From positions 1-64,000 of the forward strand of contig JACPGE010000062.1 in NCBI GenBank assembly GCA_016182605.1: 64,000 nucleotides of DNA, written 5' to 3'. The translations under genes and the position numbers were made by a program. Shown here piece by piece: positions 1-64,000 of this stretch; positions within the stretch are counted from its first letter, which is position 1; every line of letters starts with the position of its first letter. The stretch is from Candidatus Hydrogenedentota bacterium. Its GTDB lineage: Bacteria > Hydrogenedentota > Hydrogenedentia > Hydrogenedentales > JAEUWI01. A model generated the notes under the pieces. The model did no database searches and had not been told where the DNA came from. It saw nothing but the letters and a program-made list of their open reading frames with translations.

Positions 1-567
1 AATAATTACATTTACATGGGTACATATAGCATCAAAATGCCGGGCCATTCCTTTGCAAACGCCTGTATCCATAGGGGTGATAGAAGCGGGAAGCAATCAA
101 ATCGGGTATGAACTTCGGTTTAGCCTGCCCAGTGAACGCCAGCACCATCGTCACGCCGGGCACATTTCATCGCGCTCCAAATATCCGCTCGCGCATGGAC
201 CTTGCAATCGGTGAAATGTGCGGGCCAAACCGGAAACCCGTCAAAAGCATCGCCGCGATAACGCGCACTTGAAAGCGCTTGTTGTTATTCGCCACACTGG
301 AGCGCTCGACGGCGCGTATCGGTTCGAGAATCGGGATCGTTTCGTGGGGGTGACTTCCTTCGCTTGGGTGGGAGGCGGTCTGCGCCATGAAGCTGCGGCG
401 CTGCCTGAAACCCACGCGAGAGGGGATACCGGAACCCGACCGTTTGGTATGAAGTCGTCGAAAAGGTACATTCCGGTAGGCGGAATGCCCCGACAGCCGG
501 ATTTCCGGGAGGGAGCGGGCTTTCACAAGGGATAGCGCGTAAACAGGTTATGATTTTGGCTTGGCAT
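1..567. other. Intergenic region without a recognisable gene
   Basis: I find no open reading frame here with a ribosome binding site or recognisable protein. The 119-codon minus-strand frame at 167-526 has no family resemblance I can name and no Shine-Dalgarno, so I do not call it. The stretch holds a copy of the dispersed repeat (119-156). It also holds a perfect 10-bp inverted repeat, GCACATTTCA at 160-169 against TGAAATGTGC at 212-221, with a 42-nt spacer. The end of an upstream gene outside the window could lie before position 1. Confidence 0.6.
119..156 (-). repeat. Dispersed repeat, copy 1
   Basis: Positions 119-144 are identical over 26 bases to 34139-34164. Similarity then continues to about 156 with four or five mismatches. 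Read on the minus strand, the right half (GCGTGACGATGG then GCTGGCGTTCAC) also matches 18597-18620 with one mismatch. The minus-strand frame reads RRDDGAGVHWAG then a stop, but I see no gene around it. The three copies share a core and differ in their flanks, as expected of a dispersed non-coding repeat. Confidence 0.7.
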
Positions 568-583
568 TGGTATAGAGGTTGCT
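568..583 (+). promoter_or_regulatory. Sigma-54 (-24/-12) promoter for glutamine synthetase
   Basis: The sequence TGGTATAGAGGTTGCT has GG at 569-570 and GC at 581-582, exactly ten bases apart. It fits the whole consensus TGGYRYRN4TTGCW. Transcription would start near 594, giving a leader of about 69 nt before the ATG at 663. Glutamine synthetase genes are classic NtrC/sigma-54 targets, which strengthens the call. I did not identify NtrC-type enhancer sites upstream. Part of the element also pairs with 629-636 (TAGAGGTT/AACCTCTA), which may be chance. Confidence 0.75.
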
Positions 584-662
584 AAAGCCGAGTCTAACCT
601 TGTGGTATTGTTTTGTCTTGGGCAATGGAACCTCTACTAAGCGAAGAAGGAGATCTACAGGT

Positions 663-2843
663 ATGAGCGGTAGCAAAGCACGTCTTGACGCCGTCCGGGC
701 GGTCACCAGTTATAAGGCGACTGAGCCGCCCTTGAATTTCGCGGAGACGCCTGCCAGCGAGATTTTTGGCGTCAATGTATTCAGCAACAAAGTCATGCGG
801 GAGCGGCTTCCGAAGTCGGTCTACAAGTCCCTGATGGCCACGATCAAGAAGGGCGGCAAGCTCGACGCGTCTGTGGCGGACAATGTGGCGACGGCGATGA
901 AGGATTGGGCGATCGAGCGTGGCGCGACCCACTATTGCCACGTCTTCTATCCGCTCACGGGGCTGACGGCCGAGAAGCATGACAGCTTCCTCAATCCCGA
1001 TGGCGAGGGTGGCGCCATTGCCGAGTTTGGCGGCACGGCCTTGATTCAGGGCGAGCCTGACGCGTCCAGCTTCCCCTCGGGCGGCATTCGGGCGACCTTC
1101 GAAGCCCGCGGCTATACCGCGTGGGATGTGACGAGCCCGGCCTACATTTATGAAAATCCGAACGGCACGACACTTTGCATTCCGACCGCGTTCGTTTCGT
1201 GGACGGGCGAGGCGCTGGACAAGAAGACCCCGCTGCTGCGCGCAATGCAGGCGCTGGACAAGCAGGCGCAGCGCGTGCTGAAGGTATTCGGGGCGGTGGA
1301 TGCGGCTCCGGTGATATCGACCGCGGGTCCGGAGCAGGAATACTTCCTGGTGGATCGCAACTTCTACTTTGCGCGCACGGATCTCATGACCTGCGGCCGC
1401 ACCCTGTTTGGCCGGAAGGCGCCGAAGGGCCAGGAGTTTGACGATCACTATTTTGGATCGATTCCGGAGCGCGTGCTGGCCTTCATGCTGGACGTGGAGC
1501 GCGAGTGCTTCAAGCTGGGGATTCCGGTGAAAACCCGCCACAACGAAGTGGCGCCGGCCCAGTATGAAATTGCCCCGGTCTATGAGAGCAGCAACATCGC
1601 GACGGACCATCAGCAGCTCATCATGATCACGCTGAAGCGCGTGGCCGAAAAGTATGGCATGTCCTGCATCCTCCACGAAAAGCCCTTTGCCGGCCTGAAC
1701 GGTTCGGGCAAGCACGTGAACTTCTCGCTGGGCAGTTCGACGCACGGCAACCTGCTCGATCCGGGCGCGACGCCCCACGAAAACGCCCAGTTCCTGGTGT
1801 TCTGCGCGGCGGTAATTCGCGCGGTCGACCGTCACCAGGGGCTGTTGCGCGCGGTGGTGGCTTCGGCCAACAACGATCACCGTCTGGGCGCGAACGAAGC
1901 GCCGCCGGCGATCATTTCGATCTTCCTGGGCGAACAGCTCACGGATGTGTTCGAGCAAATCAAGAAGGGCGGCGCCAAGTCGTCGAAGAAGAGCGGCACG
2001 CTGCAGATCGGTGTGGATTCGCTTCCCGCCCTGCCGAAGGATGCCGGCGACCGCAACCGCACGAGCCCCTTTGCCTTCACCGGCAACCGCTTTGAGTTCC
2101 GTGCGGTGGGATCGAGCCAGTCGATTGCCGGGCCGCTGGTGGCATTGAACACGATCCTTGCGGAGTCGCTGGATTACATCGCGACGGAGCTGGAAGCGGC
2201 GGTGAAGAAAAACCCGAAGGGGCTCAACGCGGCGATCCAGAAGGTGTTGAAAGACATCATTACGGAGAACGGCCGCATCATCTTCAATGGCGACGGTTAC
2301 AGCGAGGCGTGGCACAAGGAAGCGGCCAAGCGCGGCCTGCTGAACCTGAAGACCACGTGTGATGCGCTGCCGATGCTGCTGAAGAAGGAAGTGGAGACGA
2401 TGTTCAGCAAGTACGGCGTGCTTTCCAAGCGCGAACTGCACAGCCGCTTCGACGTCTATCTTGAACAGTACATCCTGAGTGTCAAGGTGGAGTCCAACTT
2501 GGTGCTGGAAATGGGCCGCACGAAGATTTTCCCGGCGGCGATCCGTTACCAGAACGAGCTTGCATCCACCTGCACGAACCTGCAGGCGCTGGGCTATGAG
2601 TTCGACACGAAGACGCTGGATCGGGTGACTGCACTGGTGAAACGCCTGCAAGACTCGCTGAACGGCCTGGAAGAGCTGAAAAAGCACCACGCCAAGGACA
2701 CCATGGAAGAAGCGAAGCACATGTGCTTTGCCATTCTGCCAAACATACTGGAAGTGCGCGCCGCGTCCGATGAACTCGAAGGCCTCGTGGCCGACGATAT
2801 TTGGCCGTTGCCGACCTACCAGGAAATGTTGTTTATCAAGTAA
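663..2843 (+). CDS. glnN: Type III glutamine synthetase (GSIII)
   Basis: ATP-dependent ligation of ammonia to glutamate to give glutamine, the main entry of nitrogen into metabolism; cytoplasmic. The 726-residue length is that of the GSIII family (about 700-730), far longer than GSI or GSII. The ATG at 663 is chosen because GAAGAAGGAG lies 12 nt upstream; the frame stays open back to 579 but has no RBS there. Visible family features are the N-terminal GSIII segment ([16 protein letters not shown]), the PEQEYFLVD metal-binding stretch, [16 protein letters not shown], the [13 protein letters not shown]/metal loop and [13 protein letters not shown]. The gene is monocistronic: a sigma-54 promoter precedes it and a strong terminator follows. 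Expression is therefore probably nitrogen-responsive. Confidence 0.96.
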
Positions 2844-2867
2844 GTTTACTTGCTCGGATAACAAGAG

Positions 2868-2898
2868 GGGCCCTGCCTGACGCGGCAGGGCCCTTTTT
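2868..2898 (+). terminator. Rho-independent terminator after glnN
   Basis: A perfect 10-bp stem, GGGCCCTGCC (2868-2877) with GGCAGGGCCC (2884-2893), encloses a 6-nt loop and is followed by TTTTT at 2894-2898. It lies 25 nt after the glutamine synthetase stop codon and separates that gene from the PPK2 gene downstream. Confidence 0.92.
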
Positions 2899-2992
2899 CT
2901 GTTCCCGGAGCCGGACTGGATCCAACTTGACGCCAGCCCCCGGCTTCGGGCATGGTGCACGGGGGAAACGCACCATTAAGGAGGGGCCGGCC

Positions 2993-3850
2993 GTGGGAAA
3001 GAAGAAGAAGCACGGGAAAGAAGAGCGCGCCGGGAATCCATGCGCTGAGGACGAGGACACCGGGATGCCGAAGGCGCCGCTTTCGACGGCAAAATATGAG
3101 AAAGAACTCGCCAAACTGCACATCGAACTGGTCAAGCTTCAAGAGTGGGTGAAACTCAAGGGCCTGAAGCTTGTCATATTGTTTGAAGGCCGCGATGCGG
3201 CGGGAAAAGGCGGCGCGATCAAGCGCATTACAGAGTGCCTGAATCCGCGTGTTTGCCGTGTGGTCGCCTTGGGCACGCCGACCGAGCGCGAGAAGACGCA
3301 GTGGTATTTTCAGCGCTATGTGCCGCATCTGCCCGCCACGGGAGAGATGGTCTTGTTTGACCGGAGCTGGTACAACAGGGCGGGTGTGGAGCGTGTGATG
3401 GGATTTTGCACGAACGAAGAGTACGAGGAGTTCATGCGATCCTGCCCGGAGTTTGAGCGGATGCTGGTGCGATCGGGGATCATTCTGGTGAAGTACTGGT
3501 TCTCCGTGAGCGATGAAGAGCAGGAGAAGCGGTTTCGCGCGCGGATGGAGGATCCGACGAAACGCTGGAAGCTGAGCCCGATGGATCTTGCCTCGCGCGA
3601 GAAGTGGGTGGAGTATTCGAAGGCGAAAGACACCATGTTTAATTATACGGACATCAAACAGGCGCCGTGGTACGTGGTGAATGCGGACGACAAGAAGCGT
3701 GCGCGGCTGAACTGCATCGCGCATTTATTGAGTCAGGTGCCGTACGAAGATTTGACACCGGAGCCCATTGTGCTTCCAGAACGCCATGTCGATTCGGATT
3801 ATGTGCGCCCGCCGATGGGCGATCAGACATTTGTGCCGAGTGTCTATTAG
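2993..3850 (+). CDS. ppk2: Polyphosphate kinase 2 (PPK2 family)
   Basis: Transfers phosphate between inorganic polyphosphate and a nucleotide (ADP/GDP, or AMP in some subclasses); cytoplasmic. The 285-residue protein shows the PPK2 P-loop (FEGRDAAGKGG), the LFDRSWYNRAGVERVMGF Walker B region, and the lid segment RARMEDPTKRWKLSPMD. It ends in the typical NADDKKRARLNCIAHLL helix. GTG at 2993 is chosen as start because AAGGAGG lies 8 nt upstream and codons further upstream run into the glnN terminator. The first 35 residues are lysine/glutamate-rich and probably disordered. It may head the same-strand run that follows (29-nt gap). Single-domain PPK2 proteins can work in either direction, so the preferred nucleotide is not predicted. 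Confidence 0.93.
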   Translation: MGKKKKHGKEERAGNPCAEDEDTGMPKAPLSTAKYEKELAKLHIELVKLQEWVKLKGLKLVILFEGRDAAGKGGAIKRITECLNPRVCRVVALGTPTEREKTQWYFQRYVPHLPATGEMVLFDRSWYNRAGVERVMGFCTNEEYEEFMRSCPEFERMLVRSGIILVKYWFSVSDEEQEKRFRARMEDPTKRWKLSPMDLASREKWVEYSKAKDTMFNYTDIKQAPWYVVNADDKKRARLNCIAHLLSQVPYEDLTPEPIVLPERHVDSDYVRPPMGDQTFVPSVY

Positions 3851-3879
3851 TTACCGATGCCTAAGCGGGACCCAACGTT

Positions 3880-5139
3880 ATGACTGCAACTGCTTCAGAT
3901 TCCTTGAACATCCGCGAGATACTGGGCGCGCCCTTCACGCTGCCATGCGGCGTGACGTTGCCGAACCGCATCATCAAAGCCGCGATGACGGAGCAGCTTG
4001 CGGATGCGCGCTTCCAGCCGACAGAGGAGTTGATCCGGCTTTATGAGCGGTGGGGGCAGGGCGGCACGGCGGTGCATCTCACGGGGAACGTGATGGTGGA
4101 TCGCCGATCGCTGGAGGGTCCCCGGAATGTGGCGGTGGAAGACGAGCGGGACCTGCCGCAGTTGCGCACGTGGGCGGAGCGGGCGCAGGCAAACGGGGCG
4201 CAGTTGTGGATGCAGATCAGCCACCCTGGCCGGCAGACACCGAGCCGGGTTTCCTCGGAGATCGTGGCGCCCTCGGTGGTGCCGTTGAAGGGATACGGGC
4301 CGCTGTTTCGCGCGCCGCGCGCGCTGGACGCGGGCGAGATCGAGCCGCTGATCGAACGTTTTGTGACGACGGCCGCGATCGCGCGCGAGGCCGGATTCGG
4401 CGGGGTGCAGATACACAGTGCGCATGGCTATCTTCTCAGTCAGTTCCTCTCGCCGCGCACGAATCTGCGCACGGACGAGTGGGGGGGAAGCCTGGAGAAC
4501 CGTATGCGGTTCTTGTTGGAGACGGTGCGGCGTACGCGCCAGGCGGTGGGAAGCGGCTATCCGATCAGCGTGAAGTTGAATTCGGCGGATTTTCAGCGGG
4601 GCGGCTTCAGTGAGGAGGAGTCAATGCTGGTGGTCCATGCGCTGGAGCGCGAAGGGGTGGACCTGCTGGAGATTTCGGGGGGTAACTACGAAAACCCGAT
4701 GATGATTCAGCGCGGCGAGGTGGCGGGAAGCGGCCGGGAGAGCACCCGGTTGCGCGAGGCGTTTTATCTGGCCTATGCGGAGAAGGTGCGTGCGCAAACG
4801 CCTATGCCGCTGATGCTTACCGGCGGGCTGCGCACGGCGGCCACGATGGCCTCGATTGTCGCGCAGAACAAGGTGGACTTTGTGGGGCTGGCGCGTCCGC
4901 TTGCAATCGACCCCGATTTCAGTCGTAAACTGTTGGATGGCACCCTGAGTTCGGCGCTTCCGGTGAATGTGCGCCTGGGGGTCCGCCAATTGGACGACAT
5001 GCTCCAAAGCATGTGGTATCAGCAGCAGATGCTCCGAATGGGCAAGGGATTGGAGCCCGACTTGAAGGTAAGCCGCTTGGTATCTCTTTGCAAGGGATTG
5101 TATAACGTGCTCGGCGCGCGCAGCGGCCGGGCAGACTGA
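3880..5139 (+). CDS. NADH:flavin oxidoreductase, Old Yellow Enzyme family
   Basis: FMN-dependent TIM-barrel ene-reductase of 419 residues; reduces activated double bonds or related substrates with NAD(P)H. Family marks are the N-terminal LPNRIIKAAMTEQ, QISHPGRQTP, and GFGGVQIHSAHGYLLSQFLS, which carries the substrate-binding histidine region. NLRTDEWGGSLENRMRF and the C-terminal phosphate-binding LTGGLRT/FVGLARPL are also present. Length fits the single-domain OYE class rather than the larger 2,4-dienoyl-CoA reductases with FeS and FAD domains. It is followed after 6 nt by the DUF454 gene. The physiological substrate cannot be told from sequence. Confidence 0.92.
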   Translation: MTATASDSLNIREILGAPFTLPCGVTLPNRIIKAAMTEQLADARFQPTEELIRLYERWGQGGTAVHLTGNVMVDRRSLEGPRNVAVEDERDLPQLRTWAERAQANGAQLWMQISHPGRQTPSRVSSEIVAPSVVPLKGYGPLFRAPRALDAGEIEPLIERFVTTAAIAREAGFGGVQIHSAHGYLLSQFLSPRTNLRTDEWGGSLENRMRFLLETVRRTRQAVGSGYPISVKLNSADFQRGGFSEEESMLVVHALEREGVDLLEISGGNYENPMMIQRGEVAGSGRESTRLREAFYLAYAEKVRAQTPMPLMLTGGLRTAATMASIVAQNKVDFVGLARPLAIDPDFSRKLLDGTLSSALPVNVRLGVRQLDDMLQSMWYQQQMLRMGKGLEPDLKVSRLVSLCKGLYNVLGARSGRAD

Positions 5140-5145
5140 TGGGCA

Positions 5146-5592
5146 ATGCGCAGTCCTTCTAACGAAACCTGTGTGGCGCCTGTTTCCGAGCTGGAGGAAG
5201 CCCTTCGGCTGAGCCCCTTTGGCGTGCGGAGGCCGGCTTGGATCGCAGGGGGCCACGCCGCGTTTGTTCTGGCGCTTGTGGGTGTCGTGTTGCCGTTGCT
5301 TCCCACGACTCCGTTGCTCCTGCTCGCCGCCTATTGTTATGCCCGCGGTTCCGTGCGGTTTTATCTCTGGCTGGTGCGAAACCGGTACTTCGGTCCGATC
5401 ATCTCTGCCTGGCGTGAGCACGGCACAATGCCGCGCCGCACCAAGGCCGCGATCATGGCAGCACTTGTGGCGGTCATGGGAGCCACGGTTTTGTTTGTGG
5501 CGCCGGTGATGCCCGGGAAGATTCTCTTGGCGTGCCTGGGATGCGCAATTCTGGTCGTGGTTGCCCGCATACCCGCGGCGGCACCGGAGTGA
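5146..5592 (+). CDS. DUF454 (YbaN-like) inner membrane protein
   Basis: A 148-residue protein with two hydrophobic regions: around residues 36-60 (AFVLALVGVVLPLLPTTPLL) and a longer one near 105-145. The central signature LPLLPTTPLLLLAAYCYARGS, followed by a charged loop ending in WREHGTMPRRTKAAIM, is characteristic of the DUF454/YbaN family. The function of that family is not established. The TGA stop overlaps the ATG of the next gene by one base, suggesting translational coupling. The first 38 residues before the membrane segment are cytoplasmic-looking. Confidence 0.88.
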   Translation: MRSPSNETCVAPVSELEEALRLSPFGVRRPAWIAGGHAAFVLALVGVVLPLLPTTPLLLLAAYCYARGSVRFYLWLVRNRYFGPIISAWREHGTMPRRTKAAIMAALVAVMGATVLFVAPVMPGKILLACLGCAILVVVARIPAAAPE

Positions 5593-6422
5593 TGCAGGTG
5601 TTTCAATTGATTCAGAGCGTTCCCTGGCGGCGAGGCGGCTTGGCCTTCCTTGTTCTGGTCTTGCTGGCCTCCTCATGTGCCACCACCGGGCAGGCCGTGA
5701 AGGTGGAGCAGGAGCAGGGTGACACCGGCCGGGAAGAACAGATCCAGCGCATTCGCAAGCGGCTCATGCTCTGGGTGAAGGGCTATGACTATGATCCGGG
5801 CGGGCGGCCGGTCATTCTCAATCCCGGCGGCGCCATCAAGCGCTACGATTGGGAGGAGCCCAACCGTGTTGTGGAGCGCTATACACGCGTGCAATTGGTG
5901 AAACTCCTCGTGGACTCCTATACCACGCACGTGCTTCCCGCGCAGCCTGCGGCGTGTGTCCCCACGGTGGAGGCGTGTTTGCGCGCCTTGGAAAAGCCCA
6001 TGGCCTGCACACCGGAGGTGCTGCAGCGCTGGACGGGCATCCACAAGAATCTAATCCGTGACGCGCCCGCGCCGGATGACGCCCAGTGGGAGCCGCCCCG
6101 GTGGAATGAGCCGGGGCAGTTTTGGGAGCAAAAGGTGGCGTGGCAGGGCGAAGCGCCGCGTTTTGGCTGGAACCGGTGCGATACCGAGGGTCTCTATGGA
6201 TGGGATCCGAAGATATCGGGCGAAGGCGCCACCAGCGACGATGGGCAGAGCGGTGTTGTGGGTACGAACGTAGGTTATCCGGTGGATCTGGATGCGACGT
6301 GTGGCTGCATCGTCTGGATTTCGCCGAAAGAGGCGTATCTGGAATGTATCAATGGCGCTGGTCTGCGCACGGCTGCCGGACTGAAGACGGGGCATGCCTG
6401 GCAGGTCGAAGCGCTGCCCTGA
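5592..6422 (+). CDS. Predicted lipoprotein of unknown function
   Basis: A 276-residue protein with a lipoprotein signal: basic WRRGG, a hydrophobic run and LLASSC, with cysteine about residue 29. It would be anchored to the membrane facing the periplasm. The start at 5592 overlaps the previous stop (TGATG); the frame stays open to 5532 but those codons lie inside the previous gene. The mature part is rich in Trp/Pro (WEPPRWNEPGQFWEQKVAWQG) and carries a CGC motif in the C-terminal third, plus cysteines at CVPTVEACLRALEKPMAC that could form disulfides. I recognise no family. Confidence 0.8.
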   Translation: MQVFQLIQSVPWRRGGLAFLVLVLLASSCATTGQAVKVEQEQGDTGREEQIQRIRKRLMLWVKGYDYDPGGRPVILNPGGAIKRYDWEEPNRVVERYTRVQLVKLLVDSYTTHVLPAQPAACVPTVEACLRALEKPMACTPEVLQRWTGIHKNLIRDAPAPDDAQWEPPRWNEPGQFWEQKVAWQGEAPRFGWNRCDTEGLYGWDPKISGEGATSDDGQSGVVGTNVGYPVDLDATCGCIVWISPKEAYLECINGAGLRTAAGLKTGHAWQVEALP

Positions 6423-6450
6423 ACTCCTGAGCCTTGAAAGGTGCCCTCCG

Positions 6451-6963
6451 ATGCCTGTTGCCGAAATCACCACATACCACCTTGAAATGCACCGGCCGGA
6501 TCACGTTGAAACGGCCGCAAGTCTGCCGGAAGGCTGGTCGATACCGCGTGTGGAGCAGGTGCCGCTTCATTTCTACCGTTATCTCTACGAAGTCATCGGG
6601 CGGGCGTGGATCTGGGGTGAACGCGATCATTTCACGGACGAACAGCTTCGCGAGGTGCTGTACCATCCGGATTACCACTGTTTCATTCCGTATTGCGCGG
6701 GTTACCCGGCGGGTGTGGTGGAGCTGGACCTGCGCAAGCTGCCCGAGGTGGAACTCAAGTATTTTGGACTGATCCCCGAGTGGTGCGGCAAGGGGATGGG
6801 CCCGGTATTGCTGCGCTGGGCGATAGCGCAGGCCTGGTCCGCCGGGGGCACGCGCTTCTGGCTGCACACCTGCACGGATGATCACCCCGGCGCCCTCAAG
6901 ACCTATCGGCGGGGCGGGTTTACGGTGTTCAAAGAAGTGACTGCGCCCCGTCCTTATGGTTGA
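6451..6963 (+). CDS. GNAT family N-acetyltransferase
   Basis: A 170-residue GNAT-fold protein; it would transfer an acyl group from acetyl-CoA to an amine. The acetyl-CoA pyrophosphate-binding loop is seen as LIPEWCGKGMGPVLLRWAIAQAW, following a beta strand EVELKYFGLIPE, and the C-terminal HTCTDDHPGALKTYRRGGF matches the family's last motif. The start at 6451 has only a weak GAAAGG upstream. The last codons overlap the ATG of the downstream MFS gene, so the two are probably coupled. The substrate is unknown; fusion-like neighbourhood with an exporter could hint at resistance, but that is speculative. Confidence 0.86.
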   Translation: MPVAEITTYHLEMHRPDHVETAASLPEGWSIPRVEQVPLHFYRYLYEVIGRAWIWGERDHFTDEQLREVLYHPDYHCFIPYCAGYPAGVVELDLRKLPEVELKYFGLIPEWCGKGMGPVLLRWAIAQAWSAGGTRFWLHTCTDDHPGALKTYRRGGFTVFKEVTAPRPYG

Positions 6964-8194
6964 GGAGTCGCGATCCAGCCTGAAGCCGGTGCTTTTCATT
7001 TTTGCAGTGCTCTTGCTCGACGTCATCGGTCTTGGCATCATCATTCCGGTGATGCCGGCGCTCATCATGGAACTGACCGGGCTGGGGGAGAGCGGGGCAG
7101 CGAGCTATGGCGGCTGGCTCCTGTTTCTGTTTGCGCTCATGCAATTCCTGTTCGCGCCTGCCATTGGCAATCTCTCCGATCGCTTTGGGCGCAGACCGGT
7201 CTTGCTGCTGTCGCTGTTTGCCTTTGGATTCGACTACCTTATCATGGGATTCGCGCCGAATATTTTGCTGCTTTTTGTGGGGCGCGCGCTTGCGGGCATT
7301 GCCGGCGCCACGTACCCCACGGCGATGGCGTATGTGGCCGATGTGACGACGCCGGAAAAGCGCGCCCAAGCCTATGGCATCATGGGATCGGCCTGGGGTT
7401 TCGGCTTCATCCTGGGGCCGGTTATTGGAGGTTTTCTGGGCGTCTACGGACCGCGCGTGCCCTTTTTCGCTTCCGCGGCCATTGTGTGGGCGGCGATGAT
7501 ATTTGGTGTTCTGTTTTTTCCCGAGTCGCTCACGGAAGAGAACCGGCGCGCGTTTCACCTCAAGAATGCGAATCCGGTTGCCGCGCTCACGCGTATCGGC
7601 AAGTATCCGTCGGTCTACGGTCTGCTCGCGGTGTTGCTCCTGTTTCAGATTGCCCACGAGTCCTTGCCGAGCCTTTGGACGTACTATTCCATGGAAAAGT
7701 TTCACTGGCATGAACGTGAGATCGGGCTTTCCCTGGGGTACTTCGGTGTCGCGTCGATCTTCGTGCAGGGTTTTCTGATTCGCGCGTCCATACCGCTTCT
7801 GGGCGAGCGCAATACGGTCTACGCCGGCATTTTTTTCAACACGGTGGGATTCATCGGTATCGCGATTGCGAGCCAGGGGTGGATGCTCTATGCGCTTGCG
7901 CTTCCCTGCGCCCTGGGGGCGCTGGCCCATGCGGCGATCAACGGTATGATGTCCGCGCAGGTGCCATCGAACCAGCAGGGCGAGTTGCAGGGCGCCGTAT
8001 CCTGCGTGCTCAGTATTGTGATGATCGTTACTCCGCTCTTCATGACGCAGCTTTTCAGTTACTCCAGCCGCCCGGATGGCCCCTATTATTTCCCGGGTGC
8101 GCCCTTCATTGTAGCGGCGATCTGTTGCATGGTATCTGTGCCGATCTTTACGGCGGCCCACCGCAGTGTGCCGCGACGGGCGAGTGTGCGTTGA
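6956..8194 (+). CDS. MFS transporter, TetA/DHA1-like
   Basis: A 412-residue, 12-helix drug:H+ antiporter-type major facilitator. Helix 1 carries LLDVIGLGIIIPVMPALI, which resembles TetA. Loop 2-3 has the MFS signature GNLSDRFGRRPVLL, and helix 5 has the antiporter motif region WGFGFILGPVIGGFLG. The start overlaps the GNAT gene by 8 nt. This is the last gene of the run beginning at 2993 or 3880. Overall similarity to tetracycline exporters is at family level only; the substrate is not predicted. Confidence 0.92.
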   Translation: MVEESRSSLKPVLFIFAVLLLDVIGLGIIIPVMPALIMELTGLGESGAASYGGWLLFLFALMQFLFAPAIGNLSDRFGRRPVLLLSLFAFGFDYLIMGFAPNILLLFVGRALAGIAGATYPTAMAYVADVTTPEKRAQAYGIMGSAWGFGFILGPVIGGFLGVYGPRVPFFASAAIVWAAMIFGVLFFPESLTEENRRAFHLKNANPVAALTRIGKYPSVYGLLAVLLLFQIAHESLPSLWTYYSMEKFHWHEREIGLSLGYFGVASIFVQGFLIRASIPLLGERNTVYAGIFFNTVGFIGIAIASQGWMLYALALPCALGALAHAAINGMMSAQVPSNQQGELQGAVSCVLSIVMIVTPLFMTQLFSYSSRPDGPYYFPGAPFIVAAICCMVSVPIFTAAHRSVPRRASVR

Positions 8195-8344
8195 GCATGA
8201 CGGGGATATCCGGGCGTCCAAAATCGCGGTTGGGCACAAACTGGCATTAAGTCCGCTCGCTGTGGCACTCTTGAAAGCGCTGTAGGATGTTCATCGGGTT
8301 GTTCTTTGCCACGCGAACCCAAAAGACAACATAATTCGAGGTGA

Positions 8345-9709
8345 ATGTCCATGTTTGATCCCACCCGCCGCGCACTCTTCTCCCAGATGGGCCTTTCCGC
8401 ATCCGCCGCCGCCATGGGCGCGGGGTTCTTGCAGAGCGCCGCATTCGCGCAAACGCCCGAGGCAGCCACGCCCGAAGAGGCGCGCCCAGGAGTCTTGAAC
8501 GTTCGAGATTTTGGCGCGTTGGGCGACGGCCAGCACGACGACACGGAAGCTTTTCAGAAGGCCATCGACGCGGCGAGCGCCATGGGCGGCAACATCGTAT
8601 TCGTGCCGCGTGGCGACTACCACTTCACCGGGAACCTGAGGGTCAAGCGTGATGTGGTGCTGGAAGGTGTGTTCCGGTCGCCGGTGACCAAGGCTACGTA
8701 CAAGGGGAGCTGTCTGCTGCCGAGTGCCGGCAAGGGCGAGGAAGAGGGCACACCCTTTCTCACGCTGGAGGATAACGGTACGCTCTCCGGGCTGAGTATC
8801 TTCTATCCGGGGCAGGAGATGCCCGTGCCGGTTCCGTATCCCTGGACAATTATGGGGGACGGTGACAATATCGCGGTGCGCAACGTGCAGATCGTCAATC
8901 CGTGGCAGGCGCTGAACTTGACGAAGGCGGGGCGGCATTTTGTGGACGGGTTGTATGCGCATGCGCTGCGGCGCGGGCTCTTCGTGGACAACTGCTTCGA
9001 TGTGGGGCGCATCCAGAACGTGCATTTCTGGCCGTTCTGGGCGGATGATTTGAAGTTGCACGCGTTCACCACGAACAACCTGGAAGCCTTCATCATCGGC
9101 CGCACCGATTGGGAGTACATGCTGAACTGCTTCGTGATCTTTGCGAAGGTGGGTTTCAAGTTCATCAAGACGGAGGGCGGCGATGCCAATGCGGTGCTCA
9201 ACACGTGCGGATCCGACGTGGGACCGCTTGCCGTGGAGGTGGAGTCCTGCCTGGTGCACGCCGGCGTGAGCTTTGTCAACAGCCAGATTATGGCGTCGGT
9301 GAAGATTGGTCCGAAGAACCGGGGGACGGTGAAGTTTACCGCGTGTGGATTCTGGGGGCTTGATCGGCGTGGCGCGGATCGATTCGGGTGTCAGCCGACA
9401 CGCAGCCATATGGAGATCGAGGGCACCGGTCCGGTCTATGTGAACGCATGTCATTTTGATGGGTGGAACCGGACGGACGATCAATCCCCGTGCATTCACG
9501 CGCACAGCGGGGGGCTGACGGTCATCGGCTCGGAGTTCAGCGAGAAGCACCCGAGCATCGTGCTGGAGAAAGACGTGGAGTGCGCGATTATCACTGGCAA
9601 CCGCTTTAACGTGGAGTCGCCGGAGATTGTGAATCGCATGAAACCGGAGCTGTGCCAGATTGGGCTGAACGTGGCGGCGATTCGATCCGGAAAGCGCATC
9701 GAAGCGTAG
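8345..9709 (+). CDS. Secreted pectate-lyase-superfamily (beta-helix) protein with Tat signal
   Basis: A 454-residue protein beginning with a twin-arginine signal (DPTRRALFSQMG, then an Ala-rich stretch ending in AFAQ), so it is probably exported folded. The mature N-terminus LNVRDFGALGDGQHDDTEAFQKAI is the hallmark of the Pectate_lyase_3 (GH28/PL-like right-handed beta-helix) domain. Repeated short beta rungs with many Asn/Gly fill the rest. Two in-frame ATGs (8345, 8351) are possible. It probably binds or cleaves a polysaccharide; which one cannot be said because no catalytic set is obvious. Confidence 0.85.
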   Translation: MSMFDPTRRALFSQMGLSASAAAMGAGFLQSAAFAQTPEAATPEEARPGVLNVRDFGALGDGQHDDTEAFQKAIDAASAMGGNIVFVPRGDYHFTGNLRVKRDVVLEGVFRSPVTKATYKGSCLLPSAGKGEEEGTPFLTLEDNGTLSGLSIFYPGQEMPVPVPYPWTIMGDGDNIAVRNVQIVNPWQALNLTKAGRHFVDGLYAHALRRGLFVDNCFDVGRIQNVHFWPFWADDLKLHAFTTNNLEAFIIGRTDWEYMLNCFVIFAKVGFKFIKTEGGDANAVLNTCGSDVGPLAVEVESCLVHAGVSFVNSQIMASVKIGPKNRGTVKFTACGFWGLDRRGADRFGCQPTRSHMEIEGTGPVYVNACHFDGWNRTDDQSPCIHAHSGGLTVIGSEFSEKHPSIVLEKDVECAIITGNRFNVESPEIVNRMKPELCQIGLNVAAIRSGKRIEA

Positions 9710-9780
9710 AGGATTGGTCAGCGAGAGGCCAGCAACTGGCGCACGTGTCAGTCGAGCACGCTGTTGCGTTCTTCCAAACG

Positions 9781-9814
9781 ACGGAGCGCGCGCGGTATCC
9801 GGCGCGGGCTCCGT
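9781..9814. terminator. GC-rich hairpin between convergent genes
   Basis: ACGGAGC (9781-9787) pairs with GCTCCGT (9808-9814). After one mismatch, CGCGC pairs again with GCGCG, leaving a small loop. It sits between the convergent beta-helix and HAD genes, where a bidirectional terminator is expected. No T-tract follows on either strand, so intrinsic termination is uncertain. Confidence 0.35.
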
Positions 9815-9841
9815 GGGGATACGCTAACAAAGCCCGGTGGA

Positions 9842-10681
9842 CTACGCAACGTTTTCGCGCAGGATTCGGTCTTCGTGTGTCGGTGCGGATTCGAAGCCGC
9901 CGATACCGAGGAATTCCGGAGTGCACAGATCGGCGACGGAATTGACGATCATATCCGGGCGGAAGGCGTAGCGTTGCAGGCAGGCCATGCTGGTGCCGCC
10001 CGACAGCACGAGCACGGTCCGGTAGCCCATTTGAATGCCGCCCTGGATGTCCGTCTCCATGGTGTCGCCAATGATGGTGGTCTGGCCGGCGCGCAAGTCG
10101 AGTTCCTTTCTTGCGGCTCTAATCATGATGGGGCTGGGCTTGCCCACGCTGAAGGCCGTGGCGCCGGTGGCGGCTTCCAGCATGGCGACGATGGCGCCGC
10201 AGCCGGGGCGGATGCCAGGCTGCGGGGGGCAGGTGGGGTCGAGGTTCGTTGCGATGAGTTTGGCGCCGCGGCGGACGAGGTTAACCGCCGTTTCGATGAT
10301 CTCGAAGTTGAGCACGCGCCCCTCTCCCACGACGACGTAGTCGGGATCGGAGTCGACGATGGCGTAGCCGTGCTGGTGAAGCGCGTTGAGGAGGCCCCCC
10401 TCGCCGATGACGTACGCGGTGCCATTCGGATGCTGTTGCGCCAGGAAGCGCGCGGTGGCCATGGCGCAGGTGAAGATGTGCTTGTCTTCCACATCGAAGC
10501 CCATGCGCAGCAGCTTTGCCGCGATGTCGCGCCGGGTGCGCTGGCTGTTGTTTGTGAGGAACAGAAACGGAATGTTGTGGGAGCGCAGGGTGCGGACGAA
10601 TTCGACAGCGCCCGGGATCATTTCGTGTCCCCGGTAGATGACGCCATCCATGTCGATCAGGAAACCGTGTTTGTCTGCCAT
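9842..10681 (-). CDS. HAD superfamily IIA phosphatase, NagD-like
   Basis: A 279-residue cytoplasmic phosphatase of the HAD-IIA subclass. Motif I is FLIDMDGVIYRG, with nucleophile D10 and acid/base D12; motif II is FLTNNSQRT. The cap domain follows, then the lysine motif region (VGKPSPIM), and motif III/IV is GDTMETDIQGG. An RBS (GGAGG) precedes the ATG at 10681. NagD-like enzymes hydrolyse sugar phosphates, nucleoside monophosphates or p-nitrophenyl phosphate; the true substrate is unknown. The gene is convergent with the upstream beta-helix gene and divergent from the permease. Confidence 0.92.
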   Translation of the reverse strand: MADKHGFLIDMDGVIYRGHEMIPGAVEFVRTLRSHNIPFLFLTNNSQRTRRDIAAKLLRMGFDVEDKHIFTCAMATARFLAQQHPNGTAYVIGEGGLLNALHQHGYAIVDSDPDYVVVGEGRVLNFEIIETAVNLVRRGAKLIATNLDPTCPPQPGIRPGCGAIVAMLEAATGATAFSVGKPSPIMIRAARKELDLRAGQTTIIGDTMETDIQGGIQMGYRTVLVLSGGTSMACLQRYAFRPDMIVNSVADLCTPEFLGIGGFESAPTHEDRILRENVA

Positions 10682-10889
10682 GCTAAATAAACCTCCGGTA
10701 CGAGTGTTTGTTGGGATTGGGTAGAGGATAGCGCGGCAGCATTTGCAGGCGGTGATCCGGGAATAAGAATTACGTGTATTCCGGGCCGCTGGCGCAGTAG
10801 CAATTCGCGGTTTTTCCTGTTAGAGTACTTTTCACTTGTGCGAACTCGAAACCTATTGGGCAAATTGATCAGGGCAAGGAGTGTATGTG

Positions 10890-12296
10890 ATGGCGGCACA
10901 GCGGCAAGATGGCATGGTGCATCCCGGGATCAAATGGGGCCCCTTCACGGCGCGAATTCCCTTCATCCACACGCGGGTGGAATGGCCGGATCTGCTTCAA
11001 GGCACGTTTGTCGCGGGGGCTACCGGGCTGGCCATCGTGCCGATATTGACCGGTTATCTTGGGCTCAGTTTCGAGGAAGCGGTCGCCTGTGTGTTCATCC
11101 AGTCGTTGATTCTGTGCAGTGCGCCGATTCTATTCGGTGAGCCCTTTGCGCCGGGCATGGTCACGCCGGCGCTGCCGCTAATGCTGGCCAATATTACCGC
11201 GATAGATGCGGCAGGCAACGCGCTCTACGCGACGCCGGAGCTGAAGATGCAGTTCCTCACCGCGGCCGCACTCAACTTGTCGATTATCTTGTTTATCTTG
11301 GGGATCACCGGTCTTGGGAAGAAGTTTGTGGACTGGCTGCCACCCGCGTTGAAAGGCGGCATCATCATGGGTGCGGCCCTGGCGGCGCTGCACCGTGTGT
11401 TTATGAGCGACGCGGATCGCTATCTGCTTCAGCAGCCGATCACGATGCTGGTGGCGCTGACCGTTTGTATGATTCTCACCTTCTCTTATCCCATCCAGTC
11501 GCTCAAGCTGCGCTACCGCTGGGTTGCCATGCTGGCCGGGCTGGGCCTGCTGCCCGGTTTTGTTATTGCGGCGATTGTGGGTCCTCTGACGGGCGAGGTG
11601 ACCTATGAGATCGAGTGGGGCTTTCTCCTGCTGCCCTTTGGCAGCCTGCTGAGCAAAATGTCGCCGTTTTCGGTGGGCTTCCCCGGTCTGGGGATGTTTA
11701 TCAGTGCCTTTCCGCTTTCCCTCATGACCTACGTGATTCTCTTTGGTGACATCATCACCGGGACCGAGGTGATTCGTGCGGCGGAGAAGGCTCGCCCCGA
11801 CGAGAAGATCGATATGGACACCACACGCAGCCACCTTAGCCTGGCGATCCGCAATCTCATACAGTCCTTGACCGCGCCATTTTTTCCGTATCAGGGGGCG
11901 TTGTGGACGGGGGTGCATGTCATTATTGTGCAACGCTGGACGGATGGGCGGAAGTCGATGGACTCGATATTTAGCGGTATTCATTCGTATTACGTGTTTG
12001 GCGTACCCATCTTGTACATGTTTCTCCCCATGGTGACGGCGCTTAAACCCTTGATGGGCATCGCTTTAGTGCTGACACTTGTACTGACGGGATTCGCCTG
12101 TGCCTATGTGGCGATGGGAATTGCCCATTCCACAATCGAGCGGGGTGTGATAATATTAACTGCTTACGCACTGGCGATGCCGCCGGAATGGGTGCCTGCG
12201 CAAGTGGCGCCCTGGGTAGGCATGATAGTCGGCATAGTAGCGACGCTCACCCTGGTGGGCATGAAACCGCCCACAGCACCGCTCAGCGAGGCCTGA
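10890..12296 (+). CDS. Multi-pass permease, NCS2/SulP-like fold suspected
   Basis: A 468-residue integral membrane protein with roughly 12-14 hydrophobic helices. ATG at 10890 is preferred over the upstream GTG at 10881 because AAGGAG (10876-10881) is then spaced 8 nt away. Helix-breaking motifs such as FGEPFAPGMVTPALPLML, and FFPYQGALWTGVHVIIVQ in the later half, recall the inverted-repeat permeases of the uracil/xanthine and sulfate families. I cannot assign a subfamily or substrate. The MsrB gene follows after 57 nt. Confidence 0.6.
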   Translation: MAAQRQDGMVHPGIKWGPFTARIPFIHTRVEWPDLLQGTFVAGATGLAIVPILTGYLGLSFEEAVACVFIQSLILCSAPILFGEPFAPGMVTPALPLMLANITAIDAAGNALYATPELKMQFLTAAALNLSIILFILGITGLGKKFVDWLPPALKGGIIMGAALAALHRVFMSDADRYLLQQPITMLVALTVCMILTFSYPIQSLKLRYRWVAMLAGLGLLPGFVIAAIVGPLTGEVTYEIEWGFLLLPFGSLLSKMSPFSVGFPGLGMFISAFPLSLMTYVILFGDIITGTEVIRAAEKARPDEKIDMDTTRSHLSLAIRNLIQSLTAPFFPYQGALWTGVHVIIVQRWTDGRKSMDSIFSGIHSYYVFGVPILYMFLPMVTALKPLMGIALVLTLVLTGFACAYVAMGIAHSTIERGVIILTAYALAMPPEWVPAQVAPWVGMIVGIVATLTLVGMKPPTAPLSEA

Positions 12297-12353
12297 ATCT
12301 GGTGCTGGGGTCATACCCCGCGGCGCACGCCGCCCAGCCTGGAGGAATGTACC

Positions 12354-12752
12354 ATGCCGGAGAAGAAACTCAGTTACTGTGAAGTGCGGTTGCGTGAGAC
12401 GCTGACCCCGGAGCAATTTCGCATTGCGCGCGAACAGGCGACGGAGCCACCCTTCAGCGGCGAGTACTGCAACACGAAAACGCCGGGTGTCTATCATTGC
12501 GTCGTATGTGGTCAGCCTTTGTTCAGTTCGGAGCACAAGTTCGATTCGGGCAGTGGCTGGCCCAGCTACTATCAGCCGATCGACGATCAGGCGGTAGAGA
12601 CTCAGGACGACACATCACACGGGATGCGGCGCACGGAAGTGCATTGCAGCGAGTGCGACAGCCATCTGGGGCACGTGTTTCCGGATGGTCCCGAGCCGAC
12701 GGGAATGCGCTATTGCATCAACTCCACGGTGCTCAAGCTCCGGAAATCCTGA
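12354..12752 (+). CDS. msrB: Peptide-methionine (R)-S-oxide reductase MsrB
   Basis: Reduces the R epimer of methionine sulfoxide in proteins, repairing oxidative damage; cytoplasmic. The 132-residue protein has both zinc-binding pairs (HCVVCGQ at 49-52 and [13 protein letters not shown]), the substrate loop [10 protein letters not shown], and the catalytic RYCINS with Cys121. GGAGGA lies just upstream of the ATG. The usual resolving cysteine can lie at GEYCN (about residue 39). No MsrA is fused or adjacent. Confidence 0.96.
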
Positions 12753-12790
12753 CGCATGCGCGTGGCCGAAGCGGATTTAGGTGTTGACGA

Positions 12791-13174
12791 TCAGTGGGCG
12801 CCGCCGTCAATCCATGCCTTGATGGTGGCGATCTCCGTGCCGGAGAGGGGATCGCCCTTGGGGGGCATGCGCTTTTCGGCCGTGCCCGCGACCATCTGAA
12901 AGAGCAGGCTGCCGTCCGCATTTCCGGGCGCGATGGCCGCGCCTTTCTTGCCGCCTGCGAGGGCGGATTCCAGTGTGGCGAGAGAGAGGCCGCCCTTGGA
13001 ATCGTCGACGTGACACTTTGCGCAGCGCTGCCCCACGATGGGCTGGACGGTGCTGGCGAAGGTGGCTTCGCCCGTGGGCGTTGCGGCGGGGGAAGCGCCG
13101 GTATCCGCCGGTTTCGAACAGCCTGCCGTGAATACACCAAGCGCGATAAGACCGGCAGCAACGCGGTAGTTCAT
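12791..13174 (-). CDS. Cytochrome c lipoprotein (planctomycete-type PSCyt1-like)
   Basis: A 127-residue envelope protein with a lipoprotein signal (LGVFTAGC, Cys19), a Pro/Ala/Thr linker and one haem-binding motif CAKCH near residue 57. The pattern QPIVGQRCAKCHVDD...KGGLSLATLESALAGG...GKKGAAIAPGNADGSLL...MPPKGDPLS matches the cytochrome domain common in Planctomycetes and related bacteria. The methionine in RMPPKG is the likely axial ligand. It would carry electrons in the periplasm. An AAGGA lies 8 nt upstream of the ATG. Confidence 0.9.
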   Translation of the reverse strand: MNYRVAAGLIALGVFTAGCSKPADTGASPAATPTGEATFASTVQPIVGQRCAKCHVDDSKGGLSLATLESALAGGKKGAAIAPGNADGSLLFQMVAGTAEKRMPPKGDPLSGTEIATIKAWIDGGAH

Positions 13175-13250
13175 CTGTACATCCTTCCGTTATTGAGCGC
13201 TGCACAAGCGCATCATTCGGACTTTTCTACGATTCCGGGCCGCGAGGCGG

Positions 13251-15737
13251 CTATTTGCCGGGTGAAAATTTCAGGGTGTGTCTGGCGTTGGCGGCGATTT
13301 GTTCTTCGGTGAAATTCACCGTCCGGTATTCCCCGTTGAGGAACATGGCGGATTGATCGTCGTAGTGCGGGCTCTTGGGGTGGCCTGAATTGCCGGTGGG
13401 CAGAATGCTCAGGGTGTTTTCGATGGCGCCGAAGTCGATGAGCCGCCGGGTCGAGGGGCCCGCGACCGTTTCGAAATCGTCCAGGCCGCGGTAGAGCATG
13501 TTGTTCACGATTTGCGCGCCGCCGGAAGCGGGGAAGGGGCCGATGTTGAAGAGCTTGTCGAAGAAGGGCAGGTAACCGAGCGGGTGCGTGAATTCCATGG
13601 TGTGTATCTTGCCCCATTGCCACGCGCCCATGTCATCGCCCATCTTGCGCGTGAGGCTGTCCACGGTGTCGCGGAAGGCCGCCGCCAGGATGGTATCGCG
13701 CGGTTCCGCGGCCTCGGTTGTGGAGTCGTCCCAGAAGGGGTTGGCCTCGTCGATCATGAAGTACTTCATGAAGTTCCAACTGTCCGCGAGAGAGGTGTAA
13801 ATGAAGAGGTTGTCTTCGCCCATTTCATCGCCGAGGGCGTGGACGAAGATGCGGTCGAAGAACTGCTGGTAGATGGCTGCGCCAGCGGATTCCTTGCCGT
13901 GGGCGTGATCCCATTGCTTGAGTATGGCGAGTGCGTGGGCTTCGCGGCTGTCCGCATCGAAGCCGGCCTTGTCCAGTGCGGCGAAGAGCACGGGCAGCAG
14001 CTTGCCGGTGGCATGTGCGGTGTCGTCGAACTGAACGGTTTTCAGGGACTCGCTATCCCACTTGGGGGCGGTTTCCAGGAGGTGCTCGATGCGTCCGGCG
14101 CGATCGGTGGGCTGCCAATAGCCCTGCAGGTCCTGAATGCCGCCAAAGGCTTTCACGGAGGATTTGTTGTTCGCCGTGACGATGTAGCCCCAGTCCGGAT
14201 TTTTCAGGTGGGGATTCAGTTCGGCGGGCACATAGCCCAGGATCTCGTGCGCCCCGGAGGCGCCGTCGAGCAGGGCCTTGTTGTTCATGCCCTGCGGCCG
14301 GATCGGCAGGCGTCCGGCGGCCCACCACGCGAAATTGTTTGCGCTGTCGACGTAGGAAATGTTCACCCCGGGCGAGGTAATCAGCTTCGTGCCGGCTTCG
14401 AATTCTTCATAAGTTTTCGCGTGGCCCATTTTGTAGAAGCCGGCCATGTCGGTATAGTCCAGGTGCTGCCACACCCAGGACAGGGAGACATCCGGCCCTT
14501 CGTATCCCATGAGCGCCTTTAAGAGATCGGTGATGACCGGGCCGTGGTTGGTGATGCGTACTTTGGCGATCGTGTCGCGGCCGAAGCGCACTTTGATGGG
14601 CGTCTCTTCGACCCGCACGGGCACCCATTCGCCCTTGTACTTGACCTGATTCGGATCGTCCGGGTTAAAGGTTTCCTGGTAGAGGTCCACATCGTCATTG
14701 GCAAACATGGTCAGTGCCCAGGCGTGGTTCCGGTTGTGACCGAGGAGTGGAAAGGGGACGAGCGGGAGGTGGTAGCCATAGTTTTCGAAATCGCCATACT
14801 TCAGGTGGGCTTCGTACCAGATGCTCGGGTTGGTGAATCCAATGTGCGGATCGTTGGCGAGCAGGGCCTTGCCCGACTTGGTGCGGGAGGGGCCGAGCAC
14901 CCAGGAATTGCTGCCGAGCGCCGGCCCGAAGAGGGTGTTCAGGTCCTTCAGGGGCTTGAGGAGCGAGAGGAGTTGATCGGCGTTCGCGTTCGCGGGCGCG
15001 GGCAGGTGGTAGGCGGGAAGCTGGTTCTCGCGTATGAAGGATTCGGCTTCTTCGAGGGTTTCCATGACGGTTACAGGCACTTCGCGGTGATAACCCGGGA
15101 AGAGGAGTTGCACGTCTTTGTCCTTGATGCGCGCCTGGAGCATGGTGTTAAGGGGATCTTCGCGAATGCCATCTGCAAAGGTAATGGGGAGAATGGCGGC
15201 GACAGTCAGGCAGTCCGCGGTGTCGAAGGGTTCCGGGCTCAGAGCGAGGAAGCTGTATTCCGGCGGTGTGGGGTCCGTGGCGATGCGATGGTTGATGCCG
15301 GCCACATAGGCCTCGCCAATGGCGCCGATCTCCGGGTATTGAGTGGAAATCTTCGCCCATTGTTCCTCGGCGGTCCGGCGCAGGCGGAAGCCCTTTACGA
15401 TCGCATCGACAGGAGCGGCGATAGGCCCGGCGATTTCGGCGAGGCGGCCCGCGGCGAGCCTGCGCATGGCGTCCAACTGGAAGAGGCGGTCCTGGGCCTG
15501 GCAATAGCCGAGGGCGAAGTAGGCGTCCGTTTCCTGGCGGGCGACGATGTGCGGCACGCCCCATTGGTCACGCGTGACGGTGACTTCGTCCTTCAGGCTG
15601 GGGTGCTTGATGGCGCCATCGAGGCCGGGCTGGCTGAAGTTGAAGCGGTAGCCGAGCCAGGCGCATTCCAACAGCACCAGGGCTATCGGCACCAAAGCGA
15701 TGCGCTTGATCCACTTGCGTATTCGACGGCCCATCAT
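13251..15737 (-). CDS. Penicillin acylase family N-terminal-nucleophile hydrolase
   Basis: An 828-residue precursor, exported via an N-terminal hydrophobic segment (residues 10-29) and expected to self-cleave into alpha and beta chains. The beta-chain nucleophile is Ser276 in GPALGSNSWVLGPSRT, with the usual ANDPHIGFTNPSIWYE following. The alpha chain holds VTRDQWGVPHIVA and GYCQAQDRLFQLD. GGAGGA sits right before the two tandem start Mets; the second may be used. Family members hydrolyse amide bonds in beta-lactams, N-acyl-homoserine lactones or other acylated amines; the substrate is not predictable. The neighbour is a short-chain dehydrogenase 90 nt upstream on the same strand. Confidence 0.93.
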   Translation of the reverse strand: MMGRRIRKWIKRIALVPIALVLLECAWLGYRFNFSQPGLDGAIKHPSLKDEVTVTRDQWGVPHIVARQETDAYFALGYCQAQDRLFQLDAMRRLAAGRLAEIAGPIAAPVDAIVKGFRLRRTAEEQWAKISTQYPEIGAIGEAYVAGINHRIATDPTPPEYSFLALSPEPFDTADCLTVAAILPITFADGIREDPLNTMLQARIKDKDVQLLFPGYHREVPVTVMETLEEAESFIRENQLPAYHLPAPANANADQLLSLLKPLKDLNTLFGPALGSNSWVLGPSRTKSGKALLANDPHIGFTNPSIWYEAHLKYGDFENYGYHLPLVPFPLLGHNRNHAWALTMFANDDVDLYQETFNPDDPNQVKYKGEWVPVRVEETPIKVRFGRDTIAKVRITNHGPVITDLLKALMGYEGPDVSLSWVWQHLDYTDMAGFYKMGHAKTYEEFEAGTKLITSPGVNISYVDSANNFAWWAAGRLPIRPQGMNNKALLDGASGAHEILGYVPAELNPHLKNPDWGYIVTANNKSSVKAFGGIQDLQGYWQPTDRAGRIEHLLETAPKWDSESLKTVQFDDTAHATGKLLPVLFAALDKAGFDADSREAHALAILKQWDHAHGKESAGAAIYQQFFDRIFVHALGDEMGEDNLFIYTSLADSWNFMKYFMIDEANPFWDDSTTEAAEPRDTILAAAFRDTVDSLTRKMGDDMGAWQWGKIHTMEFTHPLGYLPFFDKLFNIGPFPASGGAQIVNNMLYRGLDDFETVAGPSTRRLIDFGAIENTLSILPTGNSGHPKSPHYDDQSAMFLNGEYRTVNFTEEQIAANARHTLKFSPGK

Positions 15738-15827
15738 TCCTCCAGGAATCTATTGGTTATGGTTGGCCGGGAGACATTGCACGGACGGGAATGCGTGCAT
15801 GGCGCCCGTCAGTGGGTCAGAAGGGTA

Positions 15828-16676
15828 TCAGGTCCGCGCCTGCTTCGCCACTTCCGCGGCGGCCACGGCCTCGCGCTTCAGGCTTTCTTTGCGCACAAGG
15901 TGGATGAAGGTCATGGGGAAGAAGCGCCGGACATAGTTCATAATTAAAGTGCTCAGCGGATAGGCGACATGCAGGCGGCCTTCGCCGGCCTGGGTGAGGA
16001 CGACCCGCGCCACGTCTTCCGCCGTGTATTTCGAACGTTCGAGAATGCGCCGGGTCTGCGCCTGATCCTGACCGCGTGTACGCTCATAGAGTTTGGTCTG
16101 GAAGAACTCCGGCATCACAACGGTCATGCGCACGCCAAACGCGTGCATCTCGTTGTACATGCACTCCGTGAGCATTTTCACGCCGACCTTCGCGCAGCAA
16201 TAGGCGCTCAGCTTGGGCACGGGCGCGAGCGCGGCCGCACTCGCAATGTTGATGATGTGGCCCGAGCGCTGCCGCTTGAGGGGACCCGCGAAGAAGTGGC
16301 AGCCGTGAAGCACACCGGTGAAGTTGATGCTCATGAGCCAATCCCAGTCTTCGAGGCTGTACTCGCCGACATCGCCGCTGCCGGCCACGCCCGCGTTGTT
16401 CACGACCAAGTCAACGCCGCCTTGTTCTGCCAGGAAGTCTTCCACCACCTTGGCATAGCGTGCGCGATCGGTCACGTCGAGGAGGATGGGTATGGGCTTG
16501 CCGCCGAGGGCCGCGACTTTCGCGCATTGCTCCTGCAGCGGTTCCTCGCGCATTTCGGCCATGCCGATGGTCCAGCCGTCGCGTGCGAGGTGGTGGCAGA
16601 GTGCGGCGCCGAGGCCGGAGCCCGCGCCGGTGATGAAGGCCCTTTTTTTGGGATAGGTCTGAGTTAAGGTAAACAT
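15828..16676 (-). CDS. Short-chain dehydrogenase/reductase (SDR)
   Basis: A 282-residue classical SDR, NAD(P)-dependent. Rossmann motif is TGAGSGLGAAL, NNAG is seen as VVNNAGVAG, and the catalytic Tyr and Lys are in SAYCCAKVG (YxxxK), preceded by NIASAAAL holding the serine. The C-terminal 60 residues extend beyond the usual 250, with a basic/hydrophobic tail (LIMNYVRRFFPMTFIHLV) that may touch the membrane. ATG at 16676 is chosen with AGGAG ten bases upstream; the GTG at 16688 overlaps that RBS. The substrate is unknown. Confidence 0.92.
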   Translation of the reverse strand: MFTLTQTYPKKRAFITGAGSGLGAALCHHLARDGWTIGMAEMREEPLQEQCAKVAALGGKPIPILLDVTDRARYAKVVEDFLAEQGGVDLVVNNAGVAGSGDVGEYSLEDWDWLMSINFTGVLHGCHFFAGPLKRQRSGHIINIASAAALAPVPKLSAYCCAKVGVKMLTECMYNEMHAFGVRMTVVMPEFFQTKLYERTRGQDQAQTRRILERSKYTAEDVARVVLTQAGEGRLHVAYPLSTLIMNYVRRFFPMTFIHLVRKESLKREAVAAAEVAKQART

Positions 16677-16773
16677 GAAATGCAGCACTCCTGCGTTGCC
16701 CGGTTGATTTGCCCTAATCGGAATAGCTGAGACTACACGAAATAGGGGAATCCTTCAAGCGTCCAAAACGGGA

Positions 16774-18213
16774 CTATCTGGGGCAGATCTGAGACATCGA
16801 TTCGAGGTCGTCCGCGCTCGCCCGGAGTTGGCCGGACTGGATAATGAGGGCGGGGAGTCCGCTGCGCAGGCGATAACAGTCTCCATCCGATTGATACCCA
16901 TACGGTTTACCGATGCTGGGATCGATGGGAAGGCCCTCTCCAAAGCGGCTTGCAGCTTCTTCCAGGTTTCGTGGCAGAGCACCGGTCTCCGATTCGAAAC
17001 GTTGCACCAAGAGCCTGAGGCGCCACAGATCGACGGCGATTTCATGACATGCCTGGCCTAGAAACCCGGACCGTGCAATACTTGGAACGATGTGCTTGAT
17101 ATGATCTCGTGTAATGGGCAGCGCATCGACGTCTTTCAGAATCTGTTTCAGATCTGGCTTGATTTTATAATAGGGGGAGATAGGAATAGCAGCGATACGT
17201 TGCAGGAATTCGAGCGCGCTGCGCTCATCTTCGAGGAAGTAGGGGCGAAAAAAGGGACTGCGCCACAACTGCCGATTCGTTGCCACTAGGATACCAAACT
17301 TGTTGATAGAATCGCGGTAACCTTCGACCCGAAAGGAGGCAAAGTAGTGTCCTGTCATGATGAGTTCGCCGGAAATCCCCGTGTGGAGCCCCTCGGCGTG
17401 GTGGGCCTGCGCGAGGTGGGCGGAAAGTGGCGCCGAAAGCTCATGTGGCAAGACGGTGTCTCCAAGTAGCTCCATGTAGCAATGCAGAGCAAGCCGGTAG
17501 ACCGTGAAGCGCACGGTTTGTGCATCAAACAGGGGTTCCAGGGCAAGCGCATCGGCCACCTGCATCGCGGCAATCAGATTGGCGACAGCGCGTGCTGTAT
17601 CTTCCTGCTCCTTGGCGTGCCGGGCATCATAAAACAAGAGCGAAGCTACATCCGTTAGACTGTTCCAATGGGGCTGTTGCTCAAGGCACTCCGCAGTGAG
17701 CGCGATTGGATACAGGGGGCCGCCGCAGGGCGCCAGTGCGCGAACGCGTTCAAGAAAAGTCTCCAGGTTCCGAGATTCATCTTGTGTCAGGCTGTGCAAG
17801 ATCGATCCGCCATCTGGAGCAGCTTGACCACTCCAGCCATCCAGAGAAATATCGTCCGCATTTGTCCAGAGTCCGGCTTCCTCGAACAGCGTGACCCATT
17901 GTTGCATTGTGCTGAGTGGCGGCCCGCAAAGCGCATCTGGGTTAACTGCTGCTGGGACGGTCGTCGAGTCAAATTTGCCGGAAGTTCCGGCCTCGCCGGA
18001 TACGAGCGCCACAAAGTGCCTGACCGGCTCCGGGACTTCGAGAGAGGATTGGATAGCTTCGAGCGATTCCTGGGCCGTCTGTGTCATGAACTGGAGAACG
18101 ACAGCGAAGGCAACAATGGTTATGGTAAGCGTTAGCAACGCGATGTCTTTGTTGCGCACAGGCAGTTCTCTTTCGCGCGCGCCGGAATTGCCGGGCGAGG
18201 GGCTCCTGTCCAT
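16774..18213 (-). CDS. Membrane-anchored hypothetical protein
   Basis: A 479-residue protein with a short cytoplasmic start, one transmembrane helix about residues 25-43 (IALLTLTITIVAFAVVLQFM) and a large extracytoplasmic domain. That domain is alpha-helical in character, with a segment DARHAKEQEDTARAVANLIAAMQVADAL resembling repeat proteins of the same length class. It also has an RDYI-like MTGHYFASFRVEGYRDS stretch. I recognise no family. GC and codon use look somewhat lower and more varied than in neighbouring genes, but not clearly foreign. It is divergently arranged with the small cysteine protein at 18332. Confidence 0.7.
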   Translation of the reverse strand: MDRSPSPGNSGARERELPVRNKDIALLTLTITIVAFAVVLQFMTQTAQESLEAIQSSLEVPEPVRHFVALVSGEAGTSGKFDSTTVPAAVNPDALCGPPLSTMQQWVTLFEEAGLWTNADDISLDGWSGQAAPDGGSILHSLTQDESRNLETFLERVRALAPCGGPLYPIALTAECLEQQPHWNSLTDVASLLFYDARHAKEQEDTARAVANLIAAMQVADALALEPLFDAQTVRFTVYRLALHCYMELLGDTVLPHELSAPLSAHLAQAHHAEGLHTGISGELIMTGHYFASFRVEGYRDSINKFGILVATNRQLWRSPFFRPYFLEDERSALEFLQRIAAIPISPYYKIKPDLKQILKDVDALPITRDHIKHIVPSIARSGFLGQACHEIAVDLWRLRLLVQRFESETGALPRNLEEAASRFGEGLPIDPSIGKPYGYQSDGDCYRLRSGLPALIIQSGQLRASADDLESMSQICPR

Positions 18214-18284
18214 TGCGGGGTCTGGATAGATTGAGCGTACATAATAGAGAAAAGATCTTCAAGGGCGTCTGCTGCGGCGCGGAG

Positions 18285-18293
18285 TGATATACT
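18285..18293 (+). promoter_or_regulatory. Extended -10 promoter
   Basis: TGATATACT has a TG one base before TATACT (18288-18293), the extended -10 form that does not need a -35 box. I see no good -35 at 16-18 bp. Transcription would start near 18300, leaving a leader of about 32 nt before the TTG start at 18332. Confidence 0.5.
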
Positions 18294-18331
18294 GTGCTCG
18301 GGGAAGAGACCACGTTTGGAAGGTTGCCGAA

Positions 18332-18577
18332 TTGAAGAAAGAAACCACATCGGGCGGCGAGGCGGTGAAACGCGATCGGGCCTATTTTGACGGGCTTCCA
18401 GAGGCGGCGTTGGATCGGCTTTGGGCGGAGCGGGAAGCGCTGGGCATCGTGGGGAATGAAGCGCTGGTGCTCCGGCATGTGCTGCGGGAGCGGAAGGGCT
18501 TCAAGCCGGTAGAGACCTTTGTGTCGATCTGTCAGCGCTGCAATCTTCCGGCAGACAACTGCGCCTGCCACCGGTAA
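18332..18577 (+). CDS. Small cysteine-motif protein, unknown
   Basis: An 81-residue protein. TTG at 18332 is chosen because GGAAGG (18318-18323) is 8 nt upstream and an extended -10 promoter precedes it; the ATG at 18284 would overlap that promoter. The body is charged and probably helical (AYFDGLPEAALDRLWAERE, then LVLRHVLRERKGFKPVET). It ends in ICQRCNLPADNCACHR, a CxxC plus CxC pair that could bind zinc or another metal. No family recognised. Repeat copy 2 starts 10 nt after its stop. Confidence 0.55.
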   Translation: MKKETTSGGEAVKRDRAYFDGLPEAALDRLWAEREALGIVGNEALVLRHVLRERKGFKPVETFVSICQRCNLPADNCACHR

Positions 18578-18587
18578 CTTGGTGAAG

Positions 18588-18620
18588 TATGCTTTGCGTG
18601 ACGATGGCGCTGGCGTTCAC
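18588..18620 (+). repeat. Dispersed repeat, copy 2
   Basis: The plus strand here matches the minus strand of copy 1 over GCGTGACGATGGNGCTGGCGTTCAC-type sequence (18597-18620, one mismatch). It matches copy 3 less fully. The 3' flank differs: copies 1 and 3 continue with TGGGCAGGCTAAA, this one with GAGAACCAACC. It lies in the 73-nt gap before the GH92 gene, just upstream of that gene's RBS. Confidence 0.6.
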
Positions 18621-18650
18621 GAGAACCAACCTTCAGGAAGTACACTCCCT

Positions 18651-20996
18651 ATGATCCGGCGCATCTTCAAATGGACGGCGATCATCTGCCTCCTCGTTGT
18701 CCTGTTTTGTGTCACTGCGGTGTGTTCGGTCTGGGCGTACTACCGTCACGTGACCGGCGCAACTCCCGGCGCGCTGCCCCTGCCCGTGCCCGCGGCTGCG
18801 CTGGGCGCGAAGGTCAATGTGTTTTCCGGTACGGGGGGCATACCGTGGATGTGCGCCCACAACACGCCCGCCGCCACGACGCCTTTCGGTATGGTGCGCC
18901 TTGGTCCGGACACGGCCAGCCTGTTCTCGGGCGGCGCCGGGACCAACCGGTCCGGTTACTACTACGGCAGCAACCGGATGGTGGGCTTCAGCCACACGCG
19001 GCTTGTGGGCGCCGATGCGCAGGAGGGCGGCGCGTTCCGCGTTTTTCCGAGCCGGGATTCGCGCGCCGCGGAGGATCGCAAGCCAGAGCGGAACGCCGGG
19101 TTCTCGCATCATGAGGAATCTGGCGCACCGGGCTACTATGCCGTGCGACTGCCGCAGGCGCAGGTGCTGGTGGAACTCACGGCGACGCCGCGGGTGGGCG
19201 TGCACCGGTACACGTTTGACGGCGCGGAGGGCGATGCGCCGCATTTGTTGATCGAGGTGTCGAGCGCGATTGGGAACAAGCGCACGGAAAATGCGACGGC
19301 AAGGATAATTCCCGAGGCGCAGGAGGTGGAGGGGAGCGTGCGGCTCTTTGGAAGTTTCTCCGGGCGCTACGACGGTCTGGACGTGTACTTTGTGGCGCGT
19401 TTTAACCGCGCATTCGCATCGCACGGCACGTGGAGCAACGGCGCGTTTGCACCCTCCAGCACAACGGCGTCTGGAGATGACGCGGGTGTGGATTTGGCTT
19501 TCGCGCCGGAGGCCCAGGGAGCCACAGCGGTGGAGATGCGGCTCGGCCTCTCGTACGTCAGTGTGGCGAACGCGCGGCAGAACCTCGATGCGGAGGCGGG
19601 CGCTATCGTGACTTTCGACAGCATTGCCACGTCCGCGCGCGATGCGTGGGAGCAGCGCCTGAACGTGATTGCGATTGAGGGCGGGAGCGAGACGGAACAG
19701 CGTATTTTTTATACGGCGCTCTACCGGGCTTTTCACATGCCGACGGTTTTCAACGATGTGAACGGGGCGTACCGGGGCTTCGACAAATCGGATCACGTGT
19801 CGAAGGGCTTTCAGTACTACACCGATTTTTCGTTGTGGGACACGTGCCGCACAGCGCAGCCGCTGTATTGCCTCATCGCGCGGAAAGAGGCGCGCGACAT
19901 GATGGTTTCGCTGGTGGAGATGGCGAAAGCGGGGGGATGTCTGCCGCGGTGGCCTGCGGGCGCGGGATACACGGGATCGATGATGGGGACGCCCGCGGAC
20001 ATTGCAGTAAGCGAGGCATATCAGAAGGGCATACGCGATTTCGATGTGGAGCGCGCGTATGCCGCGATGCGTCAAACAGCGCTGACCGGCAAGCCCGAAG
20101 GCACGCGATTTTCCGGGCGCGAGGGGCTGGAGGAGTACGTGAAACTGGGGTATTGCCCCAACGATCGGATGAAGGAGTCGGTGGCGTGCACGCTGGAATA
20201 CGCGTACGAAGATCATGCCATCTCGTTGCTCGCAGAGGCGTTGGGGCATGCGGAAGACGCAACGATCTTCCGGGAACACGGGCAGAACTACAAAAACGTC
20301 TGGAACGCGGAGCGGCAGTTTTTTGATGGCCGCAACAGCGACGGCAGCTTTCAGGCGGAATTCAATCCGCTGAAGCTCACCTATGCCGATTCAGGCGGCC
20401 GATTCACGCGGGGCTATGTCGAGGGCAGCGCGTGGCAATGGCGCTGGTTTGCCCCCCACGATCCGCAGGGACTTATCGCGCTGTTTGGCGGCAACGCGGC
20501 ATTTGTGCAGGAATTGGAGACCTTTTTCGAGAACACGAATGACGGTATCGGGCAGTGGCACCCCGGCGCCTACTATTGGCAGGGCAATGAACCGGATATT
20601 CATGCGGCTTATCTTTTCAATGCGGTGGGACGCCCGGACCTGACGCAGAAGTGGGTGCGTCAACTGCTTGCCACGAAACACAGCGATGACTACGTGGGAC
20701 TCGACGGAAACGATGACGGAGGAACGCTGTCCGCGTGGTATGTGTTCAGTGCGCTGGGCTTTTATCCGATAGCGGGAACCACGCGCTATGAGCTGGGATC
20801 GCCGTTGTTTACGAAGGCGCGAATCGACCTGGGCGGGGCGGTGTTGAGCGTGGTGGCGGAGAACAACAGTGCGGCGAATGTGTATGTCCGGCGCGTTACG
20901 TTGAATGGCCAGCCCCTGGATCGCACGTGGTTCACGCACGACGAGATTGCGCAGGGCGGAGAGTTGCACTTCCTGATGGGGCCCACGCCGGAATGA
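18651..20996 (+). CDS. GH92 family alpha-mannosidase
   Basis: A 781-residue exported or membrane-anchored glycosidase; signal or anchor helix at residues 7-29 (TAIICLLVVLFCVTAVCSVW). GH92 enzymes are calcium-dependent exo-alpha-mannosidases. Family marks include NVFSGTGGIPWMCAHNTPAATTPFGMV, GFSHTRL, YTDFSLWDTCRTAQP and GNEPDIHAAYLFN. GLDGNDDGGTLSAWYVFSALGFYP carries the conserved catalytic-base region. ATG at 18651 has AGGAAG nine bases upstream; codons before it encode the repeat. Mannosyl linkage specificity (alpha-1,2 or other) cannot be read. Confidence 0.95.
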   Translation: MIRRIFKWTAIICLLVVLFCVTAVCSVWAYYRHVTGATPGALPLPVPAAALGAKVNVFSGTGGIPWMCAHNTPAATTPFGMVRLGPDTASLFSGGAGTNRSGYYYGSNRMVGFSHTRLVGADAQEGGAFRVFPSRDSRAAEDRKPERNAGFSHHEESGAPGYYAVRLPQAQVLVELTATPRVGVHRYTFDGAEGDAPHLLIEVSSAIGNKRTENATARIIPEAQEVEGSVRLFGSFSGRYDGLDVYFVARFNRAFASHGTWSNGAFAPSSTTASGDDAGVDLAFAPEAQGATAVEMRLGLSYVSVANARQNLDAEAGAIVTFDSIATSARDAWEQRLNVIAIEGGSETEQRIFYTALYRAFHMPTVFNDVNGAYRGFDKSDHVSKGFQYYTDFSLWDTCRTAQPLYCLIARKEARDMMVSLVEMAKAGGCLPRWPAGAGYTGSMMGTPADIAVSEAYQKGIRDFDVERAYAAMRQTALTGKPEGTRFSGREGLEEYVKLGYCPNDRMKESVACTLEYAYEDHAISLLAEALGHAEDATIFREHGQNYKNVWNAERQFFDGRNSDGSFQAEFNPLKLTYADSGGRFTRGYVEGSAWQWRWFAPHDPQGLIALFGGNAAFVQELETFFENTNDGIGQWHPGAYYWQGNEPDIHAAYLFNAVGRPDLTQKWVRQLLATKHSDDYVGLDGNDDGGTLSAWYVFSALGFYPIAGTTRYELGSPLFTKARIDLGGAVLSVVAENNSAANVYVRRVTLNGQPLDRTWFTHDEIAQGGELHFLMGPTPE

Positions 20997-21021
20997 GTAT
21001 CCCGGCGCACGCTATGCACTT

Positions 21022-22263
21022 CTAGAGCAGCGACATCACGCGATTGTCGGGCGCGGCCTGGTCGGTGACGAAAGACTGGAGTGCGCTCATGTTCATTAAG
21101 GCATCGAGTCCGATCTGTCCGCCGGCCAGTTTTTGTTTCCAGGTTTCATAGACGGGGATTTTGCCGTCTTTGCCGATCATGGCGATTTCTTCCGCCGGCC
21201 AAGCAGGGAGAAAATCGGGGAAGCCAGACGCGGCGAAGTGTTCGACGATGGCGTGCGGGGTCAGTGCGGCCACGTCCTTTTCGAGGAGGCGTTCCACACA
21301 GGCCTTGAAGGCCTCCGGGATCTCCCAGAGCGTATCTGCGCCAAAGCCGTCTCTATCGAATGCTACGGGCGGATCGGTGCCGACCTGGCTGCTGAGATTG
21401 GCGGATGGGGACTGGCGGTAGCCTGCGGCGACCTTGGGGGGCATGGTGAAAACATCCAACCCTGCGAGCGTGGCGACCTGGGCTCCGCCGCGCATGCTTG
21501 CGCCGATGAGGTGGGACTGGGAGCGTCCGGTGGCGCGCAATTGCAGCAGGGCGCGTTGGGTCGCCAGGGTGGCTTTCTCACCTACGTTTTCTCCCGAGCC
21601 CAACTTGCTGTCCGCGACGAAGGCGTTGAGGCGGCCCATGAAGACGTTGACCCAGTTTGGATTGGTGAAAAGCGCGATGACGTAATTCTGGCGGGCGGAG
21701 AAGCCGAGGGTGAAATTGATGGGGATGCCGTCCTGCACCAGTTGGCGCGCACTGAGGAGGCCTGCGGCGGTGAAGGGGATCTTGACGATGAAGCGTTCCG
21801 GACAGATGGCGTAGTAGCGCCGGCCATAATGGATGGAGGCTTCGACGTCGTTGGCGAGGGCCGTGTGCAGTTCCACGCTGACCCGCGTATCGAAGAGGCT
21901 GACGAGGCGGAGGCCGTGTTTCGCGTTCAGCACGAAAGAGATCTCCAGCGCGAGTTCTTCCGGGGAGATTCCGGGCTTGGCGCGGCGGATCTGCGTTGCG
22001 GCGTGTCCCACGAAGCCATCGTAGATGCCCTTCTGGATCTCGGCATTCAGGAGCGTGTTGTTCGTGGTGAGTGCGGAGAACTCGGCGGTGAGCAGTTTGG
22101 TGGCTTCATCGATGTCTCCCGTATCGAGCCAGAGCGTGGTGCCCGCTTGCCGCACGCGCGCCCAATGTTCGTCTGGGGGCAGCGTGTGCTCGGGGTGGCC
22201 AAAGTGTTCGGTGAAGTCTTCGCGTGCGAGATCGCGAACCGCATTGGAGAGATCGGACGCCAT
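21022..22263 (-). CDS. tal: Transaldolase
   Basis: Pentose-phosphate pathway enzyme that transfers a dihydroxyacetone unit from sedoheptulose 7-phosphate to glyceraldehyde 3-phosphate; cytoplasmic. The Schiff-base lysine is in RFIVKIPFTAAG, and TTNNTLLNAEI and NVFMGRLNAFV are typical of the long transaldolase subgroup. At 413 residues it is longer than E. coli TalB (about 317), with an N-terminal and a C-terminal extension. MASDL at 22263 is preferred because GGAGG lies 10 nt before it; the 12 extra codons upstream overlap that RBS. Confidence 0.92.
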   Translation of the reverse strand: MASDLSNAVRDLAREDFTEHFGHPEHTLPPDEHWARVRQAGTTLWLDTGDIDEATKLLTAEFSALTTNNTLLNAEIQKGIYDGFVGHAATQIRRAKPGISPEELALEISFVLNAKHGLRLVSLFDTRVSVELHTALANDVEASIHYGRRYYAICPERFIVKIPFTAAGLLSARQLVQDGIPINFTLGFSARQNYVIALFTNPNWVNVFMGRLNAFVADSKLGSGENVGEKATLATQRALLQLRATGRSQSHLIGASMRGGAQVATLAGLDVFTMPPKVAAGYRQSPSANLSSQVGTDPPVAFDRDGFGADTLWEIPEAFKACVERLLEKDVAALTPHAIVEHFAASGFPDFLPAWPAEEIAMIGKDGKIPVYETWKQKLAGGQIGLDALMNMSALQSFVTDQAAPDNRVMSLL

Positions 22264-22453
22264 GGTTGTGCTGCCTCCGGGTTGGAACCATTCAGACATT
22301 CTACACGGCGGAGCGCGATCCGGGTAGCGGAAAATTTGTTTCAGGGAGTGCCGCTGACCCGCGGGCTGCTTCTCGCGGGCGCGGAATTCTTGTCGAAAGG
22401 ACGCGCCACCCCATTCCCGGCCCCGGAGGAGAATCCCACGGTGTAAGCAGCCG

Positions 22454-23749
22454 TCAGGGTTTTTCCGTGTGTGCGACCTCGCCGGGTTCCGTGATGATGC
22501 GTGCGGACCGGTTCCAGGTCCAGTAATTCCAGCTCCATTGAAGGAGCACGAGGAAGCGGTTCTCGGTGCGGACCAGGCTCATGAGATGGACGAAGAGCCA
22601 GGTGAGCCAGGCGGCATAGCCGGAGAAACGAATTCTTCCAAGTTGCACCACGGCGGCTGCGCGGCCGATGGTGGCCATGGAGCCGTAATCGCGATATTGA
22701 AACGATGTGGGTGGACCATTATGGAGGCGTGCGAGAATCTCGTTGACGACGTGCGCACCCTGCTGAATGGCGACCGGGGCGACACAGGGCAAGGGCCGGC
22801 CGGAGTCTGACTTGCAGCAGGCGAGATCGCCGATGACGTAGACGCCGGGATGGCCGGGGAGGGAGAGATCAGATTCTACTTCGATCCGTCCACTGCGGTC
22901 CAGGGTGGCGTTGCCGTTCGCGGCGAGGAGCATGCCGATGGGCGAGGCCTTGACGCCCGCGGTCCATATCACGGTGGAGGCCTGGATGATCTCTTCCTGG
23001 CCGTTCCTCATTGCTGTGACCGTGTCCGGTGCGATGCCGGTGACAGCAGCGCCCGTGATCACCTCGACGCCGAGGGATTTTAAGAGGGCTTCCGCTTTGG
23101 CGGAAAGTTTTGGAACGTACATCGGGAGCACATGCTCGCCCTGTTCGATCAGGATCACATGGGCGTCGACAGGATTGATGTTCCGGAATTCCTTGCGAAG
23201 GGTATAGTTGGCGATCTCGCGCAGGGCCCCGGCGAGTTCGACACCCGTGGGACCGCCTCCCACGACGACGAAATTCAACAGGGCGCGAATACGCGCGGGA
23301 TCGGATTCGCGTTCTGCGGCTTCGAATGCGCGGAAAATGCGGGAGCGGATGTCCAGGGCTTCTTCAATAGTCTTGAGTCCGGGAGCAGCTTCCCGCCAGT
23401 CGTCATGGCCGAAGTACTGGTGGGTTGCGCCGGTGGCCAGCACGAGAATGTCATAGGCAAACCATTCTTGATCGAGGAGGATTTGCTTGCGATCCAAATC
23501 GATATCGGTGACTTCCCCAAGGAGCACCTGGACGTTCCGGTTGCGCTTCATCACGGAACGCAGCGGCGTGGCGACATTGGCGGGGGAGAGGGCGCCGGTG
23601 GCCACCTGATAGAGCAAGGGCTGGAAGAGATGGAAGTTGCGTTTGTCGATGAGTGTGACACCGACCGAGGTGCCGCCCAGCCCCTGGGCGACGCGAAGGC
23701 CGCCAAAGCCGCCGCCAACGATGATGACGTTCAGATCGTGTGCAATCAT
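22454..23749 (-). CDS. ndh: NADH dehydrogenase type II (NDH-2)
   Basis: Single-subunit, non-proton-pumping NADH:quinone oxidoreductase, 431 residues, on the cytoplasmic membrane face. The FAD motif VIIVGGGFGGLRVA begins 12 residues in. The NADH motif is VVGGGPTGVELAGAL. YVIGDLACC and VAIQQGAHVVNEI mark the C-terminal FAD segment. The last 60 residues have an amphipathic/hydrophobic stretch (WLTWLFVHLMSLVRTENRF) typical of membrane binding in this family. MIAHDLNV at 23749 is preferred over upstream codons, which lack a flavin-fold match. It may be cotranscribed with the transaldolase gene. Confidence 0.95.
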   Translation of the reverse strand: MIAHDLNVIIVGGGFGGLRVAQGLGGTSVGVTLIDKRNFHLFQPLLYQVATGALSPANVATPLRSVMKRNRNVQVLLGEVTDIDLDRKQILLDQEWFAYDILVLATGATHQYFGHDDWREAAPGLKTIEEALDIRSRIFRAFEAAERESDPARIRALLNFVVVGGGPTGVELAGALREIANYTLRKEFRNINPVDAHVILIEQGEHVLPMYVPKLSAKAEALLKSLGVEVITGAAVTGIAPDTVTAMRNGQEEIIQASTVIWTAGVKASPIGMLLAANGNATLDRSGRIEVESDLSLPGHPGVYVIGDLACCKSDSGRPLPCVAPVAIQQGAHVVNEILARLHNGPPTSFQYRDYGSMATIGRAAAVVQLGRIRFSGYAAWLTWLFVHLMSLVRTENRFLVLLQWSWNYWTWNRSARIITEPGEVAHTEKP

Positions 23750-24110
23750 TACAGATACTCCGGTGATCGGTAGGGTGCGGGGGTGGCGTCTGGGAAGGGT
23801 TCTGGGGATTTCCTGTTTCCAGGCGGAATCGTGAGGGAGTGGTTCCGGCTTGAGGGAGACGCGGCACGTTGAAAGAAAGCGCAACCCTGATCAAGCCGTA
23901 TCGAAAATCCTCCGTGGCACTGTGTACGGCAGCGCCGAAACTCCGTACCGTATTTTATCGCAGGCAGCGCGGATTTATCCAGCGCTTCGTCGAACAGGCT
24001 GTTCTGAGGCGGCAGGACTGCGCTTTGGGTCTGCGCCGGGGGCACGAAGAATTTGTACTTTGTCCAAAAACATGCCATACTGGATTCAGTCTAAAAAAGG
24101 AGTTTGACCC
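23750..24110. other. Divergent intergenic region between ndh and dps
   Basis: About 360 nt hold the promoters of two divergent genes. I see no convincing open reading frame; the 85- and 81-codon plus-strand frames have no RBS and no family match. A possible dps promoter is TTGTAC (24053-24058), 17 bp, CATACT (24076-24081). No Fur or PerR palindrome was clear to me. Confidence 0.55.
24053..24081 (+). promoter_or_regulatory. Weak sigma-70-like promoter for dps
   Basis: TTGTAC (3 of 6 matches) and CATACT (4 of 6) are separated by exactly 17 bp, upstream of the dps RBS AAGGAG (24097-24102). Matches are modest. Confidence 0.35.
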
Positions 24111-24587
24111 ATGATGATGAATCGCGTATCCATTCCATTAGAAGATCGAACGAAGCTTTCCGGCGCCCTTCAGGGATTGCTTAACCCGCTCCAGGAACTG
24201 GTGTTACAGACGAAGCAGGCCCATTGGGCCGTGGTGGGTGAAGAGTTCCAGTCCTTCCATTTGAATATGGATGAACTGAATGCTGCCTACGGGTTGTTTG
24301 TGGACAGCGTTGCAGAGCGCATGCTGGCACTGGGCTTTGTGCCTGCGGGCCAAGTGGGCGATATCGCGGCGAAACCGGTACTCTCTGCATTGCCTGAAGG
24401 GTTTGTGCAGAAGGGGCCGTTGATGAGCGCGGTGGCGGACAGCATTGGCGCGGTGGCAGCGCGAGTGCGTGCGGCACTTGCTGCGGTGGGCGGTTTGGAC
24501 GTGGTCACAGACGATCTATTGACCGAAATGCTGCAATCGATGGAGAAGACGTTATGGATGCTGGCGGCACAGGAAGTTCACGCGTGA
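24111..24587 (+). CDS. dps: Dps-family ferritin-like DNA-protection protein
   Basis: Dodecameric iron-storage and DNA-protecting protein, 158 residues, that oxidises Fe(II) with peroxide. The ferroxidase-site stretch is QTKQAHWAVVGEEFQSFHLNMDEL, with His, Asp and Glu ligands, followed by VDSVAERMLALG. AAGGAG lies 9 nt before the ATG. The downstream Fur-family gene overlaps its stop, so protein and regulator are coupled, as in other oxidative-stress loci. Confidence 0.94.
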   Translation: MMMNRVSIPLEDRTKLSGALQGLLNPLQELVLQTKQAHWAVVGEEFQSFHLNMDELNAAYGLFVDSVAERMLALGFVPAGQVGDIAAKPVLSALPEGFVQKGPLMSAVADSIGAVAARVRAALAAVGGLDVVTDDLLTEMLQSMEKTLWMLAAQEVHA

Positions 24588-25006
24588 TAGAAACGCGCAT
24601 GCGCGGGGCCGGGCTGCGGGTAACCCGGCCCCGGTTGGCGGTCTATGCGTTGTTGCGGGATCTGGGCGGGCATCACAGCGCCGACGAGGTTTTGCGCTTG
24701 CTTCAGGGCCGCCGTATCGCCATGTCGCGCGCATCGGTCTTCAATGTGTTGAATGATCTTACCGGCGCGGGCCTGGTGATGCTTTGCGATGCGGGCCCGG
24801 GCCGGACGCTCTATGAGGCCTTTGATCATTGGCACCACCACTTTGTGTGCAGGCAGTGCCAGCGCATACTGGATGTGCCCTGCACGCAGGGGGAGAAGCC
24901 GTGTCTGCACCCGGAGTTGCCGGGCCCGGGATACCTGATCGATGAGGCGCAGGTGATCTTTCGCGGGCTATGCCCGGCGTGCCGGGAGGCTCAGCGCGAT
25001 TCGTAG
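24584..25006 (+). CDS. Fur-family metalloregulator (PerR/Fur-like)
   Basis: A 140-residue DNA-binding repressor. GTG at 24584 overlaps the dps stop (GTGATAG), a coupling arrangement; ATG at 24599 is an alternative. The winged-helix part runs TRPRLAVYALLRDLGGHHSADEVLRLL...SRASVFNVLNDL. The metal-site region HWHHHFVCRQCQRILDVPC and the C-terminal CPACREA give the family's structural-zinc cysteines. Coupling with dps suggests peroxide or iron sensing, but Fur and PerR cannot be told apart here. The end overlaps the convergent RND pump gene by 16 nt. Confidence 0.9.
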   Translation: MIETRMRGAGLRVTRPRLAVYALLRDLGGHHSADEVLRLLQGRRIAMSRASVFNVLNDLTGAGLVMLCDAGPGRTLYEAFDHWHHHFVCRQCQRILDVPCTQGEKPCLHPELPGPGYLIDEAQVIFRGLCPACREAQRDS

Positions 25007-28000
25007 TTGGCGCCGCTGCGGGCAAAGACCGCGATGTTGGAGAAGAAACGCACTATCCAGACTTGAAGGTCGTCTATCAACGTGTAAATGACAGGCACCA
25101 CGACCAGGGTGAGCAGGGTGCCCGCCGTGAGCCCGCCGGCGAAGGAGCGCCCGATGCTGCTGAGCTGCGCGGGGCCTTCGGTTTCGCCGATGGCGATGGG
25201 CAGAATGCCTAGGATGGTGGTCAAGGAAGTCATGAGCACGGGCCGGAAACGGTTGAACCCTGCCTGCACGATGGCCTCTGTCCGGGGCATGCCTTCCAGG
25301 CGGAGTTGGTTGATGTGGTCGACAATGACGATGCCGTTGTTGACGACGATGCCGCACATGAGTATGGCGCCAACCAGGGCGATGGTGTCCAGCGGGGTGT
25401 CCGTGAGGAAGAGGCACCAGAAGACGCCGACAAAGGCGAGCGGCACGGTGGTAATGATCGAGAGAGGGAGCAGGAGGGATTCGAAAAGCGCGGCCATCAC
25501 GATGTAGATGAGGAGCACGGCGAAGATTATGCCATCCCGGAAGGCGGTTTGATCCTCCTGCCATTGTTGAAATTCTTCGCCCATGGAGACAGTATAGCCA
25601 CGGGGCATCTGGAATTCCTGCACGACCCGGTTGATCTCCTGTTCGATCGTGTTGAAGTCGCCCGTCGTGGTAAGCCCGTTAATGGTGGTGACGGTCTTGC
25701 CATTGATACGGGAGGCCCCGCGGGTGCCGGGCGCGCGGTTGAGATTGACGATCTGTGAGATGGGGGTCAAGGCGCCCTGTTCTCCGAAGGCCACGTTGTT
25801 CAGGTCGGCTTCGCTGCGGCGATCCTCGCCCGCGTTTTGCGCCCACACGGGAATTTCGCGGCCGCCCTGTTTCAGGTAAGGCATGGGCGTGCCGGAAAGC
25901 GCGAAGTTTACCGCTTGGGCGACGGTGCCCGGGCTGGCCCCCGCGTTCGCGGCCATGGTCTTATCCACATCGACGCGAATTTCCTCGGTGTTATCCTCCC
26001 GGCTGGACTGCACATTGGTGAGGAGCTTGCTGGCGCGCAGTTGTTCCATGAAACGATCGGCAAGTTCATCCAGGCGCTCCGAATGCTCGCCCAGCATGCG
26101 AATGCTCAGCGTGTTGTTGCCGCCCGCGCCCGTGTTGGAGGCGCCGCTGCCGACACTGAGCCGTGCGCCCGGCACCTGATCGGGCAGAATCTCGTTGAGT
26201 ATCCGTTCAAGTTCTTCCGCGGAATAGGGGCCGTCGGCCTGGTTCATGCTCGAGTTGGGTTCCACCAGCATGGCTTCGATCCAGGCGCCGCGCTCCCAGA
26301 CATTCTTGAAGATGTGCTTGATGCCGAATTCTTCCTTGCGCTCCTCCAGAATAGCCGTGATCGAATCCGCTATTTCCGTGATGCGCTCTTCGCCAAGGTT
26401 CTGGTCGGCACGCACCTGGATGTCCACATCCTCATCGCCCATGCGGCTGAAGCCGGCGGAAGTGACGCGTTGCATCGGGTAGTAGTAGGTGGCCGCGAGA
26501 ACGGCCGCGGTCAACCCGAGGGTGGCCAGCCGGTGACGCAGGGCGAGGGCCAGGAGACGCCGGTGAAGATGCTGCAAGAGCACGAGTGGCTGTGCGATGA
26601 AGGCAATTGCACGGTGGAAGAAGCGGAGTGCCGCGCGCACGGGGGCGAGCAGGCGCGGTCCCTGTTCGTTTTCGGCAAAGGCGTAGTGCAGGCGGCTTTC
26701 GGCGAGCGGCACGATCGTGAGCGCGAGAATGAGGCTGGCCAGCAGGGAGACAATGACGACACCGGCAAACTCGCCCATGAAGATGGACATCTGCCCTGCC
26801 TGCATGTACATGAGCGGCATGAAAACCACGACGGTGGTGAGAGTGGAGGAGGTGATGGCCATGGCCACTTCGCCGGCGCCGCGGCGGGCGCTTTCCATGC
26901 GGGAGAGGCCCATCTCGCGGTAGCGATGGATGTTTTCCACCACCACGATACTGTTGTCGACCAGCATGCCGAGGGAGATCAGCATGGCGGTCATGGAGAT
27001 GACGTTCACTGTCCGGTCCGTGAAATAGAGGTAGGCCATTGCGGAGACGAGCGCGGTGGGCGTGATGAGTCCGACGATTAAGGTCGGCCCCATGCGCTGG
27101 AGGAAGAGGAGGAGCACGACAAAGGCGAGCAGGGCGCCGGAGTTGCCCGCTTTGTAGAGATCGTTTATGGAGGCGTTGATGAAGGTGCTCTGGTCGTGGA
27201 AGGTCTGCATTTCGATATCGGCGAAATCGGGATCGCGTTTGATCCCCGCCATGGCATCACGGACCAGGTCGCAGACTTCGACGGTGTTCGCTTCGGATTC
27301 CTTTTGCACGGAGACGAAGACGCCCTTTTTGCCGTCGAAGGTGAAGAAGCCCATGCCGGGCGGCTCGGCGAGTTCGAGGGTGGCCACATCCTTCACGCGC
27401 AGGCCGGAAGGCGTGATGACGATGTCTTCGATCTGGCGGGTGCTGCGAAAGTCGTCTTCCACGCGGACGAAATAACGGGAGCCGCCGCCGATGACCTGTC
27501 CGAGTCCCATGGTGATGGCGCTGGAGCGAATGGTTGCCGCCACTTCGGCGGCGCTGAGCTGCATGCTGCGCAGGGTGTTCTGATCGAAACTGATTTCAAG
27601 CCGGTGCTCCGTCGAGCCGGAGACCTCCACATCGGCCACGCCATCGATCCGTTGCAGCCAGGCGCGCAGCCGCGTGCGCGCGAGGTTGGCGAGTTCCTCG
27701 GTGTCGCCATCGCGGAAAAGCGCCAGGCGGTAGACCGGTTCGTCATCCGAGTTGTAGCGGAAAAGCCGGAAGTTTTCCACGCCGGCGGGAAGCTTGAGCC
27801 GGAGGCGTTCAATGCGTTCCCGCACCTCGGAGGAGGCCAATTGCATGTCCGTGCCCCAGTCGAACATGAGGTTGACCGAGGCGTTTCCGTCTCCGGAATA
27901 GGTGTAGATCTCTTTGAGATCGCTGATGGTCTTGAACTCGCCCTCGGCGGGTATGGTCACTTCCTGCTCGACTTGCTGCGGGCCGGCAGTGGGATAGCTG

Positions 28001-28152
28001 ATATTGACGCCCAGGAAGGGGGCATCGATGCGCATCATGAATTCGACCGGCGTGCGGTACCAGGAGATGAGCCCGAGACCCCAGAGGCAGAGGGCGAGCA
28101 TGGTTACGGTAACGGGCTTTCCGATGGCCCAGCCGGCAAGGGACCACTTCAC
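24991..28152 (-). CDS. RND-family efflux pump inner-membrane subunit
   Basis: A 1053-residue proton-driven exporter of the AcrB/HAE1 class with 12 predicted helices in two halves. The N-terminus GKPVTVTMLALCLWGLGLISWYRTPVEF and the porter-domain PTAGPQQVEQEVTIPAE are typical. The transmembrane relay stretch has GMLVDNSIVVVENIHRYREMG in helix 4 and GILPIAIGETEG near the end. The start is GTG at 28152, with no strong RBS. No periplasmic adaptor or outer-membrane channel gene lies beside it in this window, so partners must be elsewhere or outside the region. The substrate is unknown. Confidence 0.94.
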   Translation of the reverse strand: MKWSLAGWAIGKPVTVTMLALCLWGLGLISWYRTPVEFMMRIDAPFLGVNISYPTAGPQQVEQEVTIPAEGEFKTISDLKEIYTYSGDGNASVNLMFDWGTDMQLASSEVRERIERLRLKLPAGVENFRLFRYNSDDEPVYRLALFRDGDTEELANLARTRLRAWLQRIDGVADVEVSGSTEHRLEISFDQNTLRSMQLSAAEVAATIRSSAITMGLGQVIGGGSRYFVRVEDDFRSTRQIEDIVITPSGLRVKDVATLELAEPPGMGFFTFDGKKGVFVSVQKESEANTVEVCDLVRDAMAGIKRDPDFADIEMQTFHDQSTFINASINDLYKAGNSGALLAFVVLLLFLQRMGPTLIVGLITPTALVSAMAYLYFTDRTVNVISMTAMLISLGMLVDNSIVVVENIHRYREMGLSRMESARRGAGEVAMAITSSTLTTVVVFMPLMYMQAGQMSIFMGEFAGVVIVSLLASLILALTIVPLAESRLHYAFAENEQGPRLLAPVRAALRFFHRAIAFIAQPLVLLQHLHRRLLALALRHRLATLGLTAAVLAATYYYPMQRVTSAGFSRMGDEDVDIQVRADQNLGEERITEIADSITAILEERKEEFGIKHIFKNVWERGAWIEAMLVEPNSSMNQADGPYSAEELERILNEILPDQVPGARLSVGSGASNTGAGGNNTLSIRMLGEHSERLDELADRFMEQLRASKLLTNVQSSREDNTEEIRVDVDKTMAANAGASPGTVAQAVNFALSGTPMPYLKQGGREIPVWAQNAGEDRRSEADLNNVAFGEQGALTPISQIVNLNRAPGTRGASRINGKTVTTINGLTTTGDFNTIEQEINRVVQEFQMPRGYTVSMGEEFQQWQEDQTAFRDGIIFAVLLIYIVMAALFESLLLPLSIITTVPLAFVGVFWCLFLTDTPLDTIALVGAILMCGIVVNNGIVIVDHINQLRLEGMPRTEAIVQAGFNRFRPVLMTSLTTILGILPIAIGETEGPAQLSSIGRSFAGGLTAGTLLTLVVVPVIYTLIDDLQVWIVRFFSNIAVFARSGANYESR

Positions 28153-28334
28153 CGGCGCACCCGTTCAGGCGGGATGGGCGCGCCCGCCTTGCCGTGCCTG
28201 CCTGTATTCACGTTACTGCCTGCCGCCTGCATGAATGGCCCCGTAGGTTGGTGTGATCCCATATCTTCCTCTCTTTGACCCGGTGGCCCTTCCGCGGGTT
28301 TTCGGCGCGGGAAGGGGTCAAGAGTAGCCCGATG

Positions 28335-29447
28335 TTACAGGAAAATAGGTATGGGGCGTCCAGTACCGGCGCTTTCGCGGGGCGGGGAGTCTTCCCAGAC
28401 CCCGGGAATACGGGCGCCGCAATCCGGGCAGGCAGACCCGGCCATGCGATTCTCCAGCACATAGAAACCATGGCGCTTGATGAGCAAGTGCTCGCAGGCG
28501 GGGCAGCAGGTATTCTCCCGCGCGCCCACGGCGCCGGGCAGGTTGCCGGGGTAGACGAAGTGCAAGCCGGCTTCCTTGCCCGCCACCCAGGCCCGATTCA
28601 GCGTGTCCATTCCTGTACGGTTGCGGTCCATCATTTTGTAGTCGGGATGGAACGCGGTGACGTGCCAGGGAAGGTTCACGTCGACCTGGGCGAGGAAGGC
28701 GGCGATTTCCGCGAGTTCTTCCGTGGAATCGTTGAAACCGGGAATGACCAGGGTCACGATCTCGACCCAGAAGCCCATGGTCTTGAGGCGTACGATGGTA
28801 TCGAGCACGGAGTGGAGCTTGCAGCCGAGCTTGCGGTAGTTCGCGTCGCGAAAGCTCTTCAGGTCCACCTTGTAGAGCTGTACCAGCGGTTGCAACAGCG
28901 CGAGCACTTCCGGCGTGGCGTTGCCGTTGCTCACAAACCCGCAGGCCAGCCCGGCCTTTCGAGCCTGCTCGAAAACCTGGATAGCCCAGTCCGCGGTGAT
29001 GAGGGGCTCGTTGTAGGTGCTGACCACCACGGGCGCGCCCCGATCAATGGCAAGCGCGGCCAGTTGCTCCGGCGTACACAAGCGCGGCGGGGCAAGGGCA
29101 GCGTCGTCACGCAGGGCCTGGCTCGTTACCCAGTTCTGGCAATAAGCGCAATGGAGGTCGCAGCCGAGCATGCCGAAGGAGAGGGCGTCGCGGCCCGGAT
29201 AGGCGTGGAAGAAGGGCTTCTTCTCGATCGGGTCGACTTGCACGCCGGCGACATAGCCCGCGGGCACGCGCAAGTGGCCATCGCGGTTGAAGCGGACACG
29301 GCAGACGCCGGCCTTGCCCTCGCGGATGAGGCAGCGGTGCCCACAGGCCACACAGCGCACGGCCCCGTCCTCCTCTGGCAGGGCGAGGCTGGGGTGGGCC
29401 TCCATGGTGTGATCTTCCAGGAGCGATTTCAGGCTTTGTGTGGCCAT
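28335..29447 (-). CDS. amrS: AmmeMemoRadiSam system radical SAM enzyme (AmrS)
   Basis: Radical SAM protein, 370 residues. The 4Fe-4S cluster cysteines are in LGCDLHCAYCQNW (CxxxCAYCQNW), the signature of the AmrS group, related to pyruvate-formate-lyase activators. A second cysteine cluster at the N-terminus (CVACGHRCLIREGKAGVCRV) and a third at the C-terminus (CCPACEHLLIKRHG...CPDCG) look metal-binding. The family is known only as part of the AMMECR1/Memo/radical SAM gene trio; its substrate is undefined. Neither partner is found in this window. RBS AGGGAG precedes the ATG. A ferredoxin gene lies 87 nt downstream on the minus strand's upstream side. Confidence 0.9.
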   Translation of the reverse strand: MATQSLKSLLEDHTMEAHPSLALPEEDGAVRCVACGHRCLIREGKAGVCRVRFNRDGHLRVPAGYVAGVQVDPIEKKPFFHAYPGRDALSFGMLGCDLHCAYCQNWVTSQALRDDAALAPPRLCTPEQLAALAIDRGAPVVVSTYNEPLITADWAIQVFEQARKAGLACGFVSNGNATPEVLALLQPLVQLYKVDLKSFRDANYRKLGCKLHSVLDTIVRLKTMGFWVEIVTLVIPGFNDSTEELAEIAAFLAQVDVNLPWHVTAFHPDYKMMDRNRTGMDTLNRAWVAGKEAGLHFVYPGNLPGAVGARENTCCPACEHLLIKRHGFYVLENRMAGSACPDCGARIPGVWEDSPPRESAGTGRPIPIFL

Positions 29448-29493
29448 CGCGGGGTGCTCCCTGGTGGGAATGCCGCAGTGAGGATCGAAGAAC

Positions 29494-29520
29494 GGTATGG
29501 ACGGTATGGACTCTATGGAC
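29494..29520. repeat. 9-bp tandem repeat, three units
   Basis: GGTATGGAC is present twice in tandem (29494-29511), followed by TCTATGGAC (29512-29520). It lies in the 87-nt gap between the amrS start and the ferredoxin stop. Confidence 0.85.
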
Positions 29521-29534
29521 GGAGGCGCGTGCCG

Positions 29535-29882
29535 CTACATGGCGTCGCCTTCGCCGGGGTTTTCGTCGAAGTGATCGGCCTTGGGCAGGATCTTCGAGAA
29601 CTCCTCCGCCGAGGGCAAGGGCTCGCGGGTTCCGGTGAGGGCCGGCCAAATCCGGGAGTATTTGCGGTTGAGGAGTATGTACGAATGCCATTTCGCCGGC
29701 ACGGTGTCCTGGGGGTAAATCGCGTTCACAGGGCAATGATCCACGCAGGCGCCGCAGTCGATGCAGTCGTCGGGATCGATCACGAGGAAATTCGCCCCTT
29801 CGTGAAAGCAGATCACGGGACAACTCTTGACACAGTCGGTGTACTTGCACTTGATGCACGGTTCCGTGACGACGTAGGCCAT
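29535..29882 (-). CDS. Ferredoxin, seven-iron/4Fe-4S type
   Basis: A 115-residue cytoplasmic electron carrier. The two cluster sites are CIKCKYTDCVKSCP and CIDCGACVDHCP, an arrangement of the FdxA-like 3Fe-4S/4Fe-4S ferredoxins. A C-terminal extension (residues 65-115) is acidic. A ferredoxin upstream of amrS on the same strand suggests that it could deliver electrons to the radical SAM enzyme; this is inferred from position only. GAGGAT precedes the ATG. Confidence 0.93.
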   Translation of the reverse strand: MAYVVTEPCIKCKYTDCVKSCPVICFHEGANFLVIDPDDCIDCGACVDHCPVNAIYPQDTVPAKWHSYILLNRKYSRIWPALTGTREPLPSAEEFSKILPKADHFDENPGEGDAM

Positions 29883-30016
29883 GAAATCCTCGCTGGGGTG
29901 GACGGGTTCAGGTTGGCGGATACTTTAATTAAGTGTATCGCGTGGGGCGGGGCGGGTCAATACGGGGGCGAGCAATCACCGAGGAAACGGGTCGCATCGG
30001 CGTGTGGATTTGGCCC

Positions 30017-30331
30017 TCAGTTGTCTTCATCCGCGTCTCCAGCGGCGTCAAAACCCTCGTCGCTCCATTTCGGTGCGTCGGGGTGGTACCACTCGCCCTG
30101 GATGGGTTCGCGCTTGAGCTGGCTTGCGGCGTAGTGGTGGAGCGTCACGAAGTATTCCTGCGGCGTGAGCCCGAGGCTGGAGGCGGTCTGGGAGATCTCG
30201 TGGAACTCCTGATCGGTGAGCCGGAAGCTGAGCCGCTTCACCTTGAGGGTGAAGGTGTCGAGCTTGGCGGGCCGGATGCCATCCATGATGTTTCGCAACC
30301 GGTCGAGTGTGTGGCGCAGGCGATCGGACAT
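30017..30331 (-). CDS. Small acidic hypothetical protein
   Basis: A 104-residue protein, helical in the first 70 residues (DRLRHTLDRLRNIMDGI, then RLSFRLTDQEFHEISQTAS), ending in an acidic tail (DAAGDADEDN). RLSFRLTDQEFHEISQ resembles the beta-strand plus helix of ribbon-helix-helix proteins, so a DNA-binding role is possible but unproven. The start has only a weak AGAAGAGAG. It is followed 19 nt upstream (30351) by the GH43-like gene's stop on the same strand. Confidence 0.6.
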   Translation of the reverse strand: MSDRLRHTLDRLRNIMDGIRPAKLDTFTLKVKRLSFRLTDQEFHEISQTASSLGLTPQEYFVTLHHYAASQLKREPIQGEWYHPDAPKWSDEGFDAAGDADEDN

Positions 30332-30350
30332 GGGTTTCTCTCTTCTGCGA

Positions 30351-31298
30351 TCAGTGGGCGTCGTGATTTCCGAGTTCCTCCAAGGCCTTTAGTATAGCCT
30401 CGGGCACGGCCAAAGCGGTACCGTGGCGAACACCCTTGGGAAAGCGCACGGTATGGCTCACGTCTTCCCACTGCTCTGCATCTCTGGTGCGGACCGCGCC
30501 GTAAGTGTTGATCTGGTACTTGTCGAAGTAGACGTAGCACCACTCACCCACGCGCAGGGTGGTGGGACCCTCGGCCCAATAGTCCCCCGTGATGGGAGCG
30601 GAAGGGGGAGACCATGGTCCGCCCGGGTGGACAGCAGTGGCGGCGCGCAGGTTTTTCTGCACGGGTTTCAGGCGCTCGTCTTTGAGGATCATAAGGAAGC
30701 GTTTGTCCCAAGAGGTGATGGTGGCGTCGATAACGTTGAATCCGTGATCGTAGTAAAGGGCCGACGGGGTGAAAGAGACAAAGTCTTTCGTGCGGGTCAT
30801 GTACATGCGGTGGTTGTACTTGTCATCGCCTTCTCCGTCGGACGTCGGGAAGCGCCCGGGGATGGTTGTGGCCCAGAAGATGAGGTAGTCCTGCGCGGCG
30901 GCATCGTAGAAGAGTTCCGGCGCCCAGCAGTTTCTTGCGCCGGATTCATGCTCCATCACCGGAATGTACTGTTGCGCGCTCCAGGTGACGAGATCCCTGG
31001 AGGTGGCGTGGCCAATCCCCTGCAGGTTCCAACTGATGGTCCAGACCATATGATAGAGGCCGTCCGCACCGAGGATAATGCAGGGGTCGCGCACGAGCTT
31101 GTCGCCGAGTTCCGGCGCCATGAGGGGTTTGCCGCCATTGAGCGGGGTCCAGGTGAGTCCATCGCGGCTGCCCGCGAGGTGGAGACCGTCCTGGCCATTG
31201 TCGAGGAAGTAGGAGAAGATGTAGGCAGGCGCCGCATGGGCAGCCCCGGTACACAGCGTCGCCGATGCGAGTGCGCACGCCAGAAAAACACGAAACAT
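30351..31298 (-). CDS. Secreted GH43-like glycoside hydrolase
   Basis: A 315-residue exported protein (signal FRVFLACALASATLCTGAAHA cut near residue 22). It shows the five-bladed propeller pattern of GH43/GH62-like enzymes: LVRDPCIILGADGLYHMVWT, with catalytic-base aspartate in RDP, and WAPELFYD with a likely acid glutamate. W-rich blade repeats follow (GGPWSPPSAPITGDYWAEGP). The start is Met21 of the longer frame, at 31298, because the signal peptide begins there. The linkage cleaved (arabinosyl or xylosyl-like) is not predictable. Confidence 0.82.
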   Translation of the reverse strand: MFRVFLACALASATLCTGAAHAAPAYIFSYFLDNGQDGLHLAGSRDGLTWTPLNGGKPLMAPELGDKLVRDPCIILGADGLYHMVWTISWNLQGIGHATSRDLVTWSAQQYIPVMEHESGARNCWAPELFYDAAAQDYLIFWATTIPGRFPTSDGEGDDKYNHRMYMTRTKDFVSFTPSALYYDHGFNVIDATITSWDKRFLMILKDERLKPVQKNLRAATAVHPGGPWSPPSAPITGDYWAEGPTTLRVGEWCYVYFDKYQINTYGAVRTRDAEQWEDVSHTVRFPKGVRHGTALAVPEAILKALEELGNHDAH

Positions 31299-31514
31299 GG
31301 AGACTCCTTCCAGCAGGGGGTGGTTGCTATTCAACCAGAACGAGCGGCCGTGGGGCAAGTGGAATGCGTCTGGATTTCCTGACTCGATGAAAGTGTCTCC
31401 CTCGAGACTTTTGTGGTCTGATGAATAGTGTGGTCTTTGGAGGAATCAAACCACGAATGAACACCGATGTACACGAATAGCAAGGGGGCTGTCCCCGGAA
31501 CGCTACCGGACAAT

Positions 31515-31537
31515 CCCTACGCTCGTCGAGCGAAGGG
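31515..31537. repeat. REP-like palindrome A
   Basis: A 23-nt near-perfect palindrome: CCCT, one mismatch, CGCTCG-T-CGAGCG, one mismatch, AGGG. Confidence 0.75.
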
Positions 31538-31587
31538 CTACTTTGGCACAGACTTCGTAGAATCGATCATCAATGCCTCCGGAGTAG

Positions 31588-31610
31588 CACGTCGCTCGAC
31601 GAGCGTCGTG
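31588..31610. repeat. REP-like palindrome B
   Basis: A 23-nt palindrome with the same architecture as 31515-31537: CACG, one mismatch, CGCTCG-A-CGAGCG, one mismatch, CGTG. The core is that of palindrome A with the centre base changed. Confidence 0.75.
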
Positions 31611-31876
31611 ATTGGCGCATCAACTCGCATCGCCTGCCGCATGTAGAAGCGGCCCCGGAGACTGGCAATGGCGCTTCGCGGACCACTCTTGAAGCATGCG
31701 TTTCAGGTCCTTGAACAGCCCCCTGGGTTGGGAGGCGATCTCTCACTGCGATCGAAAGGACAGACGCGTTGCGATGCCGGCGGTGCTTGAGACGGCCATT
31801 GCGTGGCGTGTATCCCGGGGAGGGCCCCGCGGATCAAGCCGATCGGTCTCGTTCCCCTGTTAAGCCATCTGATAAT

Positions 31877-31916
31877 CTTCCTGGAGTGGTTCCCGAGCGC
31901 TTCCTGGAGTGGTTCC
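31877..31916. repeat. 17-bp direct repeat, 23-bp period
   Basis: CTTCCTGGAGTGGTTCC occurs at 31877-31893 and again at 31900-31916, just upstream of the tRNA promoter. Confidence 0.85.
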
Positions 31917-31947
31917 TTGACTTAACGGGTTGAATTCACGGTAGTAT
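31917..31947 (+). promoter_or_regulatory. Promoter of tRNA-Arg
   Basis: TTGACT (31917-31922, 5 of 6) and TAGTAT (31942-31947) are 19 bp apart, slightly wide. The tRNA begins 10 nt later. Confidence 0.5.
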
Positions 31948-31956
31948 TGCGGCCAC

Positions 31957-32031
31957 GCCCCGATAGTTCAACGGATAGAACGTCCGCCTCCTAAGTGGAA
32001 AATACAGGTTCGATTCCTGTTCGGGGCGCCA
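31957..32031 (+). tRNA. tRNA-Arg (anticodon CCT)
   Basis: A full cloverleaf can be drawn by hand. Acceptor GCCCCGA (31957-31963) pairs with TCGGGGC (32021-32027), the D arm is GTTC/GAAC, and the anticodon stem is TCCGC/GTGGA. Loop CTCCTAA has anticodon CCT at 31990-31992, and the T arm is ACAGG-TTCGATT-CCTGT. Discriminator G and an encoded CCA end it (32028-32031). It reads AGG codons, so the amino acid is arginine. Confidence 0.96.
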
Positions 32032-32216
32032 TTGTCTCTGGTGTGTTCGGCGGGTTGCTGCGGGGTGGGCGGCATCGCCCGGGCAGGGCGCCCGTTGCTG
32101 GCGGCGTGGAGCACAGCGCCCCCAGGAATTCAGTGAAAGCTTTTTGCGGCTCAACCTACACACTTGGGTGCAATCGGCGCGTACGGTCCAGGGAATGCCC
32201 TGAGAGGAGATCTGGC

Positions 32217-34040
32217 GTGAGCGAGAAGAAGCAGAAGCATTCCCGGGCGACCAATGCCTGGCAGGAAGCCCGCGTCATCGTATGGGGTTACCGCAAACGC
32301 CTGGCCTTGGGCATGGTACTCATGGTGGTGAACCGGGGCGCCGGGTTCGTATTGCCGGGTTCGTCGAAATTTCTCGTCGACAATATTCTAATCCCTTCCG
32401 GCTTGCCACCGGAGACCAAGACGCACTACCTCTATCTGCTTGGCGCCGCCGTGCTGGCGGCGACCTTTGTTCAGGCCATTACTTCTTTCGCCCTGTCTCA
32501 GGTGCTCGGAGTGGCGGCACAGCGGGCCATAACCGAAATGCGCAAAAGCGTGCAACAGCATATCCTGCGCCTGCCGACTTCGTTCTTCGATTCCAAGAAA
32601 ACCGGCGAACTGGTCTCCCGTATCATGACCGACGCCGAAGGCATCCGGAACCTCGTGGGGACGGGGCTGGTGCAGCTCACCGGCGGACTGCTTACGGCGG
32701 TCGTTGCCCTTGGTGTCCTCTTCTACCTCAACTGGCAAATGACTTCCGCGACGATCGTGGTCCTCTCGGTTTTCGGCGGCTGCATGGCCTATGCCTTCAA
32801 CAAACTCCGGCCCCTGTTTCGTGAGCGCGGCGAGATCAATGCCCAGGTCACCGGGCGCCTCACCGAAAGTCTCGGGGGGATCCGCGTCGTCAAAGGCTAC
32901 ACCTCCGAGCGGCGCGAAGACATTGTGTTTGCCAAGGGCGTGCACAAACTCTTCCGCAATGTCGCGGCCGCGGTGACAGGCGTTTCCGCAATCGGCGCGG
33001 TCACCACCGCTCTCATCGGCCTCATAGGCGTGCTCATGATCACCATGGGCGGCCGCGCGGTCATTGCCGCCACGATGAGCGAAGGCGATTTCTTCATGTA
33101 TATCTTTTTCGTCGGCATGGTGGTCTTGCCGCTGGTGCAGATAGCTTCCATTGGCACCCAGATCAGCGAAGCATTCGCGGGACTCGACCGCATCCGCGAA
33201 ATCCGCACCCAGGCAACGGAAGACGTGACGGATCGGGATCGCAGGGCGCTCGATCATGTTGAGGGCCATATCCAGTTTGAGAATGTATGCTTTGAATACG
33301 ACGAAGGTCTCCCAGTCCTGAAGGACGTCTCTTTCGATGCCAAGGCGGGCATGACAACGGCGCTGGTGGGGTCGAGCGGTTCGGGCAAGAGCACGCTGCT
33401 GGGGCTGGTGATGGCGTATCACCGGCCCTCGAAAGGCGCCATCTTTGTGGATGGACAAGACCTGAATGAACTGAAGTTGCGGCCCTACCGCAGCCACCTG
33501 GGCCTGGTGCTGCAGGACAACTTCCTCTTCGACGGCACCATCGCGGAGAACATTGCCTTCAGCAAGCCCAACGCGTCCCTGGAGGAAATCAAGAAGGTTA
33601 GCGTGATTGCCCACTGCGATGAATTCGTCAGCCGCTTTGAACACGGCTATGAAACCGTCGTGGGCGAACGCGGCGTGAAGCTTTCTGGCGGGCAGCGCCA
33701 GCGAATCGCCATTGCCCGGGCCATTCTCTCCGATGCCCAGATCCTGATTCTGGACGAGGCCACCTCCAGCCTGGACAGTGAGAGTGAGGCCCTGATCCAG
33801 GATGGTCTGAACCGGCTTCGGGCAGGGCGGACGACGTTTGTGATTGCGCACCGGCTGTCGACGGTCCGCAGCGCGGACCAGATCCTGGTGCTGGAAGGGG
33901 GAAAAATCGTGGAATCGGGCACCCACGACGAACTGCTTGTCCTGAACGGCCGCTACCGGGAGCTTTACGACAAGCAGTACAAGCTGGAAAGCAACCGCTT
34001 CATCAATCCCGGAGAAGAATTCCCCCCCGAGGTGGCCTAG
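32217..34040 (+). CDS. ABC exporter with fused membrane and ATPase domains (MsbA-like)
   Basis: A 607-residue half-transporter that works as a homodimer in the inner membrane. Six helices fill residues about 20-330 and the nucleotide-binding domain about 345-590. Walker A is VGSSGSGKST, signature LSGGQRQR, Walker B ILILDEATSSLD, and the switch histidine is in VIAHRLSTV. GTG at 32217 is chosen with AGAGGAGAT just upstream; the frame is open to 31995 but those codons cross the tRNA. It resembles MsbA lipid flippases and multidrug exporters; lipid A precursor or another lipid is possible. It follows the tRNA by 185 nt. Confidence 0.9.
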   Translation: MSEKKQKHSRATNAWQEARVIVWGYRKRLALGMVLMVVNRGAGFVLPGSSKFLVDNILIPSGLPPETKTHYLYLLGAAVLAATFVQAITSFALSQVLGVAAQRAITEMRKSVQQHILRLPTSFFDSKKTGELVSRIMTDAEGIRNLVGTGLVQLTGGLLTAVVALGVLFYLNWQMTSATIVVLSVFGGCMAYAFNKLRPLFRERGEINAQVTGRLTESLGGIRVVKGYTSERREDIVFAKGVHKLFRNVAAAVTGVSAIGAVTTALIGLIGVLMITMGGRAVIAATMSEGDFFMYIFFVGMVVLPLVQIASIGTQISEAFAGLDRIREIRTQATEDVTDRDRRALDHVEGHIQFENVCFEYDEGLPVLKDVSFDAKAGMTTALVGSSGSGKSTLLGLVMAYHRPSKGAIFVDGQDLNELKLRPYRSHLGLVLQDNFLFDGTIAENIAFSKPNASLEEIKKVSVIAHCDEFVSRFEHGYETVVGERGVKLSGGQRQRIAIARAILSDAQILILDEATSSLDSESEALIQDGLNRLRAGRTTFVIAHRLSTVRSADQILVLEGGKIVESGTHDELLVLNGRYRELYDKQYKLESNRFINPGEEFPPEVA

Positions 34041-34046
34041 CCTGGA

Positions 34047-34142
34047 TAAATCACGGGCTCCAGCCGACGGAGCCATAACTCTCACTCACACTTGTTGTTG
34101 CCCAAACCTTGGATCCGGAAATAACAGACAGCCCGTGATTTA
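34047..34142. repeat. 13-bp inverted repeat enclosing a smaller hairpin
   Basis: TAAATCACGGGCT (34047-34059) is the exact reverse complement of AGCCCGTGATTTA (34130-34142). A smaller stem, GGCTCC (34056-34061) with GGAGCC (34069-34074), uses the same bases and so excludes the larger one. TAGCCTG occurs just outside on the left (34038-34044) and at the right end (34141-34147). The smaller hairpin could be a terminator for the ABC gene but lacks a T-tract. Confidence 0.7.
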
Positions 34143-34176
34143 GCCTGCCCAGTGAACGCCAGCATCGACGTTACGC
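34139..34176 (-). repeat. Dispersed repeat, copy 3
   Basis: Identical to copy 1 (119-144) over 34139-34164, then diverging. The minus-strand frame reads AQRNVDAGVHWAG and stop, against RRDDGAGVHWAG and stop in copy 1. Confidence 0.7.
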
Positions 34177-34453
34177 TGAGCATAAAACTCGAACGCGGGC
34201 TGCGAACGGCCCTCTTGTCCGAACTCTGCGTTGCGAGACCTTGAAAATAGCCGTATTTCCGGCGGTCTCACGCCTTGATTTCGGCCAAGATTGCTCGTTC
34301 TCGCCATCGCGCGACTTTTGCAACGGGCTGCTAGTCGCTGGCGACTGACAAAAAAGGTCGCGGAAAGCCCAAAATTTCTTGGCGAACCGATCTGCCCAAA
34401 CTAAAATGTTGACAAAACTGCCCTCATTGTGGCATTTTTAGTATAATTTGAGT

Positions 34454-34469
34454 TGGTATGGCAATTGCC
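34454..34469 (+). promoter_or_regulatory. Sigma-54 promoter for the pseudopilin
   Basis: TGGTATGGCAATTGCC has GG at 34455-34456 and GC at 34467-34468, ten bases apart. It fits TGGYRYRN4TTGC; only the last W is C. A start near 34480 gives a leader of about 37 nt. Type IV pilin genes are commonly sigma-54 dependent (PilR). A TATAAT at 34442-34447 lacks a well-placed -35. Confidence 0.65.
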
Positions 34470-34516
34470 TACCTCTCTTCCTGTGATGGATGAGGGTTCA
34501 CCCAGGAGGAAGACTT

Positions 34517-34963
34517 ATGAGCAGAATGTCCTTGAAATCGAATAGCGGTGGCTTCACCCTCATCGAACTTATGATCGTGGTGGAGATCATCTCGATCATT
34601 GTGGCCATCGGCGTCCCCAACTATATCCGGGCCCGTGTCCAGGCCAATGAAGCGAAGGCCATTGGCAATCTCAAGGCGCTTCGGGACGCCGAGATTACCT
34701 ACAACACGGCCAACTATGTGTACACGGCGGATTTCGCCGACCTGATCGATGCCGATCCTGCGTATCTGAGCGACGACTTGCGCGTCGATCAGCATGGCTT
34801 CACGTACCGCCTTGAGGGGGATGTGGACACCTTCGTGGGCTACGCCACCCCAGTCCAGTTTGGGGTAACGGGCTGGCGGAGTTTCCGCATCGACGACAGC
34901 GGCACGATCCGCTATGGCGAGGGTGTCGAGCCTGACGAGAACGGCACACCGATCTGGGATTAG
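34517..34963 (+). CDS. Type II secretion/type IV pseudopilin
   Basis: A 148-residue prepilin. The leader ends in SGG and is cleaved before FTLIELMIVVEIISIIVAIGVPNY, with the conserved glutamate at mature position 5. The start at 34517 has AGGAGG eight bases upstream. A second glutamate occurs within the hydrophobic helix (VVEII, about mature position 11), where pilins normally keep a neutral residue. The C-terminal part reads like GspG/PilA-type (NEAKAIGNLKALRDAEITYNTAN), then a Gly/Asp/Thr-rich beta domain. No other secretion or pilus gene is adjacent. Confidence 0.88.
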   Translation: MSRMSLKSNSGGFTLIELMIVVEIISIIVAIGVPNYIRARVQANEAKAIGNLKALRDAEITYNTANYVYTADFADLIDADPAYLSDDLRVDQHGFTYRLEGDVDTFVGYATPVQFGVTGWRSFRIDDSGTIRYGEGVEPDENGTPIWD

Positions 34964-34996
34964 GCCGAGCGGTACACTCCATTGCGGTTCGTGTGT

Positions 34997-35054
34997 TATC
35001 CTTCCAAAGATTTCTCCTCGGCGGTAGTTGAATCGAGAACGATTTGGAAGGATA
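34997..35054 (+). promoter_or_regulatory. 5' UTR hairpin occluding the ribosome binding site
   Basis: TATCCTTCCAAA (34997-35008) is the perfect complement of TTTGGAAGGATA (35043-35054). The right arm contains the Shine-Dalgarno AAGGA of the isomerase gene, 6 nt before its ATG at 35059. The stem would hide the RBS when the RNA is folded. The arms could also be a DNA operator; which is true is unknown. Confidence 0.5.
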
Positions 35055-35058
35055 GCGC

Positions 35059-35919
35059 ATGTTTTTTTCCGGCATTAGTGATGAAGCGGGGAAGTCGCTC
35101 GCCACGCAGATCCAGGCCCACCAGGAGCTGGGGTGGAAGCACATCGAATTGCGGATGGTGGACGGCCACAACATCACGCAGTTGCCCGCGAGTGATTTTG
35201 CGCGGACCCACGACGAGATACAGGCGGCGGACCTGCAAGTTTCGTGTTTTGGCAGCGCCATAGCCAACTGGGCGCGCCCGATCACCTGTGATGCGCAGAT
35301 CGACATCGACGATCTTCAGCAGGCGATTCCACGCATGCACCAGATGAAGACGCAGCTTATCCGGGTGATGAGCTATCCGAACGCGAAGGATCATCCGCTG
35401 AGTGAGACTGCGTGGCGCCGGGAATCCATCCGGCGCATCAAGGAATTGGCCCGCATCGCCGAGGACAACGGCATTATACTGGCGCACGAGAATTGCAGCG
35501 GGTGGGGGGGGCTCAGCGCGGAGAACGGCAATATACTTTTGGGCGAGGTGGACAGCCCGGCATTGAAGGTGGTTTACGACACGGGCAACCCCGTGACCTA
35601 CGGGCAGAATGCCTGGGAATACTACCAGGCAGTGTGCAAGGACATCGTTTATGTGCACGTGAAGGATGCGAAGGCGAATCCGCATGGGGAGGAGCAGTAT
35701 TGCCTGTGCGGCGACGGGGATGGGTACGTGCGCGAGACCCTGCAGGATCTGCTTATCAACGGCTATACGGGCGGCGTTTCCATTGAACCGCACTTGGCGG
35801 CCGTGATTCATACGGGGCAGAAGGCGGACACGGAGGGGCATCTCTATGAATCGTACACGGCGTATGGCCGCCGCCTGATGGAACTGGTGCACGAAGCGAA
35901 GGCCTCCATGGTGCGCTGA
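35059..35919 (+). CDS. Sugar phosphate isomerase/epimerase (xylose isomerase-like TIM barrel)
   Basis: A 286-residue AP-endonuclease-2/xylose isomerase-like TIM barrel with metal-binding residues. HENCSGWGG (His/Glu), VVYDTGNPVTYG (Asp), YVHVKDAKA (His/Lys) and GVSIEPHL (Glu) all look intact, consistent with a divalent-metal epimerase/isomerase. No lone catalytic specificity can be read. RBS AAGGA sits in the hairpin noted above. A good terminator follows. Confidence 0.9.
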   Translation: MFFSGISDEAGKSLATQIQAHQELGWKHIELRMVDGHNITQLPASDFARTHDEIQAADLQVSCFGSAIANWARPITCDAQIDIDDLQQAIPRMHQMKTQLIRVMSYPNAKDHPLSETAWRRESIRRIKELARIAEDNGIILAHENCSGWGGLSAENGNILLGEVDSPALKVVYDTGNPVTYGQNAWEYYQAVCKDIVYVHVKDAKANPHGEEQYCLCGDGDGYVRETLQDLLINGYTGGVSIEPHLAAVIHTGQKADTEGHLYESYTAYGRRLMELVHEAKASMVR

Positions 35920-35949
35920 AGAACGCGTTGCGCAGTACCGATTTCAAGA

Positions 35950-35978
35950 CCCGGTTCCCCTGGAGCGGGCCTTTTTTT
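35950..35978 (+). terminator. Rho-independent terminator after the isomerase
   Basis: CCCG pairs with CGGG, then T-A, T-G and C-G pairs follow after one mismatch, closing a CCCT loop (35950-35969). CC and seven T (35972-35978) come after. Confidence 0.75.
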
Positions 35979-36041
35979 GTACTTGCCCCGCTGCGTCACT
36001 TTTGTTAGGCTTTTTCCGGTTCAAACAGGAAGGAAACAGAA

Positions 36042-36182
36042 ATGAATACAGGACGAGCCCGGGAGTATATGGCGGCGGCGTTTGCCTTGATCCTCGTGCT
36101 GATCATGCTGGGGGTGGCGTCGCAGGTCTTTGGCTGGAATATTCCCCTGCTGACCCCGTTCATCGACAGCCTCACGGGATAA
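36042..36182 (+). CDS. 46-residue single-helix membrane protein
   Basis: A small ORF with a good RBS (AGGAAGG, 7 nt before the ATG at 36042) and its own upstream space after the terminator at 35978. The protein has a basic N-terminus (NTGRAREYM), one hydrophobic helix (AAAFALILVLIMLGVASQVF) and a short C-terminal tail (GWNIPLLTPFIDSLTG). I recognise no family. It is convergent with the transhydrogenase gene (18-nt gap). A real gene is likely but not certain because of its size. Confidence 0.55.
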   Translation: MNTGRAREYMAAAFALILVLIMLGVASQVFGWNIPLLTPFIDSLTG

Positions 36183-36200
36183 GGTGGACCCTGTTCCGGT

Positions 36201-37673
36201 TCAATCGGGATCTTCCGCGATGCCGCAGTTGGGTCCGGGCGCATCGGGAGCTTCATATTCCACGCCCGCGGAGTCTTGCGCGCCCACGCGCTTGAGGCCG
36301 TTCAGGGCGGCGATCTTGTAAGCTTCGGCCAGCGTCGGGTAGTTGAAGACGGTGTCCACGAAATAGCTGATGGAGCCGTTGAAAGCCATGACGGCCTGGC
36401 CGATGTGGAGCAGTTCCGAGGCTCCATCGCCCATGATGTGCACGCCGAGGAGGCGGCCCGTTTTCTGGTGGAAGATGAGCTTCAGCAACCCCAACTCGTC
36501 GCCGAGGATCTTTCCTCGCGCCACCTCGCGGTACCGGCCGATGCCCACCTCATAGGGAATGCCGCTGTCGGCCAGGTCCTGCTCGGTCTTGCCCACCATC
36601 GAGATTTCGGGGATCGTGTAGATGCCATAGGGCAGCAATTCCGTTTCCGAGATGCACGGCACGTCAAAGGCCGAACACGCCGCCAGGCGTCCCTGTTCCA
36701 TGGAGGTGGAGGCCAGTGCGGGAAATCCGATCACATCCCCGGCGGCGAAGATATGGGGCACGTTCGTTTGCAGGTTCTTGTTGACCTCGATGAGCCCGCG
36801 GCTGTTCACGGCAACGCCCGCGGCCTCCAGATTCAGATCCGATATGGCCCCGGCACGGCCCGAGGCAAACATAAGCATGTCGGTCTTGATTTCACGGCCG
36901 TTTTCCAGGGTGGTTACGACTTTGCCGCGTTTGTCCATGTGGACCTCGGTAAAGTCCTTGCCGAGGTAGAGGGTCACGCGCTCGCTGCGCATGTGATACG
37001 TGAGCGCCTCGCACAATTCGGTGTCGATGAACCGGAAGAGTTCCGTGCGCCGATCCAGCAGCCGCACATCCACACCCATCGCGGAGAACATGCAGGCGTA
37101 CTCCGTGCCGATCACGCCCGCGCCGATGATCAGCATGCTTCTGGGAAGCTGGTCCATTTCAAAACCGGGGGTGAACATGGAGTCGGTGTCGATGATGGTA
37201 GTGCCGTTAAAGGGCACACGATCGGAGCGGTAGGGGACGGTGCCCACGGCAATGATAATGCGTTTTGCCTCGAAAGTCCGCGTTCCCTCGTCGGTCGTGA
37301 CGACAACCGTTTTGGGGCCGGTGAACGCCGCGTGGCCATAGATGATGTCCACCCCGGTGCGGGTCAGGCGGTCGCGGGCAACCTCGATTTCGTGCAGTAC
37401 GACGTGATCGATGCGCTGCCGCAGATCGCTGAAATTGACGCCGCGCTTCACCATATACCCGCGGCCGTAGATCCCCCGCTGCCGGTAGCCGGAGAAATAG
37501 AGGATCGCTTCCCGGAGCGTCTTGCTCGGTATGGTGCCCGTGTTGGTGCACACGCCACCGACCATCCGCTGCTTCTCCACGATCACTACTTCTTTGCCGA
37601 GCTTCGCGCCCTGGATGGCGGCGCGCTGCCCTGCGGGCCCGGAACCGATGACCAACAGGTCGACCGTACGCAT
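36201..37673 (-). CDS. sthA: Soluble NAD(P) transhydrogenase (Si-specific)
   Basis: A 490-residue cytoplasmic flavoprotein that moves hydride between NADPH and NAD. The FAD motif is [16 protein letters not shown]; the motif position holding the redox cysteines in lipoamide dehydrogenases reads [15 protein letters not shown], keeping one Cys, as SthA does. The NAD site is [16 protein letters not shown], and the C-terminal dimer domain includes [15 protein letters not shown]. The ATG at 37673 is chosen because AGGAG lies 9 nt before it; the upstream ATG (37694) has no RBS. Confidence 0.93.
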
Positions 37674-37786
37674 TCGTGGAGACTCCTGATTCATGTGAGT
37701 TGGGGACGGCGGACAGCATACGCAGTTTTGCCGCTGGTATCAATAGTCGCGTGTGCGCCCGCTGGGTGTGCGGGTCTCCAGGCAAC

Positions 37787-39295
37787 TTAAGATGGGGCTT
37801 CCGCCGCGGGGGAATCCGCGGGCGTTTCTCCCCCGGGGAGCCCAATAATTGCAGCGCACCCCTGATCCGGCTGGCTGTACAGGGTGAGGCTCCCCCCCGC
37901 GCGCTCCAGCAGGAGGCGGCAGAGGGCGATGCCCAATCCGGGGTGCTCGGGGCGCGTCGAGAAAAAGGGGGTGGCCGCGCGTTGCCGTTGCGCCGGCGGC
38001 ATGCCGTTTCCGTAATCGCGGAGGATGATCTCGCCCGCATGCTGCCCACGGGGCGCTTTGATCGCGATCTCCAGGGGGAGCCCGGATTCAGAGGCTGCCA
38101 GTGCGTTGCTGGCCAGTTCATGCACACAGAAATCGAGCACGGTACGGCCAAGGGCCGTGTAGCACGGTTCCTGCGTCACCGTAAGGCGAATTGGCGGTGA
38201 TGCGGGCCAGGCCGCAATGAGTTCCGCGAGGTGATCGCCCGCGGCGTAGCGGGAGGATTCTCGAAGCGGCAGCAAGCCCTGTTGCGCCGCGGCGTGCAAG
38301 GCGAGGCCGGGATGCAGCGGGTGATCGAATCCCAGCAATGTGCGGGGCAGGGGCAATACCGGCTGTCGAGCAGGCGCAACGCCGGTGAGACGATCGAAGA
38401 GCGCGTGGTATGTGGCACGCAATTGCTGTTCGCAGGACTCCGCGATCGAATGACGGGCCTCTTCGAGGGCGGCGGCCCGGTCCGCCGCGGCTTCCTGCAA
38501 GAGGCGGTCGCGTTCGCCACGCAGGGCGATCAGTTCCAACTGATCCCCCTGAAGCGTAACGGTCTTAATCGCCGTTCGTGCTGGGGCTGCCGTTATGGGC
38601 GGCAGACCATGTGCCGGATTGCGCGCATCCGCCCGTGCGAGGATTTTTTTCCACAACAGCGGCAGTGCAATCAGGCCAAGGAGCAGAGGAACAGCGGCTG
38701 CCAAGTGAATGAAATATGCGATCCGTTGGGCGAGTTCCACTTCATCGGCGCGGACAGCGGCCATACGCGCCGCAGCGCCCGCGTCTTGGCGGGCCACGGC
38801 AATGAGGCAATCCCGGTCTGGGTAGACCTTGACCAAAGCGATTGCATTGAGGGGCGAAGCGCCGTCGTCTGCAGGTGTGCCGCGAAGCAGGAATCTCGAC
38901 TCGTCTTTCAACACCGTGTCCTTGAACAAGGCCTGGATACGCTCCCGGCTCAGGAGCCCGCCCAATGCCTGCGGCAGTTCTTGACGGCCCTGCGCGTGGC
39001 CCCGGACATCGAAAGCAACGACGTGAATCTCCGGCGAGGCTGCGTCGTCTTGATTGAGCAGGGCTTCACACGATTGGGAGGGATCGGCCTGACGCCTTGC
39101 CTCTGCAAGGGCAAGCAACTGATCGGCAAGGACCTCAAACTGTGCGTTGTTCTCTGCCAGCCACTCTTCATACAGGGCACGCCACCGGCCATCGATTGCG
39201 GCATTCGCTCGGGCGCACAACGCGCGATCCATGGCGAATGCGGCAAGTGCCACCAGGGCGCTCATGGCCAATGCGCGGAGGTAGCTGGACTTCAT
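37787..39295 (-). CDS. Histidine-kinase-like sensor ATPase without obvious phospho-histidine box
   Basis: A 502-residue membrane sensor. Helix 1 is at residues 9-22 (AMSALVALAAFAMD), followed by a 170-residue extracytoplasmic domain and a second helix near residues 195-220 (IAYFIHLAAAVPLLLGLIALPL). A coiled-coil (ERDRLLQEAAADRAAALEEA) and a GHKL ATPase follow. The ATPase keeps the N box (HELASNALAA), the DxGxG box (RDYGNGMP) and the glycine-rich lid (GLGIALCRLLLERAGG). I cannot find a DHp-type HE[LI]RTP histidine box; candidate histidines in the coiled-coil (ARHSIAE, TYHALF) are unclear. The start overlaps the preceding gene's stop by 4 nt (ATGA). Confidence 0.8.
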   Translation of the reverse strand: MKSSYLRALAMSALVALAAFAMDRALCARANAAIDGRWRALYEEWLAENNAQFEVLADQLLALAEARRQADPSQSCEALLNQDDAASPEIHVVAFDVRGHAQGRQELPQALGGLLSRERIQALFKDTVLKDESRFLLRGTPADDGASPLNAIALVKVYPDRDCLIAVARQDAGAAARMAAVRADEVELAQRIAYFIHLAAAVPLLLGLIALPLLWKKILARADARNPAHGLPPITAAPARTAIKTVTLQGDQLELIALRGERDRLLQEAAADRAAALEEARHSIAESCEQQLRATYHALFDRLTGVAPARQPVLPLPRTLLGFDHPLHPGLALHAAAQQGLLPLRESSRYAAGDHLAELIAAWPASPPIRLTVTQEPCYTALGRTVLDFCVHELASNALAASESGLPLEIAIKAPRGQHAGEIILRDYGNGMPPAQRQRAATPFFSTRPEHPGLGIALCRLLLERAGGSLTLYSQPDQGCAAIIGLPGGETPADSPAAEAPS

Positions 39296-40278
39296 GAAAG
39301 ATCCTTTAGAGCCGGGGGGCGATAACGGTCCAGGGTTTCGATATCGAGAAAACGGGCGGGCAATGTGCAGTCCAGTCCACTTAGCCCGTAGCGCTTGGAG
39401 AGCACGGCCTGAAAGACCGGAAAGAACCCCTGCACAAACCATTGCGAATCGCTTACAAAGGCCACCTTCCCCGCACGCACCTGTTCTTCGATCCGCGGGT
39501 TGATGCCAAAGCCCGCAATAGGAATCGTGGCACTCTTGCCCATAGCCTCCACGGCTTCAACAGCGGCGTCCAGCACGGCACTTACGCAGACCACCCCCGC
39601 CACATCCCCGCCAAGCTGCTCCACTCTATGCTGGATCTGTGCGCGCAACGGCAGGGACTGCCGGCGGCGGACGGACAGGATATCCGCCTTTAGACCGAGT
39701 GCGCGGAGGGCATCGCTGCACCCGGCGGCGCGTGTGCGCCCCGAGGCGGTTCGCCCGCCGGCGATCAAGACCGTCTTGCCGGCGGGCAACTTAAAGCGGC
39801 GCACCAGTTCATTGGCGGTTTCCCATCCATTCCGATACGGATCTTCACCGATGAAGCCCGCGTTGTTGCCCCGATGCTTGGCCGGGTCCAGTTGCGCCTT
39901 CTCATCATAGGTGGCGACGGGAATGCCGGCGGCTTCAATCTCCCGGATGAAGGTGTCCACTGTGACGGCGCCGTGCATGCCGGGCACACACAAGGCCCCG
40001 GGTTGGGCGCGCGCGGCAAGTTTCAGATCCCGCGCCAAGCTTTCCGCATTGCGCTGCGTGGGAATCAGACGCACGCTGCACCCCAGCGTGGCGGCCGCGC
40101 GGTTTGCCCCTGAAAGGACCTCGGGATGGAGGAGCGCGCCGCCATCCGCAAAATAGAGGAACGCGATCTCGAGATCGCGGTAGGGCGCGGGATTTGCATG
40201 GAGGCTGTAAAGACGATGCGCGAAGATGGCCCCAAAGAGGAGGTCGAGCAAAAGGATAAACTTCAGGGCGGCGCTCAT
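39292..40278 (-). CDS. Membrane-anchored periplasmic sugar-binding-like protein, downstream paralog
   Basis: A 328-residue RbsB-type (Peripla_BP_4) fold tethered by an uncleaved N-terminal helix (ALKFILLLDLLFGAIFAHRLY). No lipobox is present. Ligand-binding lobes are marked by AFLYFADGGALLHPEVLSGANRAA and IPIAGFGINPRIEEQVRAG. The C-terminus (WFVQGFFPVFQAVLSKRYGLSGLD) is plainly homologous to that of the upstream gene (PFLQGYLPVLQICLTRRFGVSGLH). ATG at 40278 overlaps the upstream stop (ATGA), and its own stop overlaps the kinase start, so translation is coupled. No ABC permease or ATPase accompanies it, which points to sensing, not uptake. Confidence 0.8.
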   Translation of the reverse strand: MSAALKFILLLDLLFGAIFAHRLYSLHANPAPYRDLEIAFLYFADGGALLHPEVLSGANRAAATLGCSVRLIPTQRNAESLARDLKLAARAQPGALCVPGMHGAVTVDTFIREIEAAGIPVATYDEKAQLDPAKHRGNNAGFIGEDPYRNGWETANELVRRFKLPAGKTVLIAGGRTASGRTRAAGCSDALRALGLKADILSVRRRQSLPLRAQIQHRVEQLGGDVAGVVCVSAVLDAAVEAVEAMGKSATIPIAGFGINPRIEEQVRAGKVAFVSDSQWFVQGFFPVFQAVLSKRYGLSGLDCTLPARFLDIETLDRYRPPALKDLS

Positions 40279-41306
40279 GGATTCCCCCACGGCCCAGAGG
40301 CGGCAGTGGAGCCGTCGTAAAGGGAGCCCCCTGTATCGAAATGGAGGCCGGAAACACCAAAGCGGCGTGTCAGACAGATCTGGAGGACAGGCAGATAACC
40401 CTGGAGAAAAGGCTGTTGATCGAGGAGGAGTCTGGCGTAGCCCATCTCCGCTGCCATCGCCGATGAGAGATCCACATCGAAGCCTGCGAGCGGAAGCCGA
40501 TCGGCGGAGACGCCCGCCATCTTCAGTGCATTTGCGATCGGAAGCATGGGGCCGCCATCGTACACGCAGAGTCTTACGTCATCGTTCTCCTTCAGATGCG
40601 CCAGCAATACCTGTTCTGCGGAGAGTGGCGGCGTCTGAGCCCGGGCCGCATCCACATCCAGACGATCCACCCGAAGCCCGCTTTGCTCCAATGCTTCAAG
40701 GCAGCCGAGCGGACGCACGGAGCGCGCCAGCGTCGAGAAAGCGCCGAGGAGCGCGACCCGCGTGCCGGGCGCCAAGTCGAAGTAACGCCTCACGGCGGCG
40801 CCCAGGCGCTGCCCCGCGCCAGCGAGATCCTGGCCGGCGTAGCCGAAGCCCTGCGCGGCATAGCGGGATTCGAGCCCGTCAAAAGGGACGTTCAGGCTGG
40901 TGACGGCAATGCCCTCCTCAAAGGCGGATTCGATCAATGGAACGAGGGCGTCCTGAGCGGGAAATCCGATAAGGCAGATGCCGTCCGGGGCGCTTTCGAT
41001 CGCGTTGGTCAGTTGACCGGTGATGCGTTCTTCCGACCAATGGGTCCAGCGCATTTCCACCTTGCACCCAAGATCCCGCTCGGCTGCGCGCACGCCCATT
41101 GCGACGGTATCGGAAATGGGTTGGCCTGGCGCGCCGCCCATGATGAAGACAATATCCAGATCGCCGAAACGATGACGGCTCGGGGCCAGATCCCTGGGGG
41201 GCGTCAGCACGAGGCCCGCTCCCAGGGCGCACAAGAGGATGAGGGAGAGGGCCCAGATGCTTTTCCGGGAGAATGTCGCCTTGGAACTTAGCTTCATACG
41301 TGCCAT
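40275..41306 (-). CDS. Membrane-anchored periplasmic sugar-binding-like protein, upstream paralog
   Basis: A 343-residue RbsB-like protein with an N-terminal anchor (SIWALSLILLCALGAGLVL, residues about 16-34). Periplasmic lobes include DIVFIMGGAPGQPISDTVAMG, a first strand and helix of the family, and GMPLLPIA-type VYDGGPMLPIANALKMAG. It shares with the downstream gene the QPFLQGYLPVLQ region, so the pair probably arose by tandem duplication. ATG at 41306 or 41297; neither has a strong RBS. It is the first gene of the kinase operon. Confidence 0.78.
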   Translation of the reverse strand: MARMKLSSKATFSRKSIWALSLILLCALGAGLVLTPPRDLAPSRHRFGDLDIVFIMGGAPGQPISDTVAMGVRAAERDLGCKVEMRWTHWSEERITGQLTNAIESAPDGICLIGFPAQDALVPLIESAFEEGIAVTSLNVPFDGLESRYAAQGFGYAGQDLAGAGQRLGAAVRRYFDLAPGTRVALLGAFSTLARSVRPLGCLEALEQSGLRVDRLDVDAARAQTPPLSAEQVLLAHLKENDDVRLCVYDGGPMLPIANALKMAGVSADRLPLAGFDVDLSSAMAAEMGYARLLLDQQPFLQGYLPVLQICLTRRFGVSGLHFDTGGSLYDGSTAASGPWGNP

Positions 41307-41441
41307 TGTACTGAAATGGCACGGCATAATGTAGGGCCGGGAAACGGGTGGAAGAACGCCTGGGTCTTCAGGTAAACTTGCCCCGGCGCCGCTAGCGGGG
41401 AGCGGTGTGGTGGCCCGGGGTCTGCAAGGAAAGTTGCGCAC

Positions 41442-42962
41442 ATGAAGGAACATCTTTTACGCGTCTATCCATCGAAGGTGGCGCTAGCCAAGAAAGAGCA
41501 GTTTGCGTGGAAGATCGCGGAAGTTGCTTCTGACCGGCCGCCGGTGGACGACGAGGCGCGGGAAATGGTTATCAACCGCTTCATCGACAATGCGGCGGTC
41601 GCCATTGCGGCAATCAACCGGCAACCCGTGGCCAATGCGCGCAGCCAGGCGCTGGCGCACCCGCGCCCAGGCGGGGCGATCCTTTTCGGCATGCCCAACG
41701 ATCAGACCTTTGAGGCGGAGTGGGTGGCGTGGGCGAATGGCACGGCGGTGCGCGAGCTGGACATGCACGACACCTTTCTCGCCGCGGATTATTCCCATCC
41801 GGGCGACAACATACCTCCGATTTTGGCCGTGGCGCAGCAATGCGGCCACGATCATGGTTTGAGCGGCGCGGATATCGTGCGCGGCATTCTGGTGGCCTAT
41901 GAGATACAGATCAATTTGGTGAAGGCGATCTGTTTGCACGAGCACAAGAAAGACCACATTGCCCACTTGGCGCCGGCGCAGGCCGCCGGCATTGGCGCGC
42001 TGCTGGGTCTGGAAACAAACATCGTTTGCCAAGCCGTGCAACAGGCGGTGCATTGCGCTTTCACTACCCGGCAAAGCCGGAAGGGCGAGATCTCGAGCTG
42101 GAAGGCCTATGCGCCCGCCCACGCCGGAAAACTTGCCATCGAAGCGGTGGATCGGGCCATGCGCGGGGAAGGCAGCCCGAGCCCGATCTATGAAGGCGAG
42201 GACAGCGTGCTGGCGTATATGCTTTCGGGGCCAAACGCGGAATACCGGATTTCCCTGCCGGAGCATGGCGAGCCCTGCCGCGCCATACTCGATTCGTATA
42301 CGAAGCAGCACTCGGCGGAGTATCAAAGCCAGGCGTTGATCGATCTGGCCTTCCGCATGCGCGAACAGATTTACAATCTGGACGACATCGCGGCGATCAC
42401 CATTCATACCAGCCACCATACGCATTATGTGATCGGCACCGGGGCGAACGATCCGCAGAAGATGGATCCCAAGGCCAGCCGGGAAACGCTCGATCACAGC
42501 ATCATGTACATTTTCGCCGTGGCCCTGCAAGACGGCGTCTGGCACCATGTGGCCAGCTACACGCCCGAACGCGCCGCGCGCCCGGACACCGTCGCGCTGT
42601 GGCACAAGGTCAAGACGGTGGAAGACCCGGAGTGGACACGCCGCTACCACTCCTCCGATCCGAATGAGAAGGCTTTTGGCGGCCGCGTGGTGATTGCCTT
42701 CAAGGACGGCAATTCGATGACCGACGAGATGGCAGTCGCGAACGCGCACAGCCTTGGCGCCCGGCCGTGGACACGTCCGGACTATATCGGCAAGTTCGAA
42801 ACGCTCACCGAGGGCATACTCCATCCCGATGAACGGAGCCGCTTCTTGAACTGCGTGCAGAACATCATGGATCTGGAGGCCACGGACTTTCACCAGTTGA
42901 ACGTGCAGATTTCCTTTGACAAGCTGAAGTGCAACAAGCGCGACAGCCGCGGCATCTTCTAA
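41442..42962 (+). CDS. prpD: MmgE/PrpD family 2-methylcitrate dehydratase
   Basis: Dehydrates 2-methylcitrate to 2-methyl-cis-aconitate in the methylcitrate cycle (propionyl-CoA breakdown); cytoplasmic, 506 residues. The family stretch [23 protein letters not shown], the [21 protein letters not shown] substrate loop and the C-terminal [13 protein letters not shown] are visible. AAGGAA precedes the ATG by about 10 nt. Its function is supported by prpC and prpB nearby, though these are on the opposite strand beyond a membrane hydrolase gene. The last 4 nt overlap that convergent gene. Confidence 0.93.
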
Positions 42963-43831
42963 CCTGCTTTGACTAAGGCTGGACCGCGCCGTTCGGTCCG
43001 GTAGTAGGCGTAGGAACAGGCCAGGGTGAGCGAGGTGAGCACATGCCATACGGCATGGCCCTGATACCACGCATCCGGCCTGGAAAAGCGGCCCGCTATA
43101 TCCGCCTGCCTGCAGTAGACCGCCACGATCAGCAAGCCCAACGACAGTGCGAACCACCGTGCGCGCACCTGCTTGCGGAAGCGAATCTGGTCCAGCAGGG
43201 AGAATGCGGCAACGCCAAGTATCAATGCCGGCAGCACCGTGTCCGAAGACATGGACCATTTGTAGAAGTAGAGCAGCGCGCTCACGATTGCCGCCGCCGC
43301 TGCAAGCGCCCCTGGCAGCCAGGGCCTGTCGATCGCGGGGGAGAGCCAGCGGCCGAGGTTGAGCGCGATCAGCACGCACAACGGCGCGTACATGGCGGCC
43401 ACGTCCAGTTGTTGCCCCCAGCGCGTGAGCGAGGCGTGGAAGAGGCCGCTTCCCAGGCCAAGGTAGACGCACGCGAGACCAAACAAAGCGGAAAAGACAG
43501 GATGGCGCAAGAGGTAGCCCGCGTCTTGCGCCATGGCGCGCCTGCGATCGTGAAAGGCAAGCGCGCACACATAGAGCCCCGCGAGCACATACGCCAGATT
43601 GGACCAGGTGTTTGCGCGCGTGCGGAAAATGCTTTCCAGATGGACCGTTTCGCAGTAGGCGGGGTTGCGCAACTCGCCGCTTTCGCGCCACCCCTCCCAT
43701 ACGTTCACGTCGCGGAATGCCAGGAACAACCCGAGCAGTACCAGGCAGGACATCGCAAAACTGCCCCAGACCGCGGTGTGGAGTTGCCAGGGAAGGCGGC
43801 CGGGCATATCAAGTTGTGATTCGGCGCTCAT
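42959..43831 (-). CDS. CREST-family membrane hydrolase (alkaline-ceramidase-like)
   Basis: A 290-residue integral membrane protein with about seven helices. The CREST superfamily zinc motif is suggested by [21 protein letters not shown] (Ser, His and Asp spacing) together with a C-terminal [13 protein letters not shown], a His-x3-His. Family members include alkaline ceramidases and PAQR receptors. In bacteria the substrate is unclear; a lipid amide is only a guess. The ATG at 43831 is the first Met before the membrane stretches; upstream codons to 43897 lack an RBS. Confidence 0.7.
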
Positions 43832-43895
43832 CGTATTTTCCGATCGGGTGCGGAGCCGGATATGCGCCGGCGAAGAGCAGACCGGCGTAAGCGGC

Positions 43896-43931
43896 AAAGA
43901 AAAACCGGCCCCGGAAGGGATCCGGGGCCGG
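43896..43931 (-). terminator. Rho-independent terminator for the prpBC unit
   Basis: On the minus strand CCGGCCCCGG pairs perfectly with CCGGGGCCGG (43922-43931 and 43905-43914) around a 7-nt loop. A TTTTTCTTT run follows (43896-43904). Confidence 0.9.
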
Positions 43932-43954
43932 CACCATGGTTTCAGCGCGGCGGA

Positions 43955-45079
43955 TCAGGGCCGATCTTTCAATGCAGGCACGCTGCGCATTTTGGGCCCC
44001 TCGTAGATGCTAAGGGGACGGAAAATCCGGTCGTCTACTTTTTGTTCAAGGATGTGCGCGCTCCAGCCCGTGATCCGGGCTGCCACGAAGAGGGGGGTAT
44101 ATACGTCGATGGGGAGGTTGAGCAGGTAGTAGACCAATCCACAGGGATAGTCCACATTCGGAAAGATCTTCTTCTCCTCCACCATGGGCTTCTTGATGGC
44201 GTCATAGATCTCCATCCACACATCTGCCCCGAGCTGTTTTGCCAGTTCACGCAGTTTCTCTTCGAGAATGCGCGCCCGGTGATCGCCATTGCGGTACACG
44301 CGGTGGCCAAAGCCCATGATGAGCTGCTTTTTCGAGAGGGCTTCCCGCACCCAGGTGGCGGCCTCCTCGCCGGAGGTGAAGCGCTGCAACATGTCCATGG
44401 CCGCTTCATTGGCCCCGCCGTGAAGCGGCCCCTTCAGCGCGCCTATGCCCCCGACCACCGCGGAAACAATGTCGCTTCGCGTCGAGGTGATGACGCGCGC
44501 GGCGAAGGTGCTTGCGTTGAAATCGTGTTCCGCATAGAGCACGAGCGTCAGATCGACGATGCCGGCCTCCAGTTCGGTGGGCTCGGCTCCGTGACACATG
44601 TACAAGAGGTTCGCGGCATGGCCCAGGCCATCCTTGGCAGGCACGGGCTCCAGACCCTTCAAGAGACGGAAGCGCGCCGCGATGATAGAGGAGATTTGAG
44701 CAGTGAGCCAATAGGCGCGCTGCCGATCGGCTTCTTCCCCGTCGCCCCGGACGGGATCGAAGTGCCCGGTGAGCGAGACCATGCTTCGGAGCACATCCAT
44801 CATGTTCGCTTCTTTGGGAAGGGTGCGCAGCGCGCTGAGCACGGCATCCGGCAGCGTGGCGAACTTGTACAGCGTCTTCCGCGCCACCGCCAATTGGAGT
44901 TCGTTGGGCAATTCTCCATGGAGCAGGAGATAGGCCACTTCTTCGAAGCAGGTCTTCTGTGCCAGTTCCTGGATGGGATAGCCGCGATAGAGGAGTTCCC
45001 CCTGATCCACGCAGCCGATGGTCGTCCTGCCTGCGATTACCCCGGCGAGTCCCGGGCTGTACGATGGTGCTTCCGACAT
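43955..45079 (-). CDS. prpC: 2-Methylcitrate synthase
   Basis: Condenses propionyl-CoA with oxaloacetate to form 2-methylcitrate; cytoplasmic citrate-synthase fold, 374 residues. Active-site histidines and arginine are seen in HGGANEAAMDML and MGFGHRVYRNGDHRA, and the N-terminal GLAGVIAGRTTIGCVDQGELLYRGYPI is the short type II/prpC class. AAGGAG precedes the ATG. prpB lies 18 nt upstream, so both are one unit. Citrate synthase rather than methylcitrate synthase activity cannot be excluded by sequence alone, but prpB beside it makes PrpC likely. Confidence 0.9.
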   Translation of the reverse strand: MSEAPSYSPGLAGVIAGRTTIGCVDQGELLYRGYPIQELAQKTCFEEVAYLLLHGELPNELQLAVARKTLYKFATLPDAVLSALRTLPKEANMMDVLRSMVSLTGHFDPVRGDGEEADRQRAYWLTAQISSIIAARFRLLKGLEPVPAKDGLGHAANLLYMCHGAEPTELEAGIVDLTLVLYAEHDFNASTFAARVITSTRSDIVSAVVGGIGALKGPLHGGANEAAMDMLQRFTSGEEAATWVREALSKKQLIMGFGHRVYRNGDHRARILEEKLRELAKQLGADVWMEIYDAIKKPMVEEKKIFPNVDYPCGLVYYLLNLPIDVYTPLFVAARITGWSAHILEQKVDDRIFRPLSIYEGPKMRSVPALKDRP

Positions 45080-45097
45080 GATGGCCTTCTCCTTGCT

Positions 45098-45964
45098 TTA
45101 TTTCCGCTGGGCAGAGACCTGCGCCTCATAGCCCAGCAGGTCATACAATTCCTGGCGCGTCTGCATGGCGGGCAGCATGCGCTCTTGGGAGCCCTCTTCC
45201 TTCAGGCACTGCAACACGGACTCCATGGCCTTCATGGCCACCCGCTGCAAGGTCACCGGAAAGATGACCAGATTATAGCCCATGTCCGCGAACCGCTCCA
45301 CCGTAAAGTAGGGGGTCGCGCCGAACTCCGTCATATTCGCCAGCAGGGGCGCATGGATGTCTTTGGCGAAGCGGCGGAACTCGTCCTCTCCGCGGAGGGC
45401 CTCGGGGAAGATGGCGTCTGCCCCCGCGTCCAGATAGGCCTGCGCGCGCGCCACGGCGGCGTCATAACCGTCGACACTGCGGGCGTCCGTTCGGGCGATG
45501 AGGAGGAAGTCTTCGGAGTGGCGCGCGGCGCTTGCCGCGGCAATCTTTTCGCCGAACTCCGCCGCGGATACCAGTTGTTTGCCTTCGAGGTGGCCGCAAC
45601 GCTTGGGGAAGACCTGATCCTCCAAATGGACCCCGCTCACGCCCGCGTGCTCCAGCACCTGGATCGTGCGGATGGTGTTGTCCTTCTCGCCAAAGCCCGT
45701 GTCCGCATCGGCGATGATGGGCAGGGTGGTTACCTGGGCAATGCTCTGCGCGTGTTTCTCCGCCTCGGTCAGCGTCATGAGGCCGACATCCGGCACGCCG
45801 CCGACGGAATTGGCCAGCACGGCGCCGGAGAGGTAGATCGCCTCAAAGCCCATGCGCTCGATCAGCCGCGCGCTCAGCGCGTTTATAGCGCCGGGCAGCA
45901 CGACAGTGTGATCGGCCATAAGCGCCCGCAACGAGGCAGAACGCGCAGACGACGGGGTGAGCAT
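45098..45964 (-). CDS. prpB: 2-Methylisocitrate lyase
   Basis: Splits 2-methylisocitrate into pyruvate and succinate; cytoplasmic, Mg-dependent, 288 residues. The signature KRCGHLEGK holds the catalytic Cys, and DADTGFGE and HLEDQVFP give the metal site. PGAINALSARLIERMGFEAIYLSGA is typical of the isocitrate-lyase/PEP-mutase superfamily. GGGAGGGAT is a strong RBS. It opens the unit with prpC. Confidence 0.95.
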   Translation of the reverse strand: MLTPSSARSASLRALMADHTVVLPGAINALSARLIERMGFEAIYLSGAVLANSVGGVPDVGLMTLTEAEKHAQSIAQVTTLPIIADADTGFGEKDNTIRTIQVLEHAGVSGVHLEDQVFPKRCGHLEGKQLVSAAEFGEKIAAASAARHSEDFLLIARTDARSVDGYDAAVARAQAYLDAGADAIFPEALRGEDEFRRFAKDIHAPLLANMTEFGATPYFTVERFADMGYNLVIFPVTLQRVAMKAMESVLQCLKEEGSQERMLPAMQTRQELYDLLGYEAQVSAQRK

Positions 45965-45994
45965 GACAGGATCCCTCCCGAATTGGAAAGGCGG

Positions 45995-46023
45995 ATCATA
46001 GCATACTGGCCCGGGCGTTGAAA
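45995..46023 (-). promoter_or_regulatory. Sigma-70-like promoter of prpBC
   Basis: On the minus strand TTTCAA (46023-46018) and TATGAT (46000-45995; 5 of 6) are separated by exactly 17 bp. Confidence 0.5.
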
Positions 46024-46034
46024 CCCTGGGTTTC
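46020..46034. promoter_or_regulatory. Palindromic operator candidate at the prpB -35
   Basis: GAAACCC-T-GGGTTTC is a perfect 7-1-7 palindrome. Its left edge overlaps the -35 box of the predicted prpB promoter, an arrangement expected for a dimeric repressor or activator. Confidence 0.45.
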
Positions 46035-46039
46035 GAGGC

Positions 46040-47350
46040 TCAGGAGTTCACGTAGGTTTGAATGGACTCCCGGAGGGTCTTGAAGATCCAGGCGCGTTTC
46101 CCGGGATTGGTTTCCAGCAAGGTCAGGCGGAAGCCCTCGTGGGCGCACTGGAATCCTGTCAACGGCACGACGACGATGCCCGTGGCGCCCATGAGGTAAT
46201 AGACAAAACGCTTGTCGGGCGACACACCCTTGACAAGACCCTCTATGTGCGTCTTGATGGCCGCATTTTCGATGGGCAGCGTCTGGTGGCTCTTCAGCAC
46301 GCCCTCCTTGAACATGACGGTCTGATAGAAGGCGCCCCCGGGTTTATTGGCGACCACGCAGTCCAGTCCGGCGAAGGCAGTCTGCAGTTCATCCGCGCGG
46401 TCATTGAATATCGCGGCGCGGCGCTTGAGATGGTCCGGGTAGCGCTCATCCCCGAAGACGTGGGGGATCGACATCTGGGGCAGGGTGGTGGAGCAGACTT
46501 CGAGGCGCTTTGCTGCGAGGAGGCTGTTCACGTAGGTGGCGAAGTTCTCGTCCTTGCCGCGGTTGAGGATTTCGAGCCAGCCGCATCGGGAGCCCGGCCA
46601 GGGATATTCCTTGCTGATGCCGCGCATGGCCAGGGCGGGCACATCTTCGATCCACTGGCTCATGTGGAGGCGGGGATAGCCTTCGTAGACGATGTGCGAG
46701 TAGATCTCGTCGGAGATCATGAAAAGATCATATTCTTGGGCGATCTTGACGAATTCCTGCAGAAATTCACGGGGATAGACCGCGCCCGTGGGGTTGTCTG
46801 GCGTGAGCAGCAGGATTCCCGCGATGGAGTCGTTGTACTTGACCTTGTTCCGGATATCGTCCAGATTCGGCATCCATCCGTTGTAGGGATCGAGCTGGTA
46901 GGTGAGGTGGCCGTAGCCGGAGTGGGCGGCCTCCGCGGAACTGTGGGTGCTATAGGCGGGGGAGGGGCCCAGGATGCGCGCCTCGCGCTTCAAGAATCCA
47001 TAGACCCGCGCCACTGCGTCGCCCACGCCATTGAAGAAGAGGATGTCATCCGGGGTGATCGCGATGCCGTTTTCCCGCTCATTCACCTTCGACGCAAGAA
47101 ACTCCCGCGTCTCGATGACGCCTGCAGTGTCGCAGTAGCCCCAAGACTTGGGATTGTCGAGCAAGCCATGAAGAATCTCTGAAATCCACGGGGCGACCGT
47201 CTCGCCCTTTTCGATGGGATCGCCGATGTTTTCCCAGGTGATGGGCAGTCCCATGTCGCGGATCTTGCGGGCCACCGCCACGATCTCGCGAATCTCGTAG
47301 CTCAGGTTGCCGGCGCCTTCGTGTACTATGCTGCGTCTCATGATATCCAT
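46040..47350 (-). CDS. PLP-dependent aminotransferase class I/II
   Basis: A 436-residue fold-type I aminotransferase. The Schiff-base lysine is in MRGISKEYPWPGSRCGW, and GVGDAVARVYGFL, TPDNPTGAVYPREFL and FMISDEIYSHIVYEGYP are the usual PLP-binding motifs. N-terminal ITWENIGDPIEKGETVAPWI recalls alanine/aspartate aminotransferase-like enzymes, but the amino donor cannot be fixed. Two in-frame ATGs are possible (47350, 47341). It lies downstream of prpB's promoter region, on the same strand. Confidence 0.9.
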   Translation of the reverse strand: MDIMRRSIVHEGAGNLSYEIREIVAVARKIRDMGLPITWENIGDPIEKGETVAPWISEILHGLLDNPKSWGYCDTAGVIETREFLASKVNERENGIAITPDDILFFNGVGDAVARVYGFLKREARILGPSPAYSTHSSAEAAHSGYGHLTYQLDPYNGWMPNLDDIRNKVKYNDSIAGILLLTPDNPTGAVYPREFLQEFVKIAQEYDLFMISDEIYSHIVYEGYPRLHMSQWIEDVPALAMRGISKEYPWPGSRCGWLEILNRGKDENFATYVNSLLAAKRLEVCSTTLPQMSIPHVFGDERYPDHLKRRAAIFNDRADELQTAFAGLDCVVANKPGGAFYQTVMFKEGVLKSHQTLPIENAAIKTHIEGLVKGVSPDKRFVYYLMGATGIVVVPLTGFQCAHEGFRLTLLETNPGKRAWIFKTLRESIQTYVNS

Positions 47351-47554
47351 CCCGGTGGCAATGTAAGTAATGGTTTAACACAGGGTCATGCGCATCTTGA
47401 TCCTGCATTGGCCCGGAGAGTTGCATCACTCCCGCAGGGGCGAAGAAGGGGAAATCAAGCCAGCGTGCCCATGTGAAGAGGGCATATGATAGCCGCATAC
47501 CGGGTGAAATTCAAAGAAACACGGCCCATCGCGCCCGTGCAGCCCCCGATGGGT

Positions 47555-48529
47555 TCAGCCGCGCCGATCGATATAGATGCCCTGGGCCGCGCTGCCCGAC
47601 AGGGCGTTCTGCCGCAGGTGAGAGAGGGTTTCGAAAAGTTCCCGGAAACTGATGTTGCTGTTGGCCTCCCGTGTGGTCACGCAAATCAGCACGTTCAGAT
47701 CCACCGGCCGGTCCGTCACCAGTTTGATATCAAGCGTGGAACTGAGCTTCGGCACATGCTTTTGCCACATCTCCTGGATGAGCTGGCAATATCTTTCGGC
47801 GGCCTGCGGCTCCATCATGCACACAAAGTGCCCGCCGCCCATGTGTCCCACGGCATAAAACTGGGCCTCCATTTCCTTGCCGCACAGATGCAGGCAGCGC
47901 GCGAAATGACGCAATGCCTTCGCGCGTGCTTCCGCGCCGTTGCGCTTGGCGAACTCCTGGATGCCCCCCAGTTCCACATAGGCCAGACTGAAGGTGTTCC
48001 GGCGCGAAATGGCCCGCTGAATGCGCAGCTTCATGTCGTGCGGCCCCGGCAGAGCGGTCTGCTCATCCACCAGCCGTTCCTGGGAATTGGAGGCGAGCAG
48101 GCGCTCAACGCGCTTGGCGAGATCGCGCATGTTAAACGGCTTGGTTACATAGTCGTCCGCGCCCTGTGCCAGGCCATGGTCGATCTCTTCGCTGTCGGTC
48201 ATGGCAGAAATGAGGATGATCGGCAGGGAATACAACTCGGCGTTTGCCCGTATCTTGCGGCACAATTCAAAACCCGAGACCCCCGGCAGCATCACATCCA
48301 GGATGAGGAGATCGGGCGCCGTGCTGTTTATCGCCTGCACTGCCCGTTCCGCAGTCGGCTCGGAGACACACGTGTGGCCGTCGGCCTTCAACTGTGTCCG
48401 GATTGCCTCACACATCCGCGCATCGTCGTCGACTATCAGGATATTGGCCAAACTTCTACTCCACTTACCTGTATGTACTTCCGGTGGCACAGTGGTACTC
48501 CCTTGTACCGTATACTTGCGGGCGGGCAT
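47555..48529 (-). CDS. Response regulator with degenerate GGDEF domain
   Basis: A receiver domain (residues about 30-150; ILIVDDDARM, phospho-acceptor in LLILDVMLPGVSG, lysine in YVTKPFN) is fused to a GGDEF-like domain. The latter's catalytic signature reads GGGHF (AVGHMGGGHFVCMM) instead of GGDEF, so diguanylate cyclase activity is unlikely. The start is unclear: ATG at 48529, or a TTG at 48451 which begins LANILIVDDD directly. No kinase or c-di-GMP partner is adjacent. Confidence 0.82.
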   Translation of the reverse strand: MPARKYTVQGSTTVPPEVHTGKWSRSLANILIVDDDARMCEAIRTQLKADGHTCVSEPTAERAVQAINSTAPDLLILDVMLPGVSGFELCRKIRANAELYSLPIILISAMTDSEEIDHGLAQGADDYVTKPFNMRDLAKRVERLLASNSQERLVDEQTALPGPHDMKLRIQRAISRRNTFSLAYVELGGIQEFAKRNGAEARAKALRHFARCLHLCGKEMEAQFYAVGHMGGGHFVCMMEPQAAERYCQLIQEMWQKHVPKLSSTLDIKLVTDRPVDLNVLICVTTREANSNISFRELFETLSHLRQNALSGSAAQGIYIDRRG

Positions 48530-48835
48530 CCCCGTGGAGACCTTCAGACGGGGATACCGCCTATCCTTGGTCTACGGTCGGCGATAACCGCCAGCAGGCA
48601 CGCTCTTAGATCCTACCTTATCGTAAAAGTACACTGCAAAATGGGTGCTGTCAATAGCTGGAGGGGGGGTAACGCGAAAAAAATTGTAATGCCGCCAATC
48701 GTCAAGCGGCCCATGCTCGCTTTGAGACGGCAAGTTTCTTGGGTATTTCATCATTTTATTCCCGCCCTTGTCCTCGTTGAGACTCCCTCTGCTATAATCG
48801 CACTGGCTTTAAGTACTGGATTCACGGGAGGTTGA
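48530..48835. other. Intergenic region before the NRPS
   Basis: About 300 nt, AT-richer than the surroundings, with GCCGC/GCGGC arms near 48692-48711 and no supportable gene. It carries a probable promoter for the NRPS (48768-48798) and presumably that of the divergent response regulator. Confidence 0.6.
48768..48798 (+). promoter_or_regulatory. Promoter of the NRPS gene
   Basis: TATAAT (48793-48798) matches perfectly; TTGTCC (48768-48773) is 19 bp upstream. GGGAGG (48826-48831) is the RBS for the ATG at 48836. Confidence 0.45.
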
Positions 48836-51800
48836 ATGGCACCTGTTTCGCACCTTGATCTGGCCGATCCCGCGCGCTGCCTCCATCAGCGCTTCGAAAC
48901 TTGGGCAGATCGTACCCCCGATCGCACGGCCCTTCGATTTCAGGGACGGCAGATCGCCTATGCGGATCTCGATGCCCAAGCCAACCGTCTAGCGCATCTT
49001 CTTGTTGCCAAAGGGGTTGTGAAAGAAACGCTCGTGGGGCTGTGCCTGGATCGATCGGAACAAACCCTGGTCGCCATTCTGGCCGTGCTCAAGGCCCGCG
49101 GAGCCTATGTTCCGCTCGATCCGGTCTACCCGGAAGAGCGGATCCAGCTTATTCTCCAGGACGCGGGATGTCCGGTTGTGATTACCCAGCGGGCCCTGCG
49201 AGACAAGCTCGGCCACATCCACACCGCTCAGGTTCTGGTCCTGGAGGAGATCGCGGCGGAACTGGACGCCCAATCGGAAAGCAATTTGAACCTGCCCGCG
49301 GATCCCCAGGATCTTGCGTATGTCATTTATACATCAGGCTCGACGGGCACGCCCAAGGGTGTCTTGATTACTCACCACAATGTGATGCGCCTGATGGATC
49401 AGTGCGCGCCCTGGTACCAGTTCAATGATACCGACGTGTGGCCCCTCTTCCATTCCTATGCCTTCGACATGTCCGTCTGGGAGATCTGGGGCGCATTCAT
49501 GTATGGCGGGGTGCTCGTGGTCGTTGGCTACCAGGAAAGCCGTTCGCCGGCGGAGTTTTACGCGCTCCTGGTCCGCGAAGGCGTAACCATGTTGAATCAA
49601 ACGCCCTCTGCCTTTCACCAGATCGTGGAGTACGAGAAGCAGCTTCCGCCGGACAGATATGTCCACTCCCTGCGCTTCGTGACCTTTGGCGGCGAGATTC
49701 TGGATTTCCCGGGGCTGCGCCCGTGGCTCGAGCGGCACGGCGACCAGCATCCCGTCCTTGTGAACAAATACGGGATCACCGAAACGACAGTGCACAACAC
49801 CTACCGTCCTGTTCGCATGGAAGACTGTTACGACGGCGCCCCCAGTCTCATCGGCGTGCCCATACCCGACTTGCAGATTTACGTCTTGGACAGCGAGATG
49901 CGCGAAGTGGGCGTAAATGAAACGGGGGAGATCTATGTGGGGGGGCCGGGTCTCGGCAGGGGATACCTCAACCGCGCGGAACTGACGGCCGAGCGCTTCC
50001 TGCAAAATCCTTTCGATCCTTCAGGCGCGGGCCGTCTCTATAAATCGGGCGATCTTGTGTGCCGGCTGCCGAATGGCGAGTTGGCCTGCAGGGGCCGCAT
50101 CGATCATCAGATCAAGATTCGGGGCTTTCGCGTTGAGCTGGGCGAGATAGAATCGGTCATTGGCGCCTGTCCAGAAGTGCAAAAGGTTTCCGTGGAGGCG
50201 CGCAATGGCGGGGGAGACGTTTTCCTGATCGCCTATTACAGCGCAGCCGGGACGGTGCCCCCCCAGAAGCTGCGGGAACACGTCTCCCGCAAACTCCCCC
50301 CCTACATGGTGCCTGGCCGCTTTCAACAGGTGGAACGCTTCCCCCTTACGCCCAACGGGAAGATCGATCGCAAGGCGCTTGCCGCCATGATGGCCGATCG
50401 GGTTGAGAGCGGGACCTTACCCACATCCTCGAATCCAACCGAAAAGGCCTTGATCGGCTGTTGGGCGGAACTGCTGCCGGTCTCCACGTTTGGCCTCGAC
50501 GATTCCTTCTTCGATCTGGGCGGGCACTCGCTCTCCGCCACGCGCCTGATGTTTCTCGTGCAAGAGCGGCTTGGCATCGACATGCCTTGGACGTGTGTCT
50601 TCGGGCGCCCCACGATACGCCTGCTGGCGGCCCACCTCGAAGAACTCCGGAAGAACCGCGCCGCACTGCCCGTTCTGCCGCCGCTCGTGCGGGTCCCGCG
50701 TTCGGGCCCGCCGCCCCTGTCGCTGCCGCAACAACGGCTGTGGTATCTCGACAAATTTGAGCCGGGGCAGGCCGTCTACAACACCGCGTTTGTGATTCAC
50801 ATCCAGGGGCCGCTGGATGTGCGTTCGCTCGAAAGCAGCCTGAACGGGATCGTAGCGCGCCACGAGGTGTTGCGGACCACCTTCTCCGAGGAGCAGGGGA
50901 CTCCGTTCCAGATAATTGCTCCGGTTGCCCCCTTTACGCTGCCCGTGCAGAACCTTGGAGAGTTTCCGGCGTTTCAACGGGGCGGAGAAGCCCTGCGTGC
51001 CATCGCCGCGGAAGCGGAGCTTCCTTATGATCTGGCGGCAGGACCATTGCGCCGTTTCACGCTCTATGCGCTGGAAGAGAACCGGCACATACTCGGCGCC
51101 CATTTTCACCATATCGTTTTTGACGGTCTTTCTCTGGGCGTGTTCTTGCGTGAACTCGCGGCGCGCTACGATGCCGTGCGCAACGGTGGAAGCGCGCCAG
51201 GCGAATTGCCAATCCAGTACGCCGATTTCGCCTGCTATCAACAGCAATGCCTTGAATTGGGCGTCTGGAACGAGGACCTCGCGTATTGGAGAACGCAGCT
51301 TCCCGACGGTGTGCCCGCCCTGGATTTGCCCGTTGACCTGCCGCGTGCCGCGGCGCAACGCCATGACGGAGGCAACCTCACCCGGCGCCTCTCCCGCACG
51401 CTGAGTCATGAACTGCGCGCCTTGAGCCGCAATGCCCAGGTTACCATCAACACCACCCTGCTCACGGCATGGAAGGTTCTTCTGTACCGCTACACCGGGC
51501 AGACGGATATCGCCGCCGGCGCCGCCGTGGCAGGCAGGGATCGTGCCGGGCTGGATGGCCTCATCGGCTTCTTCGTCAATACCGTCGTTTTGCGCTCGGA
51601 CCTCGGCGGCGGCCCCAGTTTCGCGGACTTGCTTGTCCGGGAGCATACGGCCGCCATGGCGGCCTACGCGCACGGAGGCCTGCCTTTTGAACGGATGATC
51701 GCGGGGATCCGGCCCGATCGCAACGCATCGCAACCGGCTATGCTGCAGGTGATGTTCGCGGGCCAGGATTCGCCCATCGAAGGCATGGAATGCGGCGGCC

Positions 51801-54800
51801 TCTCCTATTCCGCCGAGGAATACTTCAACAAGACGGCCAAGTTCGAATTGACGCTGTTTTTCTTCGACCGGGAGGATGGCCTCACCCTCTTGCTGGAATA
51901 CAACACCGGTCTTTTCCTGGAGTCCACCGCGTTACGCATGCTGGATCACCTGGAGACGCTGCTCCAGGCCGCGGCGGCCCATCCGGAGCATTCCATCGAT
52001 CGCCTGCCCCTGCTTGCGGCATCGGAATCGCAACGCATACTTCACGAGTGGAGCGGCGCGCCGAGCCCCTTCCCAAGGGAGCAACCGCTCGCCGCACTTT
52101 TCGAAGCCCAGGCGGCCAAAGCCCCGGATGCGTGTGCCATATCGATGGAGGGGCGCGCAACAACCTACGCTTCCCTGAATGCATCGGCAAACCGTCTCGC
52201 CCACTACCTCGTGCGAAACGGAGTGAAACCCGGCGATCTGGTGGGTGTTTGCATGGAGCGCAGCCCCGGCATGGTTGCCGCCGTGCTTGCCATACTCAAG
52301 GCGGGCGGGGCATACGTGCCCCTGGATCCCGACGCGCCCGGCAAGCGCATACAGACCATGGTGGAGGACTCCGCTATACGTCTTGTGCTCACGGGCCAGC
52401 AGTGGCAGGCATGTCTTTCCGGCTGCAATGTGGAGATGCTCGATCTCCAGGCCGAAAACGGGGACATCGATAAGGAGAGCCCGGAAAACCTCCCGGTGAA
52501 CGCTAACGGCGAGTCCCTGGCCTATGTGCTTTACACCTCGGGCTCCACCGGTGTTCCCAAAGGTGTCTGTATCCCGCAGCGTGCCGTCGCGCGGCTGGTC
52601 CTGAATACCGGCTATTGCCAGCTTGGCCCGGATTCGCGGGTGGCCCACCTCTCGAATGTGGCCTTTGACGCCGCCACCTTTGAACTCTGGGGGCCCCTGC
52701 TCAATGGCGGGCGTATTGTGGTCATCGAGAAGCACGTCGCGATCGCCCCTGCGGACCTTGCCAGCGCATTGCGCAAGGAAGGCATTACCGCCCTGTTCGT
52801 GACCGCTGCATTGTTCAACCGCCTCATTGGCGTGCGCCCGGACATCTTTGCCAGCGTGGAGACGGTCATGACGGGCGGCGAAGCCCTGGACCCCCACTGG
52901 ATTCGCGCCGCCCTCAATGGCGGGGGCGCGCCGGCCCGGCTGCTCAATGGTTATGGCCCCACCGAAACCACCACCTTCGCCACGTGGCATCTCATCGATC
53001 ATGTGGCCGGAAACGCCCGTGCCATTCCCATTGGCCGGCCCATTGCGAACACCCGGGTCTATGTGCTCGACAAGTGCCTGCAGCCGGTGCCCGTGGGCGT
53101 GCCAGGAGAACTCTACATCGGTGGTGACGGCGTCGCCCTGGGCTATCTGAACCGGCCAGCGCTGAATGCGGAACGTTTCATAGAGAATCCTTTCGTGCCC
53201 GGCGGCGGCCGCCTGTACAGAACCGGCGACTTGGTGCGATGGCTGCCCGATGGCGCCATAGACTTTCTTGGCCGGCTGGACAACCAGATCAAGCTGCGGG
53301 GCTTCCGCATAGAGCTGGGCGAGATCGAAACGGTCTTGCTGCGGCATGGCGCGGTACAAGAAGCCGCCGTACTGGTTCGCGAAGGCGATGCGGAAGACCG
53401 GCGTCTGGTGGCCTATGTGGTTGCGAAGGAAGGCGCCACGCTCACGCGGCAGGAACTGATAGACTCCGCATCCGAGCGCCTTCCGGGATACATGGTGCCG
53501 CGGCACATTGTCATGCTCGACCACCTGCCCCTGAACCGCAACGGAAAGCTGGATCGCGCCCTTCTGCCCAATCCGCTCTTGACGCAGCCAATCATGCATC
53601 ACTCCAGGGAAGAGCGCACCGCGGATACGAGCCTGGAACGCGCCATCGCCGGGACGTGGGCGCGTTTCCTGGGCGTCGAAGACCTGAAGGCCACGGACAA
53701 TTTCTTTGAACTGGGCGGATATTCGCTGATGGCGATTCGCGTGGCCACGGTGCTGAGTGAGCGGCTCGGATGCGAAGTTCCGCTGCGCGAACTCTTCGAG
53801 TACCGGACGCCGGCCCAGTTGGCTGCGCGGATACAGATCCTGATGGCGAACGGCGGGCAGGCGGATGCGCCCGCGAGGGATCTCTCCAAGCGCCTCCAGA
53901 TTCGATTGGTGACCCTGCAGAAGGGCCGGCGCAAGCCCTTCTTCTGCATTACCGGCGCCGGCGATGTCGCGGGTTCCTATGGGCCGCTGGTCTCGCACCT
54001 CGATCCCGATCAGCCTTTCCATGGCTTTCCGGATCCGCAGCTCGATGTAACGTACGACGTCTTCCCCACGGTCGAGGAACTCGCCGTGCATTATATCGCC
54101 GCCATTAAATCGGTGCAGCCCCAAGGGCCGTATCTGCTGGGCGGCTATTCGTTTGGAGGCATGGTCTCCTTCGAGATGTCGCGGCAGCTCATTGCGGCGG
54201 GCGAACAGGTGGGGCTGCTGGTGATGATCGATACCAACGCTTTCCCGGAACGCCTGAAGGTGCAACGCTGGTCGCCACAGGCATGGCCCATTCTCTTTAA
54301 CAAAGTCCGCGTCCGGATGCTCATGGTATACCACACCTTTCCCAATATTCTCGGTTACGTGCGCGATATCGGGCGTCTGCTGCTTTCCGGGGGCGCTCCC
54401 GAAGTGGAGGGATGTTCACGCCCGACGGCGAAAGAGTATCTGCGGTGGATCTGGCACGACATTTCCAACCAGTATTTCATGAAGCAGGCGGGCTTCGTAA
54501 AACCCCGCTTCGCAGACGCGCGCCTCAGCATGATCTATCAGCCGTGGGTGCGCCGTGTCACAAACACCATGTCCTCTAGCATTGCGGCCATGCAGGTTTA
54601 CAAAATGCAGCCCGTCGATGTCCGCGTGACGCTTATGCGCGTGGCTCATGATCCCTGGCGCGGCGCCAGGCGCGATCCCACGCTGGGGTGGGGGCGCTTC
54701 GCAACCCGGGGCGTGGACGTGCATGTCGTGGATGGCAACCATATGGTGCTTTTGCAACAGCCCTTCGTGAAGTCGCTGGCCCGCGAACTCCAGACCTGTC

Positions 54801-54838
54801 TGGATGCGGCGCAGGCTGATGACGGGGCCGGCAAGTAG
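48836..54838 (+). CDS. Dimodular nonribosomal peptide synthetase (A-T-C-A-T-TE)
   Basis: A 2000-residue enzyme that would join two amino acids and release the product through its thioesterase. Domains: A1 (1-530; YTSGSTGTPKG at about 164), T1 (phosphopantetheine Ser565 in GGHS), C (625-1060; HHIVFDG, H758-G764). Then A2 (1080-1560; YTSGSTGVPKG from Y1233), T2 (Ser1630 in GGYS) and TE (1680-1990; GYSFGG with Ser1772, Asp1799, His1969). By hand alignment A1's specificity positions read D-M-W-N-T-G-K-V-H-K, near the threonine code (7 of 10). A2 reads D-A-F-F-M-G-G-T-F-K, near valine/isoleucine codes. These are predictions only. No phosphopantetheinyl transferase or tailoring gene is in the window. 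Confidence 0.95.
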   Translation: MAPVSHLDLADPARCLHQRFETWADRTPDRTALRFQGRQIAYADLDAQANRLAHLLVAKGVVKETLVGLCLDRSEQTLVAILAVLKARGAYVPLDPVYPEERIQLILQDAGCPVVITQRALRDKLGHIHTAQVLVLEEIAAELDAQSESNLNLPADPQDLAYVIYTSGSTGTPKGVLITHHNVMRLMDQCAPWYQFNDTDVWPLFHSYAFDMSVWEIWGAFMYGGVLVVVGYQESRSPAEFYALLVREGVTMLNQTPSAFHQIVEYEKQLPPDRYVHSLRFVTFGGEILDFPGLRPWLERHGDQHPVLVNKYGITETTVHNTYRPVRMEDCYDGAPSLIGVPIPDLQIYVLDSEMREVGVNETGEIYVGGPGLGRGYLNRAELTAERFLQNPFDPSGAGRLYKSGDLVCRLPNGELACRGRIDHQIKIRGFRVELGEIESVIGACPEVQKVSVEARNGGGDVFLIAYYSAAGTVPPQKLREHVSRKLPPYMVPGRFQQVERFPLTPNGKIDRKALAAMMADRVESGTLPTSSNPTEKALIGCWAELLPVSTFGLDDSFFDLGGHSLSATRLMFLVQERLGIDMPWTCVFGRPTIRLLAAHLEELRKNRAALPVLPPLVRVPRSGPPPLSLPQQRLWYLDKFEPGQAVYNTAFVIHIQGPLDVRSLESSLNGIVARHEVLRTTFSEEQGTPFQIIAPVAPFTLPVQNLGEFPAFQRGGEALRAIAAEAELPYDLAAGPLRRFTLYALEENRHILGAHFHHIVFDGLSLGVFLRELAARYDAVRNGGSAPGELPIQYADFACYQQQCLELGVWNEDLAYWRTQLPDGVPALDLPVDLPRAAAQRHDGGNLTRRLSRTLSHELRALSRNAQVTINTTLLTAWKVLLYRYTGQTDIAAGAAVAGRDRAGLDGLIGFFVNTVVLRSDLGGGPSFADLLVREHTAAMAAYAHGGLPFERMIAGIRPDRNASQPAMLQVMFAGQDSPIEGMECGGLSYSAEEYFNKTAKFELTLFFFDREDGLTLLLEYNTGLFLESTALRMLDHLETLLQAAAAHPEHSIDRLPLLAASESQRILHEWSGAPSPFPREQPLAALFEAQAAKAPDACAISMEGRATTYASLNASANRLAHYLVRNGVKPGDLVGVCMERSPGMVAAVLAILKAGGAYVPLDPDAPGKRIQTMVEDSAIRLVLTGQQWQACLSGCNVEMLDLQAENGDIDKESPENLPVNANGESLAYVLYTSGSTGVPKGVCIPQRAVARLVLNTGYCQLGPDSRVAHLSNVAFDAATFELWGPLLNGGRIVVIEKHVAIAPADLASALRKEGITALFVTAALFNRLIGVRPDIFASVETVMTGGEALDPHWIRAALNGGGAPARLLNGYGPTETTTFATWHLIDHVAGNARAIPIGRPIANTRVYVLDKCLQPVPVGVPGELYIGGDGVALGYLNRPALNAERFIENPFVPGGGRLYRTGDLVRWLPDGAIDFLGRLDNQIKLRGFRIELGEIETVLLRHGAVQEAAVLVREGDAEDRRLVAYVVAKEGATLTRQELIDSASERLPGYMVPRHIVMLDHLPLNRNGKLDRALLPNPLLTQPIMHHSREERTADTSLERAIAGTWARFLGVEDLKATDNFFELGGYSLMAIRVATVLSERLGCEVPLRELFEYRTPAQLAARIQILMANGGQADAPARDLSKRLQIRLVTLQKGRRKPFFCITGAGDVAGSYGPLVSHLDPDQPFHGFPDPQLDVTYDVFPTVEELAVHYIAAIKSVQPQGPYLLGGYSFGGMVSFEMSRQLIAAGEQVGLLVMIDTNAFPERLKVQRWSPQAWPILFNKVRVRMLMVYHTFPNILGYVRDIGRLLLSGGAPEVEGCSRPTAKEYLRWIWHDISNQYFMKQAGFVKPRFADARLSMIYQPWVRRVTNTMSSSIAAMQVYKMQPVDVRVTLMRVAHDPWRGARRDPTLGWGRFATRGVDVHVVDGNHMVLLQQPFVKSLARELQTCLDAAQADDGAGK

Positions 54839-54840
54839 AC

Positions 54841-56085
54841 ATGGGCGCCGCAAAGGCAACCCCTGGGCGCCGCTACGGGTCGATCGCATTCGTCTTGACT
54901 GCCGCACTCAACGTGTTGTACATGGGCAACATCAAGAACCGGGACCATTTCATTCAGGATTACGACACGCGATTCTGGTATACGGCGGGGCAATGCTGGC
55001 TTGCGGGCGAGTCGCCCTACAACTACACGGCATTTACAGAGACCTGGACTGCGCACTACGGCAAGCCCCCCCGGGATGGCGCCTCCTTCGTTTATCCGCC
55101 GATTATGGCGCTCATTTCAGTACCGTTGGCGCTATTGCCCTGGCCCAGGGCGGCCCACCTCTTCCGCCTCTTGAACCTCCTTGCATACACCGCGGCTCTC
55201 TATGGCATTTGGCGGCTCTTCCGGAAGAGCCTGCCGCCTGGCGCCTTCTGGGCGCTTGCGGCGGCCACGGGTTTCCTGGCCTCCGTCACCCAAACGATGG
55301 TACAAGGCCAGATTGCCCTCCTGGCGCTGCTGGCCATCGTGCTCGTGCTGACCGGCTGGCGGGAGCGGCGCTTCTGGCTCTACCTGGCGGGTTTCCTGCT
55401 CGCGGCCATCAAACCCCAGCTAACCCTGCTCTTTCTCGCCTATACCGTGATGATGGGCGGCGTTGCGTACGGAATCGTTGCGGGCGCCGTTACGGCCACG
55501 ATCGCCACCGGGGTGTTTTTTCTGTGGCCTGTTTCTCAGGAGGCGTTGCGCCTGACGCTCTCCCACCACACGGCCATCCGCATGAACCATCCTGCGGGAT
55601 ATGACAGCGTCCCTGCGTTGATCGGGGAGACACCCCTCGGGAATGCGGCGATGCTCGGAGGGGTTCTCGCGGGCCTGGCCTGCACTGCCTGGATCGGTTG
55701 GCGCTATCGGGTTGGGCACGGCGTGGAGGCGCCAAGTCTGCCTGCGTTGCAACACCATGTACTTGCCCTCGTTGCGCTCACGATCGCGTTCCTGCCGGCA
55801 CATCGATACGACTTGGCGGTGCACGCGCTCTTTGTACTGGCCCTGGTATCTCTCAGGAGTGTTCTGGCGCAGGCCGGTTTGTTGCTTCTGGTGTTGCTTC
55901 ATGGGCGCATTTACAGTGTGGGCGGCATTCTGCACAAGATCGCCGGTGCGCCCACGGCCATCGACCACGACTACTGGTCGGGTCACGCTTCCAGCATGCT
56001 GTCTGGCGTCACGCTGGTGCTGGTGCTGGGAATTCTGTGGCGGCAGCGCGAGACGGGAAGCAGCGCGGGCACGGTGCGCCCGTAA
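54841..56085 (+). CDS. GT87/DUF2029-like membrane glycosyltransferase
   Basis: A 414-residue membrane protein with about 10 helices. The start is 2 nt after the NRPS stop (TAG ac ATG), so translation is probably coupled. Family cues are the first-loop DYDTRFWYTAGQCWLAGESPYN and FVYPPIMALISVPLALLP, resembling DUF2029/GT87 mannosyltransferases, which use polyprenol-phosphate sugars. The catalytic aspartate is probably the D in QDYDTRF. Whether it glycosylates the NRPS product is unproven; genome position is the only hint. Confidence 0.75.
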   Translation: MGAAKATPGRRYGSIAFVLTAALNVLYMGNIKNRDHFIQDYDTRFWYTAGQCWLAGESPYNYTAFTETWTAHYGKPPRDGASFVYPPIMALISVPLALLPWPRAAHLFRLLNLLAYTAALYGIWRLFRKSLPPGAFWALAAATGFLASVTQTMVQGQIALLALLAIVLVLTGWRERRFWLYLAGFLLAAIKPQLTLLFLAYTVMMGGVAYGIVAGAVTATIATGVFFLWPVSQEALRLTLSHHTAIRMNHPAGYDSVPALIGETPLGNAAMLGGVLAGLACTAWIGWRYRVGHGVEAPSLPALQHHVLALVALTIAFLPAHRYDLAVHALFVLALVSLRSVLAQAGLLLLVLLHGRIYSVGGILHKIAGAPTAIDHDYWSGHASSMLSGVTLVLVLGILWRQRETGSSAGTVRP

Positions 56086-56097
56086 TCCCAGCCTGGG

Positions 56098-57063
56098 TCA
56101 CAGTAAGCCGTGGTGACTATTTTCCTTCACCAATTGATCGTCATTTACGATGGGAAAGCTGCCCGGGTAGGTGAAAAATGCGGCGTGACCGTCCATAAAC
56201 AGCACATTGCTGCCGCCAGGAACATGGTTGAACCCCATGTTTCCATTCGTGTTGTCGGTGAATTCGTTGCTGCCAAAGGTGTCCCAGGCCACGGGCAAGG
56301 TACTTGCCGCCGCCGCGGATGCAGCCGGGTTGTTGATGTCCGTGATGAAGAAGCGTTCGATGCCCATGCGGATGCGGCGCACGGTATCGCCGCCGCCGGT
56401 GCCTGTGGCGAGCGGGGGGGCCGGCACCCATGGGGGCCATGCGCCGCCCGTGATATCCAAGTCCATCGAGAAATCCTTGACGCGCACGGTGCCCACCCCG
56501 TCGATATCCACCTCAGTCACCACGGCATTGATGGCTGTGGCGCCCCAAATGCCATAGAACTCCGCAATATTGTTCATGACATAGCCTTTGTAGGCATAGG
56601 AACGCGCCAATTCCGCACAGACGAAATAGTCGTGAGAGATCGCATCATTCAAGGCGAGGGCCTCGTCTTTCCAAGTCTCGAAGTTTCCGCCGTCTGCCGG
56701 CACCCGGGCAAGCACGCTGGACCAGCCGGGATCGGCCTTCGGATCGGAAGGGCACAGGGCTACCCCGAGATCGCTGAGGTATTCGGGATAGACGGCGGCT
56801 GCGGAGGGCCCACTGAAGAGCGGGCTGGATCGCGTGTCGGGCCGCACGCTGCCATAGGGGGCCATGGGCGGAAAGCCCTCGCCCCGGGACTCCCCGGCAT
56901 ACATCGTAAAGACGATGCCAAACTGTTTCAGGTTGTTCTGACAACTGGCGCGCCGGGAGGCCTCCCGTGCCCGTGCCAGGGCGGGCAGCAGGATCGCCGC
57001 CAGCAGGCCAATGATGGCGATAACCACCAGCAGTTCGATGAGGGTGAATCCACGGCTTCGCAT
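56098..57063 (-). CDS. DUF1559-type pseudopilin-like protein
   Basis: A 321-residue protein with a prepilin leader (RSRG, cleavage before [22 protein letters not shown]) and the DUF1559 phrase [20 protein letters not shown]. It also has the C-terminal [15 protein letters not shown]. Such proteins are multiplied in Planctomycetes-like genomes; their function is not established. AGGAG lies 7 nt before the ATG. It is convergent with the GT87 gene. Confidence 0.92.
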
Positions 57064-57181
57064 AGCGGCTCCTGTGCCCCGGGGCTGGAAATACTATAGC
57101 AGAGTCTCCCCGGGAAATTCCGCCGGCGCGGTCCCCCGTCGAATGGACGCCATCGCCGGGAAGGGAGGGGGCTGGGCACGC

Positions 57182-57880
57182 TCAGGCGGGTTTGTCCTGG
57201 CGCGGGTGGGCCCCATGCACATAATCCTCCACACGGTGGCGCACGATCTCGCCGTGGGCCATGTAGATCACGTCTTCGGCAATGTTGGTGGCCAAATCGG
57301 CGATCCGCTCCAAGTGGCGCGATATGCTGAGAATGTGGATGAAGGCGTCCAGATCCTCCGGATGCTTCCGGATCGCGTCTTGCACCTGGATGTACATCTT
57401 GCGGTTGATATTGTCCACGATGTCATCCGCGATGCACACCTGGCGCGCCATGCTCACATCCGCATTCACCAGCGCGTCGAGGCTGAGCTTCAGCATGTTC
57501 TCCGTCTCTTCCGACATCCGGCGGAAATCGAATTCGACCGTTACCGGACTGCGGCTGCCCAGAAAGGTGGCCCGCTCCGCGATATTGACCGCAATGTCCC
57601 CCACCCGTTCCAGGTCGTTGTTTATCTTGAGCACGGCAACGATAAGGCGCAAATCCGCGGCGACGGGCTGATAGAGGGCAAGCACCTTGAGGCACTCTTC
57701 CTCGATATCGACCTCCATGAAGTCAATTTCGATATCCAGATCGATGACCCGCTGCGCCAGTTCCAGATCGCGGTTCTCCAGCGAGCGCACTGCATCGTGC
57801 AAGGTCTCTTCGACACGCGTGCCGAGGATGAGCACCTTCTTCTTCAGCTTTTCCAATTCGCGAAAGATGTGTCCCGACAT
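57182..57880 (-). CDS. phoU: Phosphate-signalling protein PhoU
   Basis: A 232-residue helical protein that links the Pst transporter to PhoR and damps phosphate signalling. Both PhoU repeats are visible; metal-binding residues appear in DLDIEIDFMEVDIEEEC and IADDIVDNINRKMY, and RVGDIAVNIAERA and RIADLATNIAED are the family's E/DxxxD cluster. TAAGGG precedes the ATG. It follows pstB by 9 nt on the same strand. Confidence 0.95.
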   Translation of the reverse strand: MSGHIFRELEKLKKKVLILGTRVEETLHDAVRSLENRDLELAQRVIDLDIEIDFMEVDIEEECLKVLALYQPVAADLRLIVAVLKINNDLERVGDIAVNIAERATFLGSRSPVTVEFDFRRMSEETENMLKLSLDALVNADVSMARQVCIADDIVDNINRKMYIQVQDAIRKHPEDLDAFIHILSISRHLERIADLATNIAEDVIYMAHGEIVRHRVEDYVHGAHPRQDKPA

Positions 57881-57889
57881 GTATGGCCC

Positions 57890-58750
57890 TTATCCGAATC
57901 GCCCGGTAATGTAGTCTTCGGTCTGCTTCTTCTCCGGCGCGATGAAGATCTTTTCGGTTTGCCCAAATTCCACCAGATAGCCTTCATACATGAAGCCGGT
58001 CCAGTCGGAGACCCGGCTCGCCTGCTGCATGTTGTGCGTAACAATAACGATTGTGTAGTCACTGCGCAACTCGTCGAGCAGGTCTTCGATGCGCGCCGTG
58101 GAGCGCGGGTCCAGCGCCGACGTCGGTTCATCCATGAGCAGGATCTCCGGCCCGACGGCCAGCGCGCGCGCAATGCACAGGCGCTGCTGTTGCCCGCCGG
58201 AGAGCGACATCGCGTTTTCGCGCAGGCGATCCTTCACCTCATCCCACAGCGCCGCCCGTTGAAGGCTCTTTTCCACCGTTTCTTCAATCGAGTTGCGGTT
58301 GCTCTCCCCGTGTATGCGCAGGCCAAAAGCCACATTCTCAAAGATCGACTTGGGAAAGGGGTTGGGCTTCTGGAACACCATACCCACCCGCTTCCGCAGC
58401 AAATCCACGTGGACCGCTTTGCTGTAGATGTCCACATCGTCAATAGCGACGGTACCGGTCACCCGCACCGCGGGAATAATGTCGTTCATGCGGTTCAAAG
58501 TCCGCAACAAGGTCGATTTGCCGCAACCCGAGGGCCCTATCAGAGCCGTTATTTCCCCCGCCGGCATGCTCATGTCCACATCAAAGAGCGCGCGTGTCTG
58601 CCCATAATACAGACTCAGATTCTCTATCCGGATCTTGGGCTCGAAATCGAAGGCCGGTTTCGCCTTGGGGCGCTCCGATGTGGCTTTCACTCCGCCTGCC
58701 GGTTTCTGGGGCGTCACATGCGATTCTTCTGTCGTGACCGGATCTGTCAT
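57890..58750 (-). CDS. pstB: Phosphate ABC transporter ATPase PstB
   Basis: ATPase of the high-affinity phosphate uptake system, 286 residues. Walker [10 protein letters not shown], signature LSGGQQQR, and Walker [13 protein letters not shown] are intact; [20 protein letters not shown] is typical of PstB. The ATG at 58750 (SD CAGGA) is preferred; another at 58792 would add 14 residues. The N-terminal 35 residues are variable. pstS, pstC and pstA are not in this window, so the permease must be encoded elsewhere. phoU follows directly. A candidate Pho box is upstream (59021-59038). Confidence 0.95.
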
Positions 58751-59094
58751 CGATTCAATTCCTGCCTGCGCTGTCGGATAGTGGAGTTGCATGTCATCTT
58801 GCTGCCGGTTCGGTTGAGCATTGGCCTCGACTTGGCCTGCGGGACCCTCGTCGGGCGCTGATGGCGCGCGCCATGCGATGAGTAGTCAAGCCACCGTTTG
58901 CCCAAGTTGTCCCGCTGCGCCACGACTTGCGGCGACGGACCGGATCACAGGGAAGGCCTCTCGTCTACAAGGCTGCACCCACAATGATTCATTCGACGCC
59001 AAGGTTATGGTAGCGCGGCAATGTTAGGCATGCGTTAGGTTTTGCCGTGAATTGGGGTGAGTTTGCCGGGCACTTCGCAAGTTCAGGGCAATTG
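58751..59094. other. Intergenic region between phoR and pstB
   Basis: About 340 nt with no supportable gene; the 68-codon plus-strand frame at 58821 has no family match. The Pho box and a -10-like TACCAT (minus strand, 59012-59007) lie here. Confidence 0.6.
59021..59038 (-). promoter_or_regulatory. Candidate Pho box upstream of pstB
   Basis: On the minus strand CTAACGC (59038-59032), four bases, CTAACAT (59027-59021): an imperfect 7-bp direct repeat with 11-bp period. A -10-like TACCAT follows 8 bases further (59012-59007), where PhoB-activated promoters have it. It is related to the phoB copy at 61728-61745. Confidence 0.65.
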
Positions 59095-60888
59095 TTAACC
59101 TACGGCGAGATCCTCGGACATTTTGGGCAAATAGAGACTGAAGGTGCTGCCCTCGTTTATCGCACTTTTAACATTGATGCGCCCATGATGCGCGTGCGCA
59201 ATGTGCTTGACAATAGCCAAGCCCAACCCGGTACCCCCCAAGTTCCGGCTGCGCGCCTTGTCCACCCGGTAAAAACGCTCAAAAAGCCGGGGAATGTGCT
59301 CTTTGGGGATGCCGCAACCCTCATCCCGAACGGAAATTACCAGATGCTTCGTGGTCTCATGGGCTTCGATATACACGGTCTTTCCGGGGTCACTGTACTT
59401 AATCGCGTTGTCGATCAGGTTGACGAGGCCCTGTTCGAGCAAGGCGGCGTTGATCCTGCCCAAGAGGGTGATGTCGCAATTGGTATCCAAGGTCATACTC
59501 TTTTGCCCGGCCGTGGATTTGCACAGGAGGACGGCCGCATCCACAACTTCCCGGATCGATCCGGTCTTGAGCATGTTTTCCGTGTTTTCGTTGTTTTGCT
59601 CGATCCGGGAAAGCGTGAGCAAGTCCTCGATAATGGCATTGAGCCGGTCTGCCTGCTTGGAAACAATGCGGAGGAAGCGCTCCGCATCCTCGGGGGACTG
59701 GAGGGCGCCGTCGAGCAGGGTTTCCACGAATCCCTTGATCGACGTGATCGGCGTTTTGAGTTCGTGCGAGACGTTTGCGACAAAATCGCGCCGGACGGTT
59801 TCCAGCCGGCGCAGGTGGGTCACGTCATTGAGCACCACGACGGCCCCAATCACCGCCCCGCTTTCATCGCGCAGGCGGGTGCCTGTTGCCTGTATGTCGC
59901 GATCGCCATTGTTGTGAATGATGAGATCCTCGGTGATGGGCTTGGTGCTCTGAAGGGCCCGCGCCACGAAGCCCTGCAAGGCCGTGGTGCGAATCACCAT
60001 TTCCAGGCTCTGGTTCTGCACCTTTTCCGCATTCACCCCGAACATCTGGGCGCCGGCCTTGTTAATGCTCAGAATACGGTCCGACTTGTCGACGGCTATC
60101 ACGCACTCCACCATGCTCGAAAGCACCGCCTCCTGCTCATTGCGCTGTTGCACAATGGCGCGGATGCGGTTGTCCAACTGGGAAGCCATTTCGTTCATGG
60201 CCTCGGCGAGCCCCGCGATCTCCTCCGCATTGGGAATGGGCAGGCGTTTCTCCAGGTCTCCCAGGGCAAAGCGCTGCGCCCCGGTCTTGAGCAATTGGAT
60301 GGGGCGCACGATGCGATTGGCCATGAGCCAGCTCATGATCGTTGCGGCGGTCAGTACTATGGCGGCCACCCAAGCGAAATTCAGAACGAAGCGGTTCAGG
60401 GTCTCATCAATCGTCATGAGGTCCACGGAGGTGCGGATAATCCCCGCAATCTTGGCGTCGGCGAAAACCGGGATAGCCACATACATCATGCGTCTGCCCA
60501 GCGTCTCGCTGTAACGCAGCACCGGCGTGCTCTGGCCCTTCAGGGCGGCCTGAATCTCCGGACGATTCTGGTAGTTTGCCATCAAGGCCGGATCTTCCTC
60601 GGAATCCCCCACAATGCGCCCGTCGGGAAGGGAAACGCTGATGCGCGTCCGGGACTCGCTGCCCAGCTTCTTGCAAAGAACGTCCAGCGCCCCAAAATCT
60701 TCCGGCGTCATCAAAGGCATGAGCGTTGGCGTCAAGAGGCGCGCGCGGGCCTCCAAGTCAACAGCCAAATGGTCTTCGTACTGGATCCGGGCAGCGCGGG
60801 ACATCATCACCAGCATGGCCACGAGGGACAGGAACGTAATCAGCAGGTAGGTGGGGAAGAGCTGCCAAATGAGTCTTTTGCGGGACAA
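59095..60888 (-). CDS. phoR: Phosphate sensor histidine kinase PhoR
   Basis: A 597-residue membrane kinase that phosphorylates PhoB. Helix 1 (residues 9-29), a periplasmic sensor region and helix 2 (about 168-195) come first. They are followed by HAMP, a PAS domain (250-350), the phospho-accepting His375 in VSHELKTPITSIKGF, and the ATPase (NAIKY, DEGCGIP, GTGLGLAIVKHIA). TTG at 60888 is the start; it is 3 nt from the phoB stop, and AGGAG lies before it. Confidence 0.94.
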   Translation of the reverse strand: MSRKRLIWQLFPTYLLITFLSLVAMLVMMSRAARIQYEDHLAVDLEARARLLTPTLMPLMTPEDFGALDVLCKKLGSESRTRISVSLPDGRIVGDSEEDPALMANYQNRPEIQAALKGQSTPVLRYSETLGRRMMYVAIPVFADAKIAGIIRTSVDLMTIDETLNRFVLNFAWVAAIVLTAATIMSWLMANRIVRPIQLLKTGAQRFALGDLEKRLPIPNAEEIAGLAEAMNEMASQLDNRIRAIVQQRNEQEAVLSSMVECVIAVDKSDRILSINKAGAQMFGVNAEKVQNQSLEMVIRTTALQGFVARALQSTKPITEDLIIHNNGDRDIQATGTRLRDESGAVIGAVVVLNDVTHLRRLETVRRDFVANVSHELKTPITSIKGFVETLLDGALQSPEDAERFLRIVSKQADRLNAIIEDLLTLSRIEQNNENTENMLKTGSIREVVDAAVLLCKSTAGQKSMTLDTNCDITLLGRINAALLEQGLVNLIDNAIKYSDPGKTVYIEAHETTKHLVISVRDEGCGIPKEHIPRLFERFYRVDKARSRNLGGTGLGLAIVKHIAHAHHGRINVKSAINEGSTFSLYLPKMSEDLAVG

Positions 60889-60891
60889 GGT

Positions 60892-61581
60892 CTACTTCTC
60901 CTGAAACCGGTAGCCCACGCCGCGAACCGTATTGATCAATTTTCCAGCCTCGCCCAGTTTCTTGCGCAACCCTACAATCTGCACATCGACGGAGCGCTCC
61001 GTCACGGCATAGTCCGTGCCATGCACCGCATCCACAATCTGGTATCGCGTGAATACCCAGCCCGGGCGCCGTGCAAGAAAGTGCAAAACCTGAAATTCGG
61101 TGTGGGTCAGCTCAACCCGTTCGCCGCCCACCAGCACCTCGTGCCGGCCGGGATGGATCGCCAAATCGTGGATACGGATAGAATCGTCGTCCCGGATTTC
61201 GGGCTGGCTGCGCCGCCGGAGCACCGCCCGCACCCGTGCCAATAGAATACGGGGACTGAAGGGTTTCGTTACATAATCGTCCGCCCCCAGTTCCAATCCG
61301 GTGACAATATCGGCCTCTTCCCCCTTTGCAGTCAGCATGAGGATGGGCAATTGGTTCATGGTTTCGCTGGCCCGGATCCGCTTGCAGACCTCCAAACCGT
61401 CAATCTCCGGCAGCATCAGATCCAGAATGAGCAGGTCCGGAAGATGTTTCTGCAGCGCCTTCAGACCGGCTTCACCGCTCTCCGCAAGGGTGACTTGGTA
61501 GCCCTCCCGCGCCAAGTTATACCGGACAAGCTCCAAGATGTCTTCGTCATCTTCGACCACAAGTATTTGCTGGTTAGGCAT
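60892..61581 (-). CDS. phoB: Phosphate response regulator PhoB
   Basis: A 229-residue OmpR-class regulator. The receiver has ILVVEDDED, phospho-acceptor Asp54 (LLILDLMLPEIDG), and lysine in YVTKPFSP; the C-terminal winged-helix reads ELTHTEFQVLHFLARRPGWVF and ERSVDVQIVGLRKKLG. ATG at 61581 begins MPNQQILVVED; upstream codons to 61626 are not needed. The candidate Pho box at 61728-61745 lies about 145 nt upstream. Confidence 0.95.
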   Translation of the reverse strand: MPNQQILVVEDDEDILELVRYNLAREGYQVTLAESGEAGLKALQKHLPDLLILDLMLPEIDGLEVCKRIRASETMNQLPILMLTAKGEEADIVTGLELGADDYVTKPFSPRILLARVRAVLRRRSQPEIRDDDSIRIHDLAIHPGRHEVLVGGERVELTHTEFQVLHFLARRPGWVFTRYQIVDAVHGTDYAVTERSVDVQIVGLRKKLGEAGKLINTVRGVGYRFQEK

Positions 61582-61727
61582 ACCGTCCACTTTCCCCAAG
61601 CGGCCTGGGTGAGGCCCTATTGGCACACCCGCCCGCCTGCTCCATCATACCGCAATATTAACAAAGCACGGTACCGGGCGCGGCGGCCCTGGAAATACTC
61701 ATGCCTGGCTAATAGTCTGCCTGAAAC

Positions 61728-61745
61728 CCGTTAGCCACGCGTTAG
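61728..61745 (-). promoter_or_regulatory. Candidate Pho box upstream of phoB
   Basis: On the minus strand CTAACGC (61745-61739), GTGG, CTAACGG (61734-61728): a 7-bp direct repeat with 6 of 7 identical bases and an 11-bp period. A -10-like GACTAT follows 10 bases further (61717-61712). Autoregulation of phoBR is usual in other bacteria. Confidence 0.7.
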
Positions 61746-61851
61746 AATTGATGCAATTCACCATGAGCGGACCGTCTGGCATGAAGGCAGGCGCGGAAGG
61801 CAGTTCCGGAACTCTGGCTTCCGGATCGCATGCCCGCCGGAAACATGCGGT

Positions 61852-62706
61852 TCACCGGAAATAGTATTTCCAGCCAAACGTGAAGGAGGCACTGTTGAAA
61901 TCGCCGGTTTCCCCCTCGAAGAAATTGTAGCCCCCATTCATCGTAAAGACACTGCGTTGCGTCAAGGGCACATCGAGACCGCCGTTGAAATTAACGCTCC
62001 ACAGGTCCCAAGAGTCTTTCAGCCTCAGGCTCACCAGGGGTATCACCGGCTGGAAGCCCACCTTTACCTTGGCGGTGAAGAATGCGTGGGTCCAGGTCGC
62101 CCGAACGCCCAAACTCGGCCGGGCGGCCTGGAGGCGCTCCAGCCACCCCTCATAATGCTGCTTGCGCGGCATGCCCAAGGGGAAATAATCCAAACCAAGC
62201 CCCACGAACCCGGCGCCGCGCTTAATCTCGAAATCCGTGTGGAGCGGCAGCAGAATGATGCTCGGATCATTCTGTTCGGTGCGCACCTTGCCCGCGCTGT
62301 AGCCGCCCTGAACGAAGGCGGAGAAGTGCTTGCCCAAAGTATAGCCGACACCGAAATGGGGCGGCCACAGAAGGTGCCGATCCCGGAGATCCGAAATGAT
62401 GGTGACGCGGTCGTAGCCCGGGGAGAGCAACTTCATGGCGGGATCGAAATATTCTCGAATGAGCCGCTCACTCTCCAATTTTGGGTAAACGTTGACGCCG
62501 GCGAGCAAGATGAACCACCGTGAATCTTCGGTCACTTTCCCGATTTCCGGCACTATCGCACCCGATTCCGCCGCATGCTGGCCCAGGCGGAGCGCTGACA
62601 TGGGCATGGGGGGGAGAGCATCTGCCCGGGCCAGGAACGCCACGGCGGCCCAGATGAATGCGGCGCCCAGAATGAACCGCCCACAGCTTCGTCTGCAATC
62701 GCGCAT
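61852..62706 (-). CDS. Probable outer-membrane beta-barrel protein, unknown
   Basis: A 284-residue exported protein; signal from Met at 62706 (FILGAAFIWAAVAFLARADA). The body has alternating beta strands with aromatic girdles (HFGVGYTLGKHFSAFVQGGYSAG, then GVRATWTHAFFTAKVKVGFQP). Its C-terminus, SASFTFGWKYYFR, is like the closing strand of outer-membrane porins, though the last residue is Arg, not an aromatic one. No family recognised. It lies upstream of phoB on the same strand. Confidence 0.7.
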   Translation of the reverse strand: MRDCRRSCGRFILGAAFIWAAVAFLARADALPPMPMSALRLGQHAAESGAIVPEIGKVTEDSRWFILLAGVNVYPKLESERLIREYFDPAMKLLSPGYDRVTIISDLRDRHLLWPPHFGVGYTLGKHFSAFVQGGYSAGKVRTEQNDPSIILLPLHTDFEIKRGAGFVGLGLDYFPLGMPRKQHYEGWLERLQAARPSLGVRATWTHAFFTAKVKVGFQPVIPLVSLRLKDSWDLWSVNFNGGLDVPLTQRSVFTMNGGYNFFEGETGDFNSASFTFGWKYYFR

Positions 62707-62929
62707 CATATTCCAAGGGTTGCCCCACCGTGTCCAACACGCTGGAGAGATTGTCGTCTTCCGGTCTTCTCTGGCCCGGCCACGCGCCGGGACTTGCAGA
62801 GCATAGCCGAATGGCCCTTGCAGGGCAAGCCGTTGCTTCGCCATCACTTGCGTTTCAAAGTTCAGGCGTTTGGCGTACCGGATTGTGGTACACTATTCTC
62901 AACCCGTTGCTGTCAGGGAGGGCAGGTTT

Positions 62930-64000
62930 TTGCTGCGTTTGTTTCCTCATTTTTCATTTCCTCTTGCGCTGATTCTGGGGGTGTGCGCTCCGCTGGCCTT
63001 TGGAGATGCCGATCTTCTTGTGGCCAAAGGTATCGGCGGTACGGCAATCGATATTGGCAATGACGTGGCAGTGGACGCCAGTGGCAATGTCTTCGTCGCC
63101 GGAAACTTCCGCGGAACGGCCGATTTTGACCCCAGTGGCGCCACCGTTGCCCTGACCAGCGGCGGTGAAGACGACGCCTTTGTGGCCAAGTACACCAGTG
63201 CCGGAGCACTGCTTTGGGCGAAGCATTTCTCCGGATACGATATAGACCGTGCCGACGGCCTGGGGCTCGACGGCGCGGGCAACGTCTATGTCGCCGGCAA
63301 CTTCTGGGACGTCGCCGATTTTGACCCCACGGCGGGTGTCGACGAACGCACTGCCGCGGGCTTGGACGATATCTTCGTCGTGAAGCTGGACTCCGATGGC
63401 AACGTGCTGTGGGTGCGTACCGCCGGTGGAGCGGAATACGAGAGCCTCTTTGCGCTCTATGTGGACAGCGCGGGAAACGTCTATGGCACGGGGCGCTATA
63501 CGGGAACCACCGATCTGGACCCCAGCGGGGCCACGGCCTCCATTACCGCCGCCGGCGCCAGTTTCGTCTCCGACACCTTCATCTTCAAGTGGAACTCCAG
63601 TGGAGACTTTGTCTGGGCAAAGTCGGTTGGGGGCGTGTCCGACGACGAAGGATACGGTATTCACGCAGACAGCAGTGAAAACGTGTACATCACGGGTTTT
63701 TTTCAGTCCACAGCCGATTTCGATCCCGGCGCATCGGCGCTGAATCTAACTGCCGTTGCCGGGCACGATGTGTTTGCGCTCAAATTGGATGCATCGGGTG
63801 CGCTCGTCTGGGCCGGCGCCTTCGGCGGCAGTAGCGTGGACGACGGACAGACCATATATGCCACGGACGATGGCCGGGTTTTCGTCGCGGGCGATTTCCG
63901 CACCACGGTGGACTTCGATCCAGGCGCCGGAGTCTTCAACCTTGCGAGTTTCGGGGCTTCCGACGCCTTTCTGGTGGAACTCGGGAGTGGCGGCGCTTTC
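62930..64000 (+). CDS. SBBP-repeat beta-propeller protein, 5' part
   Basis: At least 357 codons, running off the end of the window, so no stop is seen. TTG at 62930 is the start: GGGAGGG (62916-62922) lies 7 nt upstream, and a signal peptide follows (LRLFPHFSFPLALILGVCAPLAF). Five repeats of about 65 residues each contain (A/T/V)DFDP motifs and Asn-Val-Tyr/Phe strands such as DASGNVFVAGNFRGTADFDP. They build a beta-propeller. The protein is probably secreted or surface-bound. Its function cannot be told without the rest. Confidence 0.8.
   Translation, partial: MLRLFPHFSFPLALILGVCAPLAFGDADLLVAKGIGGTAIDIGNDVAVDASGNVFVAGNFRGTADFDPSGATVALTSGGEDDAFVAKYTSAGALLWAKHFSGYDIDRADGLGLDGAGNVYVAGNFWDVADFDPTAGVDERTAAGLDDIFVVKLDSDGNVLWVRTAGGAEYESLFALYVDSAGNVYGTGRYTGTTDLDPSGATASITAAGASFVSDTFIFKWNSSGDFVWAKSVGGVSDDEGYGIHADSSENVYITGFFQSTADFDPGASALNLTAVAGHDVFALKLDASGALVWAGAFGGSSVDDGQTIYATDDGRVFVAGDFRTTVDFDPGAGVFNLASFGASDAFLVELGSGGAF

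Follow-up and report, generated by a model that had tools for sequence, protein, structure and literature searches.

A candidate binding-protein-gated membrane receptor with a probably pseudokinase-type output in Hydrogenedentota

The window, a stretch of 64,000 nucleotides from a Candidatus Hydrogenedentota bacterium (contig JACPGE010000062.1), contains a three-gene module, BP1-BP2-HK, composed of two paralogous binding proteins and a sensor protein with a histidine-kinase-type ATPase domain. We read this module as a binding-protein-gated membrane receptor with a non-canonical, probably pseudokinase output, and put the probability of this reading at about 0.5. More tentatively, the module may stand for a family-restricted receptor class that has lost the phosphoacceptor hairpin and kept ATP binding, acting as a solute-controlled switch without phosphotransfer of its own. 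The unusual features here are the two apparently tethered paralogs together with the lack of a recognisable phosphoacceptor domain. The locus had been described in the earlier note as a sensing unit of an unrecognised type. A sensing unit formed by binding proteins and a kinase is indeed the best reading, but the type is not wholly unrecognised, since LuxP/LuxQ, TorT/TorS, XylFII/LytS and CuaD/CuaS are known.

The module and its two binding proteins

BP1 (40275..41306), BP2 (39292..40278) and HK (37787..39295) are uninterrupted frames arranged in series on the minus strand of the window. The BP1/BP2 and BP2/HK joints are both ATGA overlaps, in agreement with the earlier note, and these overlaps together with the kept gene order point to putative co-transcription of the three genes. 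A promoter and terminator scan at the module gave no signal above chance. The genes of the binding proteins and the sensor with two transmembrane helices (TM) stand side by side without transporter genes, which is the gene-level feature of binding-protein-gated sensors. As previously claimed, no ABC permease or importer ATPase gene adjoins the module in the window, and the same holds for G034 and G035, the two other genomes carrying all three genes. An ABC exporter-type gene at 31995-34040 is unrelated to the module, and chemotaxis-like genes were not seen across the loci read.

Both binding proteins match the ribose-type family PF13407 (Pfam, 2e-16 for BP1 and 7e-17 for BP2), and they share 28% identity over 277 residues (BLASTP, E 1e-23). 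A profile from all seven BPs matches solved CUT2 sugar-binding proteins, with which BP1 and BP2 are grouped by sequence. The same profile also matches 6sw4 (arabinose binding protein) and 5xss/5xsj (periplasmic binding protein), which we take to be AraP and XylFII, both serving sensor kinases. The QPFLQGY/QWFVQGF region highlighted in the earlier note belongs to truly paralogous proteins but is not special to the pair. The alignment, in which at least two outgroup rows (own_L139 and own_L141) are probably in the wrong frame, places the DQQPF-LQG-Y/F and YQG-A motif also in ABC-type sugar-binding proteins from Rhizobiales, Spirochaetes and other Hydrogenedentota. All own-genome rows were left out of the BP tree because of these two rows; neither the BP1 clade (p-AU 0.11) nor the BP2 clade (p-AU 0.19) is rejected, and the tree does not distinguish shared from separate ancestry of BP1 and BP2, or tell whether BP2 is a single lineage. 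GFD and DQQPF are kept in the window BP1, while BP2 has GFG and other orthologs vary. The Asp and Gln of these motifs contact the sugar in RbsB-type proteins, and the GFG of BP2 together with the variation among orthologs suggests that the ligands probably differ.

Hydropathy places one N-terminal hydrophobic helix in each BP, in the window as well as in the relatives, and none of these proteins has a lipobox. The lone Cys in the N-terminal helix of BP1 (LLCA) does not form one because no Gly, Ala or Ser precedes it, and the BP N-termini of the relatives contain no Cys. The missing lipobox agrees with the earlier description of both proteins as not lipidated, and the helix may be the anchor proposed there or a cleavable signal.

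BP1 and BP2 have the PF13407 fold of importer binding proteins and lack the adjoining permease and importer ATPase genes; together with the recurrence of the same three genes, this rules out a remnant of an ABC importer. When about 85,000 genomes were scanned with an alignment of BP1, no module members appeared outside the phylum. The only matches there are ABC-type-looking binding proteins from Spirochaetes and Alphaproteobacteria at 31-37% identity, and their adjacent genes begin like ABC ATPases and permeases (judged by eye, no profile).

The kinase-like protein HK

HK has two membrane helices in the window and in the relatives, as judged by hydropathy. Residues 28-192 (38720..39214, minus strand) form the predicted periplasmic sensor domain, in which the model suggests a PAS/Cache-like helix-and-strand pattern at low confidence (pLDDT 50). 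This full-length model, built from three sequences, is otherwise too weak to use, and its fold search was not relied on.

The ATPase domain is located at residues 389-487 (37835..38131, minus strand) and gives the sole Pfam match of HK (HATPase_c, 8e-13). The N (HELASNAL), G1 (DYGNGM), F (TPFFST) and G2 (GLGIAL) boxes are all present, confirming the intact ATPase reported before, and the key residues are invariant across the window, G034 and G035 kinases. The domain is modelled with pLDDT of about 85-95 and matches the WalK CA domain with a TM-score of 0.86. By sequence it is closest to ZraS/AtoS-like HisKA kinases of Hydrogenedentota.

The place of the phosphoacceptor domain (DHp) corresponds to residues 297-345 (38261..38407, minus strand). 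HisKA is undetected at E 10 (Pfam) in the window, G034 and G035 kinases, whereas four ordinary kinases of the phylum used as controls score 1e-11 to 1e-14; the earlier observation that HK has no histidine box therefore holds for all three proteins. A profile spanning DHp and ATPase, built from 28 segments of ordinary kinases (some of them the same gene at two loci), aligns over the ATPase part only. Moreover, the spacing from the His to the N-box Asn is 110-116 in 27 of the 28 ordinary kinases (the remaining value, 75, most likely reflects a faulty search pattern) and 98-100 at the corresponding places in the module kinases, whose DHp segment is 12-16 residues shorter.

The phosphoacceptor column is occupied by His in G034 (ARVIH) and by Gln in G035 (ARAIQ). 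The window HK is unalignable at this column, showing Ala, Pro or Glu depending on the alignment, and its residues 300-345 are proline-rich (seven Pro). The nearest His residues of the window, G034 and G035 kinases are H297, H325 and H324, located at N-box minus 96-100, within a few residues of the expected place. HisKA kinases carry an acidic residue after the phosphoacceptor His. Such a residue is absent after the nearest His here, and in the window HK, H297 is followed by Ala. The G034 His lies in a plausible context (ARVIHRQLLP).

A second model of HK, with 20 ordinary kinases added as support, shows a long helix (251-304), a low-confidence segment (308-325) and a ten-residue helix, followed by the ATPase domain. 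It contains no DHp hairpin; because the confidence of this segment is about 40 (pLDDT), the missing hairpin is supportive of a loss and not proof. A hidden canonical DHp was not found by Pfam at E 10, the 28-member kinase profile, two alignments or two structure models; the clear DHp histidine that the earlier note had named as evidence against its reading did not appear in structure prediction. The low-confidence model and the short spacing also speak against a hairpin kept as a docking module. Collectively, the phosphoacceptor part of HK seems eroded.

Distribution in Hydrogenedentota and the neighbouring regulator

The phylum sample comprises 68 genomes, all from one order, and the family of the window genome (G000, genus g1) is represented by seven of them. 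Profile searches recovered both BPs from three genomes and BP1 alone from one more, and each of these belongs to this family: G000, G034 and G035 (both g3), and G038 (g4), where the contig breaks off within BP1. Full-length HK was found only in G000, G034 and G035. The weaker BP matches seen in G060 and G067 belong to ABC-type binding proteins that have permease-like genes next to them.

G034 and G035 share the order BP1-BP2-HK with the window, and its start is seen in G038; this answers the earlier call for a search of related genomes. The window reads sthA(-), HK, BP2, BP1(-), prpD(+), two other genes, aminotransferase(-), regulator(-). G034 reads prpD(-), BP1, BP2, HK(+), porin(-), sthA(+), regulator(+), aminotransferase(+), and G035 reads aminotransferase(-), regulator(-), HK, BP2, BP1(-), prpD(+). 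The prpD-like gene (41442..42962, plus strand, NCBIfam), a context gene outside the module, is divergent from BP1 in all four carriers. In G033, prpD and sthA are separated by about 170 bases with nothing between them; G037 has prpD, porin, sthA, regulator and aminotransferase without the three module genes; and in G036, which lacks the module, prpD lies beside a sulfatase-like gene (named by eye). Since these three genomes carry the neighbouring genes without BP1, BP2 and HK, the module is present or absent as a block.

Between genomes, identity reaches 75-82% for the neighbours prpD, sthA and aminotransferase and about 50% for the regulator, whereas the BPs and HK of the window share 24-35% identity with those of the other carriers. 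All nine genes in the three genomes are nevertheless full-length frames. That all nine stay complete at such divergence argues for selection maintaining the module genes, and for rapid change in what they recognise or how they act. The gene order kept at this level of protein identity further argues for function rather than decay, and the lack of conservation that the earlier note would have taken as decay is not what the relatives show. Judged from these comparisons, the module is fast-changing and comes and goes in a few Hydrogenedentota.

A REC protein with a GGDEF-like degenerate C-terminus (47555..48529, minus strand, Pfam) lies 8 kb from the module in the window, and its ortholog in G035 starts about 460 bases past the kinase gene. 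The earlier statement that no response regulator is nearby is thus incorrect. A conserved adjacent regulator, which the note had linked to an ordinary two-component system, does exist in G035, but the protein is phylum-wide and independent of the module: its ortholog occurs in 67 of the 68 genomes, nearly all without the module, and it stands beside the same aminotransferase in G036, G037 and G002, where the module is missing. This distribution weakens the case for the regulator as a dedicated HK partner. No dedicated cognate regulator is encoded with HK, the nearest being this core gene kept without the module. It is a conserved neighbour and possibly a partner of HK, as a candidate only, in a genome with 128 REC matches.

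Proposed mechanism and comparison with known systems

In the proposed mechanism, BP1 would bind a small solute, probably of a sugar-like kind, on the outer side of the inner membrane, and BP2 may be a co-receptor whose ligand site is altered. Both BPs would stay tethered by their N-terminal helix and touch the periplasmic domain of HK. The signal would then travel along the second membrane helix and on via a coiled coil to the ATP-binding domain, whose ATP-dependent shape change, together with contact with another kinase or regulator, would form the output. With the phosphoacceptor part eroded, HK most likely does not produce this output by a classical His-to-Asp relay of its own. We infer the tethering, the BP-HK contact, the ligand class, the pseudokinase output and the partner; CuaD-CuaS and XylFII-LytS serve as the precedents for the proposed action of the BPs on the outer domain of HK.

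A canonical HisKA two-component system does not fit HK, which has the ATPase boxes and neither a recognisable DHp nor a dedicated regulator. A related, less probable reading is a working binding-protein-dependent two-component sensor, whose short and divergent DHp would still be phosphorylated (at H297, H325 or H324) and signal to a regulator, which might be the syntenic REC/GGDEF-like protein or one of the many others in the genome. The nearby His in each member, the plausible context in G034, the intact ATPase boxes, the regulator directly behind the kinase gene in G035 and the many REC matches are all in line with such a sensor. However, the column of the His is not conserved (Gln in G035), the nearest His lacks an acidic residue after it, HisKA is undetectable, the hairpin and regulator-docking part are shortened or missing, and the syntenic regulator mostly occurs without the module. 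We somewhat favour a pseudokinase-type output over a divergent kinase that still works, chiefly on account of the His missing from the G035 kinase and the hairpin missing from the window HK.

It is improbable that the module is under relaxed selection and being lost in the family, with a kinase decaying without present function. Three of the family's seven genomes lack it at this site or close to it, and this absence, the very fast divergence and the eroded phosphoacceptor would suit such a loss, but decay over these distances would leave stops and frameshifts, and the frames are open with the ATPase residues kept. Neighbouring genes for a binding protein and a sensor kinase do not always form a linked pair, and adjacency alone can mislead (PMC11113362); still, the same order in two genera, the translational coupling in the window and the presence or absence as a block make it very unlikely that the BPs and the kinase-like protein are mere neighbours that do not work together. 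If the preferred receptor reading is true, the module would be a natural case of a sensor kinase rebuilt as a non-self-phosphorylating receptor under periplasmic binding proteins. The relatives would then represent different stages, with the His still present in G034, replaced by Gln in G035 and the hairpin lost in the window, and provide a testable series for the origin of bacterial pseudokinases, as well as a first handle on solute sensing in the uncultured phylum Hydrogenedentota.

In LuxP/LuxQ and TorT/TorS, the sensor kinase possesses a periplasmic domain and is gated by a ribose-type periplasmic binding protein. Both kinases, LuxQ and TorS, are of the hybrid type and include receiver domains, and LuxP and TorT are single and soluble, whereas HK has no receiver domain and is accompanied by two BPs. 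The ABC-type sugar-binding proteins L091-L096 from Rhizobiales and Spirochaetes share the fold, GFD and DQQPFLQGY with BP1 (31-37% identity), and unlike BP1 and BP2 they are flanked by ABC ATPase- and permease-looking genes (by eye). The ZraS/AtoS-like kinases of Hydrogenedentota (L102, L119 and others) possess the GVAHD-RNPLN H-box, HisKA and the usual spacing, all of which the module kinases lack.

The closest arrangement is found in XylFII-LytS(-YesN) and CuaD-CuaS-CuaR, where a sugar-binding protein held at the membrane, as the BPs would be, is encoded together with a two-TM sensor kinase and apart from a transporter, as in the module; in CuaD-CuaS and XylFII-LytS, the binding protein binds the outer domain of the sensor (PMC10384115). 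These systems have one binding protein and a dedicated regulator gene, whereas the module encodes two paralogs, lacks a dedicated regulator and has a kinase in which no phosphoacceptor domain can be recognised; moreover, CuaD is a lipoprotein, unlike BP1 and BP2. DivL resembles HK in its kinase fold with the ATPase domain kept; it carries Tyr in place of the phosphoacceptor His, has no kinase or phosphatase activity and binds a phosphorylated regulator (PMC4211667). DivL retains the DHp hairpin and the regulator docking surface, whereas the HK hairpin appears shortened or missing; since no hairpin is seen in the model, HK is set apart from the DivL kind. In addition, DivL is PAS-gated and HK probably binding-protein-gated. 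ChrS, whose ATPase domain is broken, forms heterodimers and acts via another kinase (PMC9491836); HK is the reverse case, with the ATPase part kept and the phosphoacceptor part apparently eroded.

The prpD–sthA junction

The interval between prpD and its flanking gene sthA differs in each of the three family relatives G033, G034 and G037, holding nothing, a porin, or a porin together with the module of two binding proteins and the histidine-kinase-like protein. Because its content varies among these genomes, the junction may be a site of frequent gene gain or loss. In the window, prpD adjoins a gene for a ceramidase-family membrane protein (42959–43834, minus strand; PF05875, 1.6e-13), and a penicillin amidase family protein is encoded elsewhere (13251–15737, minus strand; PF01804, 1e-208).

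Binding-protein loci in G060 and G067

In these two other Hydrogenedentota genomes (L048, 4654–7865; L049, 5595–9628), with gene identities assigned by eye, a putative URO-D-type methyltransferase gene lies next to two others, one encoding an RbsB-type binding protein, the other permease-like.

The core response regulator and its neighbours

The response regulator (47555–48529, minus strand) is present in 67 of the 68 Hydrogenedentota genomes, where a PRK06855-type aminotransferase often adjoins its gene. Its C-terminus, which gave no Pfam match, looks like a degenerate GGDEF domain bearing the motif GGGHF. Adjoining this gene in the window, a 2000-aa protein (48836–54838, plus strand) contains AMP-binding (two stretches), condensation, phosphopantetheine and thioesterase domains, and is, judging from these Pfam assignments, a short non-ribosomal peptide synthetase.
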